Counted from the stretch's first letter, positions 1-64,000 are shown. The stretch: DNA of 64,000 bases from Sphingobacteriales bacterium (GCA_004293485.1 RDYW01000036.1:24793-88792), one strand, 5' to 3'. The notes: a model not told the origin generated them from the sequence alone. Translations and numbers: made by a program.

Positions 1-1
1 C

Positions 2-202
2 GATGCCAATGAAGCCCAAAAAGCTATATCTGATGAAGTATATTATATTGTTTCTGATAAATGTACTGAGTGTGTAGGCTTTCATGACGAACCTCAGTGC
101 GCAGCCGTATGCCCTGTAGATTGTTGTGTAGATGATGAAGATATTAGAGAAACCGAAGAACAACTATTGGCCAAAAAAGAGTGGTTACACCAAGAGGGTT
201 AA
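2..202 (+). CDS. 4Fe-4S dicluster-type ferredoxin, C-terminal fragment (truncated by window start)
   Basis: Open frame from position 2 to TAA at 200-202: ...SDKCTECVGFHDEPQCAAVCPVDCCVDDEDIRETEEQLLAKKEWLHQEG*; CxxC...CxxxCP ferredoxin motif. Confidence 0.8.
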   Translation, partial: DANEAQKAISDEVYYIVSDKCTECVGFHDEPQCAAVCPVDCCVDDEDIRETEEQLLAKKEWLHQEG

Positions 203-277
203 TTTTTTCACACTATATCTCTGTTTTTGTTTAAGGGTGGTTACCTTAGTTTTTTGTATACGCTAAAAAAGGCATAT

Positions 278-691
278 CTACAAAAAACTTTTTAGCCCCA
301 GTTCGTAGCTTTGTAAACCAAAACCAGTAATTATACCTTTACAATTTTTGGCCATCATACTGTGGTGCCTATACTCTTCTCGGGCATACACGTTTGATAT
401 ATGTACTTCAATTACAGGTGTTTTAATGGCCGCAATAGCATCTGCAATGGCTACAGAGGTGTGGGTGTATGCGCCCGCATTCATCACAATACCATCAAAC
501 GTAAAACCAACTTGGTGCAATTGGTTAATAATTTCGCCTTCTACATTACTTTGAAAATAATGTAATGTAATGCCATGATATTTGGCTTTTAGTTCTTCGA
601 AAAAAGATTCGAAACCTTCGCTTCCGTAAATGCCGGGCTCACGCCTGCCTAGTAAGTTTAAGTTTGGGCCGTTTATTATTTGTATTTTCAT
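278..691 (-). CDS. aroQ: Type II 3-dehydroquinate dehydratase
   Basis: MKIQIINGPNLNLLGRREPGIYG...FQSNVEGEIINQLHQ...MNAGAYTHTSVAIADAI...EVHISNVYAREEYRHHS; diagnostic type II DHQase motifs. Confidence 0.95.
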   Translation of the reverse strand: MKIQIINGPNLNLLGRREPGIYGSEGFESFFEELKAKYHGITLHYFQSNVEGEIINQLHQVGFTFDGIVMNAGAYTHTSVAIADAIAAIKTPVIEVHISNVYAREEYRHHSMMAKNCKGIITGFGLQSYELGLKSFL

Positions 692-876
692 GTGATTAAA
701 TTTTTTAAATTCATTAATTTTTTTAGATGTAAATAGAATTTAGTTTGTTTAACACATTATTGATGCACTAAATTGTTACAAATAAATATATAAAAGAAAT
801 TTTGGAAGGATTAACTAGGATATACTCTTATGTAAATCAAAAATCCTATATCAGTAATCAAATATTTTCTCTACCC

Positions 877-1824
877 TTATTTCTTCCCTCCAAATACTGA
901 AAAATGTACATATCGCTTTGGATTAGCCTTTACATCTATTAATAATTTATCCAAACTGCTTGATGAATTTTTAAGGTTATTGTACAAGGCATCATCATTT
1001 AATAATAAACCAATTGAACCCTTACCTGTATTTATTTTATTTATAGCGGCATACAAATCGGCTACGGCTTTATTGGCATTATCTACTGTTTGTTTAAAAT
1101 TAGCTTGTGCCACCTCGGTAGTTACGTTATCTAGGTTATTTAAAATGGAGGTAATTTGCTTATTGTTGTTTTTAAAATTACCCGAAATAGACTCTACATT
1201 GGCCAAAATTGCATCTAATCTTACCGCTTCGGTACCTACAATATTATCTACTTTTTTGCTGGTAGCTTCTAAGTTTTGCAGGGTTTGGGCAATACTGTTA
1301 AAACTTTTATCTACATTTTTTTGAAAATTAGGGTTTAAAATATTGTTTACCGCTTGCAACACCGAATCCAATCTATCAACAATTAATTCGGCTTTTTTTT
1401 GTAATGGTTGTACTTTATCCATCAAGTTTTGCTTTACTTTTGCGCTTAGCGTATCGCCATCGATGGCTAAAGTAGGGCTGTTTCCTAAGTCAAATACAAT
1501 GGCTTTGCTGCCCAGTAAATCGGTACTTTCGAGCCTTGCTACGGTGTTTTTGGGTACTTTATACTCGGGGTTAACCATAAATTGTACCAATATTTGCCCG
1601 TTAGGCAAAAGGGTTAAATCTGATACTCTACCTATTTGATAGCCATTTACCAGTACAGGTTTTGATTTGGCTAGGCCATCTACTTTATCGTATTTGGCAT
1701 AAAATTCGTTTTGGCTACTAAAAATATCGTTACCTTTTAAAAAATTATATCCTATAATAAATAAGGCAATAGCAAGGGCAGCTAGTATGCCAACTTTGGT
1801 TTCGTTAGAAATTTTAAACATCAT
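877..1824 (-). CDS. MlaD/MCE-domain lipid transport protein
   Basis: N-terminal TM helix then MCE domain (FYAKYDKVDGLAKSKPVLVNGYQIGRVSDLTLLPNG...VPKNTVARLESTDLLGSKAIVFDLG) and coiled-coil tail. Confidence 0.88.
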   Translation of the reverse strand: MMFKISNETKVGILAALAIALFIIGYNFLKGNDIFSSQNEFYAKYDKVDGLAKSKPVLVNGYQIGRVSDLTLLPNGQILVQFMVNPEYKVPKNTVARLESTDLLGSKAIVFDLGNSPTLAIDGDTLSAKVKQNLMDKVQPLQKKAELIVDRLDSVLQAVNNILNPNFQKNVDKSFNSIAQTLQNLEATSKKVDNIVGTEAVRLDAILANVESISGNFKNNNKQITSILNNLDNVTTEVAQANFKQTVDNANKAVADLYAAINKINTGKGSIGLLLNDDALYNNLKNSSSSLDKLLIDVKANPKRYVHFSVFGGKK

Positions 1825-1838
1825 TTATATGGCTATTA

Positions 1839-2717
1839 TTATAATTCGATTTGTTTTTTGTAAGCTATGATTGCCGATACCAAGTTATCTACTATTTCGG
1901 CTTGCCCAGCATCAGAGTTTATAAATTCTTCTTCTTCGGGGTTGCTTATAAAGCCTATTTCGGTAAGTATAGCAGGCATACCCGCCCGTTGCAGTACGGC
2001 CAGTCCTTTTTCTTGCACACCTCGGTTAATGCGCCCGCTTTTAACATATTCATCTTGCACAAGCGATGCTAGCTTAATACTTTGGTCTCTAAAAGCGTTT
2101 TTCATTAGCGAAAACACGATGTAGCTTTCGGGGTCTTTAGGGTCAAACCCTTCATAGTTTTTTTTGTAATCTTTTTCTAGTAATATCGAAGCGTTTTCAC
2201 GTATGGCGGCATCTTGTTCGCTCATCCTACCAAAACCGGCTACAAATGTTTCGGTGCCACGTGTTACGGGGTTGGGTATACTTCGGTAGCCATAAACAGG
2301 CTTGCCACTATCGGTATATTTTATAACGTAGCGTTGCCTTACCAAAGGCATCGAATTACAATGTATGGATATAAATAAATCGGCTTTTTCTTTATTGGCT
2401 ATGCCTATGCGTTCGTATAATTTTACAAAAACATCGGTTTGGCGGGTAAATACTACCTTTACGTTAGGGATACGTTCTTCTATTGATTTTCCTAATTTTA
2501 ATGCTACCGATAGGGCTACGTTTTTTTCTTTGGATATTGCCCCATGCGTGGCACCATCTTGCCCGCCATGGCCAGCATCAATTACTATCACTTTAATTTT
2601 GTTTCCCTCTGTTTTTATTTCCCTTGGTGGGATAATAGTATACGATGTTAAGCCAATACTAATAAGTAATAAAACAGATAAGCCAATTATAAACCTTTTT
2701 GATGTGGTAATTTTCAT
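1839..2717 (-). CDS. N-acetylmuramoyl-L-alanine amidase (Amidase_3)
   Basis: VIVIDAGHGGQDGATHG...SVALKLGKSIEERIPNVKVVFTRQTDVFVKLYERIGIANKEKADLFISIHCNS...AGMPAILTEIGFISNPEEE. Confidence 0.93.
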   Translation of the reverse strand: MKITTSKRFIIGLSVLLLISIGLTSYTIIPPREIKTEGNKIKVIVIDAGHGGQDGATHGAISKEKNVALSVALKLGKSIEERIPNVKVVFTRQTDVFVKLYERIGIANKEKADLFISIHCNSMPLVRQRYVIKYTDSGKPVYGYRSIPNPVTRGTETFVAGFGRMSEQDAAIRENASILLEKDYKKNYEGFDPKDPESYIVFSLMKNAFRDQSIKLASLVQDEYVKSGRINRGVQEKGLAVLQRAGMPAILTEIGFISNPEEEEFINSDAGQAEIVDNLVSAIIAYKKQIEL

Positions 2718-2769
2718 TAATTTTGTACGTTTTTGGTTCTGTTAGCAAAAATACTATTCTTATTTAGAT

Positions 2770-5421
2770 TTGAAATTTAACAAATTATTTTTTATTTATT
2801 GTGTGTTGCTTTTTATTGCCGTTGCAATTTCGGCAGATGCATACGCTCAACAAAAAAAAACTAAAACAATTTCGGTAAAACCTATTACCAAAAATATTAA
2901 AGATACGGTACTAACAGATACTTTAGTAAAAAAATCTAAAAAATCAGATATAGATGACGAAATAACTATAACCGCCGAAGATTCGATACTTTACAAAAAC
3001 AATGTAATGTATGTGTATAAAAAAGGAAGGGTAGTTTACGGCGAAAAACAAATTGATGCTGGCTATATTACGCTAAACCAAAACTCCAAAACTGTATTTG
3101 CCAAGGGTACGGTTGATAGCCTAGGCAAGTTTTCGGGCTTACCCATTATTAAAGACCCCAAGGATGGGATGCTTACCGCCGATTCGCTTTTGTATAATTT
3201 TAACACCTCGCGAGGCAAAATTTTTCAGGTATATACCGAGCAGCAAGGCGGCTTTATTACAGGAGGCACTATTAAAAAACAAAAAAACAGCGAAGTACAT
3301 TTAAAAAAAGTAATTTACAGCTCGTGTAATTTGCCTAGCCCACACCAGCATTTTGGCATTATTATTACCAAAGGTATAGCTACCGAAAAGCAAATTATTA
3401 CCGGGCCAGCATACTTAATGATTGAAGGCGTACCCTTACCATTTGTGCTGCCATTTGGCTTTTTTCCTAAGCCCGATAAACGCTCGTCGGGTATCATATT
3501 GCCACAGTTTGGTGAGGATGCTACCTTAGGTTTTTTCCTTCGCGATTTTGGTTATTATTTAGGCTTTAATGATTATTGGGATTTAACCTTAAAAGGCGGC
3601 GTTTATACCAAAAGCTCGTACGAGGCTAATGCACAAAGCAGTTATACCAAACGGTATAAATACAATGGCAATGTTTTTTTAAGCTATTCGAGCAAGCGTT
3701 TTGGTATCGAAGGTACGGCAGGGTATAAACCAGCGCAGGATTTTAGCATCCGATGGTCGCACTCGCAAAACCCCAATGCGCACCCAGGCACAAGTTTTAG
3801 TGCTTCGGTAAATGCGGCTACGGCTACTAATTTTCGTAATAATGCCACCGGAAACATTAATATTACCCAAATAACACAAAACAACTTACAATCAAGCATT
3901 GCGTATAGTAAAACTTTTGCCAATAGCCCTTTTAGTTTAAGCAGTAGCTTTAGCCATAGCCAAGAAATTTCTCGCCGGCAAATTAGTTTAGGCTTACCCA
4001 ATTTAAACTTTAACATGACGACCCTAAACCCCCTAGATAATAAAGATAGAACTGGCGCTCAAAAATGGTACCAGCGCATAGCTATTGGTTATAACATGAA
4101 TGCCAATAACCAGCTTAATATAGCCGATTCTTTACTGTTTACAAAAAAGGCTATATCACAAATTAGAAACGGGGTCGAACACGTTATACCCATCACATTA
4201 TCATCCACTGTATTAAAGTTTTTTCAAATAAGTCAAAGTGTAAACTACTCCGAAAAATGGTATTTTCAAACCATACGCAAAGGATTTTTAACCCGCCCCA
4301 CCAATACTGGTTTAAAAGATTCATCAACGCTTGATACTATTGCTGGCTTTAGGCGAGCATCCGAATATAGGGTAAGCACCAGTGTATCTACCAAATTTTA
4401 TGGGATGGTAAACTTTAAAAAAGGCAAACTAATGGCCATTAGGCATGTGGTTACGCCCAATGTTGGCTTGGCTTACACCCCCGATTTTGGTGCAGCAAAA
4501 TACGGTTACTACCAAAGTGTACAAGTAAACCAACGAGGCGACCAACAAAAATATTCGATTTTCGAAAACAGCATGTACGGAGGCCCAGGCATAGGCAGGC
4601 AAGCAGGCATTTCGTTTGGTGTAGATAATACCATCGAATTAAAAGTACGCAACTCCAAAGACACCACAGGCAAAGAGGCCACCAAAAAAATTCCTGTTAT
4701 ACAAGGTTTATCTATAAGTGGATTTTACAATTTAGCTGCCGATAGCTTTAAGCTGTCAAGATCTTTAGCCTTTAGTGGGCGTACTTTTTTTACTGAAAAA
4801 ATAGGGTTAAATTTTGGAGGAAGTTTAGACCCCTACATCTTTCAAAAACAAGAAATTAATGGCAGGGTGGTTGGTAAAAGTATCGATAGATATACCTGGC
4901 TTGATGGCAAGTTTCCTGCCCTCACTAGCTTTAATTTCTCGTTCGATTATAAGTTTAACTCCGAAGGGCAAAACAAAAAAACCAATAACCCGCCCAATCC
5001 TAATAACACAGGCTTATTTGATAAAGTAAGCCCCGAGCAAGCCCAGCTACTAAGGCAAATGAGTGCTAACGAAAACGCATTTGTTGATTTTAAAATACCT
5101 TGGAGCCTTTATATGCAGTATGGTTTTAATTATCAAAACAACCGAAACAACCAAAACATTGTACAAACATTGGGCTTTAGTGGCGATTTTAGCTTAACCC
5201 CTAAGTGGAAAGTAAGCTTTAATTCGGGTTACGATTTCGAGCTTAAAAAAATGAGCTTTACATCGTTTTCTATCAACCGCGATTTGCACTGCTGGGATTT
5301 GGCTATACAATGGGTTCCCTTTGGCCTTTTCCAAAGTTATAGTATCGATTTAAGGGTGCGCTCTTCCATTTTACAAGATTTAAAACTAAGCAAACGAAGA
5401 AATTTTTATGATGCAAGATAA
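2770..5421 (+). CDS. LptD-like LPS assembly outer-membrane protein (OstA/LptD family)
   Basis: 883 aa with signal peptide; OstA-like N-terminus (YKNNVMYVYKKGRVVYGEKQIDAGYITLNQNSKTVFAKGTVD) and PAYLMIEGVPLPFVLPFGFFPKPDKRSSGIILPQFGE followed by a beta-rich barrel; TTG start. Confidence 0.85.
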   Translation: MKFNKLFFIYCVLLFIAVAISADAYAQQKKTKTISVKPITKNIKDTVLTDTLVKKSKKSDIDDEITITAEDSILYKNNVMYVYKKGRVVYGEKQIDAGYITLNQNSKTVFAKGTVDSLGKFSGLPIIKDPKDGMLTADSLLYNFNTSRGKIFQVYTEQQGGFITGGTIKKQKNSEVHLKKVIYSSCNLPSPHQHFGIIITKGIATEKQIITGPAYLMIEGVPLPFVLPFGFFPKPDKRSSGIILPQFGEDATLGFFLRDFGYYLGFNDYWDLTLKGGVYTKSSYEANAQSSYTKRYKYNGNVFLSYSSKRFGIEGTAGYKPAQDFSIRWSHSQNPNAHPGTSFSASVNAATATNFRNNATGNINITQITQNNLQSSIAYSKTFANSPFSLSSSFSHSQEISRRQISLGLPNLNFNMTTLNPLDNKDRTGAQKWYQRIAIGYNMNANNQLNIADSLLFTKKAISQIRNGVEHVIPITLSSTVLKFFQISQSVNYSEKWYFQTIRKGFLTRPTNTGLKDSSTLDTIAGFRRASEYRVSTSVSTKFYGMVNFKKGKLMAIRHVVTPNVGLAYTPDFGAAKYGYYQSVQVNQRGDQQKYSIFENSMYGGPGIGRQAGISFGVDNTIELKVRNSKDTTGKEATKKIPVIQGLSISGFYNLAADSFKLSRSLAFSGRTFFTEKIGLNFGGSLDPYIFQKQEINGRVVGKSIDRYTWLDGKFPALTSFNFSFDYKFNSEGQNKKTNNPPNPNNTGLFDKVSPEQAQLLRQMSANENAFVDFKIPWSLYMQYGFNYQNNRNNQNIVQTLGFSGDFSLTPKWKVSFNSGYDFELKKMSFTSFSINRDLHCWDLAIQWVPFGLFQSYSIDLRVRSSILQDLKLSKRRNFYDAR

Positions 5422-5425
5422 AATA

Positions 5426-6694
5426 ATGGCCGAAATTATTACCATAGGTGATGAGATTTTGATAGGCCAAATTGTAGATACCAACTCGGCTTGGATGGCC
5501 GTAGAGCTAAACAAAACAGGCATCAGCGTAAAGCAAATTACCTCCATTTCGGATGATGAACAGCATATATTGCAAGCTTTCGCCGATGCCGAACAACGGG
5601 CCGATATTATTATTGTAACAGGTGGCCTAGGCCCAACCAAAGATGATATTACCAAAAAAACAATGTACCAGTACTTTGGCGCACAAAGCTGGAAAACAGA
5701 TGAAGAAAGCCTAACCATCATCGAAAAAATATTTGCCAAATACAATGTCCCATTACTCGAAAGCAATAAATTACAAGCCGCTGTACCCAGTAACTGTGAG
5801 GTATTGGTAAACGATTTGGGCACAGCACCAGGCATGCTTTTCCGCAAAAACGGTAAACTATTTATTTCGCTACCTGGCGTGCCTTACGAAATGATAAATT
5901 TAATGGAGCGCAAGGTATTGCCCTTAATAACCCGCGAATTTAAGCTAGGCAATATTGTACACCGCACTATTTTAACCGTAGGCGTAGGCGAATCGTTTTT
6001 GGCCGATAAGCTGGAAAGTATCGAAAACCAATTGCCCCAGCATATTAAATTAGCATACCTCCCCAAACTAGGGCAAGTACGCTTACGCCTAAGCAGTTAT
6101 GGAAACAATGCCGAGCTACTTAAAACCGAAGTAGATAACTATATCGAAAAAATTGTTGCCGCCATACCCGATAATTGGGTTGCCAAAGAAGATATCCCCT
6201 TAGAAAAAGTTATCTTAAATATTATGCAATCCCGAGGGCTTACCCTATCGGTAGCCGAAAGCTGTACAGGTGGTGCCATAAGCCAACTATTTACACAACA
6301 CGCAGGTTGCTCTAACGTGTTTATGGGCGGGGCAATAACATACTCTAACCAGCTTAAAACCAACATATTGAGCGTAAAACCCGAAACCTTAAAAAGCCAT
6401 GGTGCCGTAAGCGAAGCTACTATTAACGAAATGGTTACAGGCGCATTGCTAAACTTTAATACCGATTATGCCATAGCCGTAAGTGGTATAGCCGGGCCCA
6501 ATGGTGGCCAACCCGATAAACCCGTAGGTACCGTGTGGATTGCCGTGGCCAATAAAAACAAAACCATAGGCCAAAAATTTGTTTTTGGCAATAAAAGGCA
6601 ACAAAATATCGAACGATCGGCCGTAAATGCTTTACACCTTTTGTATAAATTATTAAGTATAGAAAATATAAATGAGTTTAATATGCTTAAGTAA
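5426..6694 (+). CDS. cinA: CinA family competence/damage-inducible protein (nicotinamide-nucleotide amidase family)
   Basis: MAEIITIGDEILIGQIVDTNSAWMA...VTGGLGPTKDDIT...SVAESCTGGAISQLFTQHAG...AVSGIAGPNGGQPDKPVGTVW. The ORF track opens at 5408; ATG 5426 gives the canonical N-terminus and lies just after the lptD-like stop. Confidence 0.95.
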   Translation: MAEIITIGDEILIGQIVDTNSAWMAVELNKTGISVKQITSISDDEQHILQAFADAEQRADIIIVTGGLGPTKDDITKKTMYQYFGAQSWKTDEESLTIIEKIFAKYNVPLLESNKLQAAVPSNCEVLVNDLGTAPGMLFRKNGKLFISLPGVPYEMINLMERKVLPLITREFKLGNIVHRTILTVGVGESFLADKLESIENQLPQHIKLAYLPKLGQVRLRLSSYGNNAELLKTEVDNYIEKIVAAIPDNWVAKEDIPLEKVILNIMQSRGLTLSVAESCTGGAISQLFTQHAGCSNVFMGGAITYSNQLKTNILSVKPETLKSHGAVSEATINEMVTGALLNFNTDYAIAVSGIAGPNGGQPDKPVGTVWIAVANKNKTIGQKFVFGNKRQQNIERSAVNALHLLYKLLSIENINEFNMLK

Positions 6695-6982
6695 AAATGA
6701 AATTAACATTGAGGATAGTACATAATTTTTTTAGATACGGTTAATTTAATTATGGTAGAATATTTTAACCAAGCAAATTTACAGCCATTGCGCATCGTTA
6801 CTTACTTAGGTATAATACATTTAGCATAAACACATGATAAACAAAGAATTATTATAAATTAAGCTAAACAGTACATCCACACATAAATAAAAAACATACT
6901 TTAAAAGTATTTTTAAAGTATAAATTAAGTGCGTACAATAACCTTCATTAAAAAAAAATATTTTAAAAATCATTAATTTTTG

Positions 6983-6990
6983 TAATTTTG
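6983..6990 (+). promoter_or_regulatory. Bacteroidetes -7 promoter element (TAnnTTTG) upstream of the yceD-like/rpmF/plsX cluster
   Basis: TAATTTTG at 6983-6990, 18 bp upstream of the ATG at 7009. Confidence 0.45.
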
Positions 6991-7008
6991 CAAGCTTAAA
7001 TATAGGTA

Positions 7009-7542
7009 ATGAAACCTTTAAAATTGTTTTTATTGCCTTTTACAGGTTTAAAATTAGGCAACCATCAGTTTGAATACAAAATTGATAACACCTTTTTTGA
7101 AGCTTTTGAATATTCAATAGCTAAAACGGGTGATTGCAACATTTTATTAAATTTAGAAAAGCAAGAAACAATGCTTATTCTAGATTTTAATGTTGAAGGA
7201 AATGTTTTTTTAACTTGCGACAAATGCTTAGGGAATTACCCACAAGCAATTAGTGCTAAAGATAGGCTGATAGTTAAATTTTCTCACGAAGATTTATCGA
7301 ACAGTACCGATGAAGTAGTAGTGTTAAGTAAAAACGAAAGCGAGTTTGATATTTCGTTTTTTATTTACGAAATAATAAATTTGGCAATACCTTACGTTAG
7401 CGTATGCGAAAATCCAGGAAAACTTGCCTTTTGCGATATTGAAGTTTTAAATAAAATACAAACATTATCGGCTAATAAAGAGCCTGCAAACGATACAACA
7501 AACTCTCCATGGGAGATATTAAAAAACATTAAAAACAATTAA
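7009..7542 (+). CDS. YceD/DUF177 family protein
   Basis: CxxC-containing (FLTCDKCLGNY) ~177-aa protein immediately upstream of rpmF, the classic YceD-rpmF arrangement. Confidence 0.88.
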   Translation: MKPLKLFLLPFTGLKLGNHQFEYKIDNTFFEAFEYSIAKTGDCNILLNLEKQETMLILDFNVEGNVFLTCDKCLGNYPQAISAKDRLIVKFSHEDLSNSTDEVVVLSKNESEFDISFFIYEIINLAIPYVSVCENPGKLAFCDIEVLNKIQTLSANKEPANDTTNSPWEILKNIKNN

Positions 7543-7554
7543 TAATTAGAAATT

Positions 7555-7746
7555 ATGGCTCATCCAAAGAGAAAAATATCCAAATCGCGTAGAGACAAAA
7601 GAAGAACACATTACAAAGCGGTAGCTCCATCATTATGGACGTGTAAAGAAACAGGTGCCGTACATTTACCTCACCGAGCGTATAATGTTGATGGTAACTT
7701 ATATTTTAAAGGTAAGTTGCTTATCGAAAACACCAAAATAGCTTAA
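7555..7746 (+). CDS. rpmF: 50S ribosomal protein L32
   Basis: [54 protein letters not shown]. Confidence 0.97.
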
Positions 7747-7843
7747 TTTATTTTTATAAAAAAATGAATAGTTTGTACATAAAATCAAAAACTAAAAAAA
7801 TGTACAAGCAATGTTTATGCCTTATTAAAAGCGTATTTTTTAA

Positions 7844-8788
7844 ATGAAAATTGGCTTAGATATAATGGGTGGCGATTATGCCCCCCAAGCTACCATTTTA
7901 GGCGCTATCGAAGCGCATAAGCAGCTCGAAACCAATCAAAACATTGTTTTAATTGGCGATAAAGAGCTTGCTTTACCTATTTTGGAAGCCAATAACTTTA
8001 ATCCTCAACTGTTCGAATTTATACACACCACCGATGTAATTGGTATGGGCGAACATCCCGCAAAGGCAATTTTACAAAAACCTAATGCAAGTATTTCGGT
8101 AGGTTTCCAACTACTTAAAAAAGGTAATATAGATTCGTTTGCCTCTGCTGGCAATACCGGAGCCATGTTGGTTGGAGCAATGTTTAGTGTTAAAGCTATT
8201 CAAGGCGTTATACGCCCCGCCATAGCATCTATTGTACCCAAAATTAAAGGTGGCTGTGGGGTATTGTTAGATGTAGGTGCTAATGCCGATTGTAAACCCG
8301 AAATGTTGTTGCAGTTTGGCGTATTAGGCAGTATTTATGCCAAGCATATTTACCAAGTAGCTACTCCCCAAGTTGGTTTAATGAATATTGGTGAGGAAGA
8401 AGAAAAAGGAAATTTACTAACACAAGCCGCTTTTACACTTTTGCAACAATCGGAAGCTATAAACTTTATGGGCAACCTTGAGGGGCGAGATTTATTTAAT
8501 AGTAAAGCCGATGTGATAGTGTGCGATGGCTTTACGGGTAATGTGGTACTAAAACTTGCCGAATCGTTTTATGTATTAACCTTAAAAAAAGGCTTTAAAG
8601 ACGAATTTTTCGACCGATTTAATTACGAACAATACGGGGGTAGCCCTATACTAGGAGTAAACGCTCCGGTAATTATTGGCCATGGTATTTCTACCCCAGA
8701 AGCCATAAAAAACATGATTTTATCATCCAAAGAAATGGTAAAAACCAAACTTATAGACCAATTTAAAATCGCGTTTAGCGAAAAATAA
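7844..8788 (+). CDS. plsX: Phosphate acyltransferase PlsX
   Basis: MKIGLDIMGGDYAPQATILGAIEA...GNTGAMLVGAM...CDGFTGNVVLKLAES. Confidence 0.96.
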   Translation: MKIGLDIMGGDYAPQATILGAIEAHKQLETNQNIVLIGDKELALPILEANNFNPQLFEFIHTTDVIGMGEHPAKAILQKPNASISVGFQLLKKGNIDSFASAGNTGAMLVGAMFSVKAIQGVIRPAIASIVPKIKGGCGVLLDVGANADCKPEMLLQFGVLGSIYAKHIYQVATPQVGLMNIGEEEEKGNLLTQAAFTLLQQSEAINFMGNLEGRDLFNSKADVIVCDGFTGNVVLKLAESFYVLTLKKGFKDEFFDRFNYEQYGGSPILGVNAPVIIGHGISTPEAIKNMILSSKEMVKTKLIDQFKIAFSEK

Positions 8789-8799
8789 TAGCTAAAAAT

Positions 8800-9789
8800 A
8801 TGACTAAAGTATATGCTGCCATTACCGCAGTAAACGGTTATGTACCCGATTATGTGCTTACCAACCACGAATTAGAAACTATGGTAGAAACCAATGATGA
8901 GTGGATATTATCACGTACGGGCATAAAAGAGCGTAGAATACAAAAAGGCGATGGCTTGGCTACTTCTGATTTGGCAGTTCCTGCCGTACAAGGTTTGTTA
9001 AAAAAACGTGGTATAAATGCCGAAGAAATAGATCTAATTATTTTTTGCACCACCACACCCGATATGTTTTTTCCGGCTACAGCCATAGTACTAGCCAATA
9101 AAATTGGGGCGGTAAACGCTTGGGGTTACGATTTAAATGCCGCCTGCTCGGGCTTTTTATTTGGCTTACAAACAGGTGCTCAGTTTATCGAAGCAGGTAA
9201 ACATAAAAAAGTATTGGTTGTAGGAGGCGATAAAATGTCGTCGATCATTAATTATAACGACCGTACAACTTGTATAATTTTTGGCGATGGCTGTGGCGCA
9301 GCATTGCTAGAGCCCAATACCGAAGGTTTTGGAATAATAGATTCGGTATTAAAATCGGATGGCACTGGTGGCGCCCATTTATACCAAAAAGCTGGCGGTT
9401 CGCTACATCCGCCTACGCACCAAACTATTGATAATAAAGAACATTACTTACACCAAGAAGGGCAGGCGGTATTTAAGTTTGCCGTAACCAATATGGCTAA
9501 TGTTGCCGCCGAAGTAATGGAAAACAATAATTTAGTAGCTGATGATGTTGCTTGGCTAGTACCGCACCAAGCCAACAAACGTATTATTGATGCCACGGCA
9601 AATAGGTGTGGCATAACGCCAAACAAAGTGATGATAAACATTGAAAGGTTTGGCAACACCACCAACGGCACTATACCATTATGCCTGTGGGAGCTAGAGG
9701 GGAAACTAAAAAAAGGCGATAATTTAATTTTGGCGGCTTTTGGCGGAGGCTTTACTTGGGGTGCTATGTACTTAAAATGGGCTTATTAA
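8800..9789 (+). CDS. fabH: Beta-ketoacyl-ACP synthase III
   Basis: TNDEWILSRTGIKERRI, DLNAACSGFLFGL (active-site Cys), VPHQANKRIIDAT, ERFGNTTNGTIPLCLWE. Confidence 0.96.
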   Translation: MTKVYAAITAVNGYVPDYVLTNHELETMVETNDEWILSRTGIKERRIQKGDGLATSDLAVPAVQGLLKKRGINAEEIDLIIFCTTTPDMFFPATAIVLANKIGAVNAWGYDLNAACSGFLFGLQTGAQFIEAGKHKKVLVVGGDKMSSIINYNDRTTCIIFGDGCGAALLEPNTEGFGIIDSVLKSDGTGGAHLYQKAGGSLHPPTHQTIDNKEHYLHQEGQAVFKFAVTNMANVAAEVMENNNLVADDVAWLVPHQANKRIIDATANRCGITPNKVMINIERFGNTTNGTIPLCLWELEGKLKKGDNLILAAFGGGFTWGAMYLKWAY

Positions 9790-9862
9790 TCTACTTTTTT
9801 AATAAATTACTATATTCGCCTAAAACTATCCTTAAAATTTACACAATAAACCAATCATCAAC

Positions 9863-10330
9863 ATGGGAATGGATATAAAACAAATTCAAGATCTGATAAA
9901 GTTTGTAGCTAAATCGGGTGTAAACGAAGTTTCAATAGAAGAAACAGATTTTAAAATCACAATAAAAACCAATCAGGAGCCTACGTATGTAAATGCAACC
10001 GTACCTCAACAGGTTTTACCACAAGCACCGCAGCCTGTATTAGTTACCGCACCCGCAGCAGCAACTAGCAATATTTCTGATGATACTAAACATAAAGCTG
10101 TAAAATCGCCCATGATAGGCACTTTTTACCGCTCGGCAAATCCCGAAAAACCACCTTTTGTAAACGTGGGCGACGAAATTTCCGTTGGGCAAGTGCTTTG
10201 TGTAATTGAAGCAATGAAGTTATTTAACGAAATAGAATCGGAGGTGGTAGGTCGAATAGTTAAAGTATTGGTTGATAACGCATCGCCAGTTGAGTACGAC
10301 CAACCTTTGTTTTTAATAGAAGCCATTTAA
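9863..10330 (+). CDS. accB: Acetyl-CoA carboxylase biotin carboxyl carrier protein
   Basis: C-terminal biotinyl domain with VLCVIEAMKLFNEIESE; Pro/Ala-rich linker. Confidence 0.96.
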   Translation: MGMDIKQIQDLIKFVAKSGVNEVSIEETDFKITIKTNQEPTYVNATVPQQVLPQAPQPVLVTAPAAATSNISDDTKHKAVKSPMIGTFYRSANPEKPPFVNVGDEISVGQVLCVIEAMKLFNEIESEVVGRIVKVLVDNASPVEYDQPLFLIEAI

Positions 10331-10402
10331 ACAATTTTTTGATTTTTATAAATACGTTTAATAGCCATATTTTTCCTTTCAATTAATGTGATACAATAAA
10401 AA

Positions 10403-11755
10403 ATGTTCAAAAAAATATTAATTGCCAACCGAGGCGAAATAGCCTTGCGCATTATACGCACTTGCAAAGAAATGGGTATAAAAACGGTTGCCGTTTATTC
10501 TACCGCCGATAGAGATAGTTTACATGTACGCTTTGCCGACGAAGCCGTGTGCATAGGCCCAGCCCCAAGTAAAGATTCGTATTTAAACATCCCTAATATT
10601 ATTTCGGCCGCCGAGGTTACCAATGCCGATGCCATACACCCAGGCTACGGGTTTTTATCCGAAAATGCCAAGTTTTCGGCCATTTGCGAAGAGTACGGTA
10701 TAAAATTTATAGGCGCCAGCGCCGAGCAAATAAACGGGATGGGCGATAAAGCATCGGCAAAAAACACCATGAAAGCCGCAGGCGTACCCACTATACCGGG
10801 CTCAGATGGTTTACTTACCGATGTAAAACAAGGCTTAACGCTAGCCAAGCAAATAGGATATCCTGTAATATTAAAAGCCACAGCAGGTGGTGGGGGCCGT
10901 GGTATGCGCCAAGTGTGGAAAGATGAAGAATTTGAAAACGCTTGGGATAGCGCAAGGCAAGAGTCGGCCGCCGCATTTGGCAACGATGGCCTATACCTCG
11001 AAAAATATATTGAAGACCCGAGGCATATTGAAATACAAATTATTGGCGATAAATTTGGTAAAGTTTGCCACTTATCCGAACGCGATTGTTCGATACAACG
11101 CCGCCATCAAAAACTGGTTGAAGAATCTCCTTCTCCATTTATGACCGCCGAATTAAGAGAAAAAATGGGACAAGCTGCCATTATTGGAGGCCAAGCCGTA
11201 AACTATGAAGGTGCAGGTACTGTAGAGTTTTTGGTAGACAAACACCGCAATTTTTACTTTATGGAGATGAATACCCGTATACAGGTAGAACACCCCGTAA
11301 CCGAAGAGGTGATTAATTTTGATTTGATAAAAGAACAAATAAAAGTAGCTTCGGGCATACCCATATCGGGCAAAAACTATATCCCCAAAATGCATGCCAT
11401 CGAATGCCGCATAAATGCCGAAGACCCCTTTAATAATTTTAGGCCTTGCCCGGGTAAAATAACCCATTTTCACTCCCCTGGTGGCCACGGTGTAAGGGTA
11501 GATACACATGTTTACGCTGGTTACCAAATTCCCTCAAGTTACGATTCGATGATTGCCAAACTGATATGTACAGCACAAACGCGTGAAGAAGCCATTTGCA
11601 CCATGGAGCGTTCGTTAAGCGAATTTGTGATTGAAGGCGTAAAAACTACCATACCTTTCCACTTAATGTTAATGAAAGACCCTAATTTTAGAGCAGGTAA
11701 TTTTACCACCAAGTTTATGGAAACATTTAATATGGTATCGCCAGAGGTGCAATAA
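10403..11755 (+). CDS. accC: Acetyl-CoA carboxylase biotin carboxylase subunit
   Basis: [56 protein letters not shown]...[16 protein letters not shown]. Confidence 0.97.
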
Positions 11756-11789
11756 AAACATTGCCTTGTGGCTAAATAGCTAAAAATAA

Positions 11790-12650
11790 ATGGATTTAAT
11801 AAAATCTATAAAAAACAAAAGTAAAGCTAAAGAGTCTGAAATGTCTTTTTTTGGACATTTAGATGTGTTGCGTGGCCACCTTATCCGCTCGGCATTGGTT
11901 ATATTATTGCTTACTTGTTTATGCTTTTTTTATTACGATTTTTTATTCGACACCATTATTATGGGTCCCAAGCGACCCGATTTTTGGACATATAAAATAA
12001 TGTGCCGCCTAAGCGATTATTTTAACCTAGGCCCAGCGTTTTGTATAAAATCAATCCCAGGTAAAATTATAAATACCGAAATGGCTGGGCAGTTTACCTT
12101 GCAATTAAATTCATCGTTGCTGGTTGGTATTGTTATAGGTTTCCCTTATTTACTTTGGGAAGTTTGGCGTTTTATTAAACCAGCCTTATTGGAAAAAGAA
12201 CGAAAATCGGCCAGTGGCTTTGTGTTTTTTGCCAGCCTTTTATTTATTATGGGTATTTTATTTGGGTATTACCTTATTGCGCCACTATCGGTAAATTTTT
12301 TAACCAATTATAAAATAAGCGATATTATCGAAAACACCATCACCATCGACTCGTATTTATCTTCCGTGGCAACACTAACATTGGGTACAGGTATCGTTTT
12401 CGAGTTACCCATAATCATATTTGTATTATCTAAGCTGGGTTTAATGACGCCCAAATTTATGAAAGCGCAAAGGCGATATGCTGTTGTTATTATATTAATT
12501 ATTGCAGCCATTGTAACACCCACCCCCGATATATTAACCATGCTAACCGTAAGCCTTCCTTTATTCTTATTATACGAGGTAAGCATTTGGGTATCGGGCC
12601 TGGTATACAAACAAAAGCAAGCCGAAGAAAAAGCCTTTTACGCTAACTAA
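11790..12650 (+). CDS. tatC: Sec-independent protein translocase TatC
   Basis: MSFFGHLDVLRGHLIRSALVIL...; multispanning; FELPIIIFVLSKLGLMTPKFMKAQRRYAVVIILIIAAIVTPTPDILTMLTVSLPLFLLYE. Confidence 0.95.
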   Translation: MDLIKSIKNKSKAKESEMSFFGHLDVLRGHLIRSALVILLLTCLCFFYYDFLFDTIIMGPKRPDFWTYKIMCRLSDYFNLGPAFCIKSIPGKIINTEMAGQFTLQLNSSLLVGIVIGFPYLLWEVWRFIKPALLEKERKSASGFVFFASLLFIMGILFGYYLIAPLSVNFLTNYKISDIIENTITIDSYLSSVATLTLGTGIVFELPIIIFVLSKLGLMTPKFMKAQRRYAVVIILIIAAIVTPTPDILTMLTVSLPLFLLYEVSIWVSGLVYKQKQAEEKAFYAN

Positions 12651-12654
12651 ATTT

Positions 12655-13095
12655 ATGATGATAACCGATTTAAAAATAGCCATAGGTGCCGACCATGCAG
12701 GCTTTACCTACAAAGAAGAATTGATTAAATATTTAAACGAATGTAAAGAGCTTAAAGATTTTGGTACATACTCGCCTGCTTCAGTTGATTATCCCGATTT
12801 TGCACACCCCGTGGCAGCGGCCGTAGAAACTAAAGCTTACGATTTTGGTATTTTAATTTGCGGAAGCGGAAACGGCGTGGCTATTACTGCCAATAAACAC
12901 CAAGGTATAAGGGCTTCCATTTGCTGGGATGTGGAATTGGCCAAGTTGGCAAGGCTACATAATAACGCCAATATCATTTGCCTTCCCGAGCGTTTTATTA
13001 GCCTCGAAATGGCGAAAGAAATGGTAGAAATATTTTTAACTACCTCATTTGAAGGTGGCCGACATGCCACAAGGGTAAGCAAAATAAGTTGTTAA
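12655..13095 (+). CDS. rpiB: Ribose 5-phosphate isomerase B
   Basis: IAIGADHAGFTYKEELIKYL...SVDYPDFAHPVA...GILICGSGNGVAITANKHQGIRASICW. Confidence 0.95.
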   Translation: MMITDLKIAIGADHAGFTYKEELIKYLNECKELKDFGTYSPASVDYPDFAHPVAAAVETKAYDFGILICGSGNGVAITANKHQGIRASICWDVELAKLARLHNNANIICLPERFISLEMAKEMVEIFLTTSFEGGRHATRVSKISC

Positions 13096-13137
13096 AAACA
13101 TTTTTAGTGCATGTTAAAAACTTAAATAAAACTACCG

Positions 13138-13206
13138 CCATGGTGCGGCCATGGTGCGTGTCCTCACGCAACATTCCATCGTATCGCGTGTTCCTCACGC
13201 AACATC
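13138..13206. repeat. Intergenic structured repeat: two minimal GCGTG-tcct-CACGC hairpins preceded by a CCATGGTGCG direct repeat
   Basis: CCATGGTGCG at 13138-13147 and 13149-13158; TGCGTG(tcct)CACGCA at 13155-13170; GCGTG(ttcct)CACGC at 13186-13200; both followed by AACAT(T)CC. Confidence 0.6.
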
Positions 13207-13311
13207 CTTAAAATGCTTTTTAGGTTACGATTAATACGTTCATCCTTAAATGTAAACGTAAATTCAAAGAAAAAAGGCAACACAGAATAAGTTTAACCAT
13301 AAAAAAAACTT

Positions 13312-13319
13312 TAAGTTTG
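13312..13319 (+). promoter_or_regulatory. Bacteroidetes -7 promoter element (TAnnTTTG) upstream of mqnA
   Basis: TAAGTTTG, 16 bp before the ATG at 13336. Confidence 0.45.
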
Positions 13320-13335
13320 CCCTGCATTATTTAGT

Positions 13336-14094
13336 ATGATTAAAATTTCGGCCGTTAGCTACACCAATACGCTCCCATTTATATATGGTTTAACGCATTC
13401 AGGTATTAATAACGATATACAATTAAGCCTAGATGTACCCGCAATATGTGCCCAAAAACTTAAAGATAATCAAGTAGATATAGGCCTTATTCCGGTAGCG
13501 GCTATAACCGATTTGCCTCAAGCGCAGCTAATTTCCGATTATTGTATTGGCGCTAACGGAGCAGTAAACTCGGTGTTTATTTTTAGTAATTGCCCAATTA
13601 GCGAAGTTAAATTTTTACAGCTCGATGCCCAATCAAAAACATCTAACCAATTGGCTTTGGTGCTTATGAAGTATTATTGGCATATTGAGCCACAATTAAT
13701 TGTAAATGCTGATAACTATGCACAATCGGCGCAAGCCAATACCGCTTTTGTGCAAATCGGCGACCGCACTTTTGGCCAACAAAATAAATTTGCCTATGCC
13801 TACGACTTAGCCGCCGAGTGGAAAAATTATACCGGTTTACCTTTTGTATTTGCCGTTTGGGTAAGTAATAAAAAATTAGATAATAAATTTATCGAAACCC
13901 TAAATGCGGCATTTAAGTTGGGCTTAGATAACCGTAACGAAGTATTAAAAGAGTTAAAAAAAATCTCAAATTTTGAATTAAAAGATTATCTGTATAACAA
14001 AATCGAGTATCATTTGGATACTTTAAAATTAAAGGCTTTGGCTCGGTTTAATAGGTTAATGAGTAACTTACATAATGATACAGGGCTTAAATAA
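13336..14094 (+). CDS. mqnA: Menaquinone biosynthesis protein MqnA (chorismate dehydratase, futalosine pathway)
   Basis: KISAVSYTNTLPFIYGL...QVDIGLIPVAAITDLPQAQLISDYCIGANGAVNSVFIFS...YDLAAEWKNYTGLPFVFAVWVSN. Confidence 0.88.
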   Translation: MIKISAVSYTNTLPFIYGLTHSGINNDIQLSLDVPAICAQKLKDNQVDIGLIPVAAITDLPQAQLISDYCIGANGAVNSVFIFSNCPISEVKFLQLDAQSKTSNQLALVLMKYYWHIEPQLIVNADNYAQSAQANTAFVQIGDRTFGQQNKFAYAYDLAAEWKNYTGLPFVFAVWVSNKKLDNKFIETLNAAFKLGLDNRNEVLKELKKISNFELKDYLYNKIEYHLDTLKLKALARFNRLMSNLHNDTGLK

Positions 14095-14181
14095 GTAAAA
14101 ACAATGAATAGGATATAAGATAATGTTTTTTTAAGTATATTAAATATTTTTAATTTTTACTTTTAAATTTTTATTTTTAAA

Positions 14182-14694
14182 ATGCTAACACCCGCCGCCC
14201 GTATTTTTGTAGCACTTTTGCTAATTTTTGCTGCCGCAATAGCTACCTATTTTAGCGTTAACATCATAGCCGCTTTTGCTATTATATTGGTGGGCTTGGT
14301 AGGCTGGGGTTATTTTAAAGAAGGAACGGTAATATTAGCCGCCCAGCAATATAAAAGCCAAAAATACGAAGCAGCAAATACACTTTTAAAATCTATAAAA
14401 AACCCCAAATGGTTAAACAAACAACGAAAGCCATATTATTATTTGATTTTAGGAAACATAGCCTTACAACAGTTAGATTATACCACCGCCCAATTACACT
14501 TGGGCAAAGCCGCTACTATGGGTTTAAAAGCCAACGATTTGGGTACTACCCTAATGCACTTAGCCAACATTAGCTTGCGTAACCAACATAAAACAAAAGG
14601 TTTATATTGGATTGCCGAAGCCGATAAGCTTCCTTTAACCGAAAAATATAAAAGCATTTTAAAAAATATTAAGCTAGAACTCGATAAATTATAA
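14182..14694 (+). CDS. Membrane-anchored small TPR-like protein, function unknown
   Basis: Two N-terminal hydrophobic segments then TPR-like helices (KYEAANTLLKSIKNPKWLNKQRKPYYYLILGNIALQQLDYTTAQLHLGKAATMGL). Confidence 0.55.
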   Translation: MLTPAARIFVALLLIFAAAIATYFSVNIIAAFAIILVGLVGWGYFKEGTVILAAQQYKSQKYEAANTLLKSIKNPKWLNKQRKPYYYLILGNIALQQLDYTTAQLHLGKAATMGLKANDLGTTLMHLANISLRNQHKTKGLYWIAEADKLPLTEKYKSILKNIKLELDKL

Positions 14695-14816
14695 AGCATT
14701 TAAGTTACTATATTTCTACAAAATCCAAACAATTATCACGTTAAGTTTTATTAAAATTGCAAACAAAAAATTAAGCCAAATTATACTATCGGCGTAAAAA
14801 AACACCCCCAATTATA

Positions 14817-15842
14817 ATGACAAACACTTTATTTTTAGATGCCGCATTTTCTATCGCCACGCCACGTCCACCTGTTTGGTTTATGCGCCAAGCCGGGCGT
14901 TTTATGCCCCAATACTGGGAAATTAAAAACAAATATTCGTTTTTAGAAATGTGTAAAACACCCGAAATAGCGGCCGATGTTACCATGCTACCCGTAGATT
15001 TATTGGGTATTGATGCCGCAATACTTTTTTCGGATATTTTGGTAACCGCCGAAGCCATGGGTGGCGATTTAAGTTTTACACAAGGCATTGGGCCCAAATT
15101 TGCTAACCCCGTTAAAACCCCTGCCGATATTGATGCCCTAAATACCTACTGCATACACAAATTGCAATACGTAGCCGATGCCATAAAAGTTATACAACAA
15201 CGTTTAAATAAAAGCATCCCATTAATAGGTTTTGCAGGAGCACCTTTTACCGTTATGAGTTATTTGATAGAAGGAGGCTCGAGCAAAGATTTTAAATTAA
15301 CCAAACTTTTTATACATAACCACCCCGAACTAGCGCACCGATTGCTTGCCAAAATTGCCCAAGTAACCGTTGATTATTTAAACCTACAAATTACCGCCGG
15401 GGTAAATGCGATTCAATTATTTGATAGCTGGGCATTGGCTTTAAGTTGGGACGATTATACCGAGTTTTCGCACCGTTACAACTCCAAAATTATTGCAGCC
15501 TTAAACCGTTCAAACATTCCTGTAATATCTTTTTGCAAAGGGAGTTCGGTATTTGCCCCACTTATGGCCACGGCTAAACCCGATGTAATTTCGATAGATT
15601 GGAACGCCGATTTAAAAGATATGAAAGCCCGCTTACCCCAAAATATTGCCATACAGGGCAACCTCGACCCGCATATTTTATACGCCGATAAACACGTAAT
15701 TAAAAACCGCATACACCACCTTTTCGAGCGTATGCGAGGCCAAAATGGATTTATTTTTAACCTCGGCCACGGCATAATGCCCGATATACCTTTCGATAAT
15801 GTAAAATATGCTATTGATGTAGTAAAGGAGTTTAGGTATTAA
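14817..15842 (+). CDS. hemE: Uroporphyrinogen decarboxylase
   Basis: RPPVWFMRQAGRFMPQYWEIK...GFAGAPFTVMSYLIEGGSSKDF...FNLGHGIMPDIPFDNVKYAID. Confidence 0.97.
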   Translation: MTNTLFLDAAFSIATPRPPVWFMRQAGRFMPQYWEIKNKYSFLEMCKTPEIAADVTMLPVDLLGIDAAILFSDILVTAEAMGGDLSFTQGIGPKFANPVKTPADIDALNTYCIHKLQYVADAIKVIQQRLNKSIPLIGFAGAPFTVMSYLIEGGSSKDFKLTKLFIHNHPELAHRLLAKIAQVTVDYLNLQITAGVNAIQLFDSWALALSWDDYTEFSHRYNSKIIAALNRSNIPVISFCKGSSVFAPLMATAKPDVISIDWNADLKDMKARLPQNIAIQGNLDPHILYADKHVIKNRIHHLFERMRGQNGFIFNLGHGIMPDIPFDNVKYAIDVVKEFRY

Positions 15843-15926
15843 AAACAGCCAAAATTTTATCAACGATGTATAATTATTGTATTAAAAATAGTGTATAAAT
15901 AGCACCCATTTACCCCTATAGCCCTA

Positions 15927-16466
15927 ATGTTATACCCCTACATACTTGCCACACATATTGTATTTGTAGTAAGCTGGATGGCCGGCTTATTTTATATCGT
16001 TAGGTTATTTATTTACCATACCGAAGCCAACTTAAAACCCGAAGCCGAACGTATCATATTACAAAAACAGTTCGAAATTATGGAAGGCAAACTGTGGAAT
16101 ATTATTACCACGCCTGCTATGCTTTTAACCGTCGGGGCGGGATTGTGGATGCTTTACCTAAATCCATTATTATTAAAAACCGATTGGATGTGGGTAAAAC
16201 TAGGTTTTGTAGCGGGCTTAATAGTGTATCACATTATTTGTGGCAGCATAATTACCCAGCTAAAACGGGGCAAATATTGGATGACCAGCACCCAGCTAAG
16301 GTTATGGAACGAACTGGCAACCCTGTTTTTGGTGGCTATTGTATTTACTGTAATATTAAAAAGTGCTATTGATTGGGCTTATGGTTTAGCCGGCTTGGTA
16401 GTATTTGCCTTAATAATTATGCTTGCGGTAAAAGCGTATAAAAAATCTCGACTTAAACGTAGCTAG
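15927..16466 (+). CDS. CopD/UPF0093 (HemJ-like) integral membrane protein, putative protoporphyrinogen oxidase
   Basis: 4-5 TM; HIVFVVSWMAGLFYIVRLFIYHTEA motif; next to hemE. Confidence 0.8.
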   Translation: MLYPYILATHIVFVVSWMAGLFYIVRLFIYHTEANLKPEAERIILQKQFEIMEGKLWNIITTPAMLLTVGAGLWMLYLNPLLLKTDWMWVKLGFVAGLIVYHIICGSIITQLKRGKYWMTSTQLRLWNELATLFLVAIVFTVILKSAIDWAYGLAGLVVFALIIMLAVKAYKKSRLKRS

Positions 16467-16540
16467 GCTTTAACTTACAAAAGCATATACGATTAGTAAG
16501 TAGTAATTTATAAATTATTTGCATTTTATTTTTTTTCACA

Positions 16541-17881
16541 CTAATGCAAATCCACTACATCATCTTCATGTAATAGCAACTCCAGTTTTACGGTTTCTAC
16601 GTTTTGTTCTACTTTTTTTAGGATGGTAAACATATAACCGTTAAACATTTTTACTTCGCCCACTTCGGGTATTTTGCCAAAAATTTCGCTAAGTAAACCT
16701 ACCATGGTATCGTAATCTTCGTCTTCGGGCAAATCGTGTGGTAAAAATTCGTTTACATCATATACCGTAGCCGATGCGGTGATGATAAATTCGTTTTCGG
16801 ATATTTTTTCTACAATTGGTTTTTCCTCGTCGTACTCATCTTGTATATCACCTACCAGTTCTTCTACAATATCTTCGAGGGTTACCATGCCAGCAGTGCC
16901 GCCAAATTCATCTAAAACAATGGCTATTTGAATGCGTTTTAGTTTTAGTTCGGCCATTAAGTCGTTAATTTTTTGCGATTCGGGTATAAACAATGGCTTG
17001 CGTAATATATCTTTTAAAACAAAAGGCTGGTGCCGCACAATTAGCGATAAAATATCTTTTGCATGTATTATACCCACAATTTTATCAACAGTTTCTTCAT
17101 AAACAGGTATGCGTGAGTAGCCTTCGGCAATAATTACTTCAAGCAGTTCTTCTTGTGTAGCACTAATATCGATACCCGAAATTTTGGTACGCGGAACCAT
17201 TATGTTTTTTACTACACGTTCGTTAAAATCAAATACATTTTTTATTAACTCGTGTTCGGCTTTATCTAAGGCACCGCTTTCTTTACCTTGGTCTAATAAA
17301 TATTGTAGCTCTTCAGACGAGTGTACTGCCTCGTGGCCTGCAGCTGTATTAATACCCAGTAGCTTTAAAATAAAATTAGCAAAGCCATTTAATAGCCAAA
17401 TAAAGGGTTTAAATAAAATATAAAAAAACTGTAAGGGCAAAGCAATAGCAAGGGTAGTATTTACTGGGCGTTGTATCGCAAACGATTTTGGTGCTAACTC
17501 GCCAAACACAATATGTAACACTGTAATAATAGTAAAGGCCAAAATATGGCCAATATTGGTGGCTACTGCTGCCGAAAGTGAAAGGTTAAAAAGCCCTAAA
17601 AAATTTAATACCGCTGCCGACATTACCGACTCGCCCACCCAGCCCAAGCCTAACGATGCTAGGGTTATACCCAGTTGGGCGGCGGCTAAGTAACCATCTA
17701 AATGTGAGGTCATGTGTTTGGCTATGTGCGCTATTTTGCTCCCCGATTTTGCAATAAGCTCAATTTGCGAGCCCCGAACTTTTACCAAAGCAAATTCGGC
17801 TGCTACAAAAAAACCATTTAGCAATACTAAAAATAGGGTTACAAAAATCTTAAAACCACTAATATCCGAACCGGGGTCCAT
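16541..17881 (-). CDS. CNNM/CorC-type hemolysin-family transporter (DUF21 + CBS + CorC_HlyC)
   Basis: LNGFFVAAEFALVKVR..., CBS-pair region (IMVPRTKISGID...RIPVYEETVDKIVGIIHAKDIL), VLDEFGGTAGMVTLEDIVEELVGDIQDEYD. Confidence 0.93.
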   Translation of the reverse strand: MDPGSDISGFKIFVTLFLVLLNGFFVAAEFALVKVRGSQIELIAKSGSKIAHIAKHMTSHLDGYLAAAQLGITLASLGLGWVGESVMSAAVLNFLGLFNLSLSAAVATNIGHILAFTIITVLHIVFGELAPKSFAIQRPVNTTLAIALPLQFFYILFKPFIWLLNGFANFILKLLGINTAAGHEAVHSSEELQYLLDQGKESGALDKAEHELIKNVFDFNERVVKNIMVPRTKISGIDISATQEELLEVIIAEGYSRIPVYEETVDKIVGIIHAKDILSLIVRHQPFVLKDILRKPLFIPESQKINDLMAELKLKRIQIAIVLDEFGGTAGMVTLEDIVEELVGDIQDEYDEEKPIVEKISENEFIITASATVYDVNEFLPHDLPEDEDYDTMVGLLSEIFGKIPEVGEVKMFNGYMFTILKKVEQNVETVKLELLLHEDDVVDLH

Positions 17882-17888
17882 ATTTTTA

Positions 17889-18431
17889 TTACTTATTTAA
17901 AAATGTAGTGTTATATAATTCTATACTTTCAAGTATTACTTTATCGGCATAGCGCTTGCCCATTAAGTGTTCGATGGTTACGTTTTTATGCTCCAAAGCT
18001 TTATAATCTTGAAAAAAGCGTACAATTTCTTTCATCGCATGGGGTGGTAATTCGGCCAAATCATTGATATAATTTACCGACATATCGTTTTTAGCTACTG
18101 CAATAATTTTATCGTCCTGCTCGCCACCATCTACCATGTGCATTACACCAATAACCTTGGCTTCAATAATTGTCATCGGGTACACATCTACCGAACATAA
18201 AACCAAAATATCTAAGGGATCGTTATCGTCGCAGTATGTTTGTGGTATAAAACCATAATTAGCAGGGTACATTACCGATGAAAATAAAACTCTATCAAGT
18301 TTTATCAAGCCAGATTGTTTATCTATTTCGTATTTTGCTTTTGAACCTTTAGGTATTTCGATAATTGCATTCACTACATTTGGGGCGTCGTCGCCAGGAG
18401 ATATGGAGTGCCAGGGGTGGTTTTGAGTCAT
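17889..18431 (-). CDS. ppa: Inorganic pyrophosphatase
   Basis: [57 protein letters not shown]. Confidence 0.95.
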
Positions 18432-18451
18432 TATTTTATACTAATTTATTA

Positions 18452-19087
18452 TTAAGATGCTGATTTATATTTTGCTTTTACAAACGACCAAATTAAAGGA
18501 AAAGATGTGATGATAATAAAACCCACAATAATATACGTTAAATAATCGTTTACTTGTTTTTCAAATTCTTTACCTAAAAAGTAGCCTAGTAATGTTAATG
18601 ATGCTACCCATAAAACTGCGCCTAATATATTATAAACAGTAAAGCGCCTAAGCGATAATTTTACTACGCCAGCAATAATTGGGGCAAATGTACGCACAAT
18701 AGGTATAAATCTACCCATAATTAAAGCAAAAGAACCCTGCTTATTATAATACACTTCGGCCATACGTATATATTTTTTTTTAAAAAATAAGCTATCTTCT
18801 TTTTTAAACAGCAAAGGGCCTGTTTTGTATCCAAAATAATAACCTACAAAATTACCAGCTGTTGCGGCTATAATAGTACCAATTACCAAAGTAATTATAT
18901 CGGTATTTATTTTATGGGTAGCTACAAATAAGCCTGCCAAAAAAAGCAAATAATCGCCTGGTAAAAAAAAACCAAAAAATAAGCCAGTTTCGGCAAAAAT
19001 AACAAACAAAATTAGGTAAAATCCGCCTTCGTGAATTATTTGTTGAGCATCAACTAGTTTGATTATTGCCTGCCAGATTTTGTTCAT
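18452..19087 (-). CDS. DedA family membrane protein
   Basis: FAETGLFFGFFLPGDYLLFLAGL...GRFIPIVRTFAPIIAGVVKLSLRRF. Confidence 0.92.
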   Translation of the reverse strand: MNKIWQAIIKLVDAQQIIHEGGFYLILFVIFAETGLFFGFFLPGDYLLFLAGLFVATHKINTDIITLVIGTIIAATAGNFVGYYFGYKTGPLLFKKEDSLFFKKKYIRMAEVYYNKQGSFALIMGRFIPIVRTFAPIIAGVVKLSLRRFTVYNILGAVLWVASLTLLGYFLGKEFEKQVNDYLTYIIVGFIIITSFPLIWSFVKAKYKSAS

Positions 19088-19292
19088 AGTTTAACACCAT
19101 AAAATTACAAAATTTTATTACACTAGCTAGTTAAAATTTAAAAACCAAATTTAGGGGCATTAATAACTAACGTTTTTTATTTTAAATAAGATAAATAAGC
19201 CTTTTTAAATGATGATGTAAATTATTTATACAAAAAACCGCTTCACAAAATTTAGAATTGTAATTTTAGCGCATCATACTAAGCATTACAAA

Positions 19293-21569
19293 ATGAGTAA
19301 AATAAATAAAAAACAAGATGCCTTGGATTACCACGCTATGGGCAGGCCCGGTAAAATACAGGTGGTACCTACTAAACCTACCAATACACAACGCGATTTA
19401 AGCCTAGCTTACTCGCCTGGGGTAGCTGTACCCTGTTTAAAAATAGCCGAAAACAAAAACGATGTATATAAATACACCGCCAAAGGAAACTTAGTTGCTG
19501 TTATAAGTAACGGTACAGCGGTATTGGGTTTGGGAAATATAGGCCCCGAGGCCGGAAAGCCAGTAATGGAAGGCAAAGGAATTTTGTTTAAGATATTTGC
19601 AGATATTGATGTATTTGACTTAGAGCTTGATACCGAAAATGTAGATGAATTTGTAAAGATTGTAAAAGCACTAGAACCAACATTTGGTGGTATAAATTTA
19701 GAAGATATTAAAGCCCCCGAGTGTTTTGAAATAGAACGTAGGCTAAAGGCCGAAATGAACATCCCTGTAATGCATGACGACCAGCATGGTACCGCCATTA
19801 TATCGGCAGCAGCATTATTAAATGCTTGCGAAATACAAAAAAAGAAATTAGAAAAAGTAAAAATTGTAATAAACGGTGCAGGTGCTGCAGCCATTTCGTG
19901 TACCAGGCTTTACGTTTCGTTGGGGGCTCGTAAAGAAAACATTGTGATGCTCGATCGTACGGGAGTTATCCGGGCCAACCGAGAAAACTTAGAAACTACC
20001 AAAGCCGAGTTTGCCACCACCCGCGATATTTATACCCTAACCGATGCCGTTAAAAACGCCGATGTTTTTATAGGTTTATCTTCGGCCGATGTGTTAAGCG
20101 CAGATATGCTGCTATCTATGGCTAAAAACCCCATAGTATTTGCCATGGCCAACCCTAACCCCGAAATTGATTACAACTTAGCCGTAAAAACCCGAAAAGA
20201 TATTATTATGGCCACTGGCCGGTCCGATTTCCCTAACCAAGTAAATAACGTATTGGGCTTCCCTTATATTTTTAGAGGTGCGCTTGATGTAAGGGCTACC
20301 GCCATAAACGAAGATATGAAAATAGCGGCCGTAAAAGCCCTTGCCGAACTAGCCAAAGAAAACGTTCCTGAGGCTGTAAACCTAGCTTATAATACAAAAA
20401 ATATTCGTTTTGGTAAAGATTATATTATACCAAAACCCATTGATTTTAGGCTAATTACCGCATTAGCACCAGCCGTAGCCAAAGCCGCTATGGCATCGGG
20501 CGTAGCCCGTATGGATATTACCGACTGGGAAAAATACACCCAAGAACTAAAACAACGCCTAGGTATGGACGATGTAATTTTACGCACCATTACCAACAAA
20601 GCCAAAGCAAATCCTAAAAAGGTTGTTTTCGCTGAGGCGGATAATTACAAAATACTTAAATCGGCACAGATAGTTAAAGACGATGGCATAGCCATCCCAA
20701 TTTTATTAGGCAATAAGGCAGCTATCCATAAAATTATCCGTGAAAACGAGCTAGAGCTAGATGGCGTACTTATAATAGACCCAGCCGAAGAAAAAGAACT
20801 TTTCGAAAAATATGCACAAAACCTGTATGCCAAACGTGGCCGCCGAGGCATAAACTTATTTGAAGCCCGCAAGCTTATGCGAGACCGTAACTATTTTGGC
20901 GCATCAATGGTCGAATTTGGCCAAGCCGATGCATTAATATCGGGGCTAACCCGCAATTACGCCACTACAGTAAAACCAGCATTGCAAATTATAGGTACCG
21001 AAGCCGGCGTAAATCGTGTAGCAGGTATGTATATGATGCTTACCAAATGTGGCCCTGTATTTTTTGCCGACACTACCATAAATGTAAACCCCGATGCACA
21101 AGAGCTGGTAGATATTACCGTATTAGTAAACAAATCGATAAAGCAATTTAACATCGAACCCCGTATAGCCTTACTATCGTACTCTAACTTTGGCTCTAAC
21201 GAAGGCGATACCCCACACAAAATTAGCCAAGCAGTAAGCATATTGCATAGCAATTATCCCGATATGGTTGTGGATGGAGAAATGCAAGCCAACTTTGCAC
21301 TTAATGCAGGCTTATTAAAAGATAATTTTCCGTTTTCGAAGTTAAACAATGGCGCAGCCAATACGTTGGTATTCCCCAATCTCGATTCGGGCAATATTGC
21401 TTATAAGCTTTTACAAGAAATAGGCGGTGCCGAAGCCATTGGCCCTATACTGTTAGGGATGAACAAACCTGTACACGTTTTACAACTAGATAGTTCGGTA
21501 CGCGAAATTGTAAACATGGTAACCATAGCTGTAGTAGATGTGCAAACAAAAGAGGCTACAACTAAATAA
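19293..21569 (+). CDS. maeB: NADP-dependent malic enzyme with C-terminal phosphotransacetylase-like domain
   Basis: LSLAYSPGVAVPCLKIAENKNDVYKYTAKGNLVAVISNGTAVLGLGNIGPEAGKPVMEGKG...; C-terminal PTA-like domain (FAEADNYKILKSAQIVKDDGIAIPILLGNK). Confidence 0.95.
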   Translation: MSKINKKQDALDYHAMGRPGKIQVVPTKPTNTQRDLSLAYSPGVAVPCLKIAENKNDVYKYTAKGNLVAVISNGTAVLGLGNIGPEAGKPVMEGKGILFKIFADIDVFDLELDTENVDEFVKIVKALEPTFGGINLEDIKAPECFEIERRLKAEMNIPVMHDDQHGTAIISAAALLNACEIQKKKLEKVKIVINGAGAAAISCTRLYVSLGARKENIVMLDRTGVIRANRENLETTKAEFATTRDIYTLTDAVKNADVFIGLSSADVLSADMLLSMAKNPIVFAMANPNPEIDYNLAVKTRKDIIMATGRSDFPNQVNNVLGFPYIFRGALDVRATAINEDMKIAAVKALAELAKENVPEAVNLAYNTKNIRFGKDYIIPKPIDFRLITALAPAVAKAAMASGVARMDITDWEKYTQELKQRLGMDDVILRTITNKAKANPKKVVFAEADNYKILKSAQIVKDDGIAIPILLGNKAAIHKIIRENELELDGVLIIDPAEEKELFEKYAQNLYAKRGRRGINLFEARKLMRDRNYFGASMVEFGQADALISGLTRNYATTVKPALQIIGTEAGVNRVAGMYMMLTKCGPVFFADTTINVNPDAQELVDITVLVNKSIKQFNIEPRIALLSYSNFGSNEGDTPHKISQAVSILHSNYPDMVVDGEMQANFALNAGLLKDNFPFSKLNNGAANTLVFPNLDSGNIAYKLLQEIGGAEAIGPILLGMNKPVHVLQLDSSVREIVNMVTIAVVDVQTKEATTK

Positions 21570-21614
21570 AAAAATGTATTTTTACATCCCCCTAAAACCG
21601 CTAAAACTCAAAAT

Positions 21615-22199
21615 ATGTACGCCTATATAATTGGTAAACTTACTTTTAAATGCCCTGCATATATTATTATAGAAACAGGTGGTATAGGCTATCAATTACA
21701 TATTTCGTTACATACTTTTATAGCTATTAAAGACTTAGACAACGCCCAGTTGTACGTTTGGTTGCATGTAAAAGAAGATGCACATACCTTATACGGTTTT
21801 GCCGATGAAGGCGAAAAACGATTGTTTTTACACCTTATATCGGTAAATGGTATTGGCCCTGGTACCGCCAGGATGATGTTATCCTCTATTAGCCCTATCG
21901 AAATACAAGATGCTATTATAAAAGGCGATGTGGCTCAAATAAAACGTATCAAAGGTATAGGGCCCAAATCGGCACAACGCCTCATTATCGAACTACAAGA
22001 TAAATTGCAAAAAGAAGGCAATGGCACATTAATATCGGCACCGCTAAACAATACCGCCCGCGAAGAAGCGTTATCTGCACTAATAATGTTGGGCTTTGCA
22101 AAAAATGCTGCCGATAACGCTATTGATAATGTAATTAAAAGCTCAACAGAAACATTATCGGTAGAACAAATTATTAAAACAACGCTAAAAACATTATAG
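21615..22199 (+). CDS. ruvA: Holliday junction branch migration protein RuvA
   Basis: MYAYIIGKLTFKCPAYIIIETGGIGYQLHIS...LISVNGIGPGTARMMLSS...IKRIKGIGPKSAQRLIIELQDKL. Confidence 0.96.
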   Translation: MYAYIIGKLTFKCPAYIIIETGGIGYQLHISLHTFIAIKDLDNAQLYVWLHVKEDAHTLYGFADEGEKRLFLHLISVNGIGPGTARMMLSSISPIEIQDAIIKGDVAQIKRIKGIGPKSAQRLIIELQDKLQKEGNGTLISAPLNNTAREEALSALIMLGFAKNAADNAIDNVIKSSTETLSVEQIIKTTLKTL

Positions 22200-22219
22200 A
22201 AAATTACACGCTTTTGCTT

Positions 22220-25200
22220 TTGAAAAAAATAAGCCTTTTATGTACGTTTATAATTTTGATTTTGTGCTTAGCGCAGAGGAATGTTGTGGCGCAAATAAAA
22301 AAAACTTCCTTAAAAAATCCAGCCGATAGCCTAAAATTAAAATATAGGTTTAAAGATAGTTACGCTACACCTTTTTTAACCCCTAAAGAATTTAGCCTTA
22401 AACCACCCGAAAACCTTAAACGCACCGTAGATTACGATGCCAAAAACAACCGATACATTATTAAAGAAATGCTAGGCGATAAACTATATCGGCTACCACA
22501 GTACCTTACTTTTAAAGAATATCAGCAAATAGAATTAGATAAGATAAAAAAAGAATATTGGGGTGGCTTGGTAAATAATGCACCTGCAGCAAGTAAAAAA
22601 GGATTAGGGGCAAGTATAAAAATTAGAAACAAAATTTTTGAAACCGTATTTGGTGGTAATACCATAAGCGTTACCCCCCGAGGAAGTGCCGACCTTACTT
22701 TTGGTGGCCGTGTAAACCGAAACGAAAATCCTATGTTTAACGAACGGCAAAGGATACAACGAAACTTTGATTTTAACCAACGCATACAAATGAATGTGGC
22801 CGGCAAAATAGGCGAAAGATTAAAGCTAAATTTGAATTACAGCACCGAAGCGCAGTTTGATTTTGAAAACCAAATTAAGCTAGATTTTCCGGGTAAAAAA
22901 GACGATATTTTACAACGCCTTGAGTTAGGGGTAGTTAATTTTCCGCTTACTACACAACTTATTACCGGTACACAGGCTTTATTTGGGGTAAAAACACAAT
23001 TACAATTTGGCCGCTTGGGGGTTACCACCTTGTTTTCGCAACAACGCTCGCAAGCCAAAGAAATTACCATTACCAACGGTTCGCAACAAAACGAATTTAG
23101 AATTACCTCCGATGCCTACGAAGCCAATAAACACTTTTTTTTAGCGCAATACTTTCGTAATAATTACAACAAAGCAATGGCTAACTTGCCTATTATTACT
23201 TCGGCGGTAAACATTACCAGAATAGAAGTATGGATTACCAACCGAACCAATAGCACTACCGACTCTCGAGATATTATTGCCTTTATGGATTTGGGTGAAA
23301 ATAGCCCCCACAATACTACACTTTTTAAAGGCGGTGCAGGCTTCAGCACCTTACCTTCGGCATTTATCGACCCTAGTTTTACACAAATACAATCAAACAA
23401 CCTATTACAACAAATACCCCCAAATGCTAGGTTAACCAACAATACCCAAATCGACGATTTTTTTAGAAACAATGGCGAATCTGATAATTATACCAAACTT
23501 ACCTATGCCCGTAAACTTACCGAAAGAGAATATACCCTTAACCCAGCGTTAGGTTATATATCGCTTAACGCAGCCCTAAATACCGACGAAGTACTTTCGG
23601 TAGCATACCGTTATACCATTAACGGCGTTGAATACCAAGTAGGTGAGTTTTCGAACGACCGTACCGTAGATGCCGCTAATCCAAAGGTATTATTTACCAA
23701 AATGTTAAAAAACCAAACCATTAAAACCCAATTACCTATTTGGAATTTAATGATGAAAAACATTTACGCTTTAAATGCTTTTGAAATAAGTCCGCAAGAT
23801 TTTAAACTTAGCATTACAAGAGTTGATAACGACAAAGGTGTAGAAAACCCCACTATAAACGAAGGCAACAAAATAGACCCCGTAAACCCCGTAAACACCC
23901 AAAAAAGAACCAAGCTTGCTGGAAAGTTATGGCTGCAAGTTACCGGTTTAGATAGGATAAACCAACAACGCGATGCTGTACCCGATGGCTATTTTGATTT
24001 TATACCTAACGTAACCATCGACCCTACCAACGGTCGAATTATTTTCCCTTTTATTGAGCCTTTTGGTAAAGATTTAAAAGCAAAATTTGATGAAGTAACC
24101 GAAACCGATTTAATAAAAAAATATGTTTTTCAACCGCTGTACGAAACTACCCAAACCCTTGCCCAGCAATTACACCCCGAACTTAACCGATATGTAATAA
24201 AAGGAACGTACCAATCGCAGGTAAGCTCCGAGTTTCAACTAAATGCCATTAACGTACCCGAAGGTTCGGTAATAGTAACTTCGGGTTCGTTAAAATTGGT
24301 AGAGGGTGCCGATTATACCGTTGATTATAACATAGGAAGAGTTAAAATACTAAATACTGCATTATTAAGCTCGGGCCAACCTATTAAAATACGCTTAGAA
24401 AGCAACGAACTATTTGGCGTACAACAAAAAAGCCTTTTTGGTACCCGCTTAGATTATACCATTAGCGAAAAAATACATTTTGGTGCTACCTATTTAAAAC
24501 TTACCGAACAACCAATAACCCCTAAAGTAAACTTTGGGGAAGAGTCGGTAGCCAATAGTATTTATGGTTTTGATGTTAATTACAGTGCTAGTAGCAGGTT
24601 TTTAACCCGTATGATTGATAAATTACCATTAATATCTACCAAAGCCCCTTCATCCGTATCGTTTAGTGGCGAGTTTGCTAAGTTTAACCCAGGCCACCCT
24701 AAGGCATTAAATTTTGCAGGAAACACCACAGGTGCAAGTTACATTGATGATTTTGAAGCAAGTAGATCGATTATTGATTTGAAAGCGGCAGCAATGTGGC
24801 AAATATCGGGCACACCTCAGTTATTTACCGAAGCAAACCTAAATAACGATTTGGCTTACGGGTTTAACAGAGCTAAAATGTCGTTTTTTAATATCGACCC
24901 ATTGTTTTATAACCGCTCGGGAAGCCTAACCCCTGATAATATAAAAAATAACCGGGCCGAACTATCCGACCCTTATGTACGTGAAGTAATAGAAACTGAA
25001 GTGTTTCCACTAAGGCAAAACCCAGCCGGTACGGTGCTACCATTACCTACTTTTAATGTAGCCTATTACCCTACCCTACGTGGGCCATACAATTTTACTG
25101 GCGTAGGCTTAAATAGTAATGGCACCTTTAGCAACCCTCGAAACAAATGGGGAGGCATATTTCGGCGAATAGATAACAACGATTTTGAGGCCTTAAATAT

Positions 25201-28200
25201 CGAATTTATCGAGTTTTGGGTGTTAGACCCTTTTATAAAAAAACCTAACTCTACTGGCGGCGATTTATATTTTAACTTAGGAAACCTATCAGAAGATGTG
25301 TTAAGAGATGGTAGAAAAGGATTAGAAAACGGCATACCCACCGATGGCGACCCCAACCGTACCGATGCTACCGTATGGGGGCAAGTGCCTAAACTACAAC
25401 CCATTATTCAGGCTTTTGATAACAACCCCGACGCAAGGCGAATACAAGATGTGGGTATTGATGGAATAAGTAGTGACATAGAAAAACAAAAGTTCGCAAC
25501 TGTTATACAACCTATTGTAGCACAACTAAACCCCCAAGCCGCAGCACAACTAAACGCCGACCCCGCATCAGATGATTATACATATTTTAGAGGGCCACAG
25601 CTCGACCAGCAAAATGCCGGAATATTAAAACGTTACGAAAACTTTAATGGCACCGAAGGAAACTCAAAAACTCCACAACAATCAACCAACGAAATAGGTA
25701 TCGAAAACTCATCAGCAACAGCATTGCCCGATGGCGAGGACTTAAACAGGGATAATAACCTTACCCGATCAGACGAATATTTTGAATACAAAGTAAGCCT
25801 TAGGCCACAGGATATGGAAGTAGGGAAAAATCATATTGTAGATAAAATTACCTCCACCGTAAAGCTGGTTGATGGAAGTTCGAAACCTGCTACTTGGTAC
25901 CAGTTTCGTGTACCATTGGCACAATACAACAATAAAATAGGTAATATACAAGACTTTAGGTCGATTCGCTTTATGCGGATGTTTATGACAGATTTTAGCG
26001 ATACCACCGTACTACGCTTTGCAAGATTACAGCTTATACGGGGCGAATGGCGAAGGTACAATGCCGAAAAAAGCCTTGTAAAAGTAATTAAAGAAACCGG
26101 GGCAACAGGTATAGATAACTCCTTGCTTGATGTAGGTGTGGTAAATATCGAAGAAAACAGCTCTAAAACACCTATCCCCTATGTGGTACCGCCAGGTATA
26201 CTACGCGAAAGAGATTTTTCGAACTTTAGAGGCGAAAGCCGCCAAAACGAGCAGTCGCTATTGCTAAAAGTACAAAACCTAAGCAACGGATATTCGAGGG
26301 CAGCGTACAAAACTACCATCAACGATTTTAGGTCGTACAAACGATTGCAAATGTTTGTACATGCCGAAGGCGAACAACTTAGAGACGGCGATGTAAGCGC
26401 ATTTATACGTGTAGGTACCGATTACCAAGATAATTATTACGAATACAGCATCCCCCTAAAGGTAACACAGCAAGGCACCCGCGACCCCGAAATGATTTGG
26501 CCAGCACAAAACCGCATTGAAATAGAATTTAAACAATTTCAGTTGGCAAAAACAGCCCGTAATGCAGCCATATTAAGTGGTACTTTAGCATCAGTAAACG
26601 ACCCTTTTGCTTACCCTATTGATGGAAAAAATTTCATTATTATTAAAGGACAACCCGATTTAAGCAAAGTACGCACCCTAATGCTTGGCGTACACAACCC
26701 CTTAAAAAGTAGTACTACCGATGACGGCCTAGATAAAAATGCCGAAGTATGGTTTAATGAATTGCGGGTAACCGATTTTGATGAACGTGGCGGCTGGGCT
26801 GCTACTGCCCGTATGAATGCACAATTGGCCGATTTTGGCGATGTTACTGTATCGGCAAATCAAACCTCTATAGGCTTTGGCTCGCTTGAGCAACGAGTAA
26901 GCGAAACCAAACGATCAGAAGATAAATCAATTGATATTGCTACAAGCCTTGAACTAGGCAAATTTTTTCCTGAAAAAGCAGGAATTAAACTACCTGTTTC
27001 GGCAAACTACTCTAACCAAGTAAGTACTCCACAGTTCGACCCTAAACAACCCGATATTGAACTTAAAACTGTACTTAGCTCGTTACCCGCCGACCAGCAA
27101 AAAGAAATTTTAGATTATTCGCAAAATGTAGCCGTACGCAAAAGCATAAACTTTACCAATATCCGTAAAATAAAAACCGACCCCGCCGCCAAATCACATT
27201 TATGGGATGTAGAAAACCTAAATGCTAGTTTTGCCTACAACGAGTTTAAACAAAAAGATTTTATCACAAAAAGCAACTTCCAAAAAAACTACCGAGCTGC
27301 TTTAGGCTATAATTATAACAATACTCCCAAATTTATTACCCCCCTACAAAAACGAATTAAAAACAACATGCTTGCTTTGTTACGTGATTTTAATTTTAAC
27401 CTTTTGCCTTCGGTGCTTAATTTCAGAATCGAACTGGATAGGTTATACTCCGAAAACTCGCTACGCAACAATAACGACCCCACTAATTTTATACCTGTAA
27501 ATACAACATTTAATAAAAACTTTATTATTAACCGTTTATATGGTATAAGTTGGGATTTATCTAAATCGCTAAAGCTTGATTTTAATGCCACCAATTTAGG
27601 TGTTGTAGATGAACCCGAAGGTCGTATTACAGGTTTAAAACGTGATACCCTTTGGCAAAACTTACAAAAACTAGGCCGTACTACCGATTATAACCACACC
27701 ATAAACCTAAGCTATACCGTACCTTTAAATAAAATACCGTACCTAAATTTTATAAGCCTAATTACCCGTTACCAAACTGGCTTTAACTGGAAAGCCGAGC
27801 CACTAATAACCCTTACCGACCCCAATATAAATTTTGGTAACACCATACAAAACCAGCGAACTATACAAATAAACCCTACTTTAAACCTTGTAAACCTGTA
27901 CGATAAATTTTCTTTTTATAAGCGATTAACCGTTGTAGATACAACAAAAAAAACTACCATAGCTCAACGTATTTTTAAAGTATTTTTTAGTTTAAAAAAC
28001 GTAGGAGGTACTTATGCCAAAAACCAAGGTACTTTTTTACCAGGATATCTTCCTAAAACCAAAGTTTTAGGCTACGATTTTGACGCCAGTTCTCCAGGTA
28101 TTGGCTTTTTAATTGGTTCGCAAAATGATATAAGAGAAAAAGCAATAGCCAACGAATGGATAACCCGCGATACTTTACAAAACCAATTATATGTAAATAC

Positions 28201-29314
28201 CATGGATAGTAAATTAAATTTAAGAGGTACGTTTGAGCCTCTTAACGATTTACGTATCGAACTTACAGCCTTTAAAAACGAAACCAAAAATTATTCAACC
28301 AATTTTAGGTACGATAATACAAAAAGCCAATTTAATAACCTTGGCCCAATTACTGCTGGAAGTTACAGTGTATCGTTTGTTGCCATAAATACCGCATTTA
28401 CCGATAAAAGCTCCGATAAAGTTTCGGCAGTTTTTCAGCAGTTTTTGGCTAACCGCGAAATAATTTCGAACCGCTTGGGTAACCAAAACCCCAACAGCAA
28501 TGGTAGCACTAATGGATTTGCCGATGGCTACGGCCAAAACTCGCAGGATGTATTGGTGCCTGCTTTTTTGGCTGCTTACAAAGGAAAAAATGCCAGTAAA
28601 GCAAGCCTTAATAACTTCCCCAACATACCCTTACCCAACTGGCGTTTAACCTATAATGGCTTAACCAAAATTGCTTTTTTTAGCCAAATATTTACCTCTA
28701 TAGATATTACACACGGCTACACTTCAACCTACAATGTAAACACATTTGATACCTATATACGCTATAACGAAGCCAATGGCGCAGCCAGCGTTCGAGATGG
28801 AAACAACAACTTTTTACCCAAGTATCGATTTAATCAAATAACTATTTTCGAGCAGTTTACCCCATTAATTGGGGTTGATGTTAGGATGAAAAACAACCTT
28901 ACAGCAAATATGGAGTTCCGCAAATCAAGAAGTTTAAGCTTTGGTATAACTAATAGCCAATTGGCACAACAGAACGACCAAGCCATTGTTTTAGGGCTGG
29001 GCTATCGCACCACCAATTTCCGTTTCCCTTTTGGTATTTTAAAAGGAGTAACCTTAAAAAACGACCTTAACTTTAAGCTCGACGTATCTATTAGAGATAA
29101 TAAAACTGTAATTTACAGGGCTGATGCCAAAGAAGCCGAAATTTCTACAGGGTCTAAAAATATAACCTACCGCCCAAGTATCGATTATGTAATTAACCAA
29201 CGTTTTAATGTACGCCTATTTTACGATACCAACATTACCAAACCTTACACCTCACAAACGTTTATTACTGCATTTAGTAATTTTGGTGTAAACCTAAAAT
29301 TTACCATTCAATAA
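22220..29314 (+). CDS. sprA: SprA/Sov family cell-surface protein, T9SS outer-membrane translocon / gliding motility
   Basis: ~2360 aa; directly downstream of ruvA; SprA-type sequence (GNTISVTPRGSADLTFGGRVNRNENPMFNERQRIQRNFDFNQRIQMNVAGKIGERLKLNLNYSTEAQFDFENQIKLDFPGKKDDILQRLELGVVNFPL...). The ORF track opens at 22214; TTG at 22214 or 22220 are the plausible starts. Confidence 0.93.
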   Translation: MKKISLLCTFIILILCLAQRNVVAQIKKTSLKNPADSLKLKYRFKDSYATPFLTPKEFSLKPPENLKRTVDYDAKNNRYIIKEMLGDKLYRLPQYLTFKEYQQIELDKIKKEYWGGLVNNAPAASKKGLGASIKIRNKIFETVFGGNTISVTPRGSADLTFGGRVNRNENPMFNERQRIQRNFDFNQRIQMNVAGKIGERLKLNLNYSTEAQFDFENQIKLDFPGKKDDILQRLELGVVNFPLTTQLITGTQALFGVKTQLQFGRLGVTTLFSQQRSQAKEITITNGSQQNEFRITSDAYEANKHFFLAQYFRNNYNKAMANLPIITSAVNITRIEVWITNRTNSTTDSRDIIAFMDLGENSPHNTTLFKGGAGFSTLPSAFIDPSFTQIQSNNLLQQIPPNARLTNNTQIDDFFRNNGESDNYTKLTYARKLTEREYTLNPALGYISLNAALNTDEVLSVAYRYTINGVEYQVGEFSNDRTVDAANPKVLFTKMLKNQTIKTQLPIWNLMMKNIYALNAFEISPQDFKLSITRVDNDKGVENPTINEGNKIDPVNPVNTQKRTKLAGKLWLQVTGLDRINQQRDAVPDGYFDFIPNVTIDPTNGRIIFPFIEPFGKDLKAKFDEVTETDLIKKYVFQPLYETTQTLAQQLHPELNRYVIKGTYQSQVSSEFQLNAINVPEGSVIVTSGSLKLVEGADYTVDYNIGRVKILNTALLSSGQPIKIRLESNELFGVQQKSLFGTRLDYTISEKIHFGATYLKLTEQPITPKVNFGEESVANSIYGFDVNYSASSRFLTRMIDKLPLISTKAPSSVSFSGEFAKFNPGHPKALNFAGNTTGASYIDDFEASRSIIDLKAAAMWQISGTPQLFTEANLNNDLAYGFNRAKMSFFNIDPLFYNRSGSLTPDNIKNNRAELSDPYVREVIETEVFPLRQNPAGTVLPLPTFNVAYYPTLRGPYNFTGVGLNSNGTFSNPRNKWGGIFRRIDNNDFEALNIEFIEFWVLDPFIKKPNSTGGDLYFNLGNLSEDVLRDGRKGLENGIPTDGDPNRTDATVWGQVPKLQPIIQAFDNNPDARRIQDVGIDGISSDIEKQKFATVIQPIVAQLNPQAAAQLNADPASDDYTYFRGPQLDQQNAGILKRYENFNGTEGNSKTPQQSTNEIGIENSSATALPDGEDLNRDNNLTRSDEYFEYKVSLRPQDMEVGKNHIVDKITSTVKLVDGSSKPATWYQFRVPLAQYNNKIGNIQDFRSIRFMRMFMTDFSDTTVLRFARLQLIRGEWRRYNAEKSLVKVIKETGATGIDNSLLDVGVVNIEENSSKTPIPYVVPPGILRERDFSNFRGESRQNEQSLLLKVQNLSNGYSRAAYKTTINDFRSYKRLQMFVHAEGEQLRDGDVSAFIRVGTDYQDNYYEYSIPLKVTQQGTRDPEMIWPAQNRIEIEFKQFQLAKTARNAAILSGTLASVNDPFAYPIDGKNFIIIKGQPDLSKVRTLMLGVHNPLKSSTTDDGLDKNAEVWFNELRVTDFDERGGWAATARMNAQLADFGDVTVSANQTSIGFGSLEQRVSETKRSEDKSIDIATSLELGKFFPEKAGIKLPVSANYSNQVSTPQFDPKQPDIELKTVLSSLPADQQKEILDYSQNVAVRKSINFTNIRKIKTDPAAKSHLWDVENLNASFAYNEFKQKDFITKSNFQKNYRAALGYNYNNTPKFITPLQKRIKNNMLALLRDFNFNLLPSVLNFRIELDRLYSENSLRNNNDPTNFIPVNTTFNKNFIINRLYGISWDLSKSLKLDFNATNLGVVDEPEGRITGLKRDTLWQNLQKLGRTTDYNHTINLSYTVPLNKIPYLNFISLITRYQTGFNWKAEPLITLTDPNINFGNTIQNQRTIQINPTLNLVNLYDKFSFYKRLTVVDTTKKTTIAQRIFKVFFSLKNVGGTYAKNQGTFLPGYLPKTKVLGYDFDASSPGIGFLIGSQNDIREKAIANEWITRDTLQNQLYVNTMDSKLNLRGTFEPLNDLRIELTAFKNETKNYSTNFRYDNTKSQFNNLGPITAGSYSVSFVAINTAFTDKSSDKVSAVFQQFLANREIISNRLGNQNPNSNGSTNGFADGYGQNSQDVLVPAFLAAYKGKNASKASLNNFPNIPLPNWRLTYNGLTKIAFFSQIFTSIDITHGYTSTYNVNTFDTYIRYNEANGAASVRDGNNNFLPKYRFNQITIFEQFTPLIGVDVRMKNNLTANMEFRKSRSLSFGITNSQLAQQNDQAIVLGLGYRTTNFRFPFGILKGVTLKNDLNFKLDVSIRDNKTVIYRADAKEAEISTGSKNITYRPSIDYVINQRFNVRLFYDTNITKPYTSQTFITAFSNFGVNLKFTIQ

Positions 29315-29371
29315 ATACAACCTTTACCATATATTGCTTCACCATAAATAAAAAAACACTAATTTGCTTTT

Positions 29372-30430
29372 ATGAAACTTCGTACACTTGTATTTTTAAA
29401 CTCATTAGCCGTAGGCTTTACTATTGCAGGTGTAAACTTTTACTTTCAGCACAAGTGGAATTACTTTTGGATTGCTTTAAGCATATCGTTTGTAGTAAGT
29501 TATGTAGTATTTTATTTTTTGATTGAAAAATATGTATATTCTAAAATAAAAATAATCTACAAACTTATACATAGTTTAAAGCTTGGTAAAGATTTAAAAG
29601 ATGCACTAGGCGAGTACGTATCGGCAGATCCTATAAACGATGTAGAGCAAGAAGTAAAAGAATGGGCAAGAGATAAAAAATCAGAAATTGACGAACTACG
29701 CAAACAAGAACAATTTAGACGAGAATTTCTTTCAAATATTTCACATGAATTTAAAACCCCACTTTTTGCTATCGAAGGATACGTAGAAGCCTTAAAAGAT
29801 GGTGCAATAAACGACCCTGAACTAGGGAAAAATTTTTTAGAAAAGCTATCCAACAACGTAGATAGGCTAAGTTATTTGATAAAAGATTTAAATGAAATAT
29901 CAAAACTCGAAAGCGGTGAAATTCCTATTCAATATCAAAAGTTCGAACTGCTTACGCTTATTAAAGAAGTAATGGAATCGCTTGAACTTAAAGCAAAAAA
30001 ATACCAAATTAATTTACTTTTAAAAGATAAGTACGACCAGCCTACCCTGGTAAATGCCGACCGAGAAAAAATACGCCAAGTATTGGTAAACCTTATTGAT
30101 AATTCGTTTAAGTATGGCAAAGAAGGTGGCACTACAGCCATAACAATATTTAAATTACACGACCAAGTACTGGTTGAAATTACCGATAATGGCATAGGTA
30201 TCGAAGAAAAATATTTGCCCCGCTTATTCGAACGATTTTACCGTACCGATACTAGCCGTAACCGTAAAATTGGAGGCTCGGGTTTGGGTTTAGCTATTGT
30301 AAAACATATAGTTGAAGCCCACCAACAAACTATTAATGTGCGCAGTACCGAGGGCGTAGGCTCAACATTTGGCTTTACATTACAAAAAATAGCCGAACCA
30401 TTGCTTAATATCCCTATATTAGGAACCTAA
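29372..30430 (+). CDS. PhoR-like sensor histidine kinase
   Basis: Two N-terminal TM; H-box REFLSNISHEFKTPLFAIEGYVEAL; N/G boxes VLVNLIDNSFKYGKEGG, ITDNGIGIEEKYLPRLFERFYRTDTSRNRKIGGSGLGLAIVKHIVEAH. Confidence 0.9.
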   Translation: MKLRTLVFLNSLAVGFTIAGVNFYFQHKWNYFWIALSISFVVSYVVFYFLIEKYVYSKIKIIYKLIHSLKLGKDLKDALGEYVSADPINDVEQEVKEWARDKKSEIDELRKQEQFRREFLSNISHEFKTPLFAIEGYVEALKDGAINDPELGKNFLEKLSNNVDRLSYLIKDLNEISKLESGEIPIQYQKFELLTLIKEVMESLELKAKKYQINLLLKDKYDQPTLVNADREKIRQVLVNLIDNSFKYGKEGGTTAITIFKLHDQVLVEITDNGIGIEEKYLPRLFERFYRTDTSRNRKIGGSGLGLAIVKHIVEAHQQTINVRSTEGVGSTFGFTLQKIAEPLLNIPILGT

Positions 30431-30444
30431 TTTTAGTACAGTAA

Positions 30445-30462
30445 TTAACATTATATTAACAT
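30445..30462 (+). promoter_or_regulatory. PHO-box-like direct repeat upstream of the DUF47-PiT operon
   Basis: TTAACAT-TATA-TTAACAT (starts 30445 and 30456, exactly 11 bp apart), 8 bp upstream of a TAnnTTTG element. Confidence 0.5.
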
Positions 30463-30470
30463 ACTAATTG

Positions 30471-30478
30471 TAGTTTTG
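30471..30478 (+). promoter_or_regulatory. Bacteroidetes -7 element upstream of the DUF47-PiT operon
   Basis: TAGTTTTG, 27 bp before the ATG at 30506. Confidence 0.5.
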
Positions 30479-30505
30479 AAAACATAAATTGCATATCCGT
30501 AACAA

Positions 30506-31153
30506 ATGAATAACTTATTTTCTTACTTTACACCAAAAGATAAAAAATTTTTTCCCTTATTCGAAAAATCTGGTCTTAATTTAGTAGCCATGTCGCAATC
30601 GTTGGTTGATTTAGTAAACTCTGCCCCCGGTAACATCGAAAAACGAGAAGCTATATACAAAAAAATAGGCGAGTTAGAGCATATAGGCGATGATATTACC
30701 CACCAAATATATATCGAACTAGGCAAAAATTTTATTACCCCCTTTGATAGAGAAGATATACATGCATTAGGTTCGGCCTTAGATGAAGTAGCCGATTATA
30801 TACATGGTTCGGCTTCGCGTATGAATTTATATCAAGTAGATGAAATGACCGAACCAATTAAAAAACTAGCCGGTTTTATTTTACAAGCAACTACCGAAAT
30901 TTCGAAAGCTCTTATCGAACTAAAAAACTACAAAAGCATCCGCATTATTGCTGATGCCTGTATAAGAATAAATAATATTGAAAACCAAGCCGACTATATT
31001 TTTGATAAAGCTGTAGGCGAGCTATTTACTTACGAAAAAGATGCTATTACAATTATTAAGTATAAAGAGGTTTTATCAGCTATGGAAACCGCAACTGATA
31101 TGTGCGAAGATGTAGCCAATGTACTCGAATCAATATTGATAAAAAACGCATAG
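30506..31153 (+). CDS. DUF47/PhoU-like phosphate transport accessory protein
   Basis: FSYFTPKDKKFFPLFEKSGLNLVAMSQSLVDLVN...EHIGDDITHQIYIELGKNFITPFDREDIHALGSALDEVADYIHGSASRM; next to PiT. Confidence 0.93.
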   Translation: MNNLFSYFTPKDKKFFPLFEKSGLNLVAMSQSLVDLVNSAPGNIEKREAIYKKIGELEHIGDDITHQIYIELGKNFITPFDREDIHALGSALDEVADYIHGSASRMNLYQVDEMTEPIKKLAGFILQATTEISKALIELKNYKSIRIIADACIRINNIENQADYIFDKAVGELFTYEKDAITIIKYKEVLSAMETATDMCEDVANVLESILIKNA

Positions 31154-31171
31154 TATTAAAAAAAGCATTTA

Positions 31172-32185
31172 ATGGTAACCACGCTCTTAGTTATTGTAAT
31201 ATTTTTGGCCATAGGCTTCGATTTTATAAATGGCTTTCACGATGCTGCAAACTCAATAGCCACCATAGTATCTACAAAAGTACTTAGCCCTACTATGGCA
31301 GTACTTTGGGCAGCAGTTTTTAATTTTGCTGCTTACTTTTACTTTACCGACCATAAAGTAGCTAACACTATTGCTAAAACCGTAATCGAACAATACATTA
31401 CTTTAGAGGTTATACTTTCGGGCTTACTGGCCGCTATTTTGTGGAATTTACTTACTTGGTACTATGGCATACCATCTAGTTCGTCGCACACCTTAATTGG
31501 TGGCTTTGCGGGTGCTGGTATAGCACATGCCTTATTTTTAGGCGATAGTATGTTGCAAGCAATAAACATGGCTCCCGTTTTAAAAACAATTTCTTTTATT
31601 GTTTTAGCACCTGTAATAGGGATGTTAATATCAATAGTTATTACCTTAATTATCATAAATGTTGCTAAAAATTCTAAGCCTGCTGCTGCCGAAGTTTGGT
31701 TTAAAAGGCTACAATTGGCCTCTTCTGCGGCATTAAGTTTTACCCATGGCGGTAACGATGCACAAAAAGTAATGGGTATTATATACATTGCCATGGTAGC
31801 GGCTAAAGTGTTAAATATAGGTGATGAGATGCCCGAATGGATTCCGCTTTCATGCTACGCCGCTATTGCTCTAGGTACCATGAGTGGGGGCTGGCGCATT
31901 GTAAAAACAATGGGTACTAAAATTACCAAAGTTACTCCACTTGAAGGTGTAGGAGCCGAAGCAGCTGGCGCCATAACCCTTGGTATTACCGAGCATTTTG
32001 GTATCCCTGTATCAACAACCCATACTTTAACTGGTGCTATTATTGGGGTGGGCATGGTTAAGCGGGTATCGGCGGTTCGTTGGGGAGTAACCATTAGTTT
32101 GCTATGGGCTTGGGTATTAACTATTCCGGTTTCGGCAGTGTTGGCTGGTTTGGTGTTTGCCATAGTGCATTTTATTAGCAAATAA
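31172..32185 (+). CDS. pit: Inorganic phosphate transporter, PiT family
   Basis: FDFINGFHDAANSIATIVSTKVLSP...PSSSSHTLIGGFAGAG...FTHGGNDAQKVMGII...GIPVSTTHTLTGAIIGVG. Confidence 0.95.
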   Translation: MVTTLLVIVIFLAIGFDFINGFHDAANSIATIVSTKVLSPTMAVLWAAVFNFAAYFYFTDHKVANTIAKTVIEQYITLEVILSGLLAAILWNLLTWYYGIPSSSSHTLIGGFAGAGIAHALFLGDSMLQAINMAPVLKTISFIVLAPVIGMLISIVITLIIINVAKNSKPAAAEVWFKRLQLASSAALSFTHGGNDAQKVMGIIYIAMVAAKVLNIGDEMPEWIPLSCYAAIALGTMSGGWRIVKTMGTKITKVTPLEGVGAEAAGAITLGITEHFGIPVSTTHTLTGAIIGVGMVKRVSAVRWGVTISLLWAWVLTIPVSAVLAGLVFAIVHFISK

Positions 32186-32318
32186 CTTTAGTAGGGTTAA
32201 ATAAAATAGCTTTAAAATCGAAACCGTTGTTAATTAAATTATTACTATATTTTAGCCATTTTTAAGGTGGTAACTTGCTAAGTTTTATCCCGGTTTACCT
32301 AACAGGGGTTGCAAATAT

Positions 32319-33035
32319 TTATACCATCAAACTCGCAGCTGCGGTATCTAAAAACCAATACACTTGGCCATTGCAGGGGTTTATTAATTGGGCTGGGTAA
32401 TTATCAATATCTCTTTCGCCTTTTATAACCGCTTTTACGGCATCGGCCTTAGCCAAACCAAAGGTTAAAAAAGCAATGTTTTTGGCTTTGTTTATTAATG
32501 GCGCAGTTAAAGTAATGCGGTAAACCTGTTGGGTGGCCACATAAACTTCTTTAACCAGCTCTTCATCAATCCATAAAACCGAGGTATGCGGAAACAACGA
32601 TGCCGTATGTGCATCGTTACCTAGGCCTAATAAAATTAAATCGAAAACGGGTTCTTCATCAAAAAACAGGCAAATACATTTGGCATATTCTAAGGCTGCC
32701 GAAGCGGGGTCCACCTCGGTATCAACCGCAAAAATATTTTCTTCGGGTATGTTTAGCGCATCTAAAAAAGCGGTTTTGGCCATTAAAAAATTGCTATCGG
32801 GGCTATCGGCAGGTACGTAACGTTCATCGCCAAAAAAGAAAAAAACATTAGCCCAATCGGTAGCGGTTTTATACTCGGCGGCAAGCAGCTCGAACATTTT
32901 TTTAGGCGAGCTTCCGCCCGAAAGGGCAACTGTAAACCGTCCATTTTCGGCAATGGCTTCGTTGGCTTTTTGTATAAATAAATCGGCGTTAAGCCTAATT
33001 AATTCGTCAATATTGTCTTTTATTATTATTTCCAT
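32319..33035 (-). CDS. pgl: 6-phosphogluconolactonase
   Basis: FTVALSGGSSPKKMFELLA...WANVFFFFGDERYVPADSPDSNFLMAKTAFL...LILLGLGNDAHTASLFPHT. Confidence 0.94.
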   Translation of the reverse strand: MEIIIKDNIDELIRLNADLFIQKANEAIAENGRFTVALSGGSSPKKMFELLAAEYKTATDWANVFFFFGDERYVPADSPDSNFLMAKTAFLDALNIPEENIFAVDTEVDPASAALEYAKCICLFFDEEPVFDLILLGLGNDAHTASLFPHTSVLWIDEELVKEVYVATQQVYRITLTAPLINKAKNIAFLTFGLAKADAVKAVIKGERDIDNYPAQLINPCNGQVYWFLDTAAASLMV

Positions 33036-34555
33036 TACGATTTTGGTTTTTTAGAAACGGGTAAACTGTACCAATGGAAGCCATCTTTGGCAATTAGGGC
33101 TTCGGCAAGCTCGGGTCCCCAGCTATCGGCCGAGTAATTAGGGAAGTTTAAACTGGTTTTTTTCTCCCAAAACTCAATCACAGGCATCAGCAATTCCCAG
33201 GCCACTTCTACTTGGTCGGCCCGCATAAATAGGGTTTGGTCACCTTGTAGCACATCTAGCAACAAGGTTTCGTAAGCCTCGGGGCCATCGTGTGTGTAAG
33301 TGCCTTGGTAATCAAAAACCATATCAACCGGGTTAAGCACCATATTTACACCTGGGCGTTTGGCTTGCACTTGCAGGCGGATGCTCATTTCGGGCTGTAT
33401 GCTTATAATTAAGCGGTTTTGTTGCCATATTTCGGCAGCATCATCTGGGAAAATTTTGTGTGGCACATCTTTAAACTGTATGCTAATGATAGACGATTGC
33501 TGGTGCATACGCTTGCCTGTACGTACATAAAAAGGCACATTTTGCCAACGCCAATTGTCCACAAAAAATTTAAGTGCCGCAAAAGTTTCGGTGTTCGATT
33601 GTGGGTTAACGCCTTTTTCTTCGCGGTAGCCGTTTACCTCTTCGCCCTCAACCCAGCCGCCATTGTACTGGCCACGCACAATGTTTTGGTTAAGTTCTTG
33701 CGCATTAAACGGCCTTATGGCTTTAAGCACATCAACCCTGCGGTTACGCACTTCATCGGCACCAAAACTTACGGGCGACTCCATAGCTACCAAGCAAACC
33801 AACTGTAACAGATGGTTTTGCACCATATCTCGCAATGCACCCGAGTGGTCGTAATAACCGCCACGGTCGCCTACACCAATTTTTTCGCTTACCGATATTT
33901 GTACGTGTTCAATAAAATTACGGTTCCAAACGGGTTCAAACAAAGCGTTGGCAAACCTAAAAGCCATCATATTTTGTACGGTTTCTTTACCCAAATAATG
34001 GTCTATTCGGTAAATTTGGCTCTCATCAAAAATACCTCTTAATAAAATATTTAAGGCCTTGGCCGATTCAAGGTCGTGGCCAAAAGGTTTTTCAATCACA
34101 ATGCGGCAACGGCATTTATCTTGGGTAAGTTTTACTTTGGCTAAGTTTTCGGCAATTATAGGGAAAAACCTAGGCGCTACGGCTAGGTAATGCACCACGT
34201 TTGCGGGCTCAGTCCATTCATCGTCGCATTTATCAATAATTTGGCTTAGGTTTTGGTAAGTTTTTTCTTGCTCTAAATCGGCATTTAAAAACCTAATATT
34301 TTCGGCAAACGCTTTCCAAGTTTTAGTGTCGGGTTTGCCACTTCGGCTAAACTCGGTAACACCTTCTAGCATTTCTTTGCGGTAACTTTCAAGCGTATAT
34401 TCGGTACGGCCTAGCCCAATTATGGCAAACTGGGAGGGCATAAATTTATCGAGGTAAAGGTTATATAAGGCGGGTATTAATTTGCGGGCGGCTAAATCGC
34501 CGGTGCCACCAAAAATCATAAATACGGTTGGTTTTATGCTTATTTCTGTTTTCAT
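33035..34555 (-). CDS. zwf: Glucose-6-phosphate 1-dehydrogenase
   Basis: FMIFGGTGDLAARKLIPALYNLY...RIVIEKPFGHDLESAKALN...IYRIDHYLGKETVQNMMAFRFAN; TAATG overlap with pgl. Confidence 0.97.
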   Translation of the reverse strand: MKTEISIKPTVFMIFGGTGDLAARKLIPALYNLYLDKFMPSQFAIIGLGRTEYTLESYRKEMLEGVTEFSRSGKPDTKTWKAFAENIRFLNADLEQEKTYQNLSQIIDKCDDEWTEPANVVHYLAVAPRFFPIIAENLAKVKLTQDKCRCRIVIEKPFGHDLESAKALNILLRGIFDESQIYRIDHYLGKETVQNMMAFRFANALFEPVWNRNFIEHVQISVSEKIGVGDRGGYYDHSGALRDMVQNHLLQLVCLVAMESPVSFGADEVRNRRVDVLKAIRPFNAQELNQNIVRGQYNGGWVEGEEVNGYREEKGVNPQSNTETFAALKFFVDNWRWQNVPFYVRTGKRMHQQSSIISIQFKDVPHKIFPDDAAEIWQQNRLIISIQPEMSIRLQVQAKRPGVNMVLNPVDMVFDYQGTYTHDGPEAYETLLLDVLQGDQTLFMRADQVEVAWELLMPVIEFWEKKTSLNFPNYSADSWGPELAEALIAKDGFHWYSLPVSKKPKS

Positions 34556-34578
34556 TTTTTAGTTTTTAGTTTTGATTT

Positions 34579-35988
34579 TTAGTTTTCCCACTGGGTGTGA
34601 AAAACGCCATCGTAGCCAATTTTTTCGTAGGTATGTGCGCCAAAAAAATCGCGTTGGGCTTGTATTAAATTGCTGGGCATATTGCCGGTACTTAACATTT
34701 CAAAATAGCTTAAAGCAGCCGTAAATGCGGGTGCGCCAACGCCTGCGGCCATTACGCGGGCCATTACGCTGCGTGTTGCAGGTAAAATTTGTTTTACGCT
34801 TTCGCTGATTTTGGCGTCGAGCAGCAAATGTTCTAAATCGTTTTTGGTACTGTATGCTTGGTAAATATCTTCTAAAAATTTAGCCCTAATAATACAACCG
34901 CCACGCCAAATTTTAGAAATTTCGGCCATATTTAAACCGTAATTATAGGCCTGCGATGCCATAAATAAATTGTGCATTCCTTGGGCGTAAGTTACTACGG
35001 TGGCAAAATACATGGTTTGCTCAAGGGCAATTAAAAACTCGGCCTTATCGGTTTGTATGGTTTGTTTTGTGCCATAAATAGCCTCGGCGTTAAGCCTTAA
35101 TTGTTTAAGTTTTGATAGGTTGCGCATAGTAACCGCAGTATCAATTACGGTAATTGGGGCTTCTAAATCCATTGCAATTTGGCTTGTCCACTTACCTGTA
35201 CCCTTCGATTTTGCGGCATCTTTAATCTCATCTAACAATAAATGGCTGGCTCCGGCTTCTTTAAAAGCAAAAATATCTTTGGTAATTTCTATCAAATACG
35301 ATTTTAAGCGACCTTGGTTCCAGCCGTTAAAAACTTCGTAAATTTCATCGTTAGGCATTTGCAAGCCGTTTTTCATTACCGAATAAGCCTCCGAAATTAA
35401 CTGCATTAATGCGTACTCGATACCGTTATGCACCATTTTTACAAAATGCCCCGATGCCCCTGGGCCAATATAGGTTACACAAGGTTCGCCGTTTACTTTT
35501 ACGGCCACGGCTTCAAAAATAGGCTTTACGGTTTCGTAAGCGGCTTTATCGCCCCCAGGCATCATACTTGGGCCACGCCTAGCACCCTCTTCACCACCCG
35601 AAATACCCATACCAAAAAAGTGTAAGCCAACTTGGTTAAGTTCAATCACACGGCGTTCGGTATCGGCCACGTACGAGTTTCCACCATCAATAATCATATC
35701 GCCTTTATCTAAAAGCGGTATCAATTCGGCAATTACGTTATCCACAATTTTGCCCGCCGGCACCAAAAGCATTACCGCTTTTGGGCTTTGTAGGTTGGCT
35801 ATAAAAGCAGCAATATCATTAAACCCAATGGTGCCGGTTGGCTGCCCTTCGTGGTTTATTTTTTCTACCATTTTTAAATCACGGTCGTACCCACACACGT
35901 TAAAGCCGTGGTCGGCCATGTTTAGTAACAGGTTTCTACCCATTGTACCTAGGCCTATCATACCTAGAGCGCATTTTTTATTTTCCAT
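34579..35988 (-). CDS. gnd: 6-phosphogluconate dehydrogenase (NADP-dependent, decarboxylating)
   Basis: IGLGTMGRNLLLNMADHGFNVCGYDRD...GGNSYVADTERR...GMGISGGEEGARRGPSMMPGGD...FVKMVHNGIEYALMQLISE. Confidence 0.97.
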   Translation of the reverse strand: MENKKCALGMIGLGTMGRNLLLNMADHGFNVCGYDRDLKMVEKINHEGQPTGTIGFNDIAAFIANLQSPKAVMLLVPAGKIVDNVIAELIPLLDKGDMIIDGGNSYVADTERRVIELNQVGLHFFGMGISGGEEGARRGPSMMPGGDKAAYETVKPIFEAVAVKVNGEPCVTYIGPGASGHFVKMVHNGIEYALMQLISEAYSVMKNGLQMPNDEIYEVFNGWNQGRLKSYLIEITKDIFAFKEAGASHLLLDEIKDAAKSKGTGKWTSQIAMDLEAPITVIDTAVTMRNLSKLKQLRLNAEAIYGTKQTIQTDKAEFLIALEQTMYFATVVTYAQGMHNLFMASQAYNYGLNMAEISKIWRGGCIIRAKFLEDIYQAYSTKNDLEHLLLDAKISESVKQILPATRSVMARVMAAGVGAPAFTAALSYFEMLSTGNMPSNLIQAQRDFFGAHTYEKIGYDGVFHTQWEN

Positions 35989-36048
35989 TTTTTTTGTTTT
36001 GAACCAATGGCTTACGACCTTTAGCCGTTTGTGTTTTATTTTTTATTT

Positions 36049-36142
36049 GGGCGTGTCCCCTCCAAAAAGGGGGCGGGCTTTTCGTTGCAATAATTTTGCC
36101 CCAAAAGGCAAAATTGATTTCCACTGCAATCCCTCACGCAAA
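36049..36142. repeat. Long structured intergenic element with GGGCGTGTCCC...ATCCCTCACGCAAA ends
   Basis: Outer GCGTG (36051-36055) pairs with CACGC (36135-36139); inner hairpins CCCCT(ccaaaa)AGGGG (36057-36072) and AATTTTGCC(ccaaaa)GGCAAAATT (36092-36115). Confidence 0.6.
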
Positions 36143-36423
36143 ATTTACTTTGGATATTATTTACAAATTAATTAAAAGGGTTAAATGCCTAACTAAGCTA
36201 GTTTCATTTTTTTTTAACGTAGAAACCTAACATCTTAATTATTATTCTCTACTTTAAAAAAATAGCCTTTGTTTGTTCCGCAGTTTTCGGCTAACTATTT
36301 ATTTTTATGCACACTTGGGCATTGCTTTGGTTTTACCAACGTTAGCTAAACGATAAAAACAATCACAAATTAACACCACCCAAAAAACAAAGCGCAAGCA
36401 CTAAACCTACCAACTACTATGCA

Positions 36424-38439
36424 CTAACCAGCTATCACCACTTTTGCTTTCGCTACTACATTGGCTACGGTAAATCCAAACTCTTCCATTAACACTTCAG
36501 CTGGGGCCGATTCGCCAAACCTATCTAAACCAATAGCAATGCCGTTATCGGTAACGTATTTATGCCAGCCTAAGGTGGATGCCATTTCTACCGAAACACG
36601 TTTTTTAATATGTTTAGGTAAAACCGAGTTTTTGTAAGCTGCATCTTGCTGCTCGAACAATTCCCACGATGGCATACTTACCACACGGCTGCTAATACCT
36701 TCGGCTTTTAGTTGTTCTTGGGCTTTCATAATTAACGAAACTTCGGAACCAGTGGCTAGTAATATTACTTGCGCATCGCCCTCACAATCAGAAACAATAT
36801 AAGCACCTTTCTCTACATTTTTGGCACTTCCGTATTTATCTTGATCAATAATTGGTAAAGCCTGGCGGGTTAATATCAAACAAACCGGGCCAGTAGTATG
36901 CGCTAAAGCTACACGCCACGCTTGTGCGGTTTCGTTGGCATCGGCAGGGCGTAAAATTAGGGTATTAGGGATAGAGCGTAACGAGATTAACTGCTCAACA
37001 GGTTGGTGCGTGGTGCCATCTTCGCCTAAGCCAATACTATCGTGGGTGTATATAAATATCGAACGTATTTTCATAATAGCTGCCAAGCGTATGGTTGGTC
37101 GCATGTACTCCGAAAATATTAAAAACGTGGCACAGTATGGTATAATGTTGTGCGATAGTGCCATACCATTGGCAATAGCACCCATGGCGTGTTCGCGTAT
37201 ACCAAAGTGGAAGTTTCGTCCAGCGTAATTATCGGCAGTAAATGATGTTGCACCATCAATTAAAGTATTGGTTGATGGGGCTAAATCGGCCGAGCCACCA
37301 ATCATTTGTGGCAAAGTTGCAGCAATAGCGTTTATAACTTTGCCCGATGCGCTGCGGGTGGCAATGGCCTTATCAGTACCAGCAAAAACGGGTAAAGTAT
37401 TTTCCCAATCTTGTGGCAAAGCACCGCTGGCTAACAATTCGTACTCGGCCGCTAAGGCGGGATAAGCTACTTTATAATCGCTGTAAAGCGTATTCCAAGC
37501 GGCTTCATCGGCTGCGCCTTTGCTGCCTTGTTGGTTGTAAAATGCCAACACTTCGGCTGGTATTACAAAGCTTTCATCGGGGTTAAACCCAAATGCTTTT
37601 TTAACCAGTTTTAATTCCTCCACACCCAGTGGCGAACCGTGGGCTTCGTAACTATCTACTTTGTTGGGGCTACCAAAACCAATATGGGTACGCACTTTTA
37701 TAAGCGTAGGTTTATCGGTTACTAGTTTTGCTTGTTCAACTGCGGCGGCAATAGCATCAATATCGTTACCATCGGTTACTACCAAAACTTGCCATCCGTA
37801 AGCTTCAAAACGCATTTTAACATCTTCGGTAAACGATACATTGGTATCGCCCTCGATAGATATATGGTTATCGTCGTACAAATAAATGAGGTTACCAAGT
37901 TTTAAATGTCCAGCAAGCGATGCTGCTTCTGCTGCTACACCTTCTTGCAAATCGCCATCGCTTACAATGGCGTAAATGTTATAATCGAAAAGGTTAAAAC
38001 CAGGTTTATTAAACCTTGCGGCAATGTGTTTTTGTGCGATAGAAAAACCTACCCCATTGGCAAAACCTTGGCCCAGTGGGCCTGTGGTAACTTCAATACC
38101 TTGTAAATGTCCGTACTCAGGGTGGCCAGCAGTTTTGCTGTGCATTTGCCTAAAATCTTTAATATCATCTAAGGTAATATCATCGTAACCAGTAAGGTAC
38201 AACATACTGTATTGCAACATACAACCGTGGCCTGCCGATAAAATAAACCTATCGCGGTTTACCCATTTGGGGCTTTTGGCGTTATATTTCATTTGGTTGG
38301 CATATATTACGTGTGCCATTGGTGCTGCGCCCATAGGCATACCTGGGTGGCCCGAGTTTGCTTTTTGTACTGCATCGGCCGATAAAATACGAACCGTATT
38401 AATTGCTAATTGCTCAATTGTTTGATTTTTAATTTCCAT
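36424..38439 (-). CDS. tkt: Transketolase
   Basis: NTVRILSADAVQKANSGHPGMPMGAAPMAHVIYANQMKYN...NRDRFILSAGHGCMLQYSMLYLTGY...THDSIGLGEDGTTHQPVEQLISLRSIPNTLILRPAD. Confidence 0.97.
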   Translation of the reverse strand: MEIKNQTIEQLAINTVRILSADAVQKANSGHPGMPMGAAPMAHVIYANQMKYNAKSPKWVNRDRFILSAGHGCMLQYSMLYLTGYDDITLDDIKDFRQMHSKTAGHPEYGHLQGIEVTTGPLGQGFANGVGFSIAQKHIAARFNKPGFNLFDYNIYAIVSDGDLQEGVAAEAASLAGHLKLGNLIYLYDDNHISIEGDTNVSFTEDVKMRFEAYGWQVLVVTDGNDIDAIAAAVEQAKLVTDKPTLIKVRTHIGFGSPNKVDSYEAHGSPLGVEELKLVKKAFGFNPDESFVIPAEVLAFYNQQGSKGAADEAAWNTLYSDYKVAYPALAAEYELLASGALPQDWENTLPVFAGTDKAIATRSASGKVINAIAATLPQMIGGSADLAPSTNTLIDGATSFTADNYAGRNFHFGIREHAMGAIANGMALSHNIIPYCATFLIFSEYMRPTIRLAAIMKIRSIFIYTHDSIGLGEDGTTHQPVEQLISLRSIPNTLILRPADANETAQAWRVALAHTTGPVCLILTRQALPIIDQDKYGSAKNVEKGAYIVSDCEGDAQVILLATGSEVSLIMKAQEQLKAEGISSRVVSMPSWELFEQQDAAYKNSVLPKHIKKRVSVEMASTLGWHKYVTDNGIAIGLDRFGESAPAEVLMEEFGFTVANVVAKAKVVIAG

Positions 38440-38451
38440 TTTTTGTTTTGA

Positions 38452-39210
38452 TTATTGATTTGGATGTGCTGTTTTTACACAGTAGCTTTCGGCCACTTGC
38501 CATAAAAAAGCACCACCTTTAATCCCGTCTTTATTACTTACTGTTTGTATGTTTTTATCTAGTTTAAAATTTAATCGCTTGGCATTGCCTCCACTTAAAA
38601 ATAAGTTATCATAATTTACTACCGTTTTAAAAGTGTTTAATACCTCTTTCATTCGGTTATTCCAGGTTTCTAAGCCTTCTTTTTGCAATGCCTTTTCGCC
38701 CACAAAGGCATCGTAATCTTTACTTTTGGTTACCGGTAAATGGGCTAGTTCTAAATGTGGTAGCAAAGCACCACCCATAAATAAAGCTGTACCAAAGCCA
38801 GTGCCAAGGGTAATAACCATTTCTAAGCCTTTACGGTTTATTAAAGCAAGGCCTTGAAAATCGGCATCGTTTACTACACGTGTAGGTTTTTCAAACTGTT
38901 TGGCAAGTATCTGCCCGAGGTTAACATTTTCCCAGTAATGGTTACCTAAATTAGGTGCTGTTTTTATTACACCATCTTTTACAAAGCCAGGAAAGCCTAC
39001 GGCAATTTTATCAAATTGCGGAAAATTTTTAACTAGTTCGGCAATAGATTGAGCAGTATTTTCGGGGCTGGCTATTTTTGGCGTTTCGATTCGTTGGTAC
39101 TCGGATAGATATTCACCATTTTTATTTAATACTGCAGCTTTTATATGCGAACCGCCTATATCTATGGCAAGTATAGCTTGTTTGGTTGGTTTTTTTGAAA
39201 TATTTGTCAT
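38452..39210 (-). CDS. ROK-family glucokinase, polyphosphate-glucokinase-like
   Basis: ILAIDIGGSHIKAAVLNKNGE...VAVGFPGFVKDGVIKTAPNLGNHYWENVNLGQIL...VVNDADFQGLAL...VITLGTGFGTALFMGG; no CxCGxxGCxE zinc motif. Confidence 0.85.
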   Translation of the reverse strand: MTNISKKPTKQAILAIDIGGSHIKAAVLNKNGEYLSEYQRIETPKIASPENTAQSIAELVKNFPQFDKIAVGFPGFVKDGVIKTAPNLGNHYWENVNLGQILAKQFEKPTRVVNDADFQGLALINRKGLEMVITLGTGFGTALFMGGALLPHLELAHLPVTKSKDYDAFVGEKALQKEGLETWNNRMKEVLNTFKTVVNYDNLFLSGGNAKRLNFKLDKNIQTVSNKDGIKGGAFLWQVAESYCVKTAHPNQ

Positions 39211-39304
39211 AATTTAAGCATAATTTGCTTGTTTTAACCCCGATATTATACAACTGGCAAAACTAAATTTTTTATTTAAAAATCGGTTATTTAAAAACAT
39301 AAAA

Positions 39305-39332
39305 AAACCGTAGCTATAAAAGTAGTTACGGT
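39305..39332 (-). terminator. Rho-independent terminator downstream of the AhpD-like gene
   Basis: AACCGTAGCTA(taaaag)TAGTTACGGTT: 11-bp stem with one G-U; on the minus strand followed by a T-tract. Confidence 0.75.
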
Positions 39333-39410
39333 TATAAAAATTATTGTACAATTTTAAATTATATGCCAAAGCTTTAGCAAATTGTGGTAAAAATAATAGG
39401 GTGTTGTTTT

Positions 39411-39992
39411 TTAAAAAATTATTTTACCAACAGAGGTAACTAATGATGCAATTCTTACAGCATCAAAAATTCTTTCTTCTTTGGTATTCATTTTTATTAA
39501 CGAATCTTCGTGGGCGTTTACACACATTTCGCAACCGTTTACGGCCGAAATAGCCAAACTCATAAGTTCAAAAAATTCTTTGCTCGTTACTGGTTTCATC
39601 ATAATTTGCATGCGTATGCGGGCAGGTATCTGTGTATATTTTTCTTTTTGAGTAAAATGCCTAAAACGGTAAAAAATATTATTGCTTGCCAGTAGCGAAG
39701 CGCAAGATACAGCTTCGGCCAATTCATCTTCACTAGCCTCAAACTTAAGAGCGTAGGCTTTATAAAAATTTACTAATACCGTATTTTGGTTATTGGCAGC
39801 CACGCTTAATGCTAACAGCCCGCATTCTTTTTCGTTAATATATTCTGATGTTAGTGTACTGTTAAAATTAAGTTTTAAATCTCGAAGGTATTTAAACTCG
39901 GTTTGGTTAATAATTTCTAATGCGGGGGTGTTTATTTCTGATAAGCCAAAAATCTCTAAAAGTTCGGCGGTTGTTTCTTTAATATTGCTCAT
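39411..39992 (-). CDS. AhpD-like carboxymuconolactone decarboxylase family protein
   Basis: AhpD-type CxxC: AISAVNGCEMCVNAHEDSLIKMNTKEERIFDAVRIAS; adjacent to a peroxiredoxin. Confidence 0.87.
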   Translation of the reverse strand: MSNIKETTAELLEIFGLSEINTPALEIINQTEFKYLRDLKLNFNSTLTSEYINEKECGLLALSVAANNQNTVLVNFYKAYALKFEASEDELAEAVSCASLLASNNIFYRFRHFTQKEKYTQIPARIRMQIMMKPVTSKEFFELMSLAISAVNGCEMCVNAHEDSLIKMNTKEERIFDAVRIASLVTSVGKIIF

Positions 39993-40065
39993 ATTTATTG
40001 GTTTAAAATATTTTTGGTGGGATGCTTATGCGTACCAAAAATAATGCACATTAGTTTTTATTAAG

Positions 40066-40094
40066 CCTCGATAGAAAAGAAGTATCTATCGAGG
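40066..40094 (-). terminator. Hairpin/possible terminator downstream of the peroxiredoxin gene
   Basis: CCTCGATAGA(aaagaagta)TCTATCGAGG perfect 10-bp stem at 40066-40075/40085-40094; weak T-tract. Confidence 0.5.
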
Positions 40095-40132
40095 TTTAAA
40101 TGTTTAGTATTTTAGAATGGTTTTTGCTAGCT

Positions 40133-40160
40133 GCCCGAAAGCCCGAAGCCCGAAAGCCCA
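40133..40160. repeat. Short tandem repeat GCCCGAA(A) x ~4
   Basis: GCCCGAAAGCCCGAAGCCCGAAAGCCCA immediately 3' of the peroxiredoxin stop. Confidence 0.6.
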
Positions 40161-40165
40161 AAACG

Positions 40166-40708
40166 CTACCCTAAAGTATCCTGTCCTTTTTCCCAGTTAC
40201 AAGGGCAAAGTTCGTCGGTTTGTAAGCCATCTAATACTCGTAAAACCTCTTTCACGTTACGGCCTACGCTTAAATCGTTTACACAAATCCAACGGATAAC
40301 ACCTTCGGGGTCGATAATAAAAGTTGCTCGGTAGGCTACTTTTTCGCCAGCTACCAAAATGCCTAAATCTTCGGCTAAGGATTTTGAGGTATCGGCAATC
40401 ATCGGAAACTTTAAGCCACGCAAGTCATCGTGGTTATTTCTCCAGGCCAAGTGTACAAATTCCGAGTCGGTTGATGCTCCTAAAAGTGTGGTGTTACGGT
40501 CTTTAAACTCACCGTAATTGTTGTTAAATTCGGCAATTTCGGTAGGGCATACAAAAGTAAAATCTTTTGGCCACCAAAACATTACCGTCCAGCGGTTATC
40601 GTTGTTAGTAAAACTATCCGAATTAATAAATTCAAATTCTTTACCTTTTTCTAAGCTTACTACAGCTTGCTTGTTAAATGCTGGAAATTTTTCTCCTATA
40701 CCTATCAT
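40166..40708 (-). CDS. Peroxiredoxin (AhpC/TSA family)
   Basis: FWWPKDFTFVCPTEIAEFNN...LGASTDSEFVHLAWRNNHDDLRGLKFPMIADTSKSLAEDLGIL...RATFIIDPEGVIRWICVNDLSVGRN...ELCPCNWEKGQ. Confidence 0.95.
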   Translation of the reverse strand: MIGIGEKFPAFNKQAVVSLEKGKEFEFINSDSFTNNDNRWTVMFWWPKDFTFVCPTEIAEFNNNYGEFKDRNTTLLGASTDSEFVHLAWRNNHDDLRGLKFPMIADTSKSLAEDLGILVAGEKVAYRATFIIDPEGVIRWICVNDLSVGRNVKEVLRVLDGLQTDELCPCNWEKGQDTLG

Positions 40709-40732
40709 AATTTTTTATATTTAATTAAAATG

Positions 40733-40740
40733 CAAATATA
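40733..40740 (-). promoter_or_regulatory. Bacteroidetes -7 element for the peroxiredoxin gene
   Basis: TATATTTG on the minus strand (CAAATATA on plus), 24 bp upstream of the start codon. Confidence 0.45.
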
Positions 40741-40806
40741 AGCTTCGTTTAATAATGTAAAAACTATTAATATTTATAATGATATAAGATTTGTCTATAT
40801 CGTTGT

Positions 40807-41460
40807 TTATTGTTTGAGTTTTCCTTTATATGATTTTTTAAATTTTTGGAACCTAGGTATCGAAACATTTTTAACATACGGGTTTCCTGTATCGTGTTTA
40901 ATATAATCTTGGTGATAATCTTCGGCTATATAAAACGCATTTAGTTGTTGTAGTTCGGTAACTAATGGTTTATCAAACCTATTTGATGCACTTATTTCTT
41001 TAATAGACTGCATAGCAGTTTCTTTTTCGGCTGGGTTTTGATAAAATAAAATAGAGCGGTACGACGAACCCCTATCTGGTCCTTGTTGGTTTGGGGTGGT
41101 TGGGTCGTGTGAGGCAAAAAATACATTAACTAGTTCTTTATACGAAATTATTTTAGGGTTGTAATATACCAATACTGTTTCGGCATGGCCTGTGGTTTCG
41201 GTATTTACTATATCGTAGGTGGGGTTTATTGTAGTTCCGCCTGCATAGCCCGAAATAACTTCGTTTACGCCCTCCACGGATTCAAAAATATGTTCGGAAC
41301 ACCAAAAACAACCCTCGGCAAATGCCGCTACCGCTTGCCCGTTTGGCGGAGTTAAACTTAAACGTACATCTTTTTGTGCTTTGGTTTGGCCATTGCCATT
41401 ACAGGCTAAACATAGCAAAATCAAAAAACGTAAGTAAAAATTTGAAATTATCTGTTTCAT
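40807..41460 (-). CDS. msrA: Peptide-methionine (S)-S-oxide reductase, lipoprotein-like N-terminus
   Basis: AAFAEGCFWCSEHIFESVEGVNEVISGYAGGTTINPTYDIVNTETTGHAETVLVYYNP...HDPTTPNQQGPDRGSSYRS; N-terminal signal/lipobox LLCLACNG. Confidence 0.94.
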   Translation of the reverse strand: MKQIISNFYLRFLILLCLACNGNGQTKAQKDVRLSLTPPNGQAVAAFAEGCFWCSEHIFESVEGVNEVISGYAGGTTINPTYDIVNTETTGHAETVLVYYNPKIISYKELVNVFFASHDPTTPNQQGPDRGSSYRSILFYQNPAEKETAMQSIKEISASNRFDKPLVTELQQLNAFYIAEDYHQDYIKHDTGNPYVKNVSIPRFQKFKKSYKGKLKQ

Positions 41461-41536
41461 ATATTGGTTATTTTAAACGTATAAAAAATTTAATCTTTTA
41501 GTTTTTTAACCCAAAACACCTATACTAATTTAGTAA

Positions 41537-42721
41537 TCAAACCACCCGCAACAATAGGCCTTTTAAATACTCGCCTTCGGAAAAAGAAACCCTTACAGGA
41601 TGATCATCGGGTTGGTGTAATTGCTGTATAATTTGTATTTCTTTGCCAGCATCTAGCGCAGCCCAAGTAATAATTTGTTTAAATGTTTCCATATCTACCG
41701 CTCCTGAGCAGCTAAATGTAGCCAATAAACCTCCCGATGGTAGCAATTGCATGGCCGTTCGGTTTAAATCTTTATATGCTCGGGCGGCTTTATTTAAGGC
41801 CGAACGTGAGGGAGCATATTTGGGTGGGTCTAAAATAATAGCATCAAAAAAAGTTTCTTGCTCTTTAAAAATACGTAATTGTTTGTTTACATCGTTTTGT
41901 ATGGTGCTTGTTTTGGTGGTATCAAAGCCATTTAAAACTATATTTTTTTCTAATGTTTGTATGGCTAATGCCGAGCTATCAACTGCCGTAACTTTTGCTG
42001 CCCCTATTGCCAAAGCGTTTAAACTAAAGCCTCCGCTGTAGCTAAAACAATCTAAAACCGTTTTGCCTTGTACATAATTTGCTACTACCTTACGGTTGTG
42101 GCGTTGGTCGCAGTAAAAGCCCGATTTTTGTCCCTCGGCAATATTGATATGGTATTTTATGCCATTTTCGGTAACTTCTACAAACTCGGGCGGAAAACCT
42201 CCCCACAATATTCCACTCGATGCTTCCAAGCCATCATGCGCCCTAGCGGTTAGGTCGCTTTTATCGTATATGCCTGTGGCTGCTGTTAGTTTTTGTAGCT
42301 CATCAATAATAATGGTTTTATTACGTTCGATGCCCGAAGTTAAAATTTGCACCGACAGGTAATTGGCGTATTTATCTACAACTAATCCCGGCAGGTAATC
42401 TGATTCGCTGTACACCAACCGGCAGGTATTGGTTTTTGCGGTTAAAATATGGCTACGGTTGGCTACTGCAGTTTGTATGCGCTTACGCCACCATGCCTCG
42501 TTGGGTATTTGCGCTTCGTCCCATTCTAATAACCTTATGGCTACCCTCGATTGTGCATTGTAATGCCCATATGCCAAAAATTGTTTATCGTGTGCCAATA
42601 CCGAAACCAATTGCCCATTTTCGGGTTTGCCGTTTACTTGTTGCAAAGCACCCGAAAATACCCACGGGTGGCGTTGTAAAACGGCTTTTTCTTTTCCTCT
42701 TTTTAATATTATTGATACCAT
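41537..42721 (-). CDS. Class I SAM-dependent rRNA methyltransferase, RlmI-like
   Basis: PUA-like N-terminus (RHPWVFSGALQQVNGKPENGQLVSV), FYCDQRHNRKVVANYVQGKTVLDCFSYSGGFSLNAL, DAIILDPPKYAPSRS. Confidence 0.92.
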   Translation of the reverse strand: MVSIILKRGKEKAVLQRHPWVFSGALQQVNGKPENGQLVSVLAHDKQFLAYGHYNAQSRVAIRLLEWDEAQIPNEAWWRKRIQTAVANRSHILTAKTNTCRLVYSESDYLPGLVVDKYANYLSVQILTSGIERNKTIIIDELQKLTAATGIYDKSDLTARAHDGLEASSGILWGGFPPEFVEVTENGIKYHINIAEGQKSGFYCDQRHNRKVVANYVQGKTVLDCFSYSGGFSLNALAIGAAKVTAVDSSALAIQTLEKNIVLNGFDTTKTSTIQNDVNKQLRIFKEQETFFDAIILDPPKYAPSRSALNKAARAYKDLNRTAMQLLPSGGLLATFSCSGAVDMETFKQIITWAALDAGKEIQIIQQLHQPDDHPVRVSFSEGEYLKGLLLRVV

Positions 42722-42798
42722 AAGGGCAGTAAAGATAGTATTATTGGTTAAAGGTTATTTTACAAAAATAGTAACTATAAAGCCTTACGCAAAACTCG

Positions 42799-42915
42799 GT
42801 GTTGCGTGGAGAAATGCACCACGACAAAGGGGTTTGGATTTTATGTTGCCACGAATTTGTGTATTTCAACAATAAAGCCATAGGTAAAAAGCGTGAAGAC
42901 ACGTACAGCTTTATT
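42799..42915. repeat. Intergenic nested inverted repeats, possible degenerate relative of the GCGTG/CACGC element
   Basis: CGTGG(agaaatgca)CCACG at 42805-42823; AATAAAGC (42871-42878) vs GCTTTATT (42908-42915) enclosing CGTG(aaga)CACG (42892-42903). Confidence 0.4.
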
Positions 42916-42940
42916 AAATAAAGGTTATGCCCCTTCAAAA

Positions 42941-44125
42941 TTAGGCTACGCTATTGCTTTCTCGTCTGCTACCATCATACAATTCATACTCCAACAGTCT
43001 ACAATCCAGCTTACCATTATAAAACTCAATTCGGCGGCTTGCTTTTAAGCCTATTTTTTTGGCTAAATCGGGGTTGCCTGTAAAAATATAGCCTTTATAG
43101 CCTTTGCAGGCTTGTTTTAGGTAATCGCCTATGCGCTTGTAGGTAGCTTCTAGCTTGGTGTGTACCCCTAGGCGTTCGCCATATTCGGGGTTAAAAATAA
43201 TTACGCCAGGCTGATTTTCGGGTAAAACGGTTTCCGCAAAATCGGCAATTTGAAAATCTATCAAAGCATCTACTCCTGCGGTTCGGGCATTTTTTTCGGC
43301 AATATGTACAGCATCTTCCGATATATCCGAAGCTATAATTTTAAAGTTTATTTGCTTAGTAACTTGGTCTTTTAAAATGCGGCGTTCTTTAAAAAACACT
43401 TCTTCATCGTAACCTAAAATGTGCATAAAAGCATAGTTCATCCGTAATAAACCGGGCGTACGTTGGGTAGCAATTAAGGCAGCTTCAATAGCCAAAGTGC
43501 CCGAGCCGCACATGGGGTTTACAAATGTGCTTTGCATATCCCACCCTGTGGCTAAAATAGTACCCGAAGCCAAAGCCTCAAGCATAGGTGCTTTGCCGGG
43601 TATTTTACGGTAGCTGTGTTTAGCTAGGGTTTCGCCCGAGGTATCAATATAAATTTCGGCATTATCGTTTTTCCAGTACAGGTGTACCACGGTTTTCGAA
43701 TAATCGGCACCCGAATTAGGCCGAAAGTTATGTACGCTTTTTATCCTATCGGCAATGGCATCTTTCACTTTTAAGTTGGCAAATAAAGGTGTAGTAATGG
43801 TAGAATTATCCACATTAGAGTTAACCGAAAAGTAGCCGCTAAAATCAATTAACTTTTCCCACTCAATGGCAAGTACTTCGTTGTACATTTCGTTGGCATT
43901 GGCTGCGGTAAACTGTTTAATACGGTACAAAATTTGGCTTGCACAACGTACATTTAAGTTAAGTTTAATACACTCATTTACAGTTGCCTTTAATTCTACA
44001 CCGGTAGCAAATACGCGTTCGGGCTTAAAACCCAAAGCTTCAACCTCTTGTTGAAGATAAACCGATAACCTTTTATTGCAGGTAATTATAACCTTTGCGG
44101 GATTGTTGAAAACTTGATACATCAT
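42941..44125 (-). CDS. THUMP-domain class I rRNA methyltransferase, RlmL-N-like
   Basis: PMCGSGTLAIEAALIATQRTPGLLR, IIASDISEDAVHIAEKNARTAGVDALI, GVIIFNPEYGERLGV. Confidence 0.9.
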   Translation of the reverse strand: MMYQVFNNPAKVIITCNKRLSVYLQQEVEALGFKPERVFATGVELKATVNECIKLNLNVRCASQILYRIKQFTAANANEMYNEVLAIEWEKLIDFSGYFSVNSNVDNSTITTPLFANLKVKDAIADRIKSVHNFRPNSGADYSKTVVHLYWKNDNAEIYIDTSGETLAKHSYRKIPGKAPMLEALASGTILATGWDMQSTFVNPMCGSGTLAIEAALIATQRTPGLLRMNYAFMHILGYDEEVFFKERRILKDQVTKQINFKIIASDISEDAVHIAEKNARTAGVDALIDFQIADFAETVLPENQPGVIIFNPEYGERLGVHTKLEATYKRIGDYLKQACKGYKGYIFTGNPDLAKKIGLKASRRIEFYNGKLDCRLLEYELYDGSRRESNSVA

Positions 44126-44179
44126 TTGCGCAAATTACTCAAATAAAATGTACAGATTTGAAAAACATTTAAAGTTATT

Positions 44180-44557
44180 ATGGAAATTAAAGGAAAAATA
44201 CACGAAGTATCAGATATTATTAACGTTACCGAATCGTTTAGAAAACGAGAGCTAGTAATTGAGTATGCCGAAAACCCGCAATACCCAGAGTTTGTAAAAT
44301 TTGAGGCTATTCAAGATAAATGTGTGTTATTAGATAACCTACAATTAGGTGCCGAGGTAGAGGTTTCGTTTAACCTTAAAGGTAGGCCTTATACCGACAA
44401 AGCAGGTAAAAAAAGTTATTTTAACTCATTACATGTTTGGCGTATAACATCGTTAAATACAGCTATGCCACCCGTAGCAGCCGCACCAGCACCCGAATAT
44501 GCACCGCCCGTAGATGTGAGTGCAGCACCTGGCGAAGATGATGATTTACCGTTTTAA
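44180..44557 (+). CDS. DUF3127 family protein (putative OB-fold)
   Basis: MEIKGKIHEVSDIINVTESFRKRELVIEYAENPQYPEFVKFEAIQDKCVLLDNLQLGAEVEVSFNLKGRPYTDKAGKKSYFNSLHVWRI with acidic tail GEDDDLPF. Confidence 0.88.
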   Translation: MEIKGKIHEVSDIINVTESFRKRELVIEYAENPQYPEFVKFEAIQDKCVLLDNLQLGAEVEVSFNLKGRPYTDKAGKKSYFNSLHVWRITSLNTAMPPVAAAPAPEYAPPVDVSAAPGEDDDLPF

Positions 44558-44580
44558 CTTTTTTAACTTCAGAATTCGAT

Positions 44581-44620
44581 AAAAGCGGCGTTTGTTACCC
44601 CAACGAACGACCGCTTTTTT
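44581..44620 (+). terminator. Rho-independent terminator downstream of the DUF3127 gene
   Basis: AAAAGCGG-CGTT...AACG-aacga-CCGCTTTTTT. Confidence 0.75.
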
Positions 44621-44631
44621 ATTAAAAAAAT

Positions 44632-45609
44632 ATGATTTTAGTAACGGGCGCAACTGGCTTTTTAGGTTCTGAGGTAGTAGTACAGCTTTTACAATCCGAA
44701 ACTAAAATTAGATGTATAAAAAGAAACACTGCAAACATTCCACCTAAATTAAAACACCTAAGCTTAAAAATTGAGTGGCTTAACGCCGATATGTTAAACT
44801 TTTCGGATTTGGAAGACGCCTTTAAAGGTGTTACTTACGTGTACCATTGTGCGGCTATGGTTTCGCTTGATGCTAAAGATAAAACACACATGATACGCAA
44901 TAATGTAGCGGGCACCCAAAACGTGGTTAATTTATGTTTAAGCTATGGTATTAAAAAACTAATTCATGTAAGTTCGATAGCCGCATTAGGCAAAAGTAAA
45001 AGCGGCGAAGCCATTACCGAAGAACATTATTGGGATGCGTTTGATATTAATAATGGCTACGCTATATCGAAGTACCAAAGCGAAATGGAGGTGTGGCGAG
45101 GTATTGAAGAAGGGTTAAATGCGGTTATTGTTAATCCATCAATTATTTTAGGAGCAGATGCCCCCTTAGAAGGTACCGGTATGCTTTTTAAGCATATACA
45201 AAATGGGCTAAAATATTATACCGATGGCGCAAGTGGCTTTGTAGATGTGGAAGATGTAGCAAAAGCAATGATTTTTTTAGCCAATAGTAGTATTGTAGCG
45301 CAACGATTTATTATTAACAGCCAAAATATTTTGTACAAAACCCTATTTGAAAACATTGCCCAAGCATTGGCCGTAGCGGCACCTACTAAAAAAGCATCGG
45401 CTTTTGAACTTGCTATAGCTTGGCGATGGAGTACGTTAAAAGCTTTTTTTACTGGTAAAAAGGCGGGCATATCGTACGATATTGCCGCAACGTCTATTCG
45501 TATAGATACTTTTAGTAATGATAAAATTAAACAGTTTATTGATTTTGATTTTAAGCCAATAAGTGTTACCATTAGCGAAATTGCCCAAAGATTAAAGCTT
45601 GTACGATAA
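44632..45609 (+). CDS. NAD-dependent epimerase/dehydratase (extended SDR)
   Basis: MILVTGATGFLGSEVVVQLLQ...YHCAAMVSLDAKDKTHMIRNNVAGTQNVVNLCLSYGIKKLIHVSSIAALG...YAISKYQSEMEVWR. Confidence 0.92.
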   Translation: MILVTGATGFLGSEVVVQLLQSETKIRCIKRNTANIPPKLKHLSLKIEWLNADMLNFSDLEDAFKGVTYVYHCAAMVSLDAKDKTHMIRNNVAGTQNVVNLCLSYGIKKLIHVSSIAALGKSKSGEAITEEHYWDAFDINNGYAISKYQSEMEVWRGIEEGLNAVIVNPSIILGADAPLEGTGMLFKHIQNGLKYYTDGASGFVDVEDVAKAMIFLANSSIVAQRFIINSQNILYKTLFENIAQALAVAAPTKKASAFELAIAWRWSTLKAFFTGKKAGISYDIAATSIRIDTFSNDKIKQFIDFDFKPISVTISEIAQRLKLVR

Positions 45610-45747
45610 AAAAATTAAAGCATTTATGTAGAAAAAACAAATAGATATAATAGCCTTTATTGTTGTATTATACATTTTGCGCAGTAAAACCCGAGCTAAC
45701 ATTCCTACAGTTTAATTTTGGGTGTAATATGTATGCTTGTTATCTAT

Positions 45748-46323
45748 TTACAAGGCTGCTTTTACTAGGTAAGGTAATATTTCTTTTTGGAAAGATATAA
45801 AATTTTTACGCACATCCGAGTCGCTTACCGAAGTAAATGCAAACGAAAAAACAATGCTTTTGCTGGCTTTTATCAAAAAACGTAAGCGTTCGGGGTATGT
45901 TACATCGTTATTAAAGTTTCGGATAGCCACAAATTCGTTAAAAAGTATACTTTCTAGTTCGTTGGAAAGGTTTTTTAAAAACTCTTGCGCATTGGTAGAC
46001 TCTCGTATAAAATCCCAGCCTATAAACTCGTTACAAATAGTATAAGATAACTTGCTGGTTTTTAAAATTAGGCTTTTAAGGTGCTCTTCTTTGGTAATGC
46101 TTTGCGGGTTTTGCTGTACCAAATCGTTGATACTTATTTTAAGGTAATCCATTAAAATGGCATGTAAAATAAGTTCTTTACTTTCGAAATATTTATAAAT
46201 GGTAGCTTTAGCAATTTTTGCTTTTTTAGCAATTTCGTTTACACTAGTTTTATGGTAGCCGTATCTTCTAAATAAATCTTGCGCTGCTTTTTTAATGCTA
46301 TTTTTAATTTTGTCAACCTCCAT
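45748..46323 (-). CDS. TetR/AcrR family transcriptional regulator
   Basis: IKKAAQDLFRRYGYHKTSVNEIAKKAKIAKATIYKYFESKELILHAIL. Confidence 0.92.
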   Translation of the reverse strand: MEVDKIKNSIKKAAQDLFRRYGYHKTSVNEIAKKAKIAKATIYKYFESKELILHAILMDYLKISINDLVQQNPQSITKEEHLKSLILKTSKLSYTICNEFIGWDFIRESTNAQEFLKNLSNELESILFNEFVAIRNFNNDVTYPERLRFLIKASKSIVFSFAFTSVSDSDVRKNFISFQKEILPYLVKAAL

Positions 46324-46325
46324 AT

Positions 46326-46733
46326 TTAGTTAATTACCGAGATATTATTGTTGATTAAAGCAGCTTGATAACGGCGCAAAGGCCTTTGTGCTGGGGCTTT
46401 AGCTGCCGAACCATCACTTAGTAAAAACCTAGCTCCGCTACATGGGTCGGTAACGGTTATGCTAAGGGTATCTAAGGTTACGGTGCACTTTTTTTCGGGG
46501 TTTACAGTGCTACATGCATCATAAGCCAATATATCGCCATTATTATTGTATAAAATTAAGCCTGCGTAACCGTAGCCTTTAAGTACAATGGCGCCGCCTG
46601 GGCTTTTAATTTGCAGTAAACGAGGGTCGTTTAAATTTGCACTAAAATTTATAGGCACATACGGAATAATACTTTCCTGATTTTTGGCACAGCCAAAAGT
46701 AAGTAGCAATACACCTAATATTATTTTTTTCAT
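46326..46733 (-). CDS. Rieske-fold-like lipoprotein lacking cluster ligands
   Basis: Lipobox LLTFGCAK; YDACSTVNPEKKCTV...DPCSGARFLLSDGSAAKAPAQRPLRRYQA resembles Rieske boxes but the His ligands are absent. Confidence 0.55.
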   Translation of the reverse strand: MKKIILGVLLLTFGCAKNQESIIPYVPINFSANLNDPRLLQIKSPGGAIVLKGYGYAGLILYNNNGDILAYDACSTVNPEKKCTVTLDTLSITVTDPCSGARFLLSDGSAAKAPAQRPLRRYQAALINNNISVIN

Positions 46734-47791
46734 TAAATGATTTCTGATTGAAACTGTTTTAAAAACCTTACATCGTTTTCCGAAAATAAACGTAAATCGC
46801 GTATTTGGTATTTTAAATTGGTAATTCGCTCTATTCCCATACCAAAAGCAAAGCCGCTATACTTTTTACTATCAATACCTACGTTTTCTAACACGTTGGG
46901 GTCTATCATTCCGCAGCCTAAAATTTCTACCCAGCCACTGTGCTTACACATTTGGCAGCCTTCGCCTTTACAAATGGTACAAGAGATATCCATTTCGGCC
47001 GAAGGTTCGGTAAACGGAAAGTACGATGGGCGGAAACGCACTTTGGTATCTTCGCCATACAACTCTTGCACAAAGTAATAAAGCGTTTGTTTTAAGTCGG
47101 CGAAAGAAACTTTGTCATCCACATAAAGGCCCTCTATTTGATGGAAAAAACAATGTGCCCTAGCCGATATAGCCTCGTTACGGTAAACCCTACCTGGCAT
47201 TAAAGCTCTAAATGGTGGTTTACCGGCCTCCATTAAACGCACCTGTACCGAAGATGTATGGGTACGTAAGGCGTAGGTGTTCTTGGTTTTATCATCGCAA
47301 TGGTGGTGCCCTTGTGGTGTGGCAACAAAAAAAGTATCTTGCATATCACGAGCAGGGTGTTCTTCGGCAAAGTTTAATGCCGAAAAATTATGCCAGTCGT
47401 CTTCAATTTCGGGGCCTTCTGCTAATACAAAACCCAAGCGTTTAAAAATACCAATAATTTCTTTTCGTACTAAGTTTAAAGGATGCCTAGCACCCGATTG
47501 TAAACCTATACTGGGTAAAGTAAGGTCTATATCAAGTTTTTTTGTGCTTTCGCCCGATGCTAGTTGTGCTTTAAAATCGTTATAAACCGTTTCGGTATAT
47601 TGCTTAAACTCATTTAAAACTTTGCCCAATATCTTTTTATCCTCAACCGAAACAGTTTTAAACTCTTCAAACAAATCTTTCAATATGCCTTTTGTACCCA
47701 AAAAACGGATTCGAAAAGATTCTAATTGGGCTGCTGTGGTGGGTTTAAAAACGGCTATTTCGGTATTGTATTGATTGATTTTAGACTGCAT
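46733..47791 (-). CDS. pheS: Phenylalanine--tRNA ligase subunit alpha
   Basis: RFLGTKGILKDLFEEFK...HPLNLVRKEIIGIFKRLGFVLAEGPEIEDDWHNFSALNFAEEHPARDMQDTFF...FRPSYFPFTEPSAEMDI. The ORF track opens at 47821; the Met at 47791 gives MQSKINQYN. Confidence 0.96.
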   Translation of the reverse strand: MQSKINQYNTEIAVFKPTTAAQLESFRIRFLGTKGILKDLFEEFKTVSVEDKKILGKVLNEFKQYTETVYNDFKAQLASGESTKKLDIDLTLPSIGLQSGARHPLNLVRKEIIGIFKRLGFVLAEGPEIEDDWHNFSALNFAEEHPARDMQDTFFVATPQGHHHCDDKTKNTYALRTHTSSVQVRLMEAGKPPFRALMPGRVYRNEAISARAHCFFHQIEGLYVDDKVSFADLKQTLYYFVQELYGEDTKVRFRPSYFPFTEPSAEMDISCTICKGEGCQMCKHSGWVEILGCGMIDPNVLENVGIDSKKYSGFAFGMGIERITNLKYQIRDLRLFSENDVRFLKQFQSEII

Positions 47792-48233
47792 AACGCACAA
47801 ATTTAGTAAAAAAAGATGCAAATAATACCAATCTATAATATAATTTTTATTGTAAAGTATTTACAAAAAATTGGCGAAAATTAATGTTTACGAAATAATG
47901 GGATGTATTTATATGCTTTGTTTTTTTTCTCCGCAATTTAGCTTTAACAAAATAAGCTATTTGTATTGAAATTTTTTGTAAGCCTATTTGTTTTTGATAA
48001 CTACGAAAGTAGTTAAATCTATAAATATTATGTTTAAAAATTTAACCCAAAAGGGTTTAAATATCATTCATTAAAAATAAAATAGTATGAAATAATAGGT
48101 AAAAAGCATTTATAGCAACCTATACTGGTTTTATAAATAGTTGCAAAGTTGATTTTAAAACACCGTTTTTTAACTTAACAAGTAACACTAAAGGCAAAGA
48201 GTTACATTTAATTTTTGTAAGTAAAATTTAATA

Positions 48234-48265
48234 AAAAGCAGAGCAGGCAAAAGCCAGCTGCTTTT
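48234..48265 (-). terminator. Rho-independent (possibly bidirectional) terminator
   Basis: AAAAGCAG-agca-GGC(aaaa)GCC-ag-CTGCTTTT flanked by A/T tracts, ~55 bp downstream of the 48319-49599 gene. Confidence 0.65.
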
Positions 48266-48318
48266 ATTTTTATACAGTAAAAGCTTATACGCTAAAAAAA
48301 GTGGTTTAAATACACTAT

Positions 48319-49599
48319 TTATTCAATATCAATAATGTATTTATTATGTAGTAAAAAATCAAAAAGTGGTTTTGCCTGGGGCGATACCGCAATATTTTTG
48401 GTAGTTATGGTTTCGTTTTTTTCGCTATCGTAATATGGGTAGGTTAAAAGTTTTACATTACGGCTAAATAAATCGCTAATGTAAGCCAGCAGTTGGTTGG
48501 TGTAATTTTGGCCATAGTTTTCTGAATCAAAAATATGTTTTAAATGGCTAATGCTTGTGGTAATGCCTACACTTTGCGGTTTACACAAGGCTAAATATTT
48601 GGCCAATTTATTGTTTCGTGTAAAGTTTGATACCATTACGGCGTAGCCTTTTGCAATAATTTCGGCGGCCTGTTTGGCTACCCTTTCAAGCAACTCTTCA
48701 TCATTTTTGTTGACATTTTCCATCATATTATTTAGGGTAAGCTCGGCCATGCTTATAAGTTCGTGTTCGTACCCATTTATAATTGATTTGTAATGGTTTA
48801 TAGCCGAATCGAAAAGCGAAAAATCGGGTAAGGCTTGCTGGTTAAAGCGTGTACGCAAAATTATTACATGCTTTTTGTACATTAAATCTTTGGCTTGCTC
48901 GGCCTCTTCAATTTTGCGGAATATGGTAGCACTGGAAAACCCTTTTTGTATAAGGTATAGGTTAATTAATATCTCATCAATATTTTCAAAAGCTGGGCCT
49001 TTTACATCAATCAAATCAATTTCTACTGAGCCTTGGGTAAGGTTATCGGCCAATGATTCGATCATTAGCTTAGGGTTTTTGTGGTGATAAAATGCCGCAT
49101 ACACTAGGTTTACGCCTAGCATACCTAGCACATTTTGCTGTAAGGAAGCATCGCTATCCAATAGGCGAACATGAAAAATAATTTCGCTAGGCGGGCCAAT
49201 GGGCGAAAGCTGAAACTTTATACCCAGCCAGCCATGTGGGTCGTTAGTTTTACTGTAATTAAGTGTGGTTACGGTATCGGCGAAAGCAAAAAAAGTATTT
49301 TGCTCGTATTTTACACCTGTTAAACGATTGCAAAGTAGCTCATATTCGTGGTCGAGCATTTTTTGTAAGCGTGATTTAGAAACATACCTACCCGATTCTT
49401 CGGGACCGTATATTTCGTTGCTAAACGTCATATCATAGGCCGACATTGTTTTGGCAATAGTACCCGATGCTGCCCCTACGGTAAAAAAATTACGGGCTAC
49501 CTCTTGTCCAGCACCAATTTCGGCAAAGGTGCCGTATATTTTTTCGTTTAAATTTATTTTGAGTGCTTTACGGCGGGTATCTATTGCTTCATCTATCAT
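48319..49599 (-). CDS. Conserved uncharacterised protein (426 aa)
   Basis: Long soluble ORF: ALKINLNEKIYGTFAEIGAGQEVARNFFTVGAASGTIAKTMSAYDMTFSNEIYGPEESGRYVS...; no motif I can assign confidently. Confidence 0.75.
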   Translation of the reverse strand: MIDEAIDTRRKALKINLNEKIYGTFAEIGAGQEVARNFFTVGAASGTIAKTMSAYDMTFSNEIYGPEESGRYVSKSRLQKMLDHEYELLCNRLTGVKYEQNTFFAFADTVTTLNYSKTNDPHGWLGIKFQLSPIGPPSEIIFHVRLLDSDASLQQNVLGMLGVNLVYAAFYHHKNPKLMIESLADNLTQGSVEIDLIDVKGPAFENIDEILINLYLIQKGFSSATIFRKIEEAEQAKDLMYKKHVIILRTRFNQQALPDFSLFDSAINHYKSIINGYEHELISMAELTLNNMMENVNKNDEELLERVAKQAAEIIAKGYAVMVSNFTRNNKLAKYLALCKPQSVGITTSISHLKHIFDSENYGQNYTNQLLAYISDLFSRNVKLLTYPYYDSEKNETITTKNIAVSPQAKPLFDFLLHNKYIIDIE

Positions 49600-49658
49600 G
49601 CTGTAAAGGTAAAAAACCTTTTTTATAGATGGTAATGCTTTTATTGATAGGTAATAGT

Positions 49659-49666
49659 TAAATTTG
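49659..49666 (+). promoter_or_regulatory. Bacteroidetes -7 element for the Sua5/YciO gene
   Basis: TAAATTTG, 14 bp upstream of the ATG at 49681. Confidence 0.35.
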
Positions 49667-49680
49667 TTTCAAAAAAAAAC

Positions 49681-50301
49681 ATGCTTATCCGTTTATACGA
49701 AAACAATCCCAACGAAAAAATTATACAGCAAGTAGTTGATGTGTTAAAAAAAGGAGGCATTATTATTTACCCTACCGATACTGTATATGGCTTAGGTTGC
49801 GATATTACCCAGCATAAAGCCATCGAACGTATTGCAAAACTACGAGGTATAAAACTCGAAAAAGCAAATTTTTCGTTTATTTGTTATGATTTAAGCCATA
49901 TTTCCGATTATATTAAACCCATAGATACCAGCATATTTAGGGTATTAAAAAAAGCTTTACCTGGGCCATTTACGTTTATTTTTAATGCCAGCAACCAAGT
50001 GCCAAAGCTATTAAATAGCCATAAAAAAACAGTAGGCATACGTGTGCCTAATAATGCTATTGCCCGCCTTATTGTAAAGCAATTGGGCAATCCTATTTTA
50101 TCTACTTCGATACATGATGACGATGATGTTATAGAGTACAGTACCGACCCTGAACTGATATACGAAAAATACGCCGACCTTGTTGATTTGGTTATTGATG
50201 GCGGATATGGCGATAATATTGCCTCTACTGTTATTGATTGTACCAATGGACAATTCGAGGTGATACGTGAAGGAAAAGGAGATATTGAGGATTATCTATA
50301 A
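49681..50301 (+). CDS. L-threonylcarbamoyladenylate synthase family (Sua5/YciO/YrdC)
   Basis: LKKGGIIIYPTDTVYGLGCDITQHKAIERIAKLRGIKLEKANFSFICYDLSHISDYI...KTVGIRVPNNAIARLIVKQLGNPILSTSIH. Confidence 0.92.
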   Translation: MLIRLYENNPNEKIIQQVVDVLKKGGIIIYPTDTVYGLGCDITQHKAIERIAKLRGIKLEKANFSFICYDLSHISDYIKPIDTSIFRVLKKALPGPFTFIFNASNQVPKLLNSHKKTVGIRVPNNAIARLIVKQLGNPILSTSIHDDDDVIEYSTDPELIYEKYADLVDLVIDGGYGDNIASTVIDCTNGQFEVIREGKGDIEDYL

Positions 50302-50305
50302 AAAA

Positions 50306-51727
50306 TTACATCTTCCCAAAAAAACTATCGCTAAAATTTACATAAAAAAGTTGCTGGGCAGCTCGGGTTGTTGCGGTATATAGCCAGCGCAATAATTCGG
50401 TGTTCAGCATTTCATCGGTAAGGTAACCTTGGTCTATAAACACAATATCCCACTGCCCGCCTTGGGCTTTGTGGCAAGTTACGGCGTAGGCGAATTTTAT
50501 TTGGAGGGCATTAAAATAGGGGTTTTGTTTTAGTTCTTCCATACATTCACGCTTGGTTTTTAGGTGGGCGTAATCTTGCATTACTGTAGTAAAAAATCTT
50601 TTTTGGTCTTCGTAATTTAAGGCAGGTGTTTCGGCGTAAAGCGTATCTAACATTACCTTACAGTCAATCGAAAACGCTACACCAGCATCTTCAAAAGTGA
50701 GGCTTACATCGGCAAATCTAAAGCCATACATTTCTCTCACATTGCGCACACGGGTAATTTTAGCTGTTTCGCCATTGGCAATAAAACTGCCACGTTCTTC
50801 GGGCATCCAAAAATAATTGTTCTTTACTATCATCACCCAATCGCCACCTGTAAGCTCATCCTCGCGGCCCAGCACTTGGTTGCGTATGTGCTGGTTATAT
50901 AGGTTAGCGTTTTTGTTGGACCGGCATATTACTAGGCTATTTTCTTCGCCATATTTACGGTAAGCATAGCTTAAGCCATCAATTATTTTTTCGCCCGTAA
51001 TGCTAAAAACATCTTTAAAGTTACGGGTTTTAAGTTGCGGAAATGCCACCACTTGGGTACTTATTTGCTGGCGTATGGTGGTTGCGTTTTCTAAAATACC
51101 CGAAAGCTGCTGCTGCCTTACCACCTCGGTAAGCTCGGTATGGTAAACGGTTAAATGGTAATTATTTTCGAGATAAGTGGGCGATAAAGCTGGACTTTCA
51201 TTGGTGCCTATAGGCGGTAATTGGGCAGTATCGCCTACAAAAATAATGCGGTTATTTTTACCATTGTAAACATATCGGAACAAATCGTGTAGCAATCCGC
51301 CACCCCATTCGTTTGCTTCGTTGGCCAGCATTGATGCCTCATCAACAATATAAATGGTATCTTTTGAATAATTGGGGGCAAGTGAAAAATTAATATCTGC
51401 ACTAGCCACAGCTGTTTTTTGGTAAATTTTTCGGTGAATGGTAAATGCCGCCCTGCCCGAATAATTGCCAATTACCTTTGCCGCCCTGCCTGTGGGTGCT
51501 AGCAAAACAGTGGAAATCTTATATTTAGGCAATAACTTTACCAGTAGGCTTACACAAGTAGTTTTACCCGTACCCGCATATCCACGCAATACAAAACAAT
51601 TATTTTTATTGGGTTGGTTAATAAAATGAGCCAACTTATCAAACAAAGTGAGCTGCTGTGCAGTGGCCGTATGCGGGAAACTTTGTTGTAAATCCTGCGC
51701 TAGCATCATTGGTGTAAAAGTGAGCAT
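50306..51727 (-). CDS. RecD-like/Dda-like ATP-dependent DNA helicase
   Basis: Walker A VLRGYAGTGKTTCVSLLVKLL; Walker B-like TIYIVDEASML; VGDTAQLPPIG; YAVTCHKAQGGQWDIVFID. Confidence 0.9.
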   Translation of the reverse strand: MLTFTPMMLAQDLQQSFPHTATAQQLTLFDKLAHFINQPNKNNCFVLRGYAGTGKTTCVSLLVKLLPKYKISTVLLAPTGRAAKVIGNYSGRAAFTIHRKIYQKTAVASADINFSLAPNYSKDTIYIVDEASMLANEANEWGGGLLHDLFRYVYNGKNNRIIFVGDTAQLPPIGTNESPALSPTYLENNYHLTVYHTELTEVVRQQQLSGILENATTIRQQISTQVVAFPQLKTRNFKDVFSITGEKIIDGLSYAYRKYGEENSLVICRSNKNANLYNQHIRNQVLGREDELTGGDWVMIVKNNYFWMPEERGSFIANGETAKITRVRNVREMYGFRFADVSLTFEDAGVAFSIDCKVMLDTLYAETPALNYEDQKRFFTTVMQDYAHLKTKRECMEELKQNPYFNALQIKFAYAVTCHKAQGGQWDIVFIDQGYLTDEMLNTELLRWLYTATTRAAQQLFYVNFSDSFFGKM

Positions 51728-51772
51728 ATTTTTATATAAAATTACATTTATGCCTCAAATAGTAGCAAAAAA

Positions 51773-51804
51773 AAAACCTATAGGCTGTTTAGCTTATAGG
51801 TTTT
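51773..51804 (-). terminator. Rho-independent terminator downstream of hsp20
   Basis: AAAACCTATA-gGCT(gttt)AGCt-TATAGGTTTT, near-perfect 14-bp stem; T-run on the minus strand. Confidence 0.85.
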
Positions 51805-51825
51805 AAAAATATTAAATTTAACCGT

Positions 51826-52266
51826 TTAGTTTATAGCAATTTCACGCGATTGTATTTTAGCCTCCTCTTTTTTAGCAACGGTAATTTTTAAAATACCATC
51901 TTCATAACTTGCTTCAATATGGTTAAAATCGGCAGTTTGCGGTAGTGTAAACGAACGCGAAAACGAATTGTAGCTAAACTCTTTACGGCTTATTTTTTCG
52001 GTTTCGTTGTTAGTTTCGGTTTTAGTTTCGGCACTTACGCTTAACACATTTTTTTCTAAGTTTAACTTAAAGTCTTCTTTTTTTAACCCAGGGGAAGCTA
52101 AAGCCAGTTTAAAATCGGTTTCGGTTTCGCTAATATTTACTGCTGGTGTTTGCTGAAATGGCCTATTGTTGCTTAGGTTATTGTTAAAAATACCGTCGAT
52201 TAATTCGTTAAATGGCGAATAAGTTGTTAAGCCGTTTTTTCTGTTGTTTAATGTTACAAAAGTCAT
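51826..52266 (-). CDS. Hsp20/alpha-crystallin family small heat-shock protein
   Basis: PAVNISETETDFKLALASPGLKKEDFKLNLEKNVLSVSAETKTE...KEFSYNSFSRSFTLPQTADFNHIEASYEDGILKITVAKKE. Confidence 0.95.
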   Translation of the reverse strand: MTFVTLNNRKNGLTTYSPFNELIDGIFNNNLSNNRPFQQTPAVNISETETDFKLALASPGLKKEDFKLNLEKNVLSVSAETKTETNNETEKISRKEFSYNSFSRSFTLPQTADFNHIEASYEDGILKITVAKKEEAKIQSREIAIN

Positions 52267-52488
52267 TTTAATTTCCTCCTATTTTTTTAATGATGAATAG
52301 ATGGAAACCATCAATCAAAGCCTATACCAGTATGCAAATAGGTAAAAAAAAATGCGCCATTATGACGTATAAAACAAATTTAACATGCCAATATTGCCGA
52401 ATTGGCAATTAAAAACCTATCTTTTGCCTGCTAAAGCTATTGTTTTTGTTGCGTGGCAAAAGCATTAAAAAACTTTTTTTAATTTATA

Positions 52489-53229
52489 TTGCATAAAAAT
52501 TTAGCTTGTAAAAATTGCCTTATACCCATGTTTACTTACGAAAATAAAATAACTATAAAACACTGGGCCGAAGAAGATAGGCCACGCGAAAAATTGCTTT
52601 TAAAAGGTCGTAGGGCGTTAACAGATGCCGAACTTTTAGCTATTTTAATAAGCTCGGGCAACAGTACCGAAACAGCTGTTGAACTAAGCAAACGCATATT
52701 ACACCAATTTAATAACGATTTATTGGTGCTAGGTAAGCAAACCGTAACCGAACTGTGCAAATTTAAAGGCATTGGCGAAGCTAAAGCCATAGCTATTATT
52801 GCAGGTTTAGAGCTAGGTCGCCGCCTTAAAGAAACTTCCGAACCTAAAGTTGTAAAAATTACACATTCGAAAATAATTTTTGAAACCCTATACCCCGACT
52901 TTGCCGCTATACTACACGAAGAGTTTTGGATTTTGTTGCTATCTCGTGGTAATACATTAATTTTAAAACAACAAGTAAGTATAGGTGGTATAGCCTCTAC
53001 CATAGCCGACCCTAAAATAATTTTTAAACTAGCACTTCAACACAATGCCACCGCCATAGTTTTAGCACACAACCATCCATCGGGCAATTTAACCCCTAGC
53101 GATACTGATATTAAACTTACCCAAAAAATTATTGATGCTGGCAAAATGCTTGATATTGCTATTTTAGACCACGTAATATTTGCCGATAAACGATATTTTA
53201 GTTTTGCCGACAATAACCTGATTAGATAA
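52489..53229 (+). CDS. radC: RadC family JAB/JAMM-domain protein
   Basis: EEDRPREKLLLKGRRALTDAELLAILISSG...FKGIGEAKAIAIIAGLELGRR...AIVLAHNHPSGNLTPSDTDIKLTQKI. Confidence 0.95.
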   Translation: MHKNLACKNCLIPMFTYENKITIKHWAEEDRPREKLLLKGRRALTDAELLAILISSGNSTETAVELSKRILHQFNNDLLVLGKQTVTELCKFKGIGEAKAIAIIAGLELGRRLKETSEPKVVKITHSKIIFETLYPDFAAILHEEFWILLLSRGNTLILKQQVSIGGIASTIADPKIIFKLALQHNATAIVLAHNHPSGNLTPSDTDIKLTQKIIDAGKMLDIAILDHVIFADKRYFSFADNNLIR

Positions 53230-53263
53230 ATACCTAAAAAAATAATTCTATCTCTTAAATTCC

Positions 53264-53271
53264 TACTTTTG
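53264..53271 (+). promoter_or_regulatory. Bacteroidetes -7 element for pheT
   Basis: TACTTTTG, 50 bp upstream of the ATG at 53322. Confidence 0.4.
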
Positions 53272-53321
53272 CAAAAATCAAAAAATGCGAAATAGCATAT
53301 ACCCATTCATCAAATACAAAA

Positions 53322-55724
53322 ATGAAAATATCGTTCAACTGGCTTAAAACATTTATAAATACCGATTTAGCGCCACAAAAAATAGGAAATATATTAACCA
53401 ATATAGGCCTCGAGGTCGAAAGTATCAGCGAAGTGCAAGCCGTACCTGGAGGCTTAAAAGGCCTTGTGGTAGGCCATGTAATAAGTTGTACACAACACCC
53501 AAACGCCGATAGGTTGCGCATTACCCAAGTAAATATAGGCCAAGAAAACCCTTTGCAAATAGTGTGCGGCGCACCTAATGTTACCGCTGGCCAAAAAGTA
53601 ATTGTAGCTACAGTGGGCTGTACAATTTTCCCCTTGGGGGGAGATGCCTTTACTATTAACAAATCTAAAATACGGGGCGAAGTTTCGGAAGGGATGATAT
53701 GTGCCGAAGACGAAATAGGCCTTGGCAAAGGCCACAATGGTATTTTAGTGTTGCCAGATGATACCCCAATTGGCCTTGCGGCCAAAGATTATTTTAAACT
53801 AAACGACGATTATTTATTTGAAATTGGCCTTACCCCTAACCGGGCCGATGCCGCATCGCACCTAGGCGTAGCCCGAGATTTGGCAGCTTTTTTAAAAACT
53901 ACCATTACCAAACCCAATGTTGATGATTTTAAAATTGATAACCAAAACTTATTGATAAACGTTGTGGTAGAAGATGAAATAGCTGCACCACGCTATTCGG
54001 GCATCACTATTACAGGCATCACCGTTGCGCCATCGCCCAAATGGCTAACCGAAAAACTGGCTGTAATAGGCATTAAAGCGATAAATAACGTAGTTGATGT
54101 TACCAATTATGTGCTACACGATTTAGGCCAACCCTTACACGCTTTTGATGCCGATGAAATTGCTGGCCATAAAATTGTGGTTAAAAAATGTGCCGAAGGT
54201 ACTTTATTTACCACCTTAGATGGCGTAGAACGTAAACTATCGGCCAACGATTTAATGATATGCGATGCCGAAAAACCATTGTGTATTGCTGGCGTGTATG
54301 GCGGCATACAATCGGGCGTAAGCCAAAAAACCACATCTATATTTTTAGAAAGTGCTTATTTTAACGCCGTTACGGTTCGTAAAACCTCTAAGCTACACAA
54401 CTTAAAAACCGATGCTTCGTTTAGGTTTGAGCGTGGTACCGACCCTGAGATTACCGTTTACGCCCTTAAACGAGCCGCTTTGCTAATCCAACAATTGGCG
54501 GGTGGCACTATATCGTCCAGTATTTTTGATAGTTACCCTAAGCCTGTACCTGCTTTTGATGTGGAATTAAGCTATGCACATGTACAACAATTGATAGGTA
54601 AAAACATCCCGGAAACGGAGATAAAAGCCATTATACAAAGTTTAGCTATAGATATTGTAGCCGAAAACAGCCAAAAACTACAGCTAAAAATACCCCCTTA
54701 CCGTGTAGATGTTACCCGCGATGTAGATGTGATTGAGGAAATTTTAAGAATTTATGGTTACGATAATATTGAAATACCTAGCAAAATAAACGCATCGTTA
54801 AACAATGTATGCAAGCCCGATAAAGATACTTTGCAAAACCATATTGCCGATGGGTTAAGTGCCAATGGTTTTTTTGAGATGCTTAGCAATTCGCTTACAA
54901 AATCATCGTACCAAAATAATGAAGCCGAAACAATTAAGATTTTAAACCCTTTAAGTTCGGATTTAGATGTAATGCGCCAAACCCTATTATACGCTGGTTT
55001 AGAAGCTATTAGCTATAACCAAAACCGTAAAGCTAGCGATTTAAAATTGTACGAATTTGGTAAAACCTACCATTTAATTGATGATAAGTTTAAGGAAACA
55101 AACCACCTTGCACTTTTTATAACAGGCAATTTACAGCCCGAAAACTGGCAACAAAAACAAAGCGAAGTATCGTTTTTTAATACCAAAAGCTGGGTTGATG
55201 GCGTGTTGGCTCGTTTAGGTATCAACAATTTAATTAGCGATGACGGCATAAACCCGCATTTTGCTTACAGCCTAGCCTACAAAAAAGCTGATAACGTTTT
55301 GGTAGAATTTGGTGCCGTAGCAAAATCTGTTTTAAAACCTTTTGGTATTGATAAACCTGTATTTTACGCCAACTTTAATTGGGATTTGGTATTAAAAACA
55401 GTTAAAAACAATAAAATATTATTTTCAGATATTTCTAAATACCCAGCCGTAAGGCGAGATTTATCGTTACTTATTGATACCGATATTACATTTGCACTGC
55501 TACATAAAATCGCCATTAAAACCGAAAAAAAATTATTGAAAACCGTAAATGTATTTGATGTTTACCTGGGCGATAAACTCCCGGAAGGAAAAAAATCGTA
55601 TGCTTTAAGTTTTGTTTTACAAGATGATGAAAAAACCCTAACCGATAAACAAATTGATAGCGTAATGCAAAAACTGATTTTTAATTTAGAAAAAGAGGCT
55701 AAGGCCGAGGTGAGGAAAGGGTAA
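53322..55724 (+). CDS. pheT: Phenylalanine--tRNA ligase subunit beta
   Basis: MKISFNWLKTFINTDLAPQKIGNILTNIGLEVESI...VVGHVISCTQHPNADRLRITQVNIG...; B3/B4, B5 and anticodon-binding-like C-terminus. Confidence 0.97.
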   Translation: MKISFNWLKTFINTDLAPQKIGNILTNIGLEVESISEVQAVPGGLKGLVVGHVISCTQHPNADRLRITQVNIGQENPLQIVCGAPNVTAGQKVIVATVGCTIFPLGGDAFTINKSKIRGEVSEGMICAEDEIGLGKGHNGILVLPDDTPIGLAAKDYFKLNDDYLFEIGLTPNRADAASHLGVARDLAAFLKTTITKPNVDDFKIDNQNLLINVVVEDEIAAPRYSGITITGITVAPSPKWLTEKLAVIGIKAINNVVDVTNYVLHDLGQPLHAFDADEIAGHKIVVKKCAEGTLFTTLDGVERKLSANDLMICDAEKPLCIAGVYGGIQSGVSQKTTSIFLESAYFNAVTVRKTSKLHNLKTDASFRFERGTDPEITVYALKRAALLIQQLAGGTISSSIFDSYPKPVPAFDVELSYAHVQQLIGKNIPETEIKAIIQSLAIDIVAENSQKLQLKIPPYRVDVTRDVDVIEEILRIYGYDNIEIPSKINASLNNVCKPDKDTLQNHIADGLSANGFFEMLSNSLTKSSYQNNEAETIKILNPLSSDLDVMRQTLLYAGLEAISYNQNRKASDLKLYEFGKTYHLIDDKFKETNHLALFITGNLQPENWQQKQSEVSFFNTKSWVDGVLARLGINNLISDDGINPHFAYSLAYKKADNVLVEFGAVAKSVLKPFGIDKPVFYANFNWDLVLKTVKNNKILFSDISKYPAVRRDLSLLIDTDITFALLHKIAIKTEKKLLKTVNVFDVYLGDKLPEGKKSYALSFVLQDDEKTLTDKQIDSVMQKLIFNLEKEAKAEVRKG

Positions 55725-55841
55725 GGTTTATGTTTAGATGTAGGTTTTAACACGTGTAAATATTTTTTTTGTGGTATTTTAAAGCAAGAAAATAAGGATT
55801 TATTCGTTGATAATGCTAAAATCAGAATAATCTTAAAAACA

Positions 55842-56300
55842 ATGCAAAAAATATTTTTAAAAATTTCTCTTTTTACTTTTGCTGGTATTTTATTAGCAAA
55901 CATTTCGCAAGCGCAAGAATATGGTACGGGTGTAGGTATTCGTATAGGTGGTTTTCAAAACGGCTTAACGGTAAAGCATTTTATAAGCGATAATGATGCA
56001 GTAGAAGGTATATTGGGCATAGGCTCGGGGGCTTTTGTGGTAACAGGTTTTTACCAACGCCATGCCGATGCCTTTGATGTTGATGGCCTAAAATGGTTTT
56101 ACGGTGTGGGTGCTCACGTTGGCGGAATATCTAAAAATAACGCTGGCTTAATGCTAGGTGCCGATGCTATATTGGGTTTAGAGTGGGTTATTCCGCAAGT
56201 ACCACTTTCACTTACTGCCGATTTACATCCCCGTTTAGAATTACTAAACGGAGCTTTATTGGGTATCGAACCGGCTTTAAGCATTAGGTACACGTTTTAA
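55842..56300 (+). CDS. Small secreted/outer-membrane beta-barrel-like protein, unknown function
   Basis: Signal peptide (ILLANISQAQEYG), glycine-rich beta-strand pattern, C-terminal aromatic (LSIRYTF). Confidence 0.65.
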   Translation: MQKIFLKISLFTFAGILLANISQAQEYGTGVGIRIGGFQNGLTVKHFISDNDAVEGILGIGSGAFVVTGFYQRHADAFDVDGLKWFYGVGAHVGGISKNNAGLMLGADAILGLEWVIPQVPLSLTADLHPRLELLNGALLGIEPALSIRYTF

Positions 56301-56320
56301 GCTTATTGGCAATATACAAT

Positions 56321-56354
56321 AAAACCCTCTTAAGATATAGCTTAAGAGGGTTTT
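56321..56354. terminator. Bidirectional Rho-independent terminator between convergent genes
   Basis: AAAACCCTCTTAAG(atatag)CTTAAGAGGGTTTT, perfect 14-bp stem with A/T tracts on both sides. Confidence 0.9.
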
Positions 56355-56390
56355 AAAACTTGAAAAAAATATTTAGCTTGCCAACAACCT

Positions 56391-56945
56391 TTATTGTATT
56401 TTAACAGGATAGGTAATATCAAAATCAGTACTTCCTGGGGCTTCGGTACCATCTTTAACGCCTGGCTGGTGGCGTAATATTATTTGTAAAGTTCCGTTTT
56501 TGGCGGTATTTGTATTTACAACAGCCATTAAACCTACGGGGTAATTATTTTTATCTTTATCAGAAATTTGTACTGTTAAAAGATTAGTGCTTGGTTTATA
56601 AACTAATAAATGTTCGTAATCCTCTTCTTCTATTTCTTCGGTAATGTTTTGTACTGGCGTGGCTGTTTCATTAAGTACTTCGGCTATTTCCATATTGTAG
56701 ATTTTGTTGGTAGCTAATTTTATGGTATCAACAACTGGGCCATCCCCGCCTTGTCCATCTAAATCTTTCCAAGTAAAAGTTTTTACATCGGCAGCATTGC
56801 TGGCATTGGTAAATTTAAGTTTAATGGTGGTAATAAGTTCGTTTTCATCTACAGGGGGTAATTCTTTTTTATCTTTTTTACAAGAGCTTACAGCAAACGT
56901 GATTGCCATAAATGCGATAAGTGATAATTTTGTGTTTGTTTTCAT
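56391..56945 (-). CDS. Secreted lipoprotein of unknown function
   Basis: Lipobox (FAVSSCKKDKKELP), 184 aa beta-rich; downstream of the TonB receptor on the same strand. Confidence 0.7.
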   Translation of the reverse strand: MKTNTKLSLIAFMAITFAVSSCKKDKKELPPVDENELITTIKLKFTNASNAADVKTFTWKDLDGQGGDGPVVDTIKLATNKIYNMEIAEVLNETATPVQNITEEIEEEDYEHLLVYKPSTNLLTVQISDKDKNNYPVGLMAVVNTNTAKNGTLQIILRHQPGVKDGTEAPGSTDFDITYPVKIQ

Positions 56946-56982
56946 TTTTTTTAATTTAAGTGTAAATAATAATTAATTGTTT

Positions 56983-59340
56983 TTAAATTTTGCTAGGTAA
57001 ACCTTTGCCAATAGGTATTTGCAAGCGCAGTATAAAGTTTCGGCCAGTTTCATCGGCATAATATCTAAAGCGGTTTAGGTAATCTCGGTATGGGGTATTC
57101 AAAGCGTTTATGCAACTTAAGCTAAGGTTAAAACTGTTTTTACCTAATATTAATTGGCTACTTAGGTCGATATTTAATACTGTTGCTGCATTAGGGGTTG
57201 GTGCATAATCTTGTTCGCGTTTTACACGCCATTGTTTTGCAAAATGATTTATTGTAATATCAATACTGGTGTTTTTTATTTTTTTGCTATCGTTTAAGCT
57301 GGCTTGTATTATCAATGATGCTTTATCGGGCGGTATAAATTCTAAATGGTTATTATTAGCCAAGTTATAAGCCCTTACAAATGAATATTTAACACTCGTT
57401 TTAAAAAATTTATTAAATTGGTATTGAGTTAAAAAATCGGCACCTGTAAATCTGGCATTTACTTGTACGTATGTAAAAGACGGGAAAGCTCCACGTACAG
57501 TTAAAACAGGTTTTAAATCGGGTTTTAAATAAATATAGTTATTTATATGGTTTATATAGGCACTAATTTCTCCTGTTAGTTTGCCATTTGTTTTGGTTAA
57601 ACCTGAGGTAAAATTTATAGATGATTCTTCGCTTAGGTTTTTATCTCCTTTTTCGAACGACCCACTACCGTGATGCACCCCGAAGCTAAATAATTCGTTA
57701 ATAGCTGGTGGTCGCCAAGCTTTGGCTAGAGTACTCGTCCATTTAAGGTGAGGTAATATTTGGTATCCTGTACCAAAAGTTGCACTCACTTGGTCGAAAT
57801 TAAATTGGGGTTGTATTTCGGGGCTATTATCATCTAACACGTTTTGCCTTAATCTTGCTTGCATATATTTATTATCGTACCTCAATCCGCCTTCGAGCGA
57901 TAATTTATTTTTAGTATATTTTTCTATCAAAAATATACCGCCATTATAACTTGTAAAAAATGGTATTAAATATCTACCATCGTAATAATTTTGTTGAAAC
58001 ATGCCTTGCAAACCTACTTTGCCTTGTAAATTTTTGTAAATAGTATGGTCTAAAATAAGTTCGGCATTTTGGGTATTTAAGTCGAATTTTAACTGGTAGC
58101 CTTTATCTGCCGATCCTCTTACCACATCATACTCTTCTCGGTTATTTTGTTGATTGCTGTACTGGGCGTGTAGTATGCCAAAATCCCCCACAGGGTAATT
58201 TATTTTTAATTTAATAAGGTTATGGCTTACATTTTGGTATGGCCTACCTATCTTATAATTAAGGTTTGATTGATTGGAAGGGTCGGGTTTTTCGTTATCT
58301 ATGGCGTTTAGTAAATCGGTAATGCTACCAATGTGCGCCCCCGTAAATATGCCCAATTTGGTATTAAAGGTACTTGCAAAAAGTTCGGTATTTAGTTTAT
58401 TTTGCCTGTAACCTAACGTTAAAGCTGCATTGCGTTCGTTAAAGCCCGTATTTTTTATATAATAATTGGGTGTTTTAGCGTTGCCAGCTATTTTATACGT
58501 AGTTTGTAAACGCCAGCAAAAGTTAGCATTTTTACCTACGGCACTTTCTAGCATGGTAGCCACAGCCCCTTGCCCGTTATTACTTATCGCCACTAAATTA
58601 ACCTGCCCTGTAAGTTTTTTGTTAAACGCTAAGGCGGAAGGTTCTACCAATACTACGCCTCCCATTGCATCCGAACCATATAAAACACTTGCTGCACCTT
58701 TAACCACCGTTATTTGGTTTGCTATAAATGGGTCTATTTCGGGGGCGTGTTCGCTGCCCCATTGTTGCCCTTCTAATCGTACACCGTTATTGTAAATTAA
58801 TATTCTATTAGCGTGTAAACCATGTATAACAGGTTTAGAAATAGTTGGCCCTGTTTGTATAGCGCTTAAGCCGGGTATAGTTTTTAGTGCTTCGCCTAAT
58901 GATAAACCACGAGAAAGTTCCAGCTCCTTACCTTTAAGCTGCGATTGTGTTTGTAGCAGTTTATTTATCCCCCCTTTCGCTTGTACATTTACTTCGGCCA
59001 ATTGCGAGTTTAGTGGATTTAAAAGAACATTTATTTCGGTAGCTGTTTTTTTAATTTGAACCAAAATTTCTTTTTGTTGATAACCTAAAAAGTTAATTTG
59101 TAAGGTGTAGGTATTGCCATTGCACAATTGGTTAAAATGATAATGGCTATCGTCATCAACCACCAAAAACGCACCAATTTCTTTTATAGCAACACTTGCC
59201 CCAGGTAAAATTTCTTTTGTTTTGGCATCTTTTATGGTACCAAAAATTAGGTTATTACAGTTTTGTGCCCATGCGTAACTATACGCATGGGCTACAATAA
59301 TGATGCAAACTAAACCAATTTTAAGAAAAAAGTTAACCAT
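56983..59340 (-). CDS. TonB-dependent outer-membrane receptor with carboxypeptidase-like N-domain
   Basis: FGTIKDAKTKEILPGASVAIKE...; plug: SLGEALKTIPGLSAIQTGPTISKPVIHGLHANRILIYNNGVRLEGQQWGSEHAPEIDPFIANQITVVKGAASVLYGSDAMGGVVLVEP; barrel to C-terminus. Confidence 0.94.
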   Translation of the reverse strand: MVNFFLKIGLVCIIIVAHAYSYAWAQNCNNLIFGTIKDAKTKEILPGASVAIKEIGAFLVVDDDSHYHFNQLCNGNTYTLQINFLGYQQKEILVQIKKTATEINVLLNPLNSQLAEVNVQAKGGINKLLQTQSQLKGKELELSRGLSLGEALKTIPGLSAIQTGPTISKPVIHGLHANRILIYNNGVRLEGQQWGSEHAPEIDPFIANQITVVKGAASVLYGSDAMGGVVLVEPSALAFNKKLTGQVNLVAISNNGQGAVATMLESAVGKNANFCWRLQTTYKIAGNAKTPNYYIKNTGFNERNAALTLGYRQNKLNTELFASTFNTKLGIFTGAHIGSITDLLNAIDNEKPDPSNQSNLNYKIGRPYQNVSHNLIKLKINYPVGDFGILHAQYSNQQNNREEYDVVRGSADKGYQLKFDLNTQNAELILDHTIYKNLQGKVGLQGMFQQNYYDGRYLIPFFTSYNGGIFLIEKYTKNKLSLEGGLRYDNKYMQARLRQNVLDDNSPEIQPQFNFDQVSATFGTGYQILPHLKWTSTLAKAWRPPAINELFSFGVHHGSGSFEKGDKNLSEESSINFTSGLTKTNGKLTGEISAYINHINNYIYLKPDLKPVLTVRGAFPSFTYVQVNARFTGADFLTQYQFNKFFKTSVKYSFVRAYNLANNNHLEFIPPDKASLIIQASLNDSKKIKNTSIDITINHFAKQWRVKREQDYAPTPNAATVLNIDLSSQLILGKNSFNLSLSCINALNTPYRDYLNRFRYYADETGRNFILRLQIPIGKGLPSKI

Positions 59341-59389
59341 CTTAGCTTTGTAGTAATGTTTTATTTGGGTCGATTTTTTAGTGTTTTAA

Positions 59390-60595
59390 CTAATGTGATT
59401 GGCTATTTTCAAACCCAAAAATTGTTAAACGGTACGGTGTATTTGATACTTTTATCTTTTTAATATCCGCTAAATTATTGTTATCAATTTGATATAATTC
59501 GCCCATTTTAGGCATTGTTAAATAGGTATAGCGTTTTGTAGCTTCTAAAGTAGGTTTTTGCTTATCGTCTTTAGCAACTTCGGGCATTACGTTACCTTCT
59601 TTAACTAAACTACCATTGCTTAGATTGTAAATTTTTAATAGTCCGTTATGTAATAATATGTGTAAGTTTTGTCCTTCAAAATCTACTTTACACTGCATAA
59701 TATCTGCACTTTCAAATATTGGCGTTACGGTTTTAGAAGTTGGGTTAATAAAATATGCGCCTTTGGCAGCGGTATAACCAATAAATTTATCAGCTTTTTC
59801 GGCTTCTAAAATTGTACCAAACCAAGCTTTATCAAAGCCAGCAGGATGTGGTATTAATTCTTGTACACCTGCTTGGCTAACCATTAATATACCACTTGCC
59901 GACCCAAAAATTGATATTAAACCATTGCTTGCATTGCCGTGTATGCCTTTGGTTTGTATAGTTGATGCTACTACTTCTACACCATTGCCATCAATAATTT
60001 TAACTCTTTCGGGCAAACTGCCTGCAATCGAACCATCTTTTACCGTAATAGCATAGTTGCCATTATTAAACTTTGTCATGGCGCCATGGTGTGCTAAGTT
60101 ACCTGCCGATATGGTTCTCATTTTTGCACCTGCGGTATGAAACTCGGCTTCGTTGGCAACGCTTAAAGTGCCATCGCCATCGTTAAAAACTATAATTTCG
60201 TTTGCTTTGGTTTTAAAGTGGGTAGGTTTTAAGCCATCGCCTATTAAAGCGCCAAATTTGGGCGTTCCTTTTACATCCACATGGTCGCCATGAAACTCAA
60301 ACCCACTGTCAAAAATTTCTACAGTATTATTATCTCTATGTATAATACTTGCAAAACGCCCCGAACCAGTAGTGTAAAGTGCTGATTTTGCAAATTTAGC
60401 ACTAAATGGAGTTACTTTTCCATCGGCTGGGTTTACCAAACTTAATTGGTTGGTTAATTCATCGCTTACCAATACATTTATATATTTATGTTCGGTATCT
60501 AACAATATAGGTTCTTCGGTTTTATTTTTTTTACAGGCAGCCAAAGCGGTAATAAATGCTAGGGTTAACACTATTTGTAATTTGTGTAATTTCAT
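59390..60595 (-). CDS. AztD-like beta-propeller lipoprotein (putative zinc chaperone-like)
   Basis: Lipobox FITALAACKK; repeated propeller motifs; His/Asp-rich signatures FDSGFEFHGDHVDVKG, KPTHFKTKANEIIVFNDGDGTLSV, NLAHHGAMTKFNNGNYAITV, TKGIHGNAS. The ORF track opens at 60637; the ATG at 60595 fits the signal peptide (MKLHKLQIVLTLAFITALAACKK). Confidence 0.68.
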   Translation of the reverse strand: MKLHKLQIVLTLAFITALAACKKNKTEEPILLDTEHKYINVLVSDELTNQLSLVNPADGKVTPFSAKFAKSALYTTGSGRFASIIHRDNNTVEIFDSGFEFHGDHVDVKGTPKFGALIGDGLKPTHFKTKANEIIVFNDGDGTLSVANEAEFHTAGAKMRTISAGNLAHHGAMTKFNNGNYAITVKDGSIAGSLPERVKIIDGNGVEVVASTIQTKGIHGNASNGLISIFGSASGILMVSQAGVQELIPHPAGFDKAWFGTILEAEKADKFIGYTAAKGAYFINPTSKTVTPIFESADIMQCKVDFEGQNLHILLHNGLLKIYNLSNGSLVKEGNVMPEVAKDDKQKPTLEATKRYTYLTMPKMGELYQIDNNNLADIKKIKVSNTPYRLTIFGFENSQSH

Positions 60596-60614
60596 CTTGT
60601 TTTTGTTTAAAGCC

Positions 60615-60642
60615 AACATTTGCACCATTAAAAGCAAATGTT
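60615..60642. promoter_or_regulatory. 28-bp inverted repeat upstream of the AztD-like gene (candidate operator or 5'-UTR hairpin)
   Basis: AACATTTGC (60615-60623) - N10 - GCAAATGTT (60634-60642), perfect 9-bp arms, 20 bp from the start codon at 60595. Confidence 0.5.
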
Positions 60643-60778
60643 TTTAATAGAAATAAGTAAGTTATTTTATATTTTTTTAATAAATACCATAAATTTAAAC
60701 TGGCATTTATCAAAAAAAGAGCAACAAAAAATCGAGCTATATTTTGTATAACTTGATGGTTGCTGTTAAATAAAAAAA

Positions 60779-61144
60779 CTAGGCTTTGGGTGGGCTATTG
60801 CCCGAAAACAAAGATAAGTGTTTGGATACGTAAAATGCTACAAAATAGGTGTGTAGCAACAATGTTTTGGTAGGTATATTTACATTAAAATATTGTTCAA
60901 CAGGCAATAAATCACCTTGGTTTTTGCTTAAATTGTACTGGCAAATTTCGCAAGTTTTGCTAACTTGAACACTACTAGCTTTGCTAATATGTACACCAAT
61001 ATTGTGCACATTATTACTATCGTTGTGGCAAACATCGTGAGCATGTAATGCCTGAGCAAGCGAAATAAAAACAAATGTACACAACAATAAGTAAGCACAA
61101 ATTATATGCTTTATAGGTTGGGTGTATATATACTTGTTTTTCAT
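60779..61144 (-). CDS. Small exported His/Cys-containing protein
   Basis: 121 aa: N-terminal TM/signal, HAHDVCHNDSNNVHNIGVH, CEICQY, second hydrophobic stretch, C-terminal GNSPPKA. Confidence 0.6.
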   Translation of the reverse strand: MKNKYIYTQPIKHIICAYLLLCTFVFISLAQALHAHDVCHNDSNNVHNIGVHISKASSVQVSKTCEICQYNLSKNQGDLLPVEQYFNVNIPTKTLLLHTYFVAFYVSKHLSLFSGNSPPKA

Positions 61145-61224
61145 TATTTATGCAAAAATGCAAAAAAAATTAATAGCTATGGTTTATTATTTTTAAAAAA
61201 AACCTAATTCTGTATTATTTAATG

Positions 61225-61263
61225 CCCCTGCACTTCGAGGATTGCAACCTCGAAGAGCGGGGG
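61225..61263. repeat. REP-like long hairpin
   Basis: CCCCTGCACTTCGAGG(attgcaa)CCTCGAAGAGCGGGGG: 16-bp arms, 14 Watson-Crick pairs, one T-G and one A-A. Confidence 0.7.
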
Positions 61264-61397
61264 TTTAATTAGTTTGAAAAAGCTAATTTCTAAAATTGCT
61301 GCCGTGATATAATTGCATTAAAAATATTTTTACACAATTGTTTAATTTGTTTCAAAAACTGATAGGGTTATATATATTTACAACCTAAATATACCCT

Positions 61398-62033
61398 ATG
61401 CCCAAGCAACTAGTTATTTGCGATGACCATACACTTTTTTTAAGCGGTATTACCCAACTATTACAAAAACTAGGAAACAATTACGAAATAACCGCTTTTA
61501 GCGACAGTAAAAACTGTCAAACGTATATACAACAACATATAATTGATGTTTTTATATGTGATTTAAACATTGATAATGCCGATGGTTTTGAACTCATAAG
61601 CAACTTAAAACCGTATTTAAAAAACACTAAAATTATTGTACTGAGTGCTTATTTAGAAGATTTTTTGATACAAAAAGCGCAAAAAATGGGTGCACACGCC
61701 TTTTTAAAAAAAGAAACTACCGCTTTAGAATTGATTAATGTAATAGAAGCTGATTTAAACACACCTTTTTACACCAACAAAATCAATAAAAATATTAATC
61801 CATCTTTTGCCCAGTTAGATAACAATACCGCCAATAAATTTAAGCTAACCCAACAAGAAAAACAGATTATTAAACTAATATGCCAAGGGCAAACTAGCCA
61901 ACAAGCCGCCCAACAATTAAACATTAGTAAAACTACCGTTGATACCCACCGCAAAAACATAAACCGCAAGCTAAACATTACCAGTACCAGCACACTTATA
62001 AAATTTGCCAATGAAAATAATTTATTTTCTTAG
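61398..62033 (+). CDS. LuxR/NarL-family response regulator
   Basis: Receiver (VICDDHTLFLSGITQLL...VFICDLNIDNADGFELI...IIVLSAYLED...AHAFLKKET) plus LuxR HTH (LTQQEKQIIKLICQGQTSQQAAQQLNISKTTVDTHRKNINRKL). Confidence 0.93.
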   Translation: MPKQLVICDDHTLFLSGITQLLQKLGNNYEITAFSDSKNCQTYIQQHIIDVFICDLNIDNADGFELISNLKPYLKNTKIIVLSAYLEDFLIQKAQKMGAHAFLKKETTALELINVIEADLNTPFYTNKINKNINPSFAQLDNNTANKFKLTQQEKQIIKLICQGQTSQQAAQQLNISKTTVDTHRKNINRKLNITSTSTLIKFANENNLFS

Positions 62034-63783
62034 TTTTTTATTTTTTACAAATGCTGCGTTTGCACAAAACAAATCAAGTTTACGGGTACAAGCCACTTAT
62101 TATATTGATAGCAATAGTGCCTTAAACCTACAACAGGTAGAAAAACAAAAGTTTACCGCATTTAAAAACAATAGCATTAATATTGGATATAATGATAACG
62201 CTGCCGTTTGGTGCCGCTTTAAAATCACCAATACCAACCCTAAACAATTACAAAAAAGTTGGCTTTGTTTTGATAATAACCACTTAGATAGTATAATAAT
62301 GTACAGTAACGGACTTAGCCAAACCCTAGGCGACCGTACAAAATATACCAGCCCTATTATGGTTACCCAAGCTTTTGAGTTAGCACTTAAACCTAACCAA
62401 ACTAAGGTGGTATATGTAAAAGTTAAAAAATTATACTCGTTCTTAGACTTTGATTACCGCTTTAGTACTTCAAAAAAATTAATAAAACAATCAAATTCAA
62501 AAATTGGGATAATCTCTTTTTTCTTAGGAATGGTATTGCTGCTCATTTTATTTAATAGTGTACTATACATTATTACACATCAAAAAATGTACGTTTTTTA
62601 TATTTTAAATGCAATTATTAGCATAGTTTATGTACTTACCAGTTCGTACTATTTTAAGTGTTTAATTTTTACAGAGTTTTTATATTTTAGCGAAATTAGA
62701 ATTTACAGTGTTGCTCTGTGGTCTATTTCGTTAAATACTTTTATTTCTTGTTTTCTAAATCTTAAAAATACCCAGCCCAATAATTACAAAATAATTATTG
62801 GTTTAAATTTTTTTATTCTTTTTTTAATAATTATTACAATTGTACTTCTTATTTGTGAAGATTATAATACCATTAAAATATTTTTCACACTTGGTTATTT
62901 GCTTTTTGCTTCAAACGTGAGTATAATTTTTATTGTTGCCTTGCGCCAATTAAAAATTGATAAAAAGGCGGCAATGTATATTTTATTATCGTTTTCGCCA
63001 CAGTTAATTTGGGCAATTATACACTTTTTAAAAACCTATAAAGTTATACACGATAATTTATTTCAAGATTGGTTAGTGTTTTTTTGCTTGTACGAGGTGT
63101 TTTTATTTGGCTATGTGTTAACTCAAAATTATATTGCAACATTTATAAAAAACAACCAATTAAACAACGCTGTAATAGTAGAAAAAGAAAACACTTTACA
63201 AACCATTACCCAAACCCAAATACGCGAACGCCGCAACATAGCCAATATATTACATGATGACTTGGGCAGCAAAATAGCACACATAGGGCAGCTTTTGCAG
63301 TTAAATAACCACCTATTGGCCAACCAAAGCATTAACCAACTGGCCGATGATATTAGAGAAATATCGCACCAAATATTACCTAAAGCCCTAGACGATGGCG
63401 CACTAATAGCCAGCCTACATAGCCAAATACACAGCCTAAACGATGGTTTAAAAGCAATAAACATTACATTAAATGGATATGACTTCCCCGAAAAAGTAAT
63501 ACAACCTTGGGTGTACGATATGTACCTTATTAGTATCGAAATTATAAACAATGCCCTAAAACACGGCCAAGCAACCGCTATACAAATAGAGTTTTACCAA
63601 TACGCCAAACATTTTACTTTCCAATACAGCGATAACGGCTTAGGCTTTAAAGTAGCGCAAACCCCCAAAGGCTTTGGGCTTGATAATATTGAAAAACGAG
63701 TGCTATATTACAAAGGTATAATAGAAATAAATAGCCAACCAAACCAAGGTACGGTGGTACAAATAAATTTACCCATAAAATAA
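62011..63783 (+). CDS. 7TMR-DISM sensor histidine kinase (HisKA_3 type)
   Basis: Signal peptide, 7TMR-DISMED2-like extracellular domain, ~7 TM, H-box ERRNIANILHDDLGSKIAHIGQLL, HATPase EIINNALKHGQATAIQIEF...YSDNGLGF. ATG at 62011 overlaps the response regulator by 23 bp. Confidence 0.9.
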   Translation: MKIIYFLSFLFFTNAAFAQNKSSLRVQATYYIDSNSALNLQQVEKQKFTAFKNNSINIGYNDNAAVWCRFKITNTNPKQLQKSWLCFDNNHLDSIIMYSNGLSQTLGDRTKYTSPIMVTQAFELALKPNQTKVVYVKVKKLYSFLDFDYRFSTSKKLIKQSNSKIGIISFFLGMVLLLILFNSVLYIITHQKMYVFYILNAIISIVYVLTSSYYFKCLIFTEFLYFSEIRIYSVALWSISLNTFISCFLNLKNTQPNNYKIIIGLNFFILFLIIITIVLLICEDYNTIKIFFTLGYLLFASNVSIIFIVALRQLKIDKKAAMYILLSFSPQLIWAIIHFLKTYKVIHDNLFQDWLVFFCLYEVFLFGYVLTQNYIATFIKNNQLNNAVIVEKENTLQTITQTQIRERRNIANILHDDLGSKIAHIGQLLQLNNHLLANQSINQLADDIREISHQILPKALDDGALIASLHSQIHSLNDGLKAINITLNGYDFPEKVIQPWVYDMYLISIEIINNALKHGQATAIQIEFYQYAKHFTFQYSDNGLGFKVAQTPKGFGLDNIEKRVLYYKGIIEINSQPNQGTVVQINLPIK

Positions 63784-63800
63784 TAGTTAAATAATTGTAT

Positions 63801-64000
63801 ATGAGTACACAAATACAAAAACTACACGATGTTTGGGTTAATTACCGTAACAAAAGCGAGCAAAATACAGACCTCCCACAAATTACGCTCGAAGATTTAA
63901 GCAACGCCATTACAAGCACTGGCCCATTTTATTTTTATGTGATTGATTTTGCCGATATGTCTCTCTCGCATATTAGCCCATCTATTTACGATATACATAA
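63801..64000 (+). CDS. N-terminus of a signalling/regulatory protein, PAS-like start (truncated by window end)
   Basis: ATG at 63801, open to the window edge: MSTQIQKLHDVWVNYRNKSEQNTDLPQITLEDLSNAITSTGPFYFYVIDFADMSLSHISPSIYDIH; the last stretch resembles a PAS 'YVSP..ILG' start. Confidence 0.55.
   Translation, partial: MSTQIQKLHDVWVNYRNKSEQNTDLPQITLEDLSNAITSTGPFYFYVIDFADMSLSHISPSIYDIH

Follow-up and report, generated by a model that had tools for sequence, protein, structure and literature searches.

A putative outer-membrane zinc acquisition operon pairing an AztD-like propeller lipoprotein with a ZnuD-like TonB receptor in a Sphingobacteriales bacterium

AztD, the exported beta-propeller of the AztABCD system, is known from Paracoccus denitrificans and Citrobacter koseri (PDB 6CK1, 6CMK, 6N01). 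The characterised Paracoccus protein is periplasmic and carries two zinc sites, the first formed by His124, His167 and His218 and the second by His99, His102, Asp104 and the C-terminal His408 (PMC6689063). No mention of TonB or of Bacteroidota was found in the text of two AztD structure papers from the open literature. At the outer membrane, the TonB receptor ZnuD of Neisseria binds zinc at a high-affinity site composed of Asp99, His100, Glu340 and His499 (PMC4557270). In the Bacteroidota, the BtuB-BtuG system has a propeller lipoprotein as a lid on a TonB receptor (PMC10404256). CruR of Bordetella and CutF of Rhodobacter are exported DUF2946 proteins heading metal operons, which they control via a Cys motif and a C-terminal, arrest-like proline motif. 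In CruR, 45 residues lie between CXXC and RAPP, the spacing in the family varies by one or two, and the known cases of this design serve copper control (PMC9426467, PMC9973294).

The window analysed here is a stretch of 64,000 nucleotides from a Sphingobacteriales bacterium (GCA_004293485.1, RDYW01000036.1:24793-88792), the genome assembly of which comprises 2.21 Mb and is 95.5% complete. Four same-strand genes with characteristic motifs had been described in the first-pass annotation. All four ORFs were recovered at the places it gave, on the minus strand (Table 1), together with every motif it quoted (HAHDVCH, CEIC, HGDH, FNDGDGT, HHG, GIHG, PVIHGLHANRI and GSEHAPEIDPF). These motifs are not due to chance, as the matches to the AztD and ZnuD models and in phmmer are significant. 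Transcription proceeds from the leader through the propeller and the receptor to the 184-aa lipoprotein, with gaps of 183, 49 and 37 bp, and an alternative, TTG-extended frame of the propeller begins at 60637. The closest named relative of the window, a Sphingobacteriales MAG (L017, the sister genome below), has an identical order of the four genes, with 81% DNA identity across propeller, receptor and lipoprotein; the flanking DNA differs on both sides. Since the flanks differ and the four genes are kept, the unit is the operon, and the regulators at 61398-63783 lie outside the system. These genes encode a LuxR-type response regulator and a 7TMR-DISM histidine kinase and are transcribed divergently from the operon; they were considered as system parts and rejected, being missing beside the L017 operon.

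Table 1. Features of the four-gene locus, in positions of the window
Feature	Position	Strand	Length	Remark
Decayed candidate Zur box TGCATTTTTGCA	61151..61162	-		Just before the leader ATG; putative
Leader ORF, small exported His/Cys protein	60779..61144	-	121 aa	CruR/CutF-like design
Leader-to-propeller gap	60596..60778	-	183 nt	Would be a leader-dependent control site if the CruR model applies (PMC9426467)
AztD-like beta-propeller lipoprotein	59390..60595	-	401 aa from ATG	Both AztD zinc sites
ZnuD-like TonB-dependent receptor	56983..59340	-	785 aa	Carboxypeptidase-regulatory-like N-terminal domain
Small lipoprotein, unnamed family	56391..56945	-	184 aa	Beta-sandwich-like model

The propeller matched no Pfam family in a profile search, and its score against the NCBIfam AztD model NF038015 (84.2 bits, E 7e-24) is below the 400-bit cut-off. 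When the PDB was searched with phmmer, only the two AztD sequences were matched (E 4.5e-14). The likeness to AztD, originally proposed from motifs, was upheld by structure prediction. An AlphaFold2 model was built from 27 sequences (mean pLDDT 90), and the nine best PDB matches found with Foldseek were all AztD chains, at E values of 1e-24 to 1e-22, with the first non-AztD family following at E 8e-12; TM scores against the AztD structures were 0.83-0.87 by target. All metal-site His and Asp residues were also present. The counterparts of site 1 are H126, H169/H170 and H219, all invariant among the 27 sequences, and those of site 2 are the invariant H102 and H105 together with D107 and the C-terminal H401, each kept in at least 90%. 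As judged from sequence and modelled fold, the propeller is a remote AztD homologue with all seven zinc ligands conserved, and both zinc sites, including the C-terminal His, are common to the two exported proteins, suggesting that the propeller may bind zinc at two sites. It differs from AztD in sharing only about 20% identity, in being a lipoprotein and in pairing with a TonB-dependent receptor, mostly in genomes without an ABC-3 permease. Cyanobacterial ZepA was considered as a relative and set aside, as its paper mentions neither a propeller nor AztD.

The lack of an ABC transporter, previously pointed out for the locus, extends to the whole genome. A profile search found neither a ZnuA-type protein (PF01297) nor an ABC-3 permease (PF00950), and PF00950 was also missing from 14 of the 16 other propeller-bearing genomes. 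In genomes without this permease, the AztD fold cannot serve AztABC. Because the score lies below the curated cut-off and the ABC partner is missing, the protein is named AztD-like rather than AztD. A ZIP permease is carried by the window's own genome.

For the receptor, the proposed kinship with ZnuD is likewise borne out. ZnuD was its best PDB match by phmmer (E 5e-19), and the buried zinc-site positions were matched in an alignment with a residue offset of 14. The positions of D99 and H100 correspond to the E-H of WGSEHAPEID, that of E340 to the Glu of NREEY (RxE; placed by eye, the phmmer alignment being shifted by one residue), and that of H499 to the first His of GVHH. All 15 receptors compared retain the acid-His pair and the Glu; the last His appears in the form G(V/I/L)HH or GVNYH. 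On this alignment, the receptor is ZnuD-like, with the positions of the buried zinc site retained. ZnuD and further TonB receptors under Zur control (Caulobacter znuK/L/M) are its closest known counterparts. In contrast to ZnuD, its TonB-dependent receptor domain is accompanied by a carboxypeptidase-regulatory-like domain (Pfam search), it is encoded beside lipoproteins, and no cluster like the His/Asp-rich extracellular loop 3 was seen in its sequence by eye. It also lies far under the cut-off of the ZnuD model NF038289 (114.7 bits, E 5e-33, against 950 bits). Among the curated models, heme/hemoglobin scored 164 bits, ZnuD 115 and copper 96, all under cut-off. It is the sole receptor of its type in its genome. 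A second TonB receptor family adjoins the propeller or a boxed COG0523 gene at L043:11267-13552, L062:12603-14855 and L160:1-2201, with the plug motif NCNICNTGDIHINGLEGPYT in L062.

The family of the 184-aa lipoprotein has invariant DLDGxG, E-H, H and TD positions, and its model, although mostly confident, gave no significant PDB match. Gene order suggests an accessory partner of the receptor. In one version of the operon in Flavobacterium and Pedobacter, DUF4625 lipoproteins (PF15418) with the motif HHNFDHHTHSTE, such as L096:7145-7615 and its relatives, stand in for the window-type lipoprotein. These DUF4625 proteins may be metal-binding partners of the receptor.

A profile scan with one genome per species yielded 80 relatives of the propeller, from Flavobacterium, Pedobacter, Dyadobacter and others; many are from Flavobacterium and hence not independent. 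In 44 of the 80, as in the window, a receptor belonging to the same cluster is encoded no more than five genes from the propeller. At this range, DUF4625 lipoproteins occur in 37 relatives, window-type lipoproteins in 14 and leaders in 36 according to clustering, with direct comparison adding at least 2. Genes for a Zur-like regulator (9/80), a MerC-like protein (9/80) and a COG0523 GTPase (8/80) were also present. The link between propeller and receptor recurs in Pedobacter, Algoriphagus, a Cytophagales MAG, Mariniflexile and Polaribacter, and a separate sample shows it in further members of the window's family. No receptor lies near the propeller in Dyadobacter, in Emticicia or in part of the window's genus. 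On one contig of the window's own genome, C30, a Zur-like gene, two further COG0523 genes and MerC-like, HisI and nickel/cobalt-type permease genes are found together, and a ZigA-like GTPase on C30 scores 557 bits against a cut-off of 600.

Of the 80 propeller loci, 77 bear the inverted repeat TGCAACAWTGTTGCA, a candidate Zur box of the Bacteroidota. Inverted repeats resembling TGCAACATTGTTGCA occur in the divergent promoter of the Zur-like and leader genes of Flavobacterium and also on C30. From these repeats a weight matrix was seeded, which was refined on the 80 loci and applied with a threshold of at least 17 bits. The boxes stand mostly directly before propeller, leader, zur, MerC or COG0523 genes and are often paired, about 38-40 bp apart, and in the shuffled-sequence control, 1.6 Mb contained 10 sites scoring more than 10 bits. 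As the matrix was refined on the same 80 loci, fair checks come from other sequences. A site was present in 6 of 7 further family members, and 24 pattern hits were obtained from four whole genomes, against 0 with the reversed pattern. The whole-genome boxes adjoin COG0523, DUF3299-like, NRAMP, FUR, P-type ATPase and thioredoxin-reductase-like genes, and in Emticicia one precedes a ZnuD-like receptor and a window-type lipoprotein, away from the propeller. The few whole-genome hits with one mismatch were low-scoring and lay inside unrelated genes. The one-mismatch scan of the window's own genome was noisy (22 hits vs 10 in the control), so only exact hits on C30 were used; intact boxes accompany its Zur-like/ZigA-like/COG0523/MerC/HisI group. 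The box strings were not found as a bacterial operator in the literature searched.

At the promoter of the window's operon, the weight matrix found no scoring box (best -0.2 bits). The leader start of the sister genome has the intact TATGCAATTTTGTTGCATA, and that of the window has TTTTGCATTTTTGCATAAATA. A common operator can be seen in the relatives and on C30, and the copy at the window promoter would be a decayed candidate. Several boxed genes outside the operon were also observed. A lipoprotein full of spaced EH/AH repeats on C30 (L107:13638-14141), with candidate boxes directly upstream at 14161 and 14200, is a possible zinc-buffering lipoprotein. In Emticicia, Dyadobacter and the window genome, the box lies at or next to the gene of a small exported protein judged by eye to be DUF3299-like (L159:2629-3087, L155:2139-2747, L107:2832-3284). 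The propellers of Dyadobacter (L020-L039) stand alone beside MacB-like permeases, usually with a pair of boxes spaced about 40 bp apart ahead of the start codon.

Zinc had been put forward with a question mark, and the survey of neighbourhoods strengthened that reading through the Zur-like, ZigA/COG0523 and MerC neighbours and the common box. Zinc rather than another metal is supported by these Zur-like, ZigA and operator links. That the operon imports copper, heme or some other metal instead is improbable. The CXXC/RAPP design of the leader is indeed known for copper control (PMC9426467, PMC9973294), the receptor's top curated model is heme/hemoglobin, and the box is likewise found at an NRAMP gene and a P-type ATPase gene. 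However, the AztD ligand set is complete, Zur-like, ZigA and COG0523 genes share both neighbourhood and box, and ZnuD itself was initially misread as a heme receptor (PMC4557270).

The first gene encodes a signal peptide, a His cluster, CEIC, 47 further residues, NSPP and two more residues before the stop. It has no Pfam or PDB identity in searches of both. Across 42 leaders, the distance from CXXC to xxPP is 45 in 35, 46 in 1 and 47 in 6, and the proline motif lies close to the stop in all of them, as RAPP in Flavobacterium and KGPP or NSPP elsewhere; the letters RA are not kept. Invariant residues are few beyond H34, CXXC, F113 and PP. The DUF2946 profile covers the leader of F. flevense nearly end to end, far under the cut-off, which the leaders of the relatives do not reach (best 12-13 bits), and it has no match in the window genome. 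The match in design to CruR and CutF, judged from sequence features, is strong. It comprises an exported leader as the first gene of a metal operon that includes a TonB receptor, a Cys motif, a C-terminal proline motif and CruR-like spacing. The differences are the score under the Pfam cut-off, the NSPP motif and the setting, a zinc/Zur operon in Bacteroidota as opposed to the copper sensing of the known cases. The protein could be a true periplasmic or membrane metal carrier with no regulatory role, as its signal peptide, its His residues and its place under the DUF2946 cut-off would allow. This is rather unlikely, given a spacing of 45-47 in every leader, close to the family-kept 45 of CruR, with PP near the stop and so few other invariant residues. 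A metal-sensing leader of the CruR/CutF kind is the more likely interpretation, and the metal sensed may be zinc. RNA structure behind the leader was rejected as evidence. The leader-propeller gap of the window has a folding z of -4.3 alone and -6.2 with flanks, and that of the sister genome -1.6, but 17 control gaps in relatives score lower (mean -3.9) than leader gaps (-3.0).

The position of the propeller can be considered in the light of known surface-export signals, which are C-X-K-(D/E)2 in Capnocytophaga and polar-then-acidic stretches such as SDDFE and SDDDD in Flavobacterium/Bacteroides (PMC5080379). Propellers of Dyadobacter have CEKDDE or CDKDDD and those of Flavobacterium CSNDDD at the lipid Cys, and 73 of 79 propellers have at least two acidic residues at +2 to +6; most relatives carry a surface-export-like signal of this sort. 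In the window and L017 propellers there are no acidic residues at +2 to +6, and the signal is missing; neither the window propeller (CKKNKTEE) nor the small lipoprotein (CKKDKKEL) matches a published motif. Signals of Sphingobacteriaceae were not found in PMC5080379, and therefore the missing window signal says little. The system resembles BtuB-BtuG of Bacteroides, in which a Bacteroidota TonB receptor also stands beside a substrate-capturing beta-propeller lipoprotein. The substrate there is vitamin B12, and for the pair described here a complex of receptor and propeller is putative. The window propeller is not close to BtuG, which was one generic propeller hit (Foldseek E 2e-10). A zinc operon with a periplasm-facing propeller is a possible but less favoured arrangement. 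The protein would then sit on the inner leaflet of the outer membrane, take zinc from the receptor and carry or buffer it for the ZIP permease or periplasmic enzymes, nearer to the role of AztD in Proteobacteria. The periplasmic location of Paracoccus AztD (PMC6689063), the two window proteins without a known export signal, the propellers standing alone under their own boxes in Dyadobacter and Emticicia and the ZIP permease are consistent with it, whereas the acidic residues of most of the family, many matching published surface signals, point outward. By analogy, a surface lid is favoured for the propeller family as a whole, and for the lineage of the window the periplasmic alternative stands too.

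Taken together, the four genes probably form an outer-membrane zinc acquisition operon in which the propeller works with the receptor. Sequence, predicted structure, ligands, gene neighbours and the common operator together give good support to zinc acquisition. What counts against the reading as a whole is that the export motif and the promoter box are missing in the window, that the heme/hemoglobin model outscores ZnuD and that in some relatives the propeller lies apart from any receptor. Under zinc starvation, a Zur-type repressor would free the promoter in the family, the operator being seen in relatives and decayed in the window. The CXXC/xxPP leader may place the downstream genes under further, metal-dependent control, as its match to CruR and CutF suggests. 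Anchored in the outer membrane, the AztD-like lipoprotein would bind zinc at its two sites and most likely act as an outside capture protein or lid on the receptor, like BtuG with BtuB; its location and the hand-over of metal are what we infer. TonB would power zinc through the receptor into the periplasm, and a ZIP permease, in place of an ABC transporter, would provide the inner-membrane step, as the content of the window's own genome indicates. The complete proposal, with a surface AztD-type lid capturing zinc on a TonB receptor, a Bacteroidota Zur regulon with TGCAACAWTGTTGCA and a zinc-sensing leader gate of the CruR type, is offered only tentatively.

The system is built from kinds already known, namely AztD, ZnuD and lipoprotein-assisted TonB uptake, and is no new category. 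The operator candidate is new here, and the AztD-like propeller is paired with a putative outer-membrane zinc receptor instead of an inner-membrane pump. Outer-membrane zinc uptake in Bacteroidota is little described in the literature found. The receptor, propeller, accessory lipoproteins, leader and operator provide a parts list to test in cultivable Flavobacterium, Pedobacter and Dyadobacter. These findings suggest a possible role of an AztD-type protein without an ABC transporter, and would bring bare metal ions into the range of lipoprotein-assisted TonB uptake, alongside sugars, B12 and iron.
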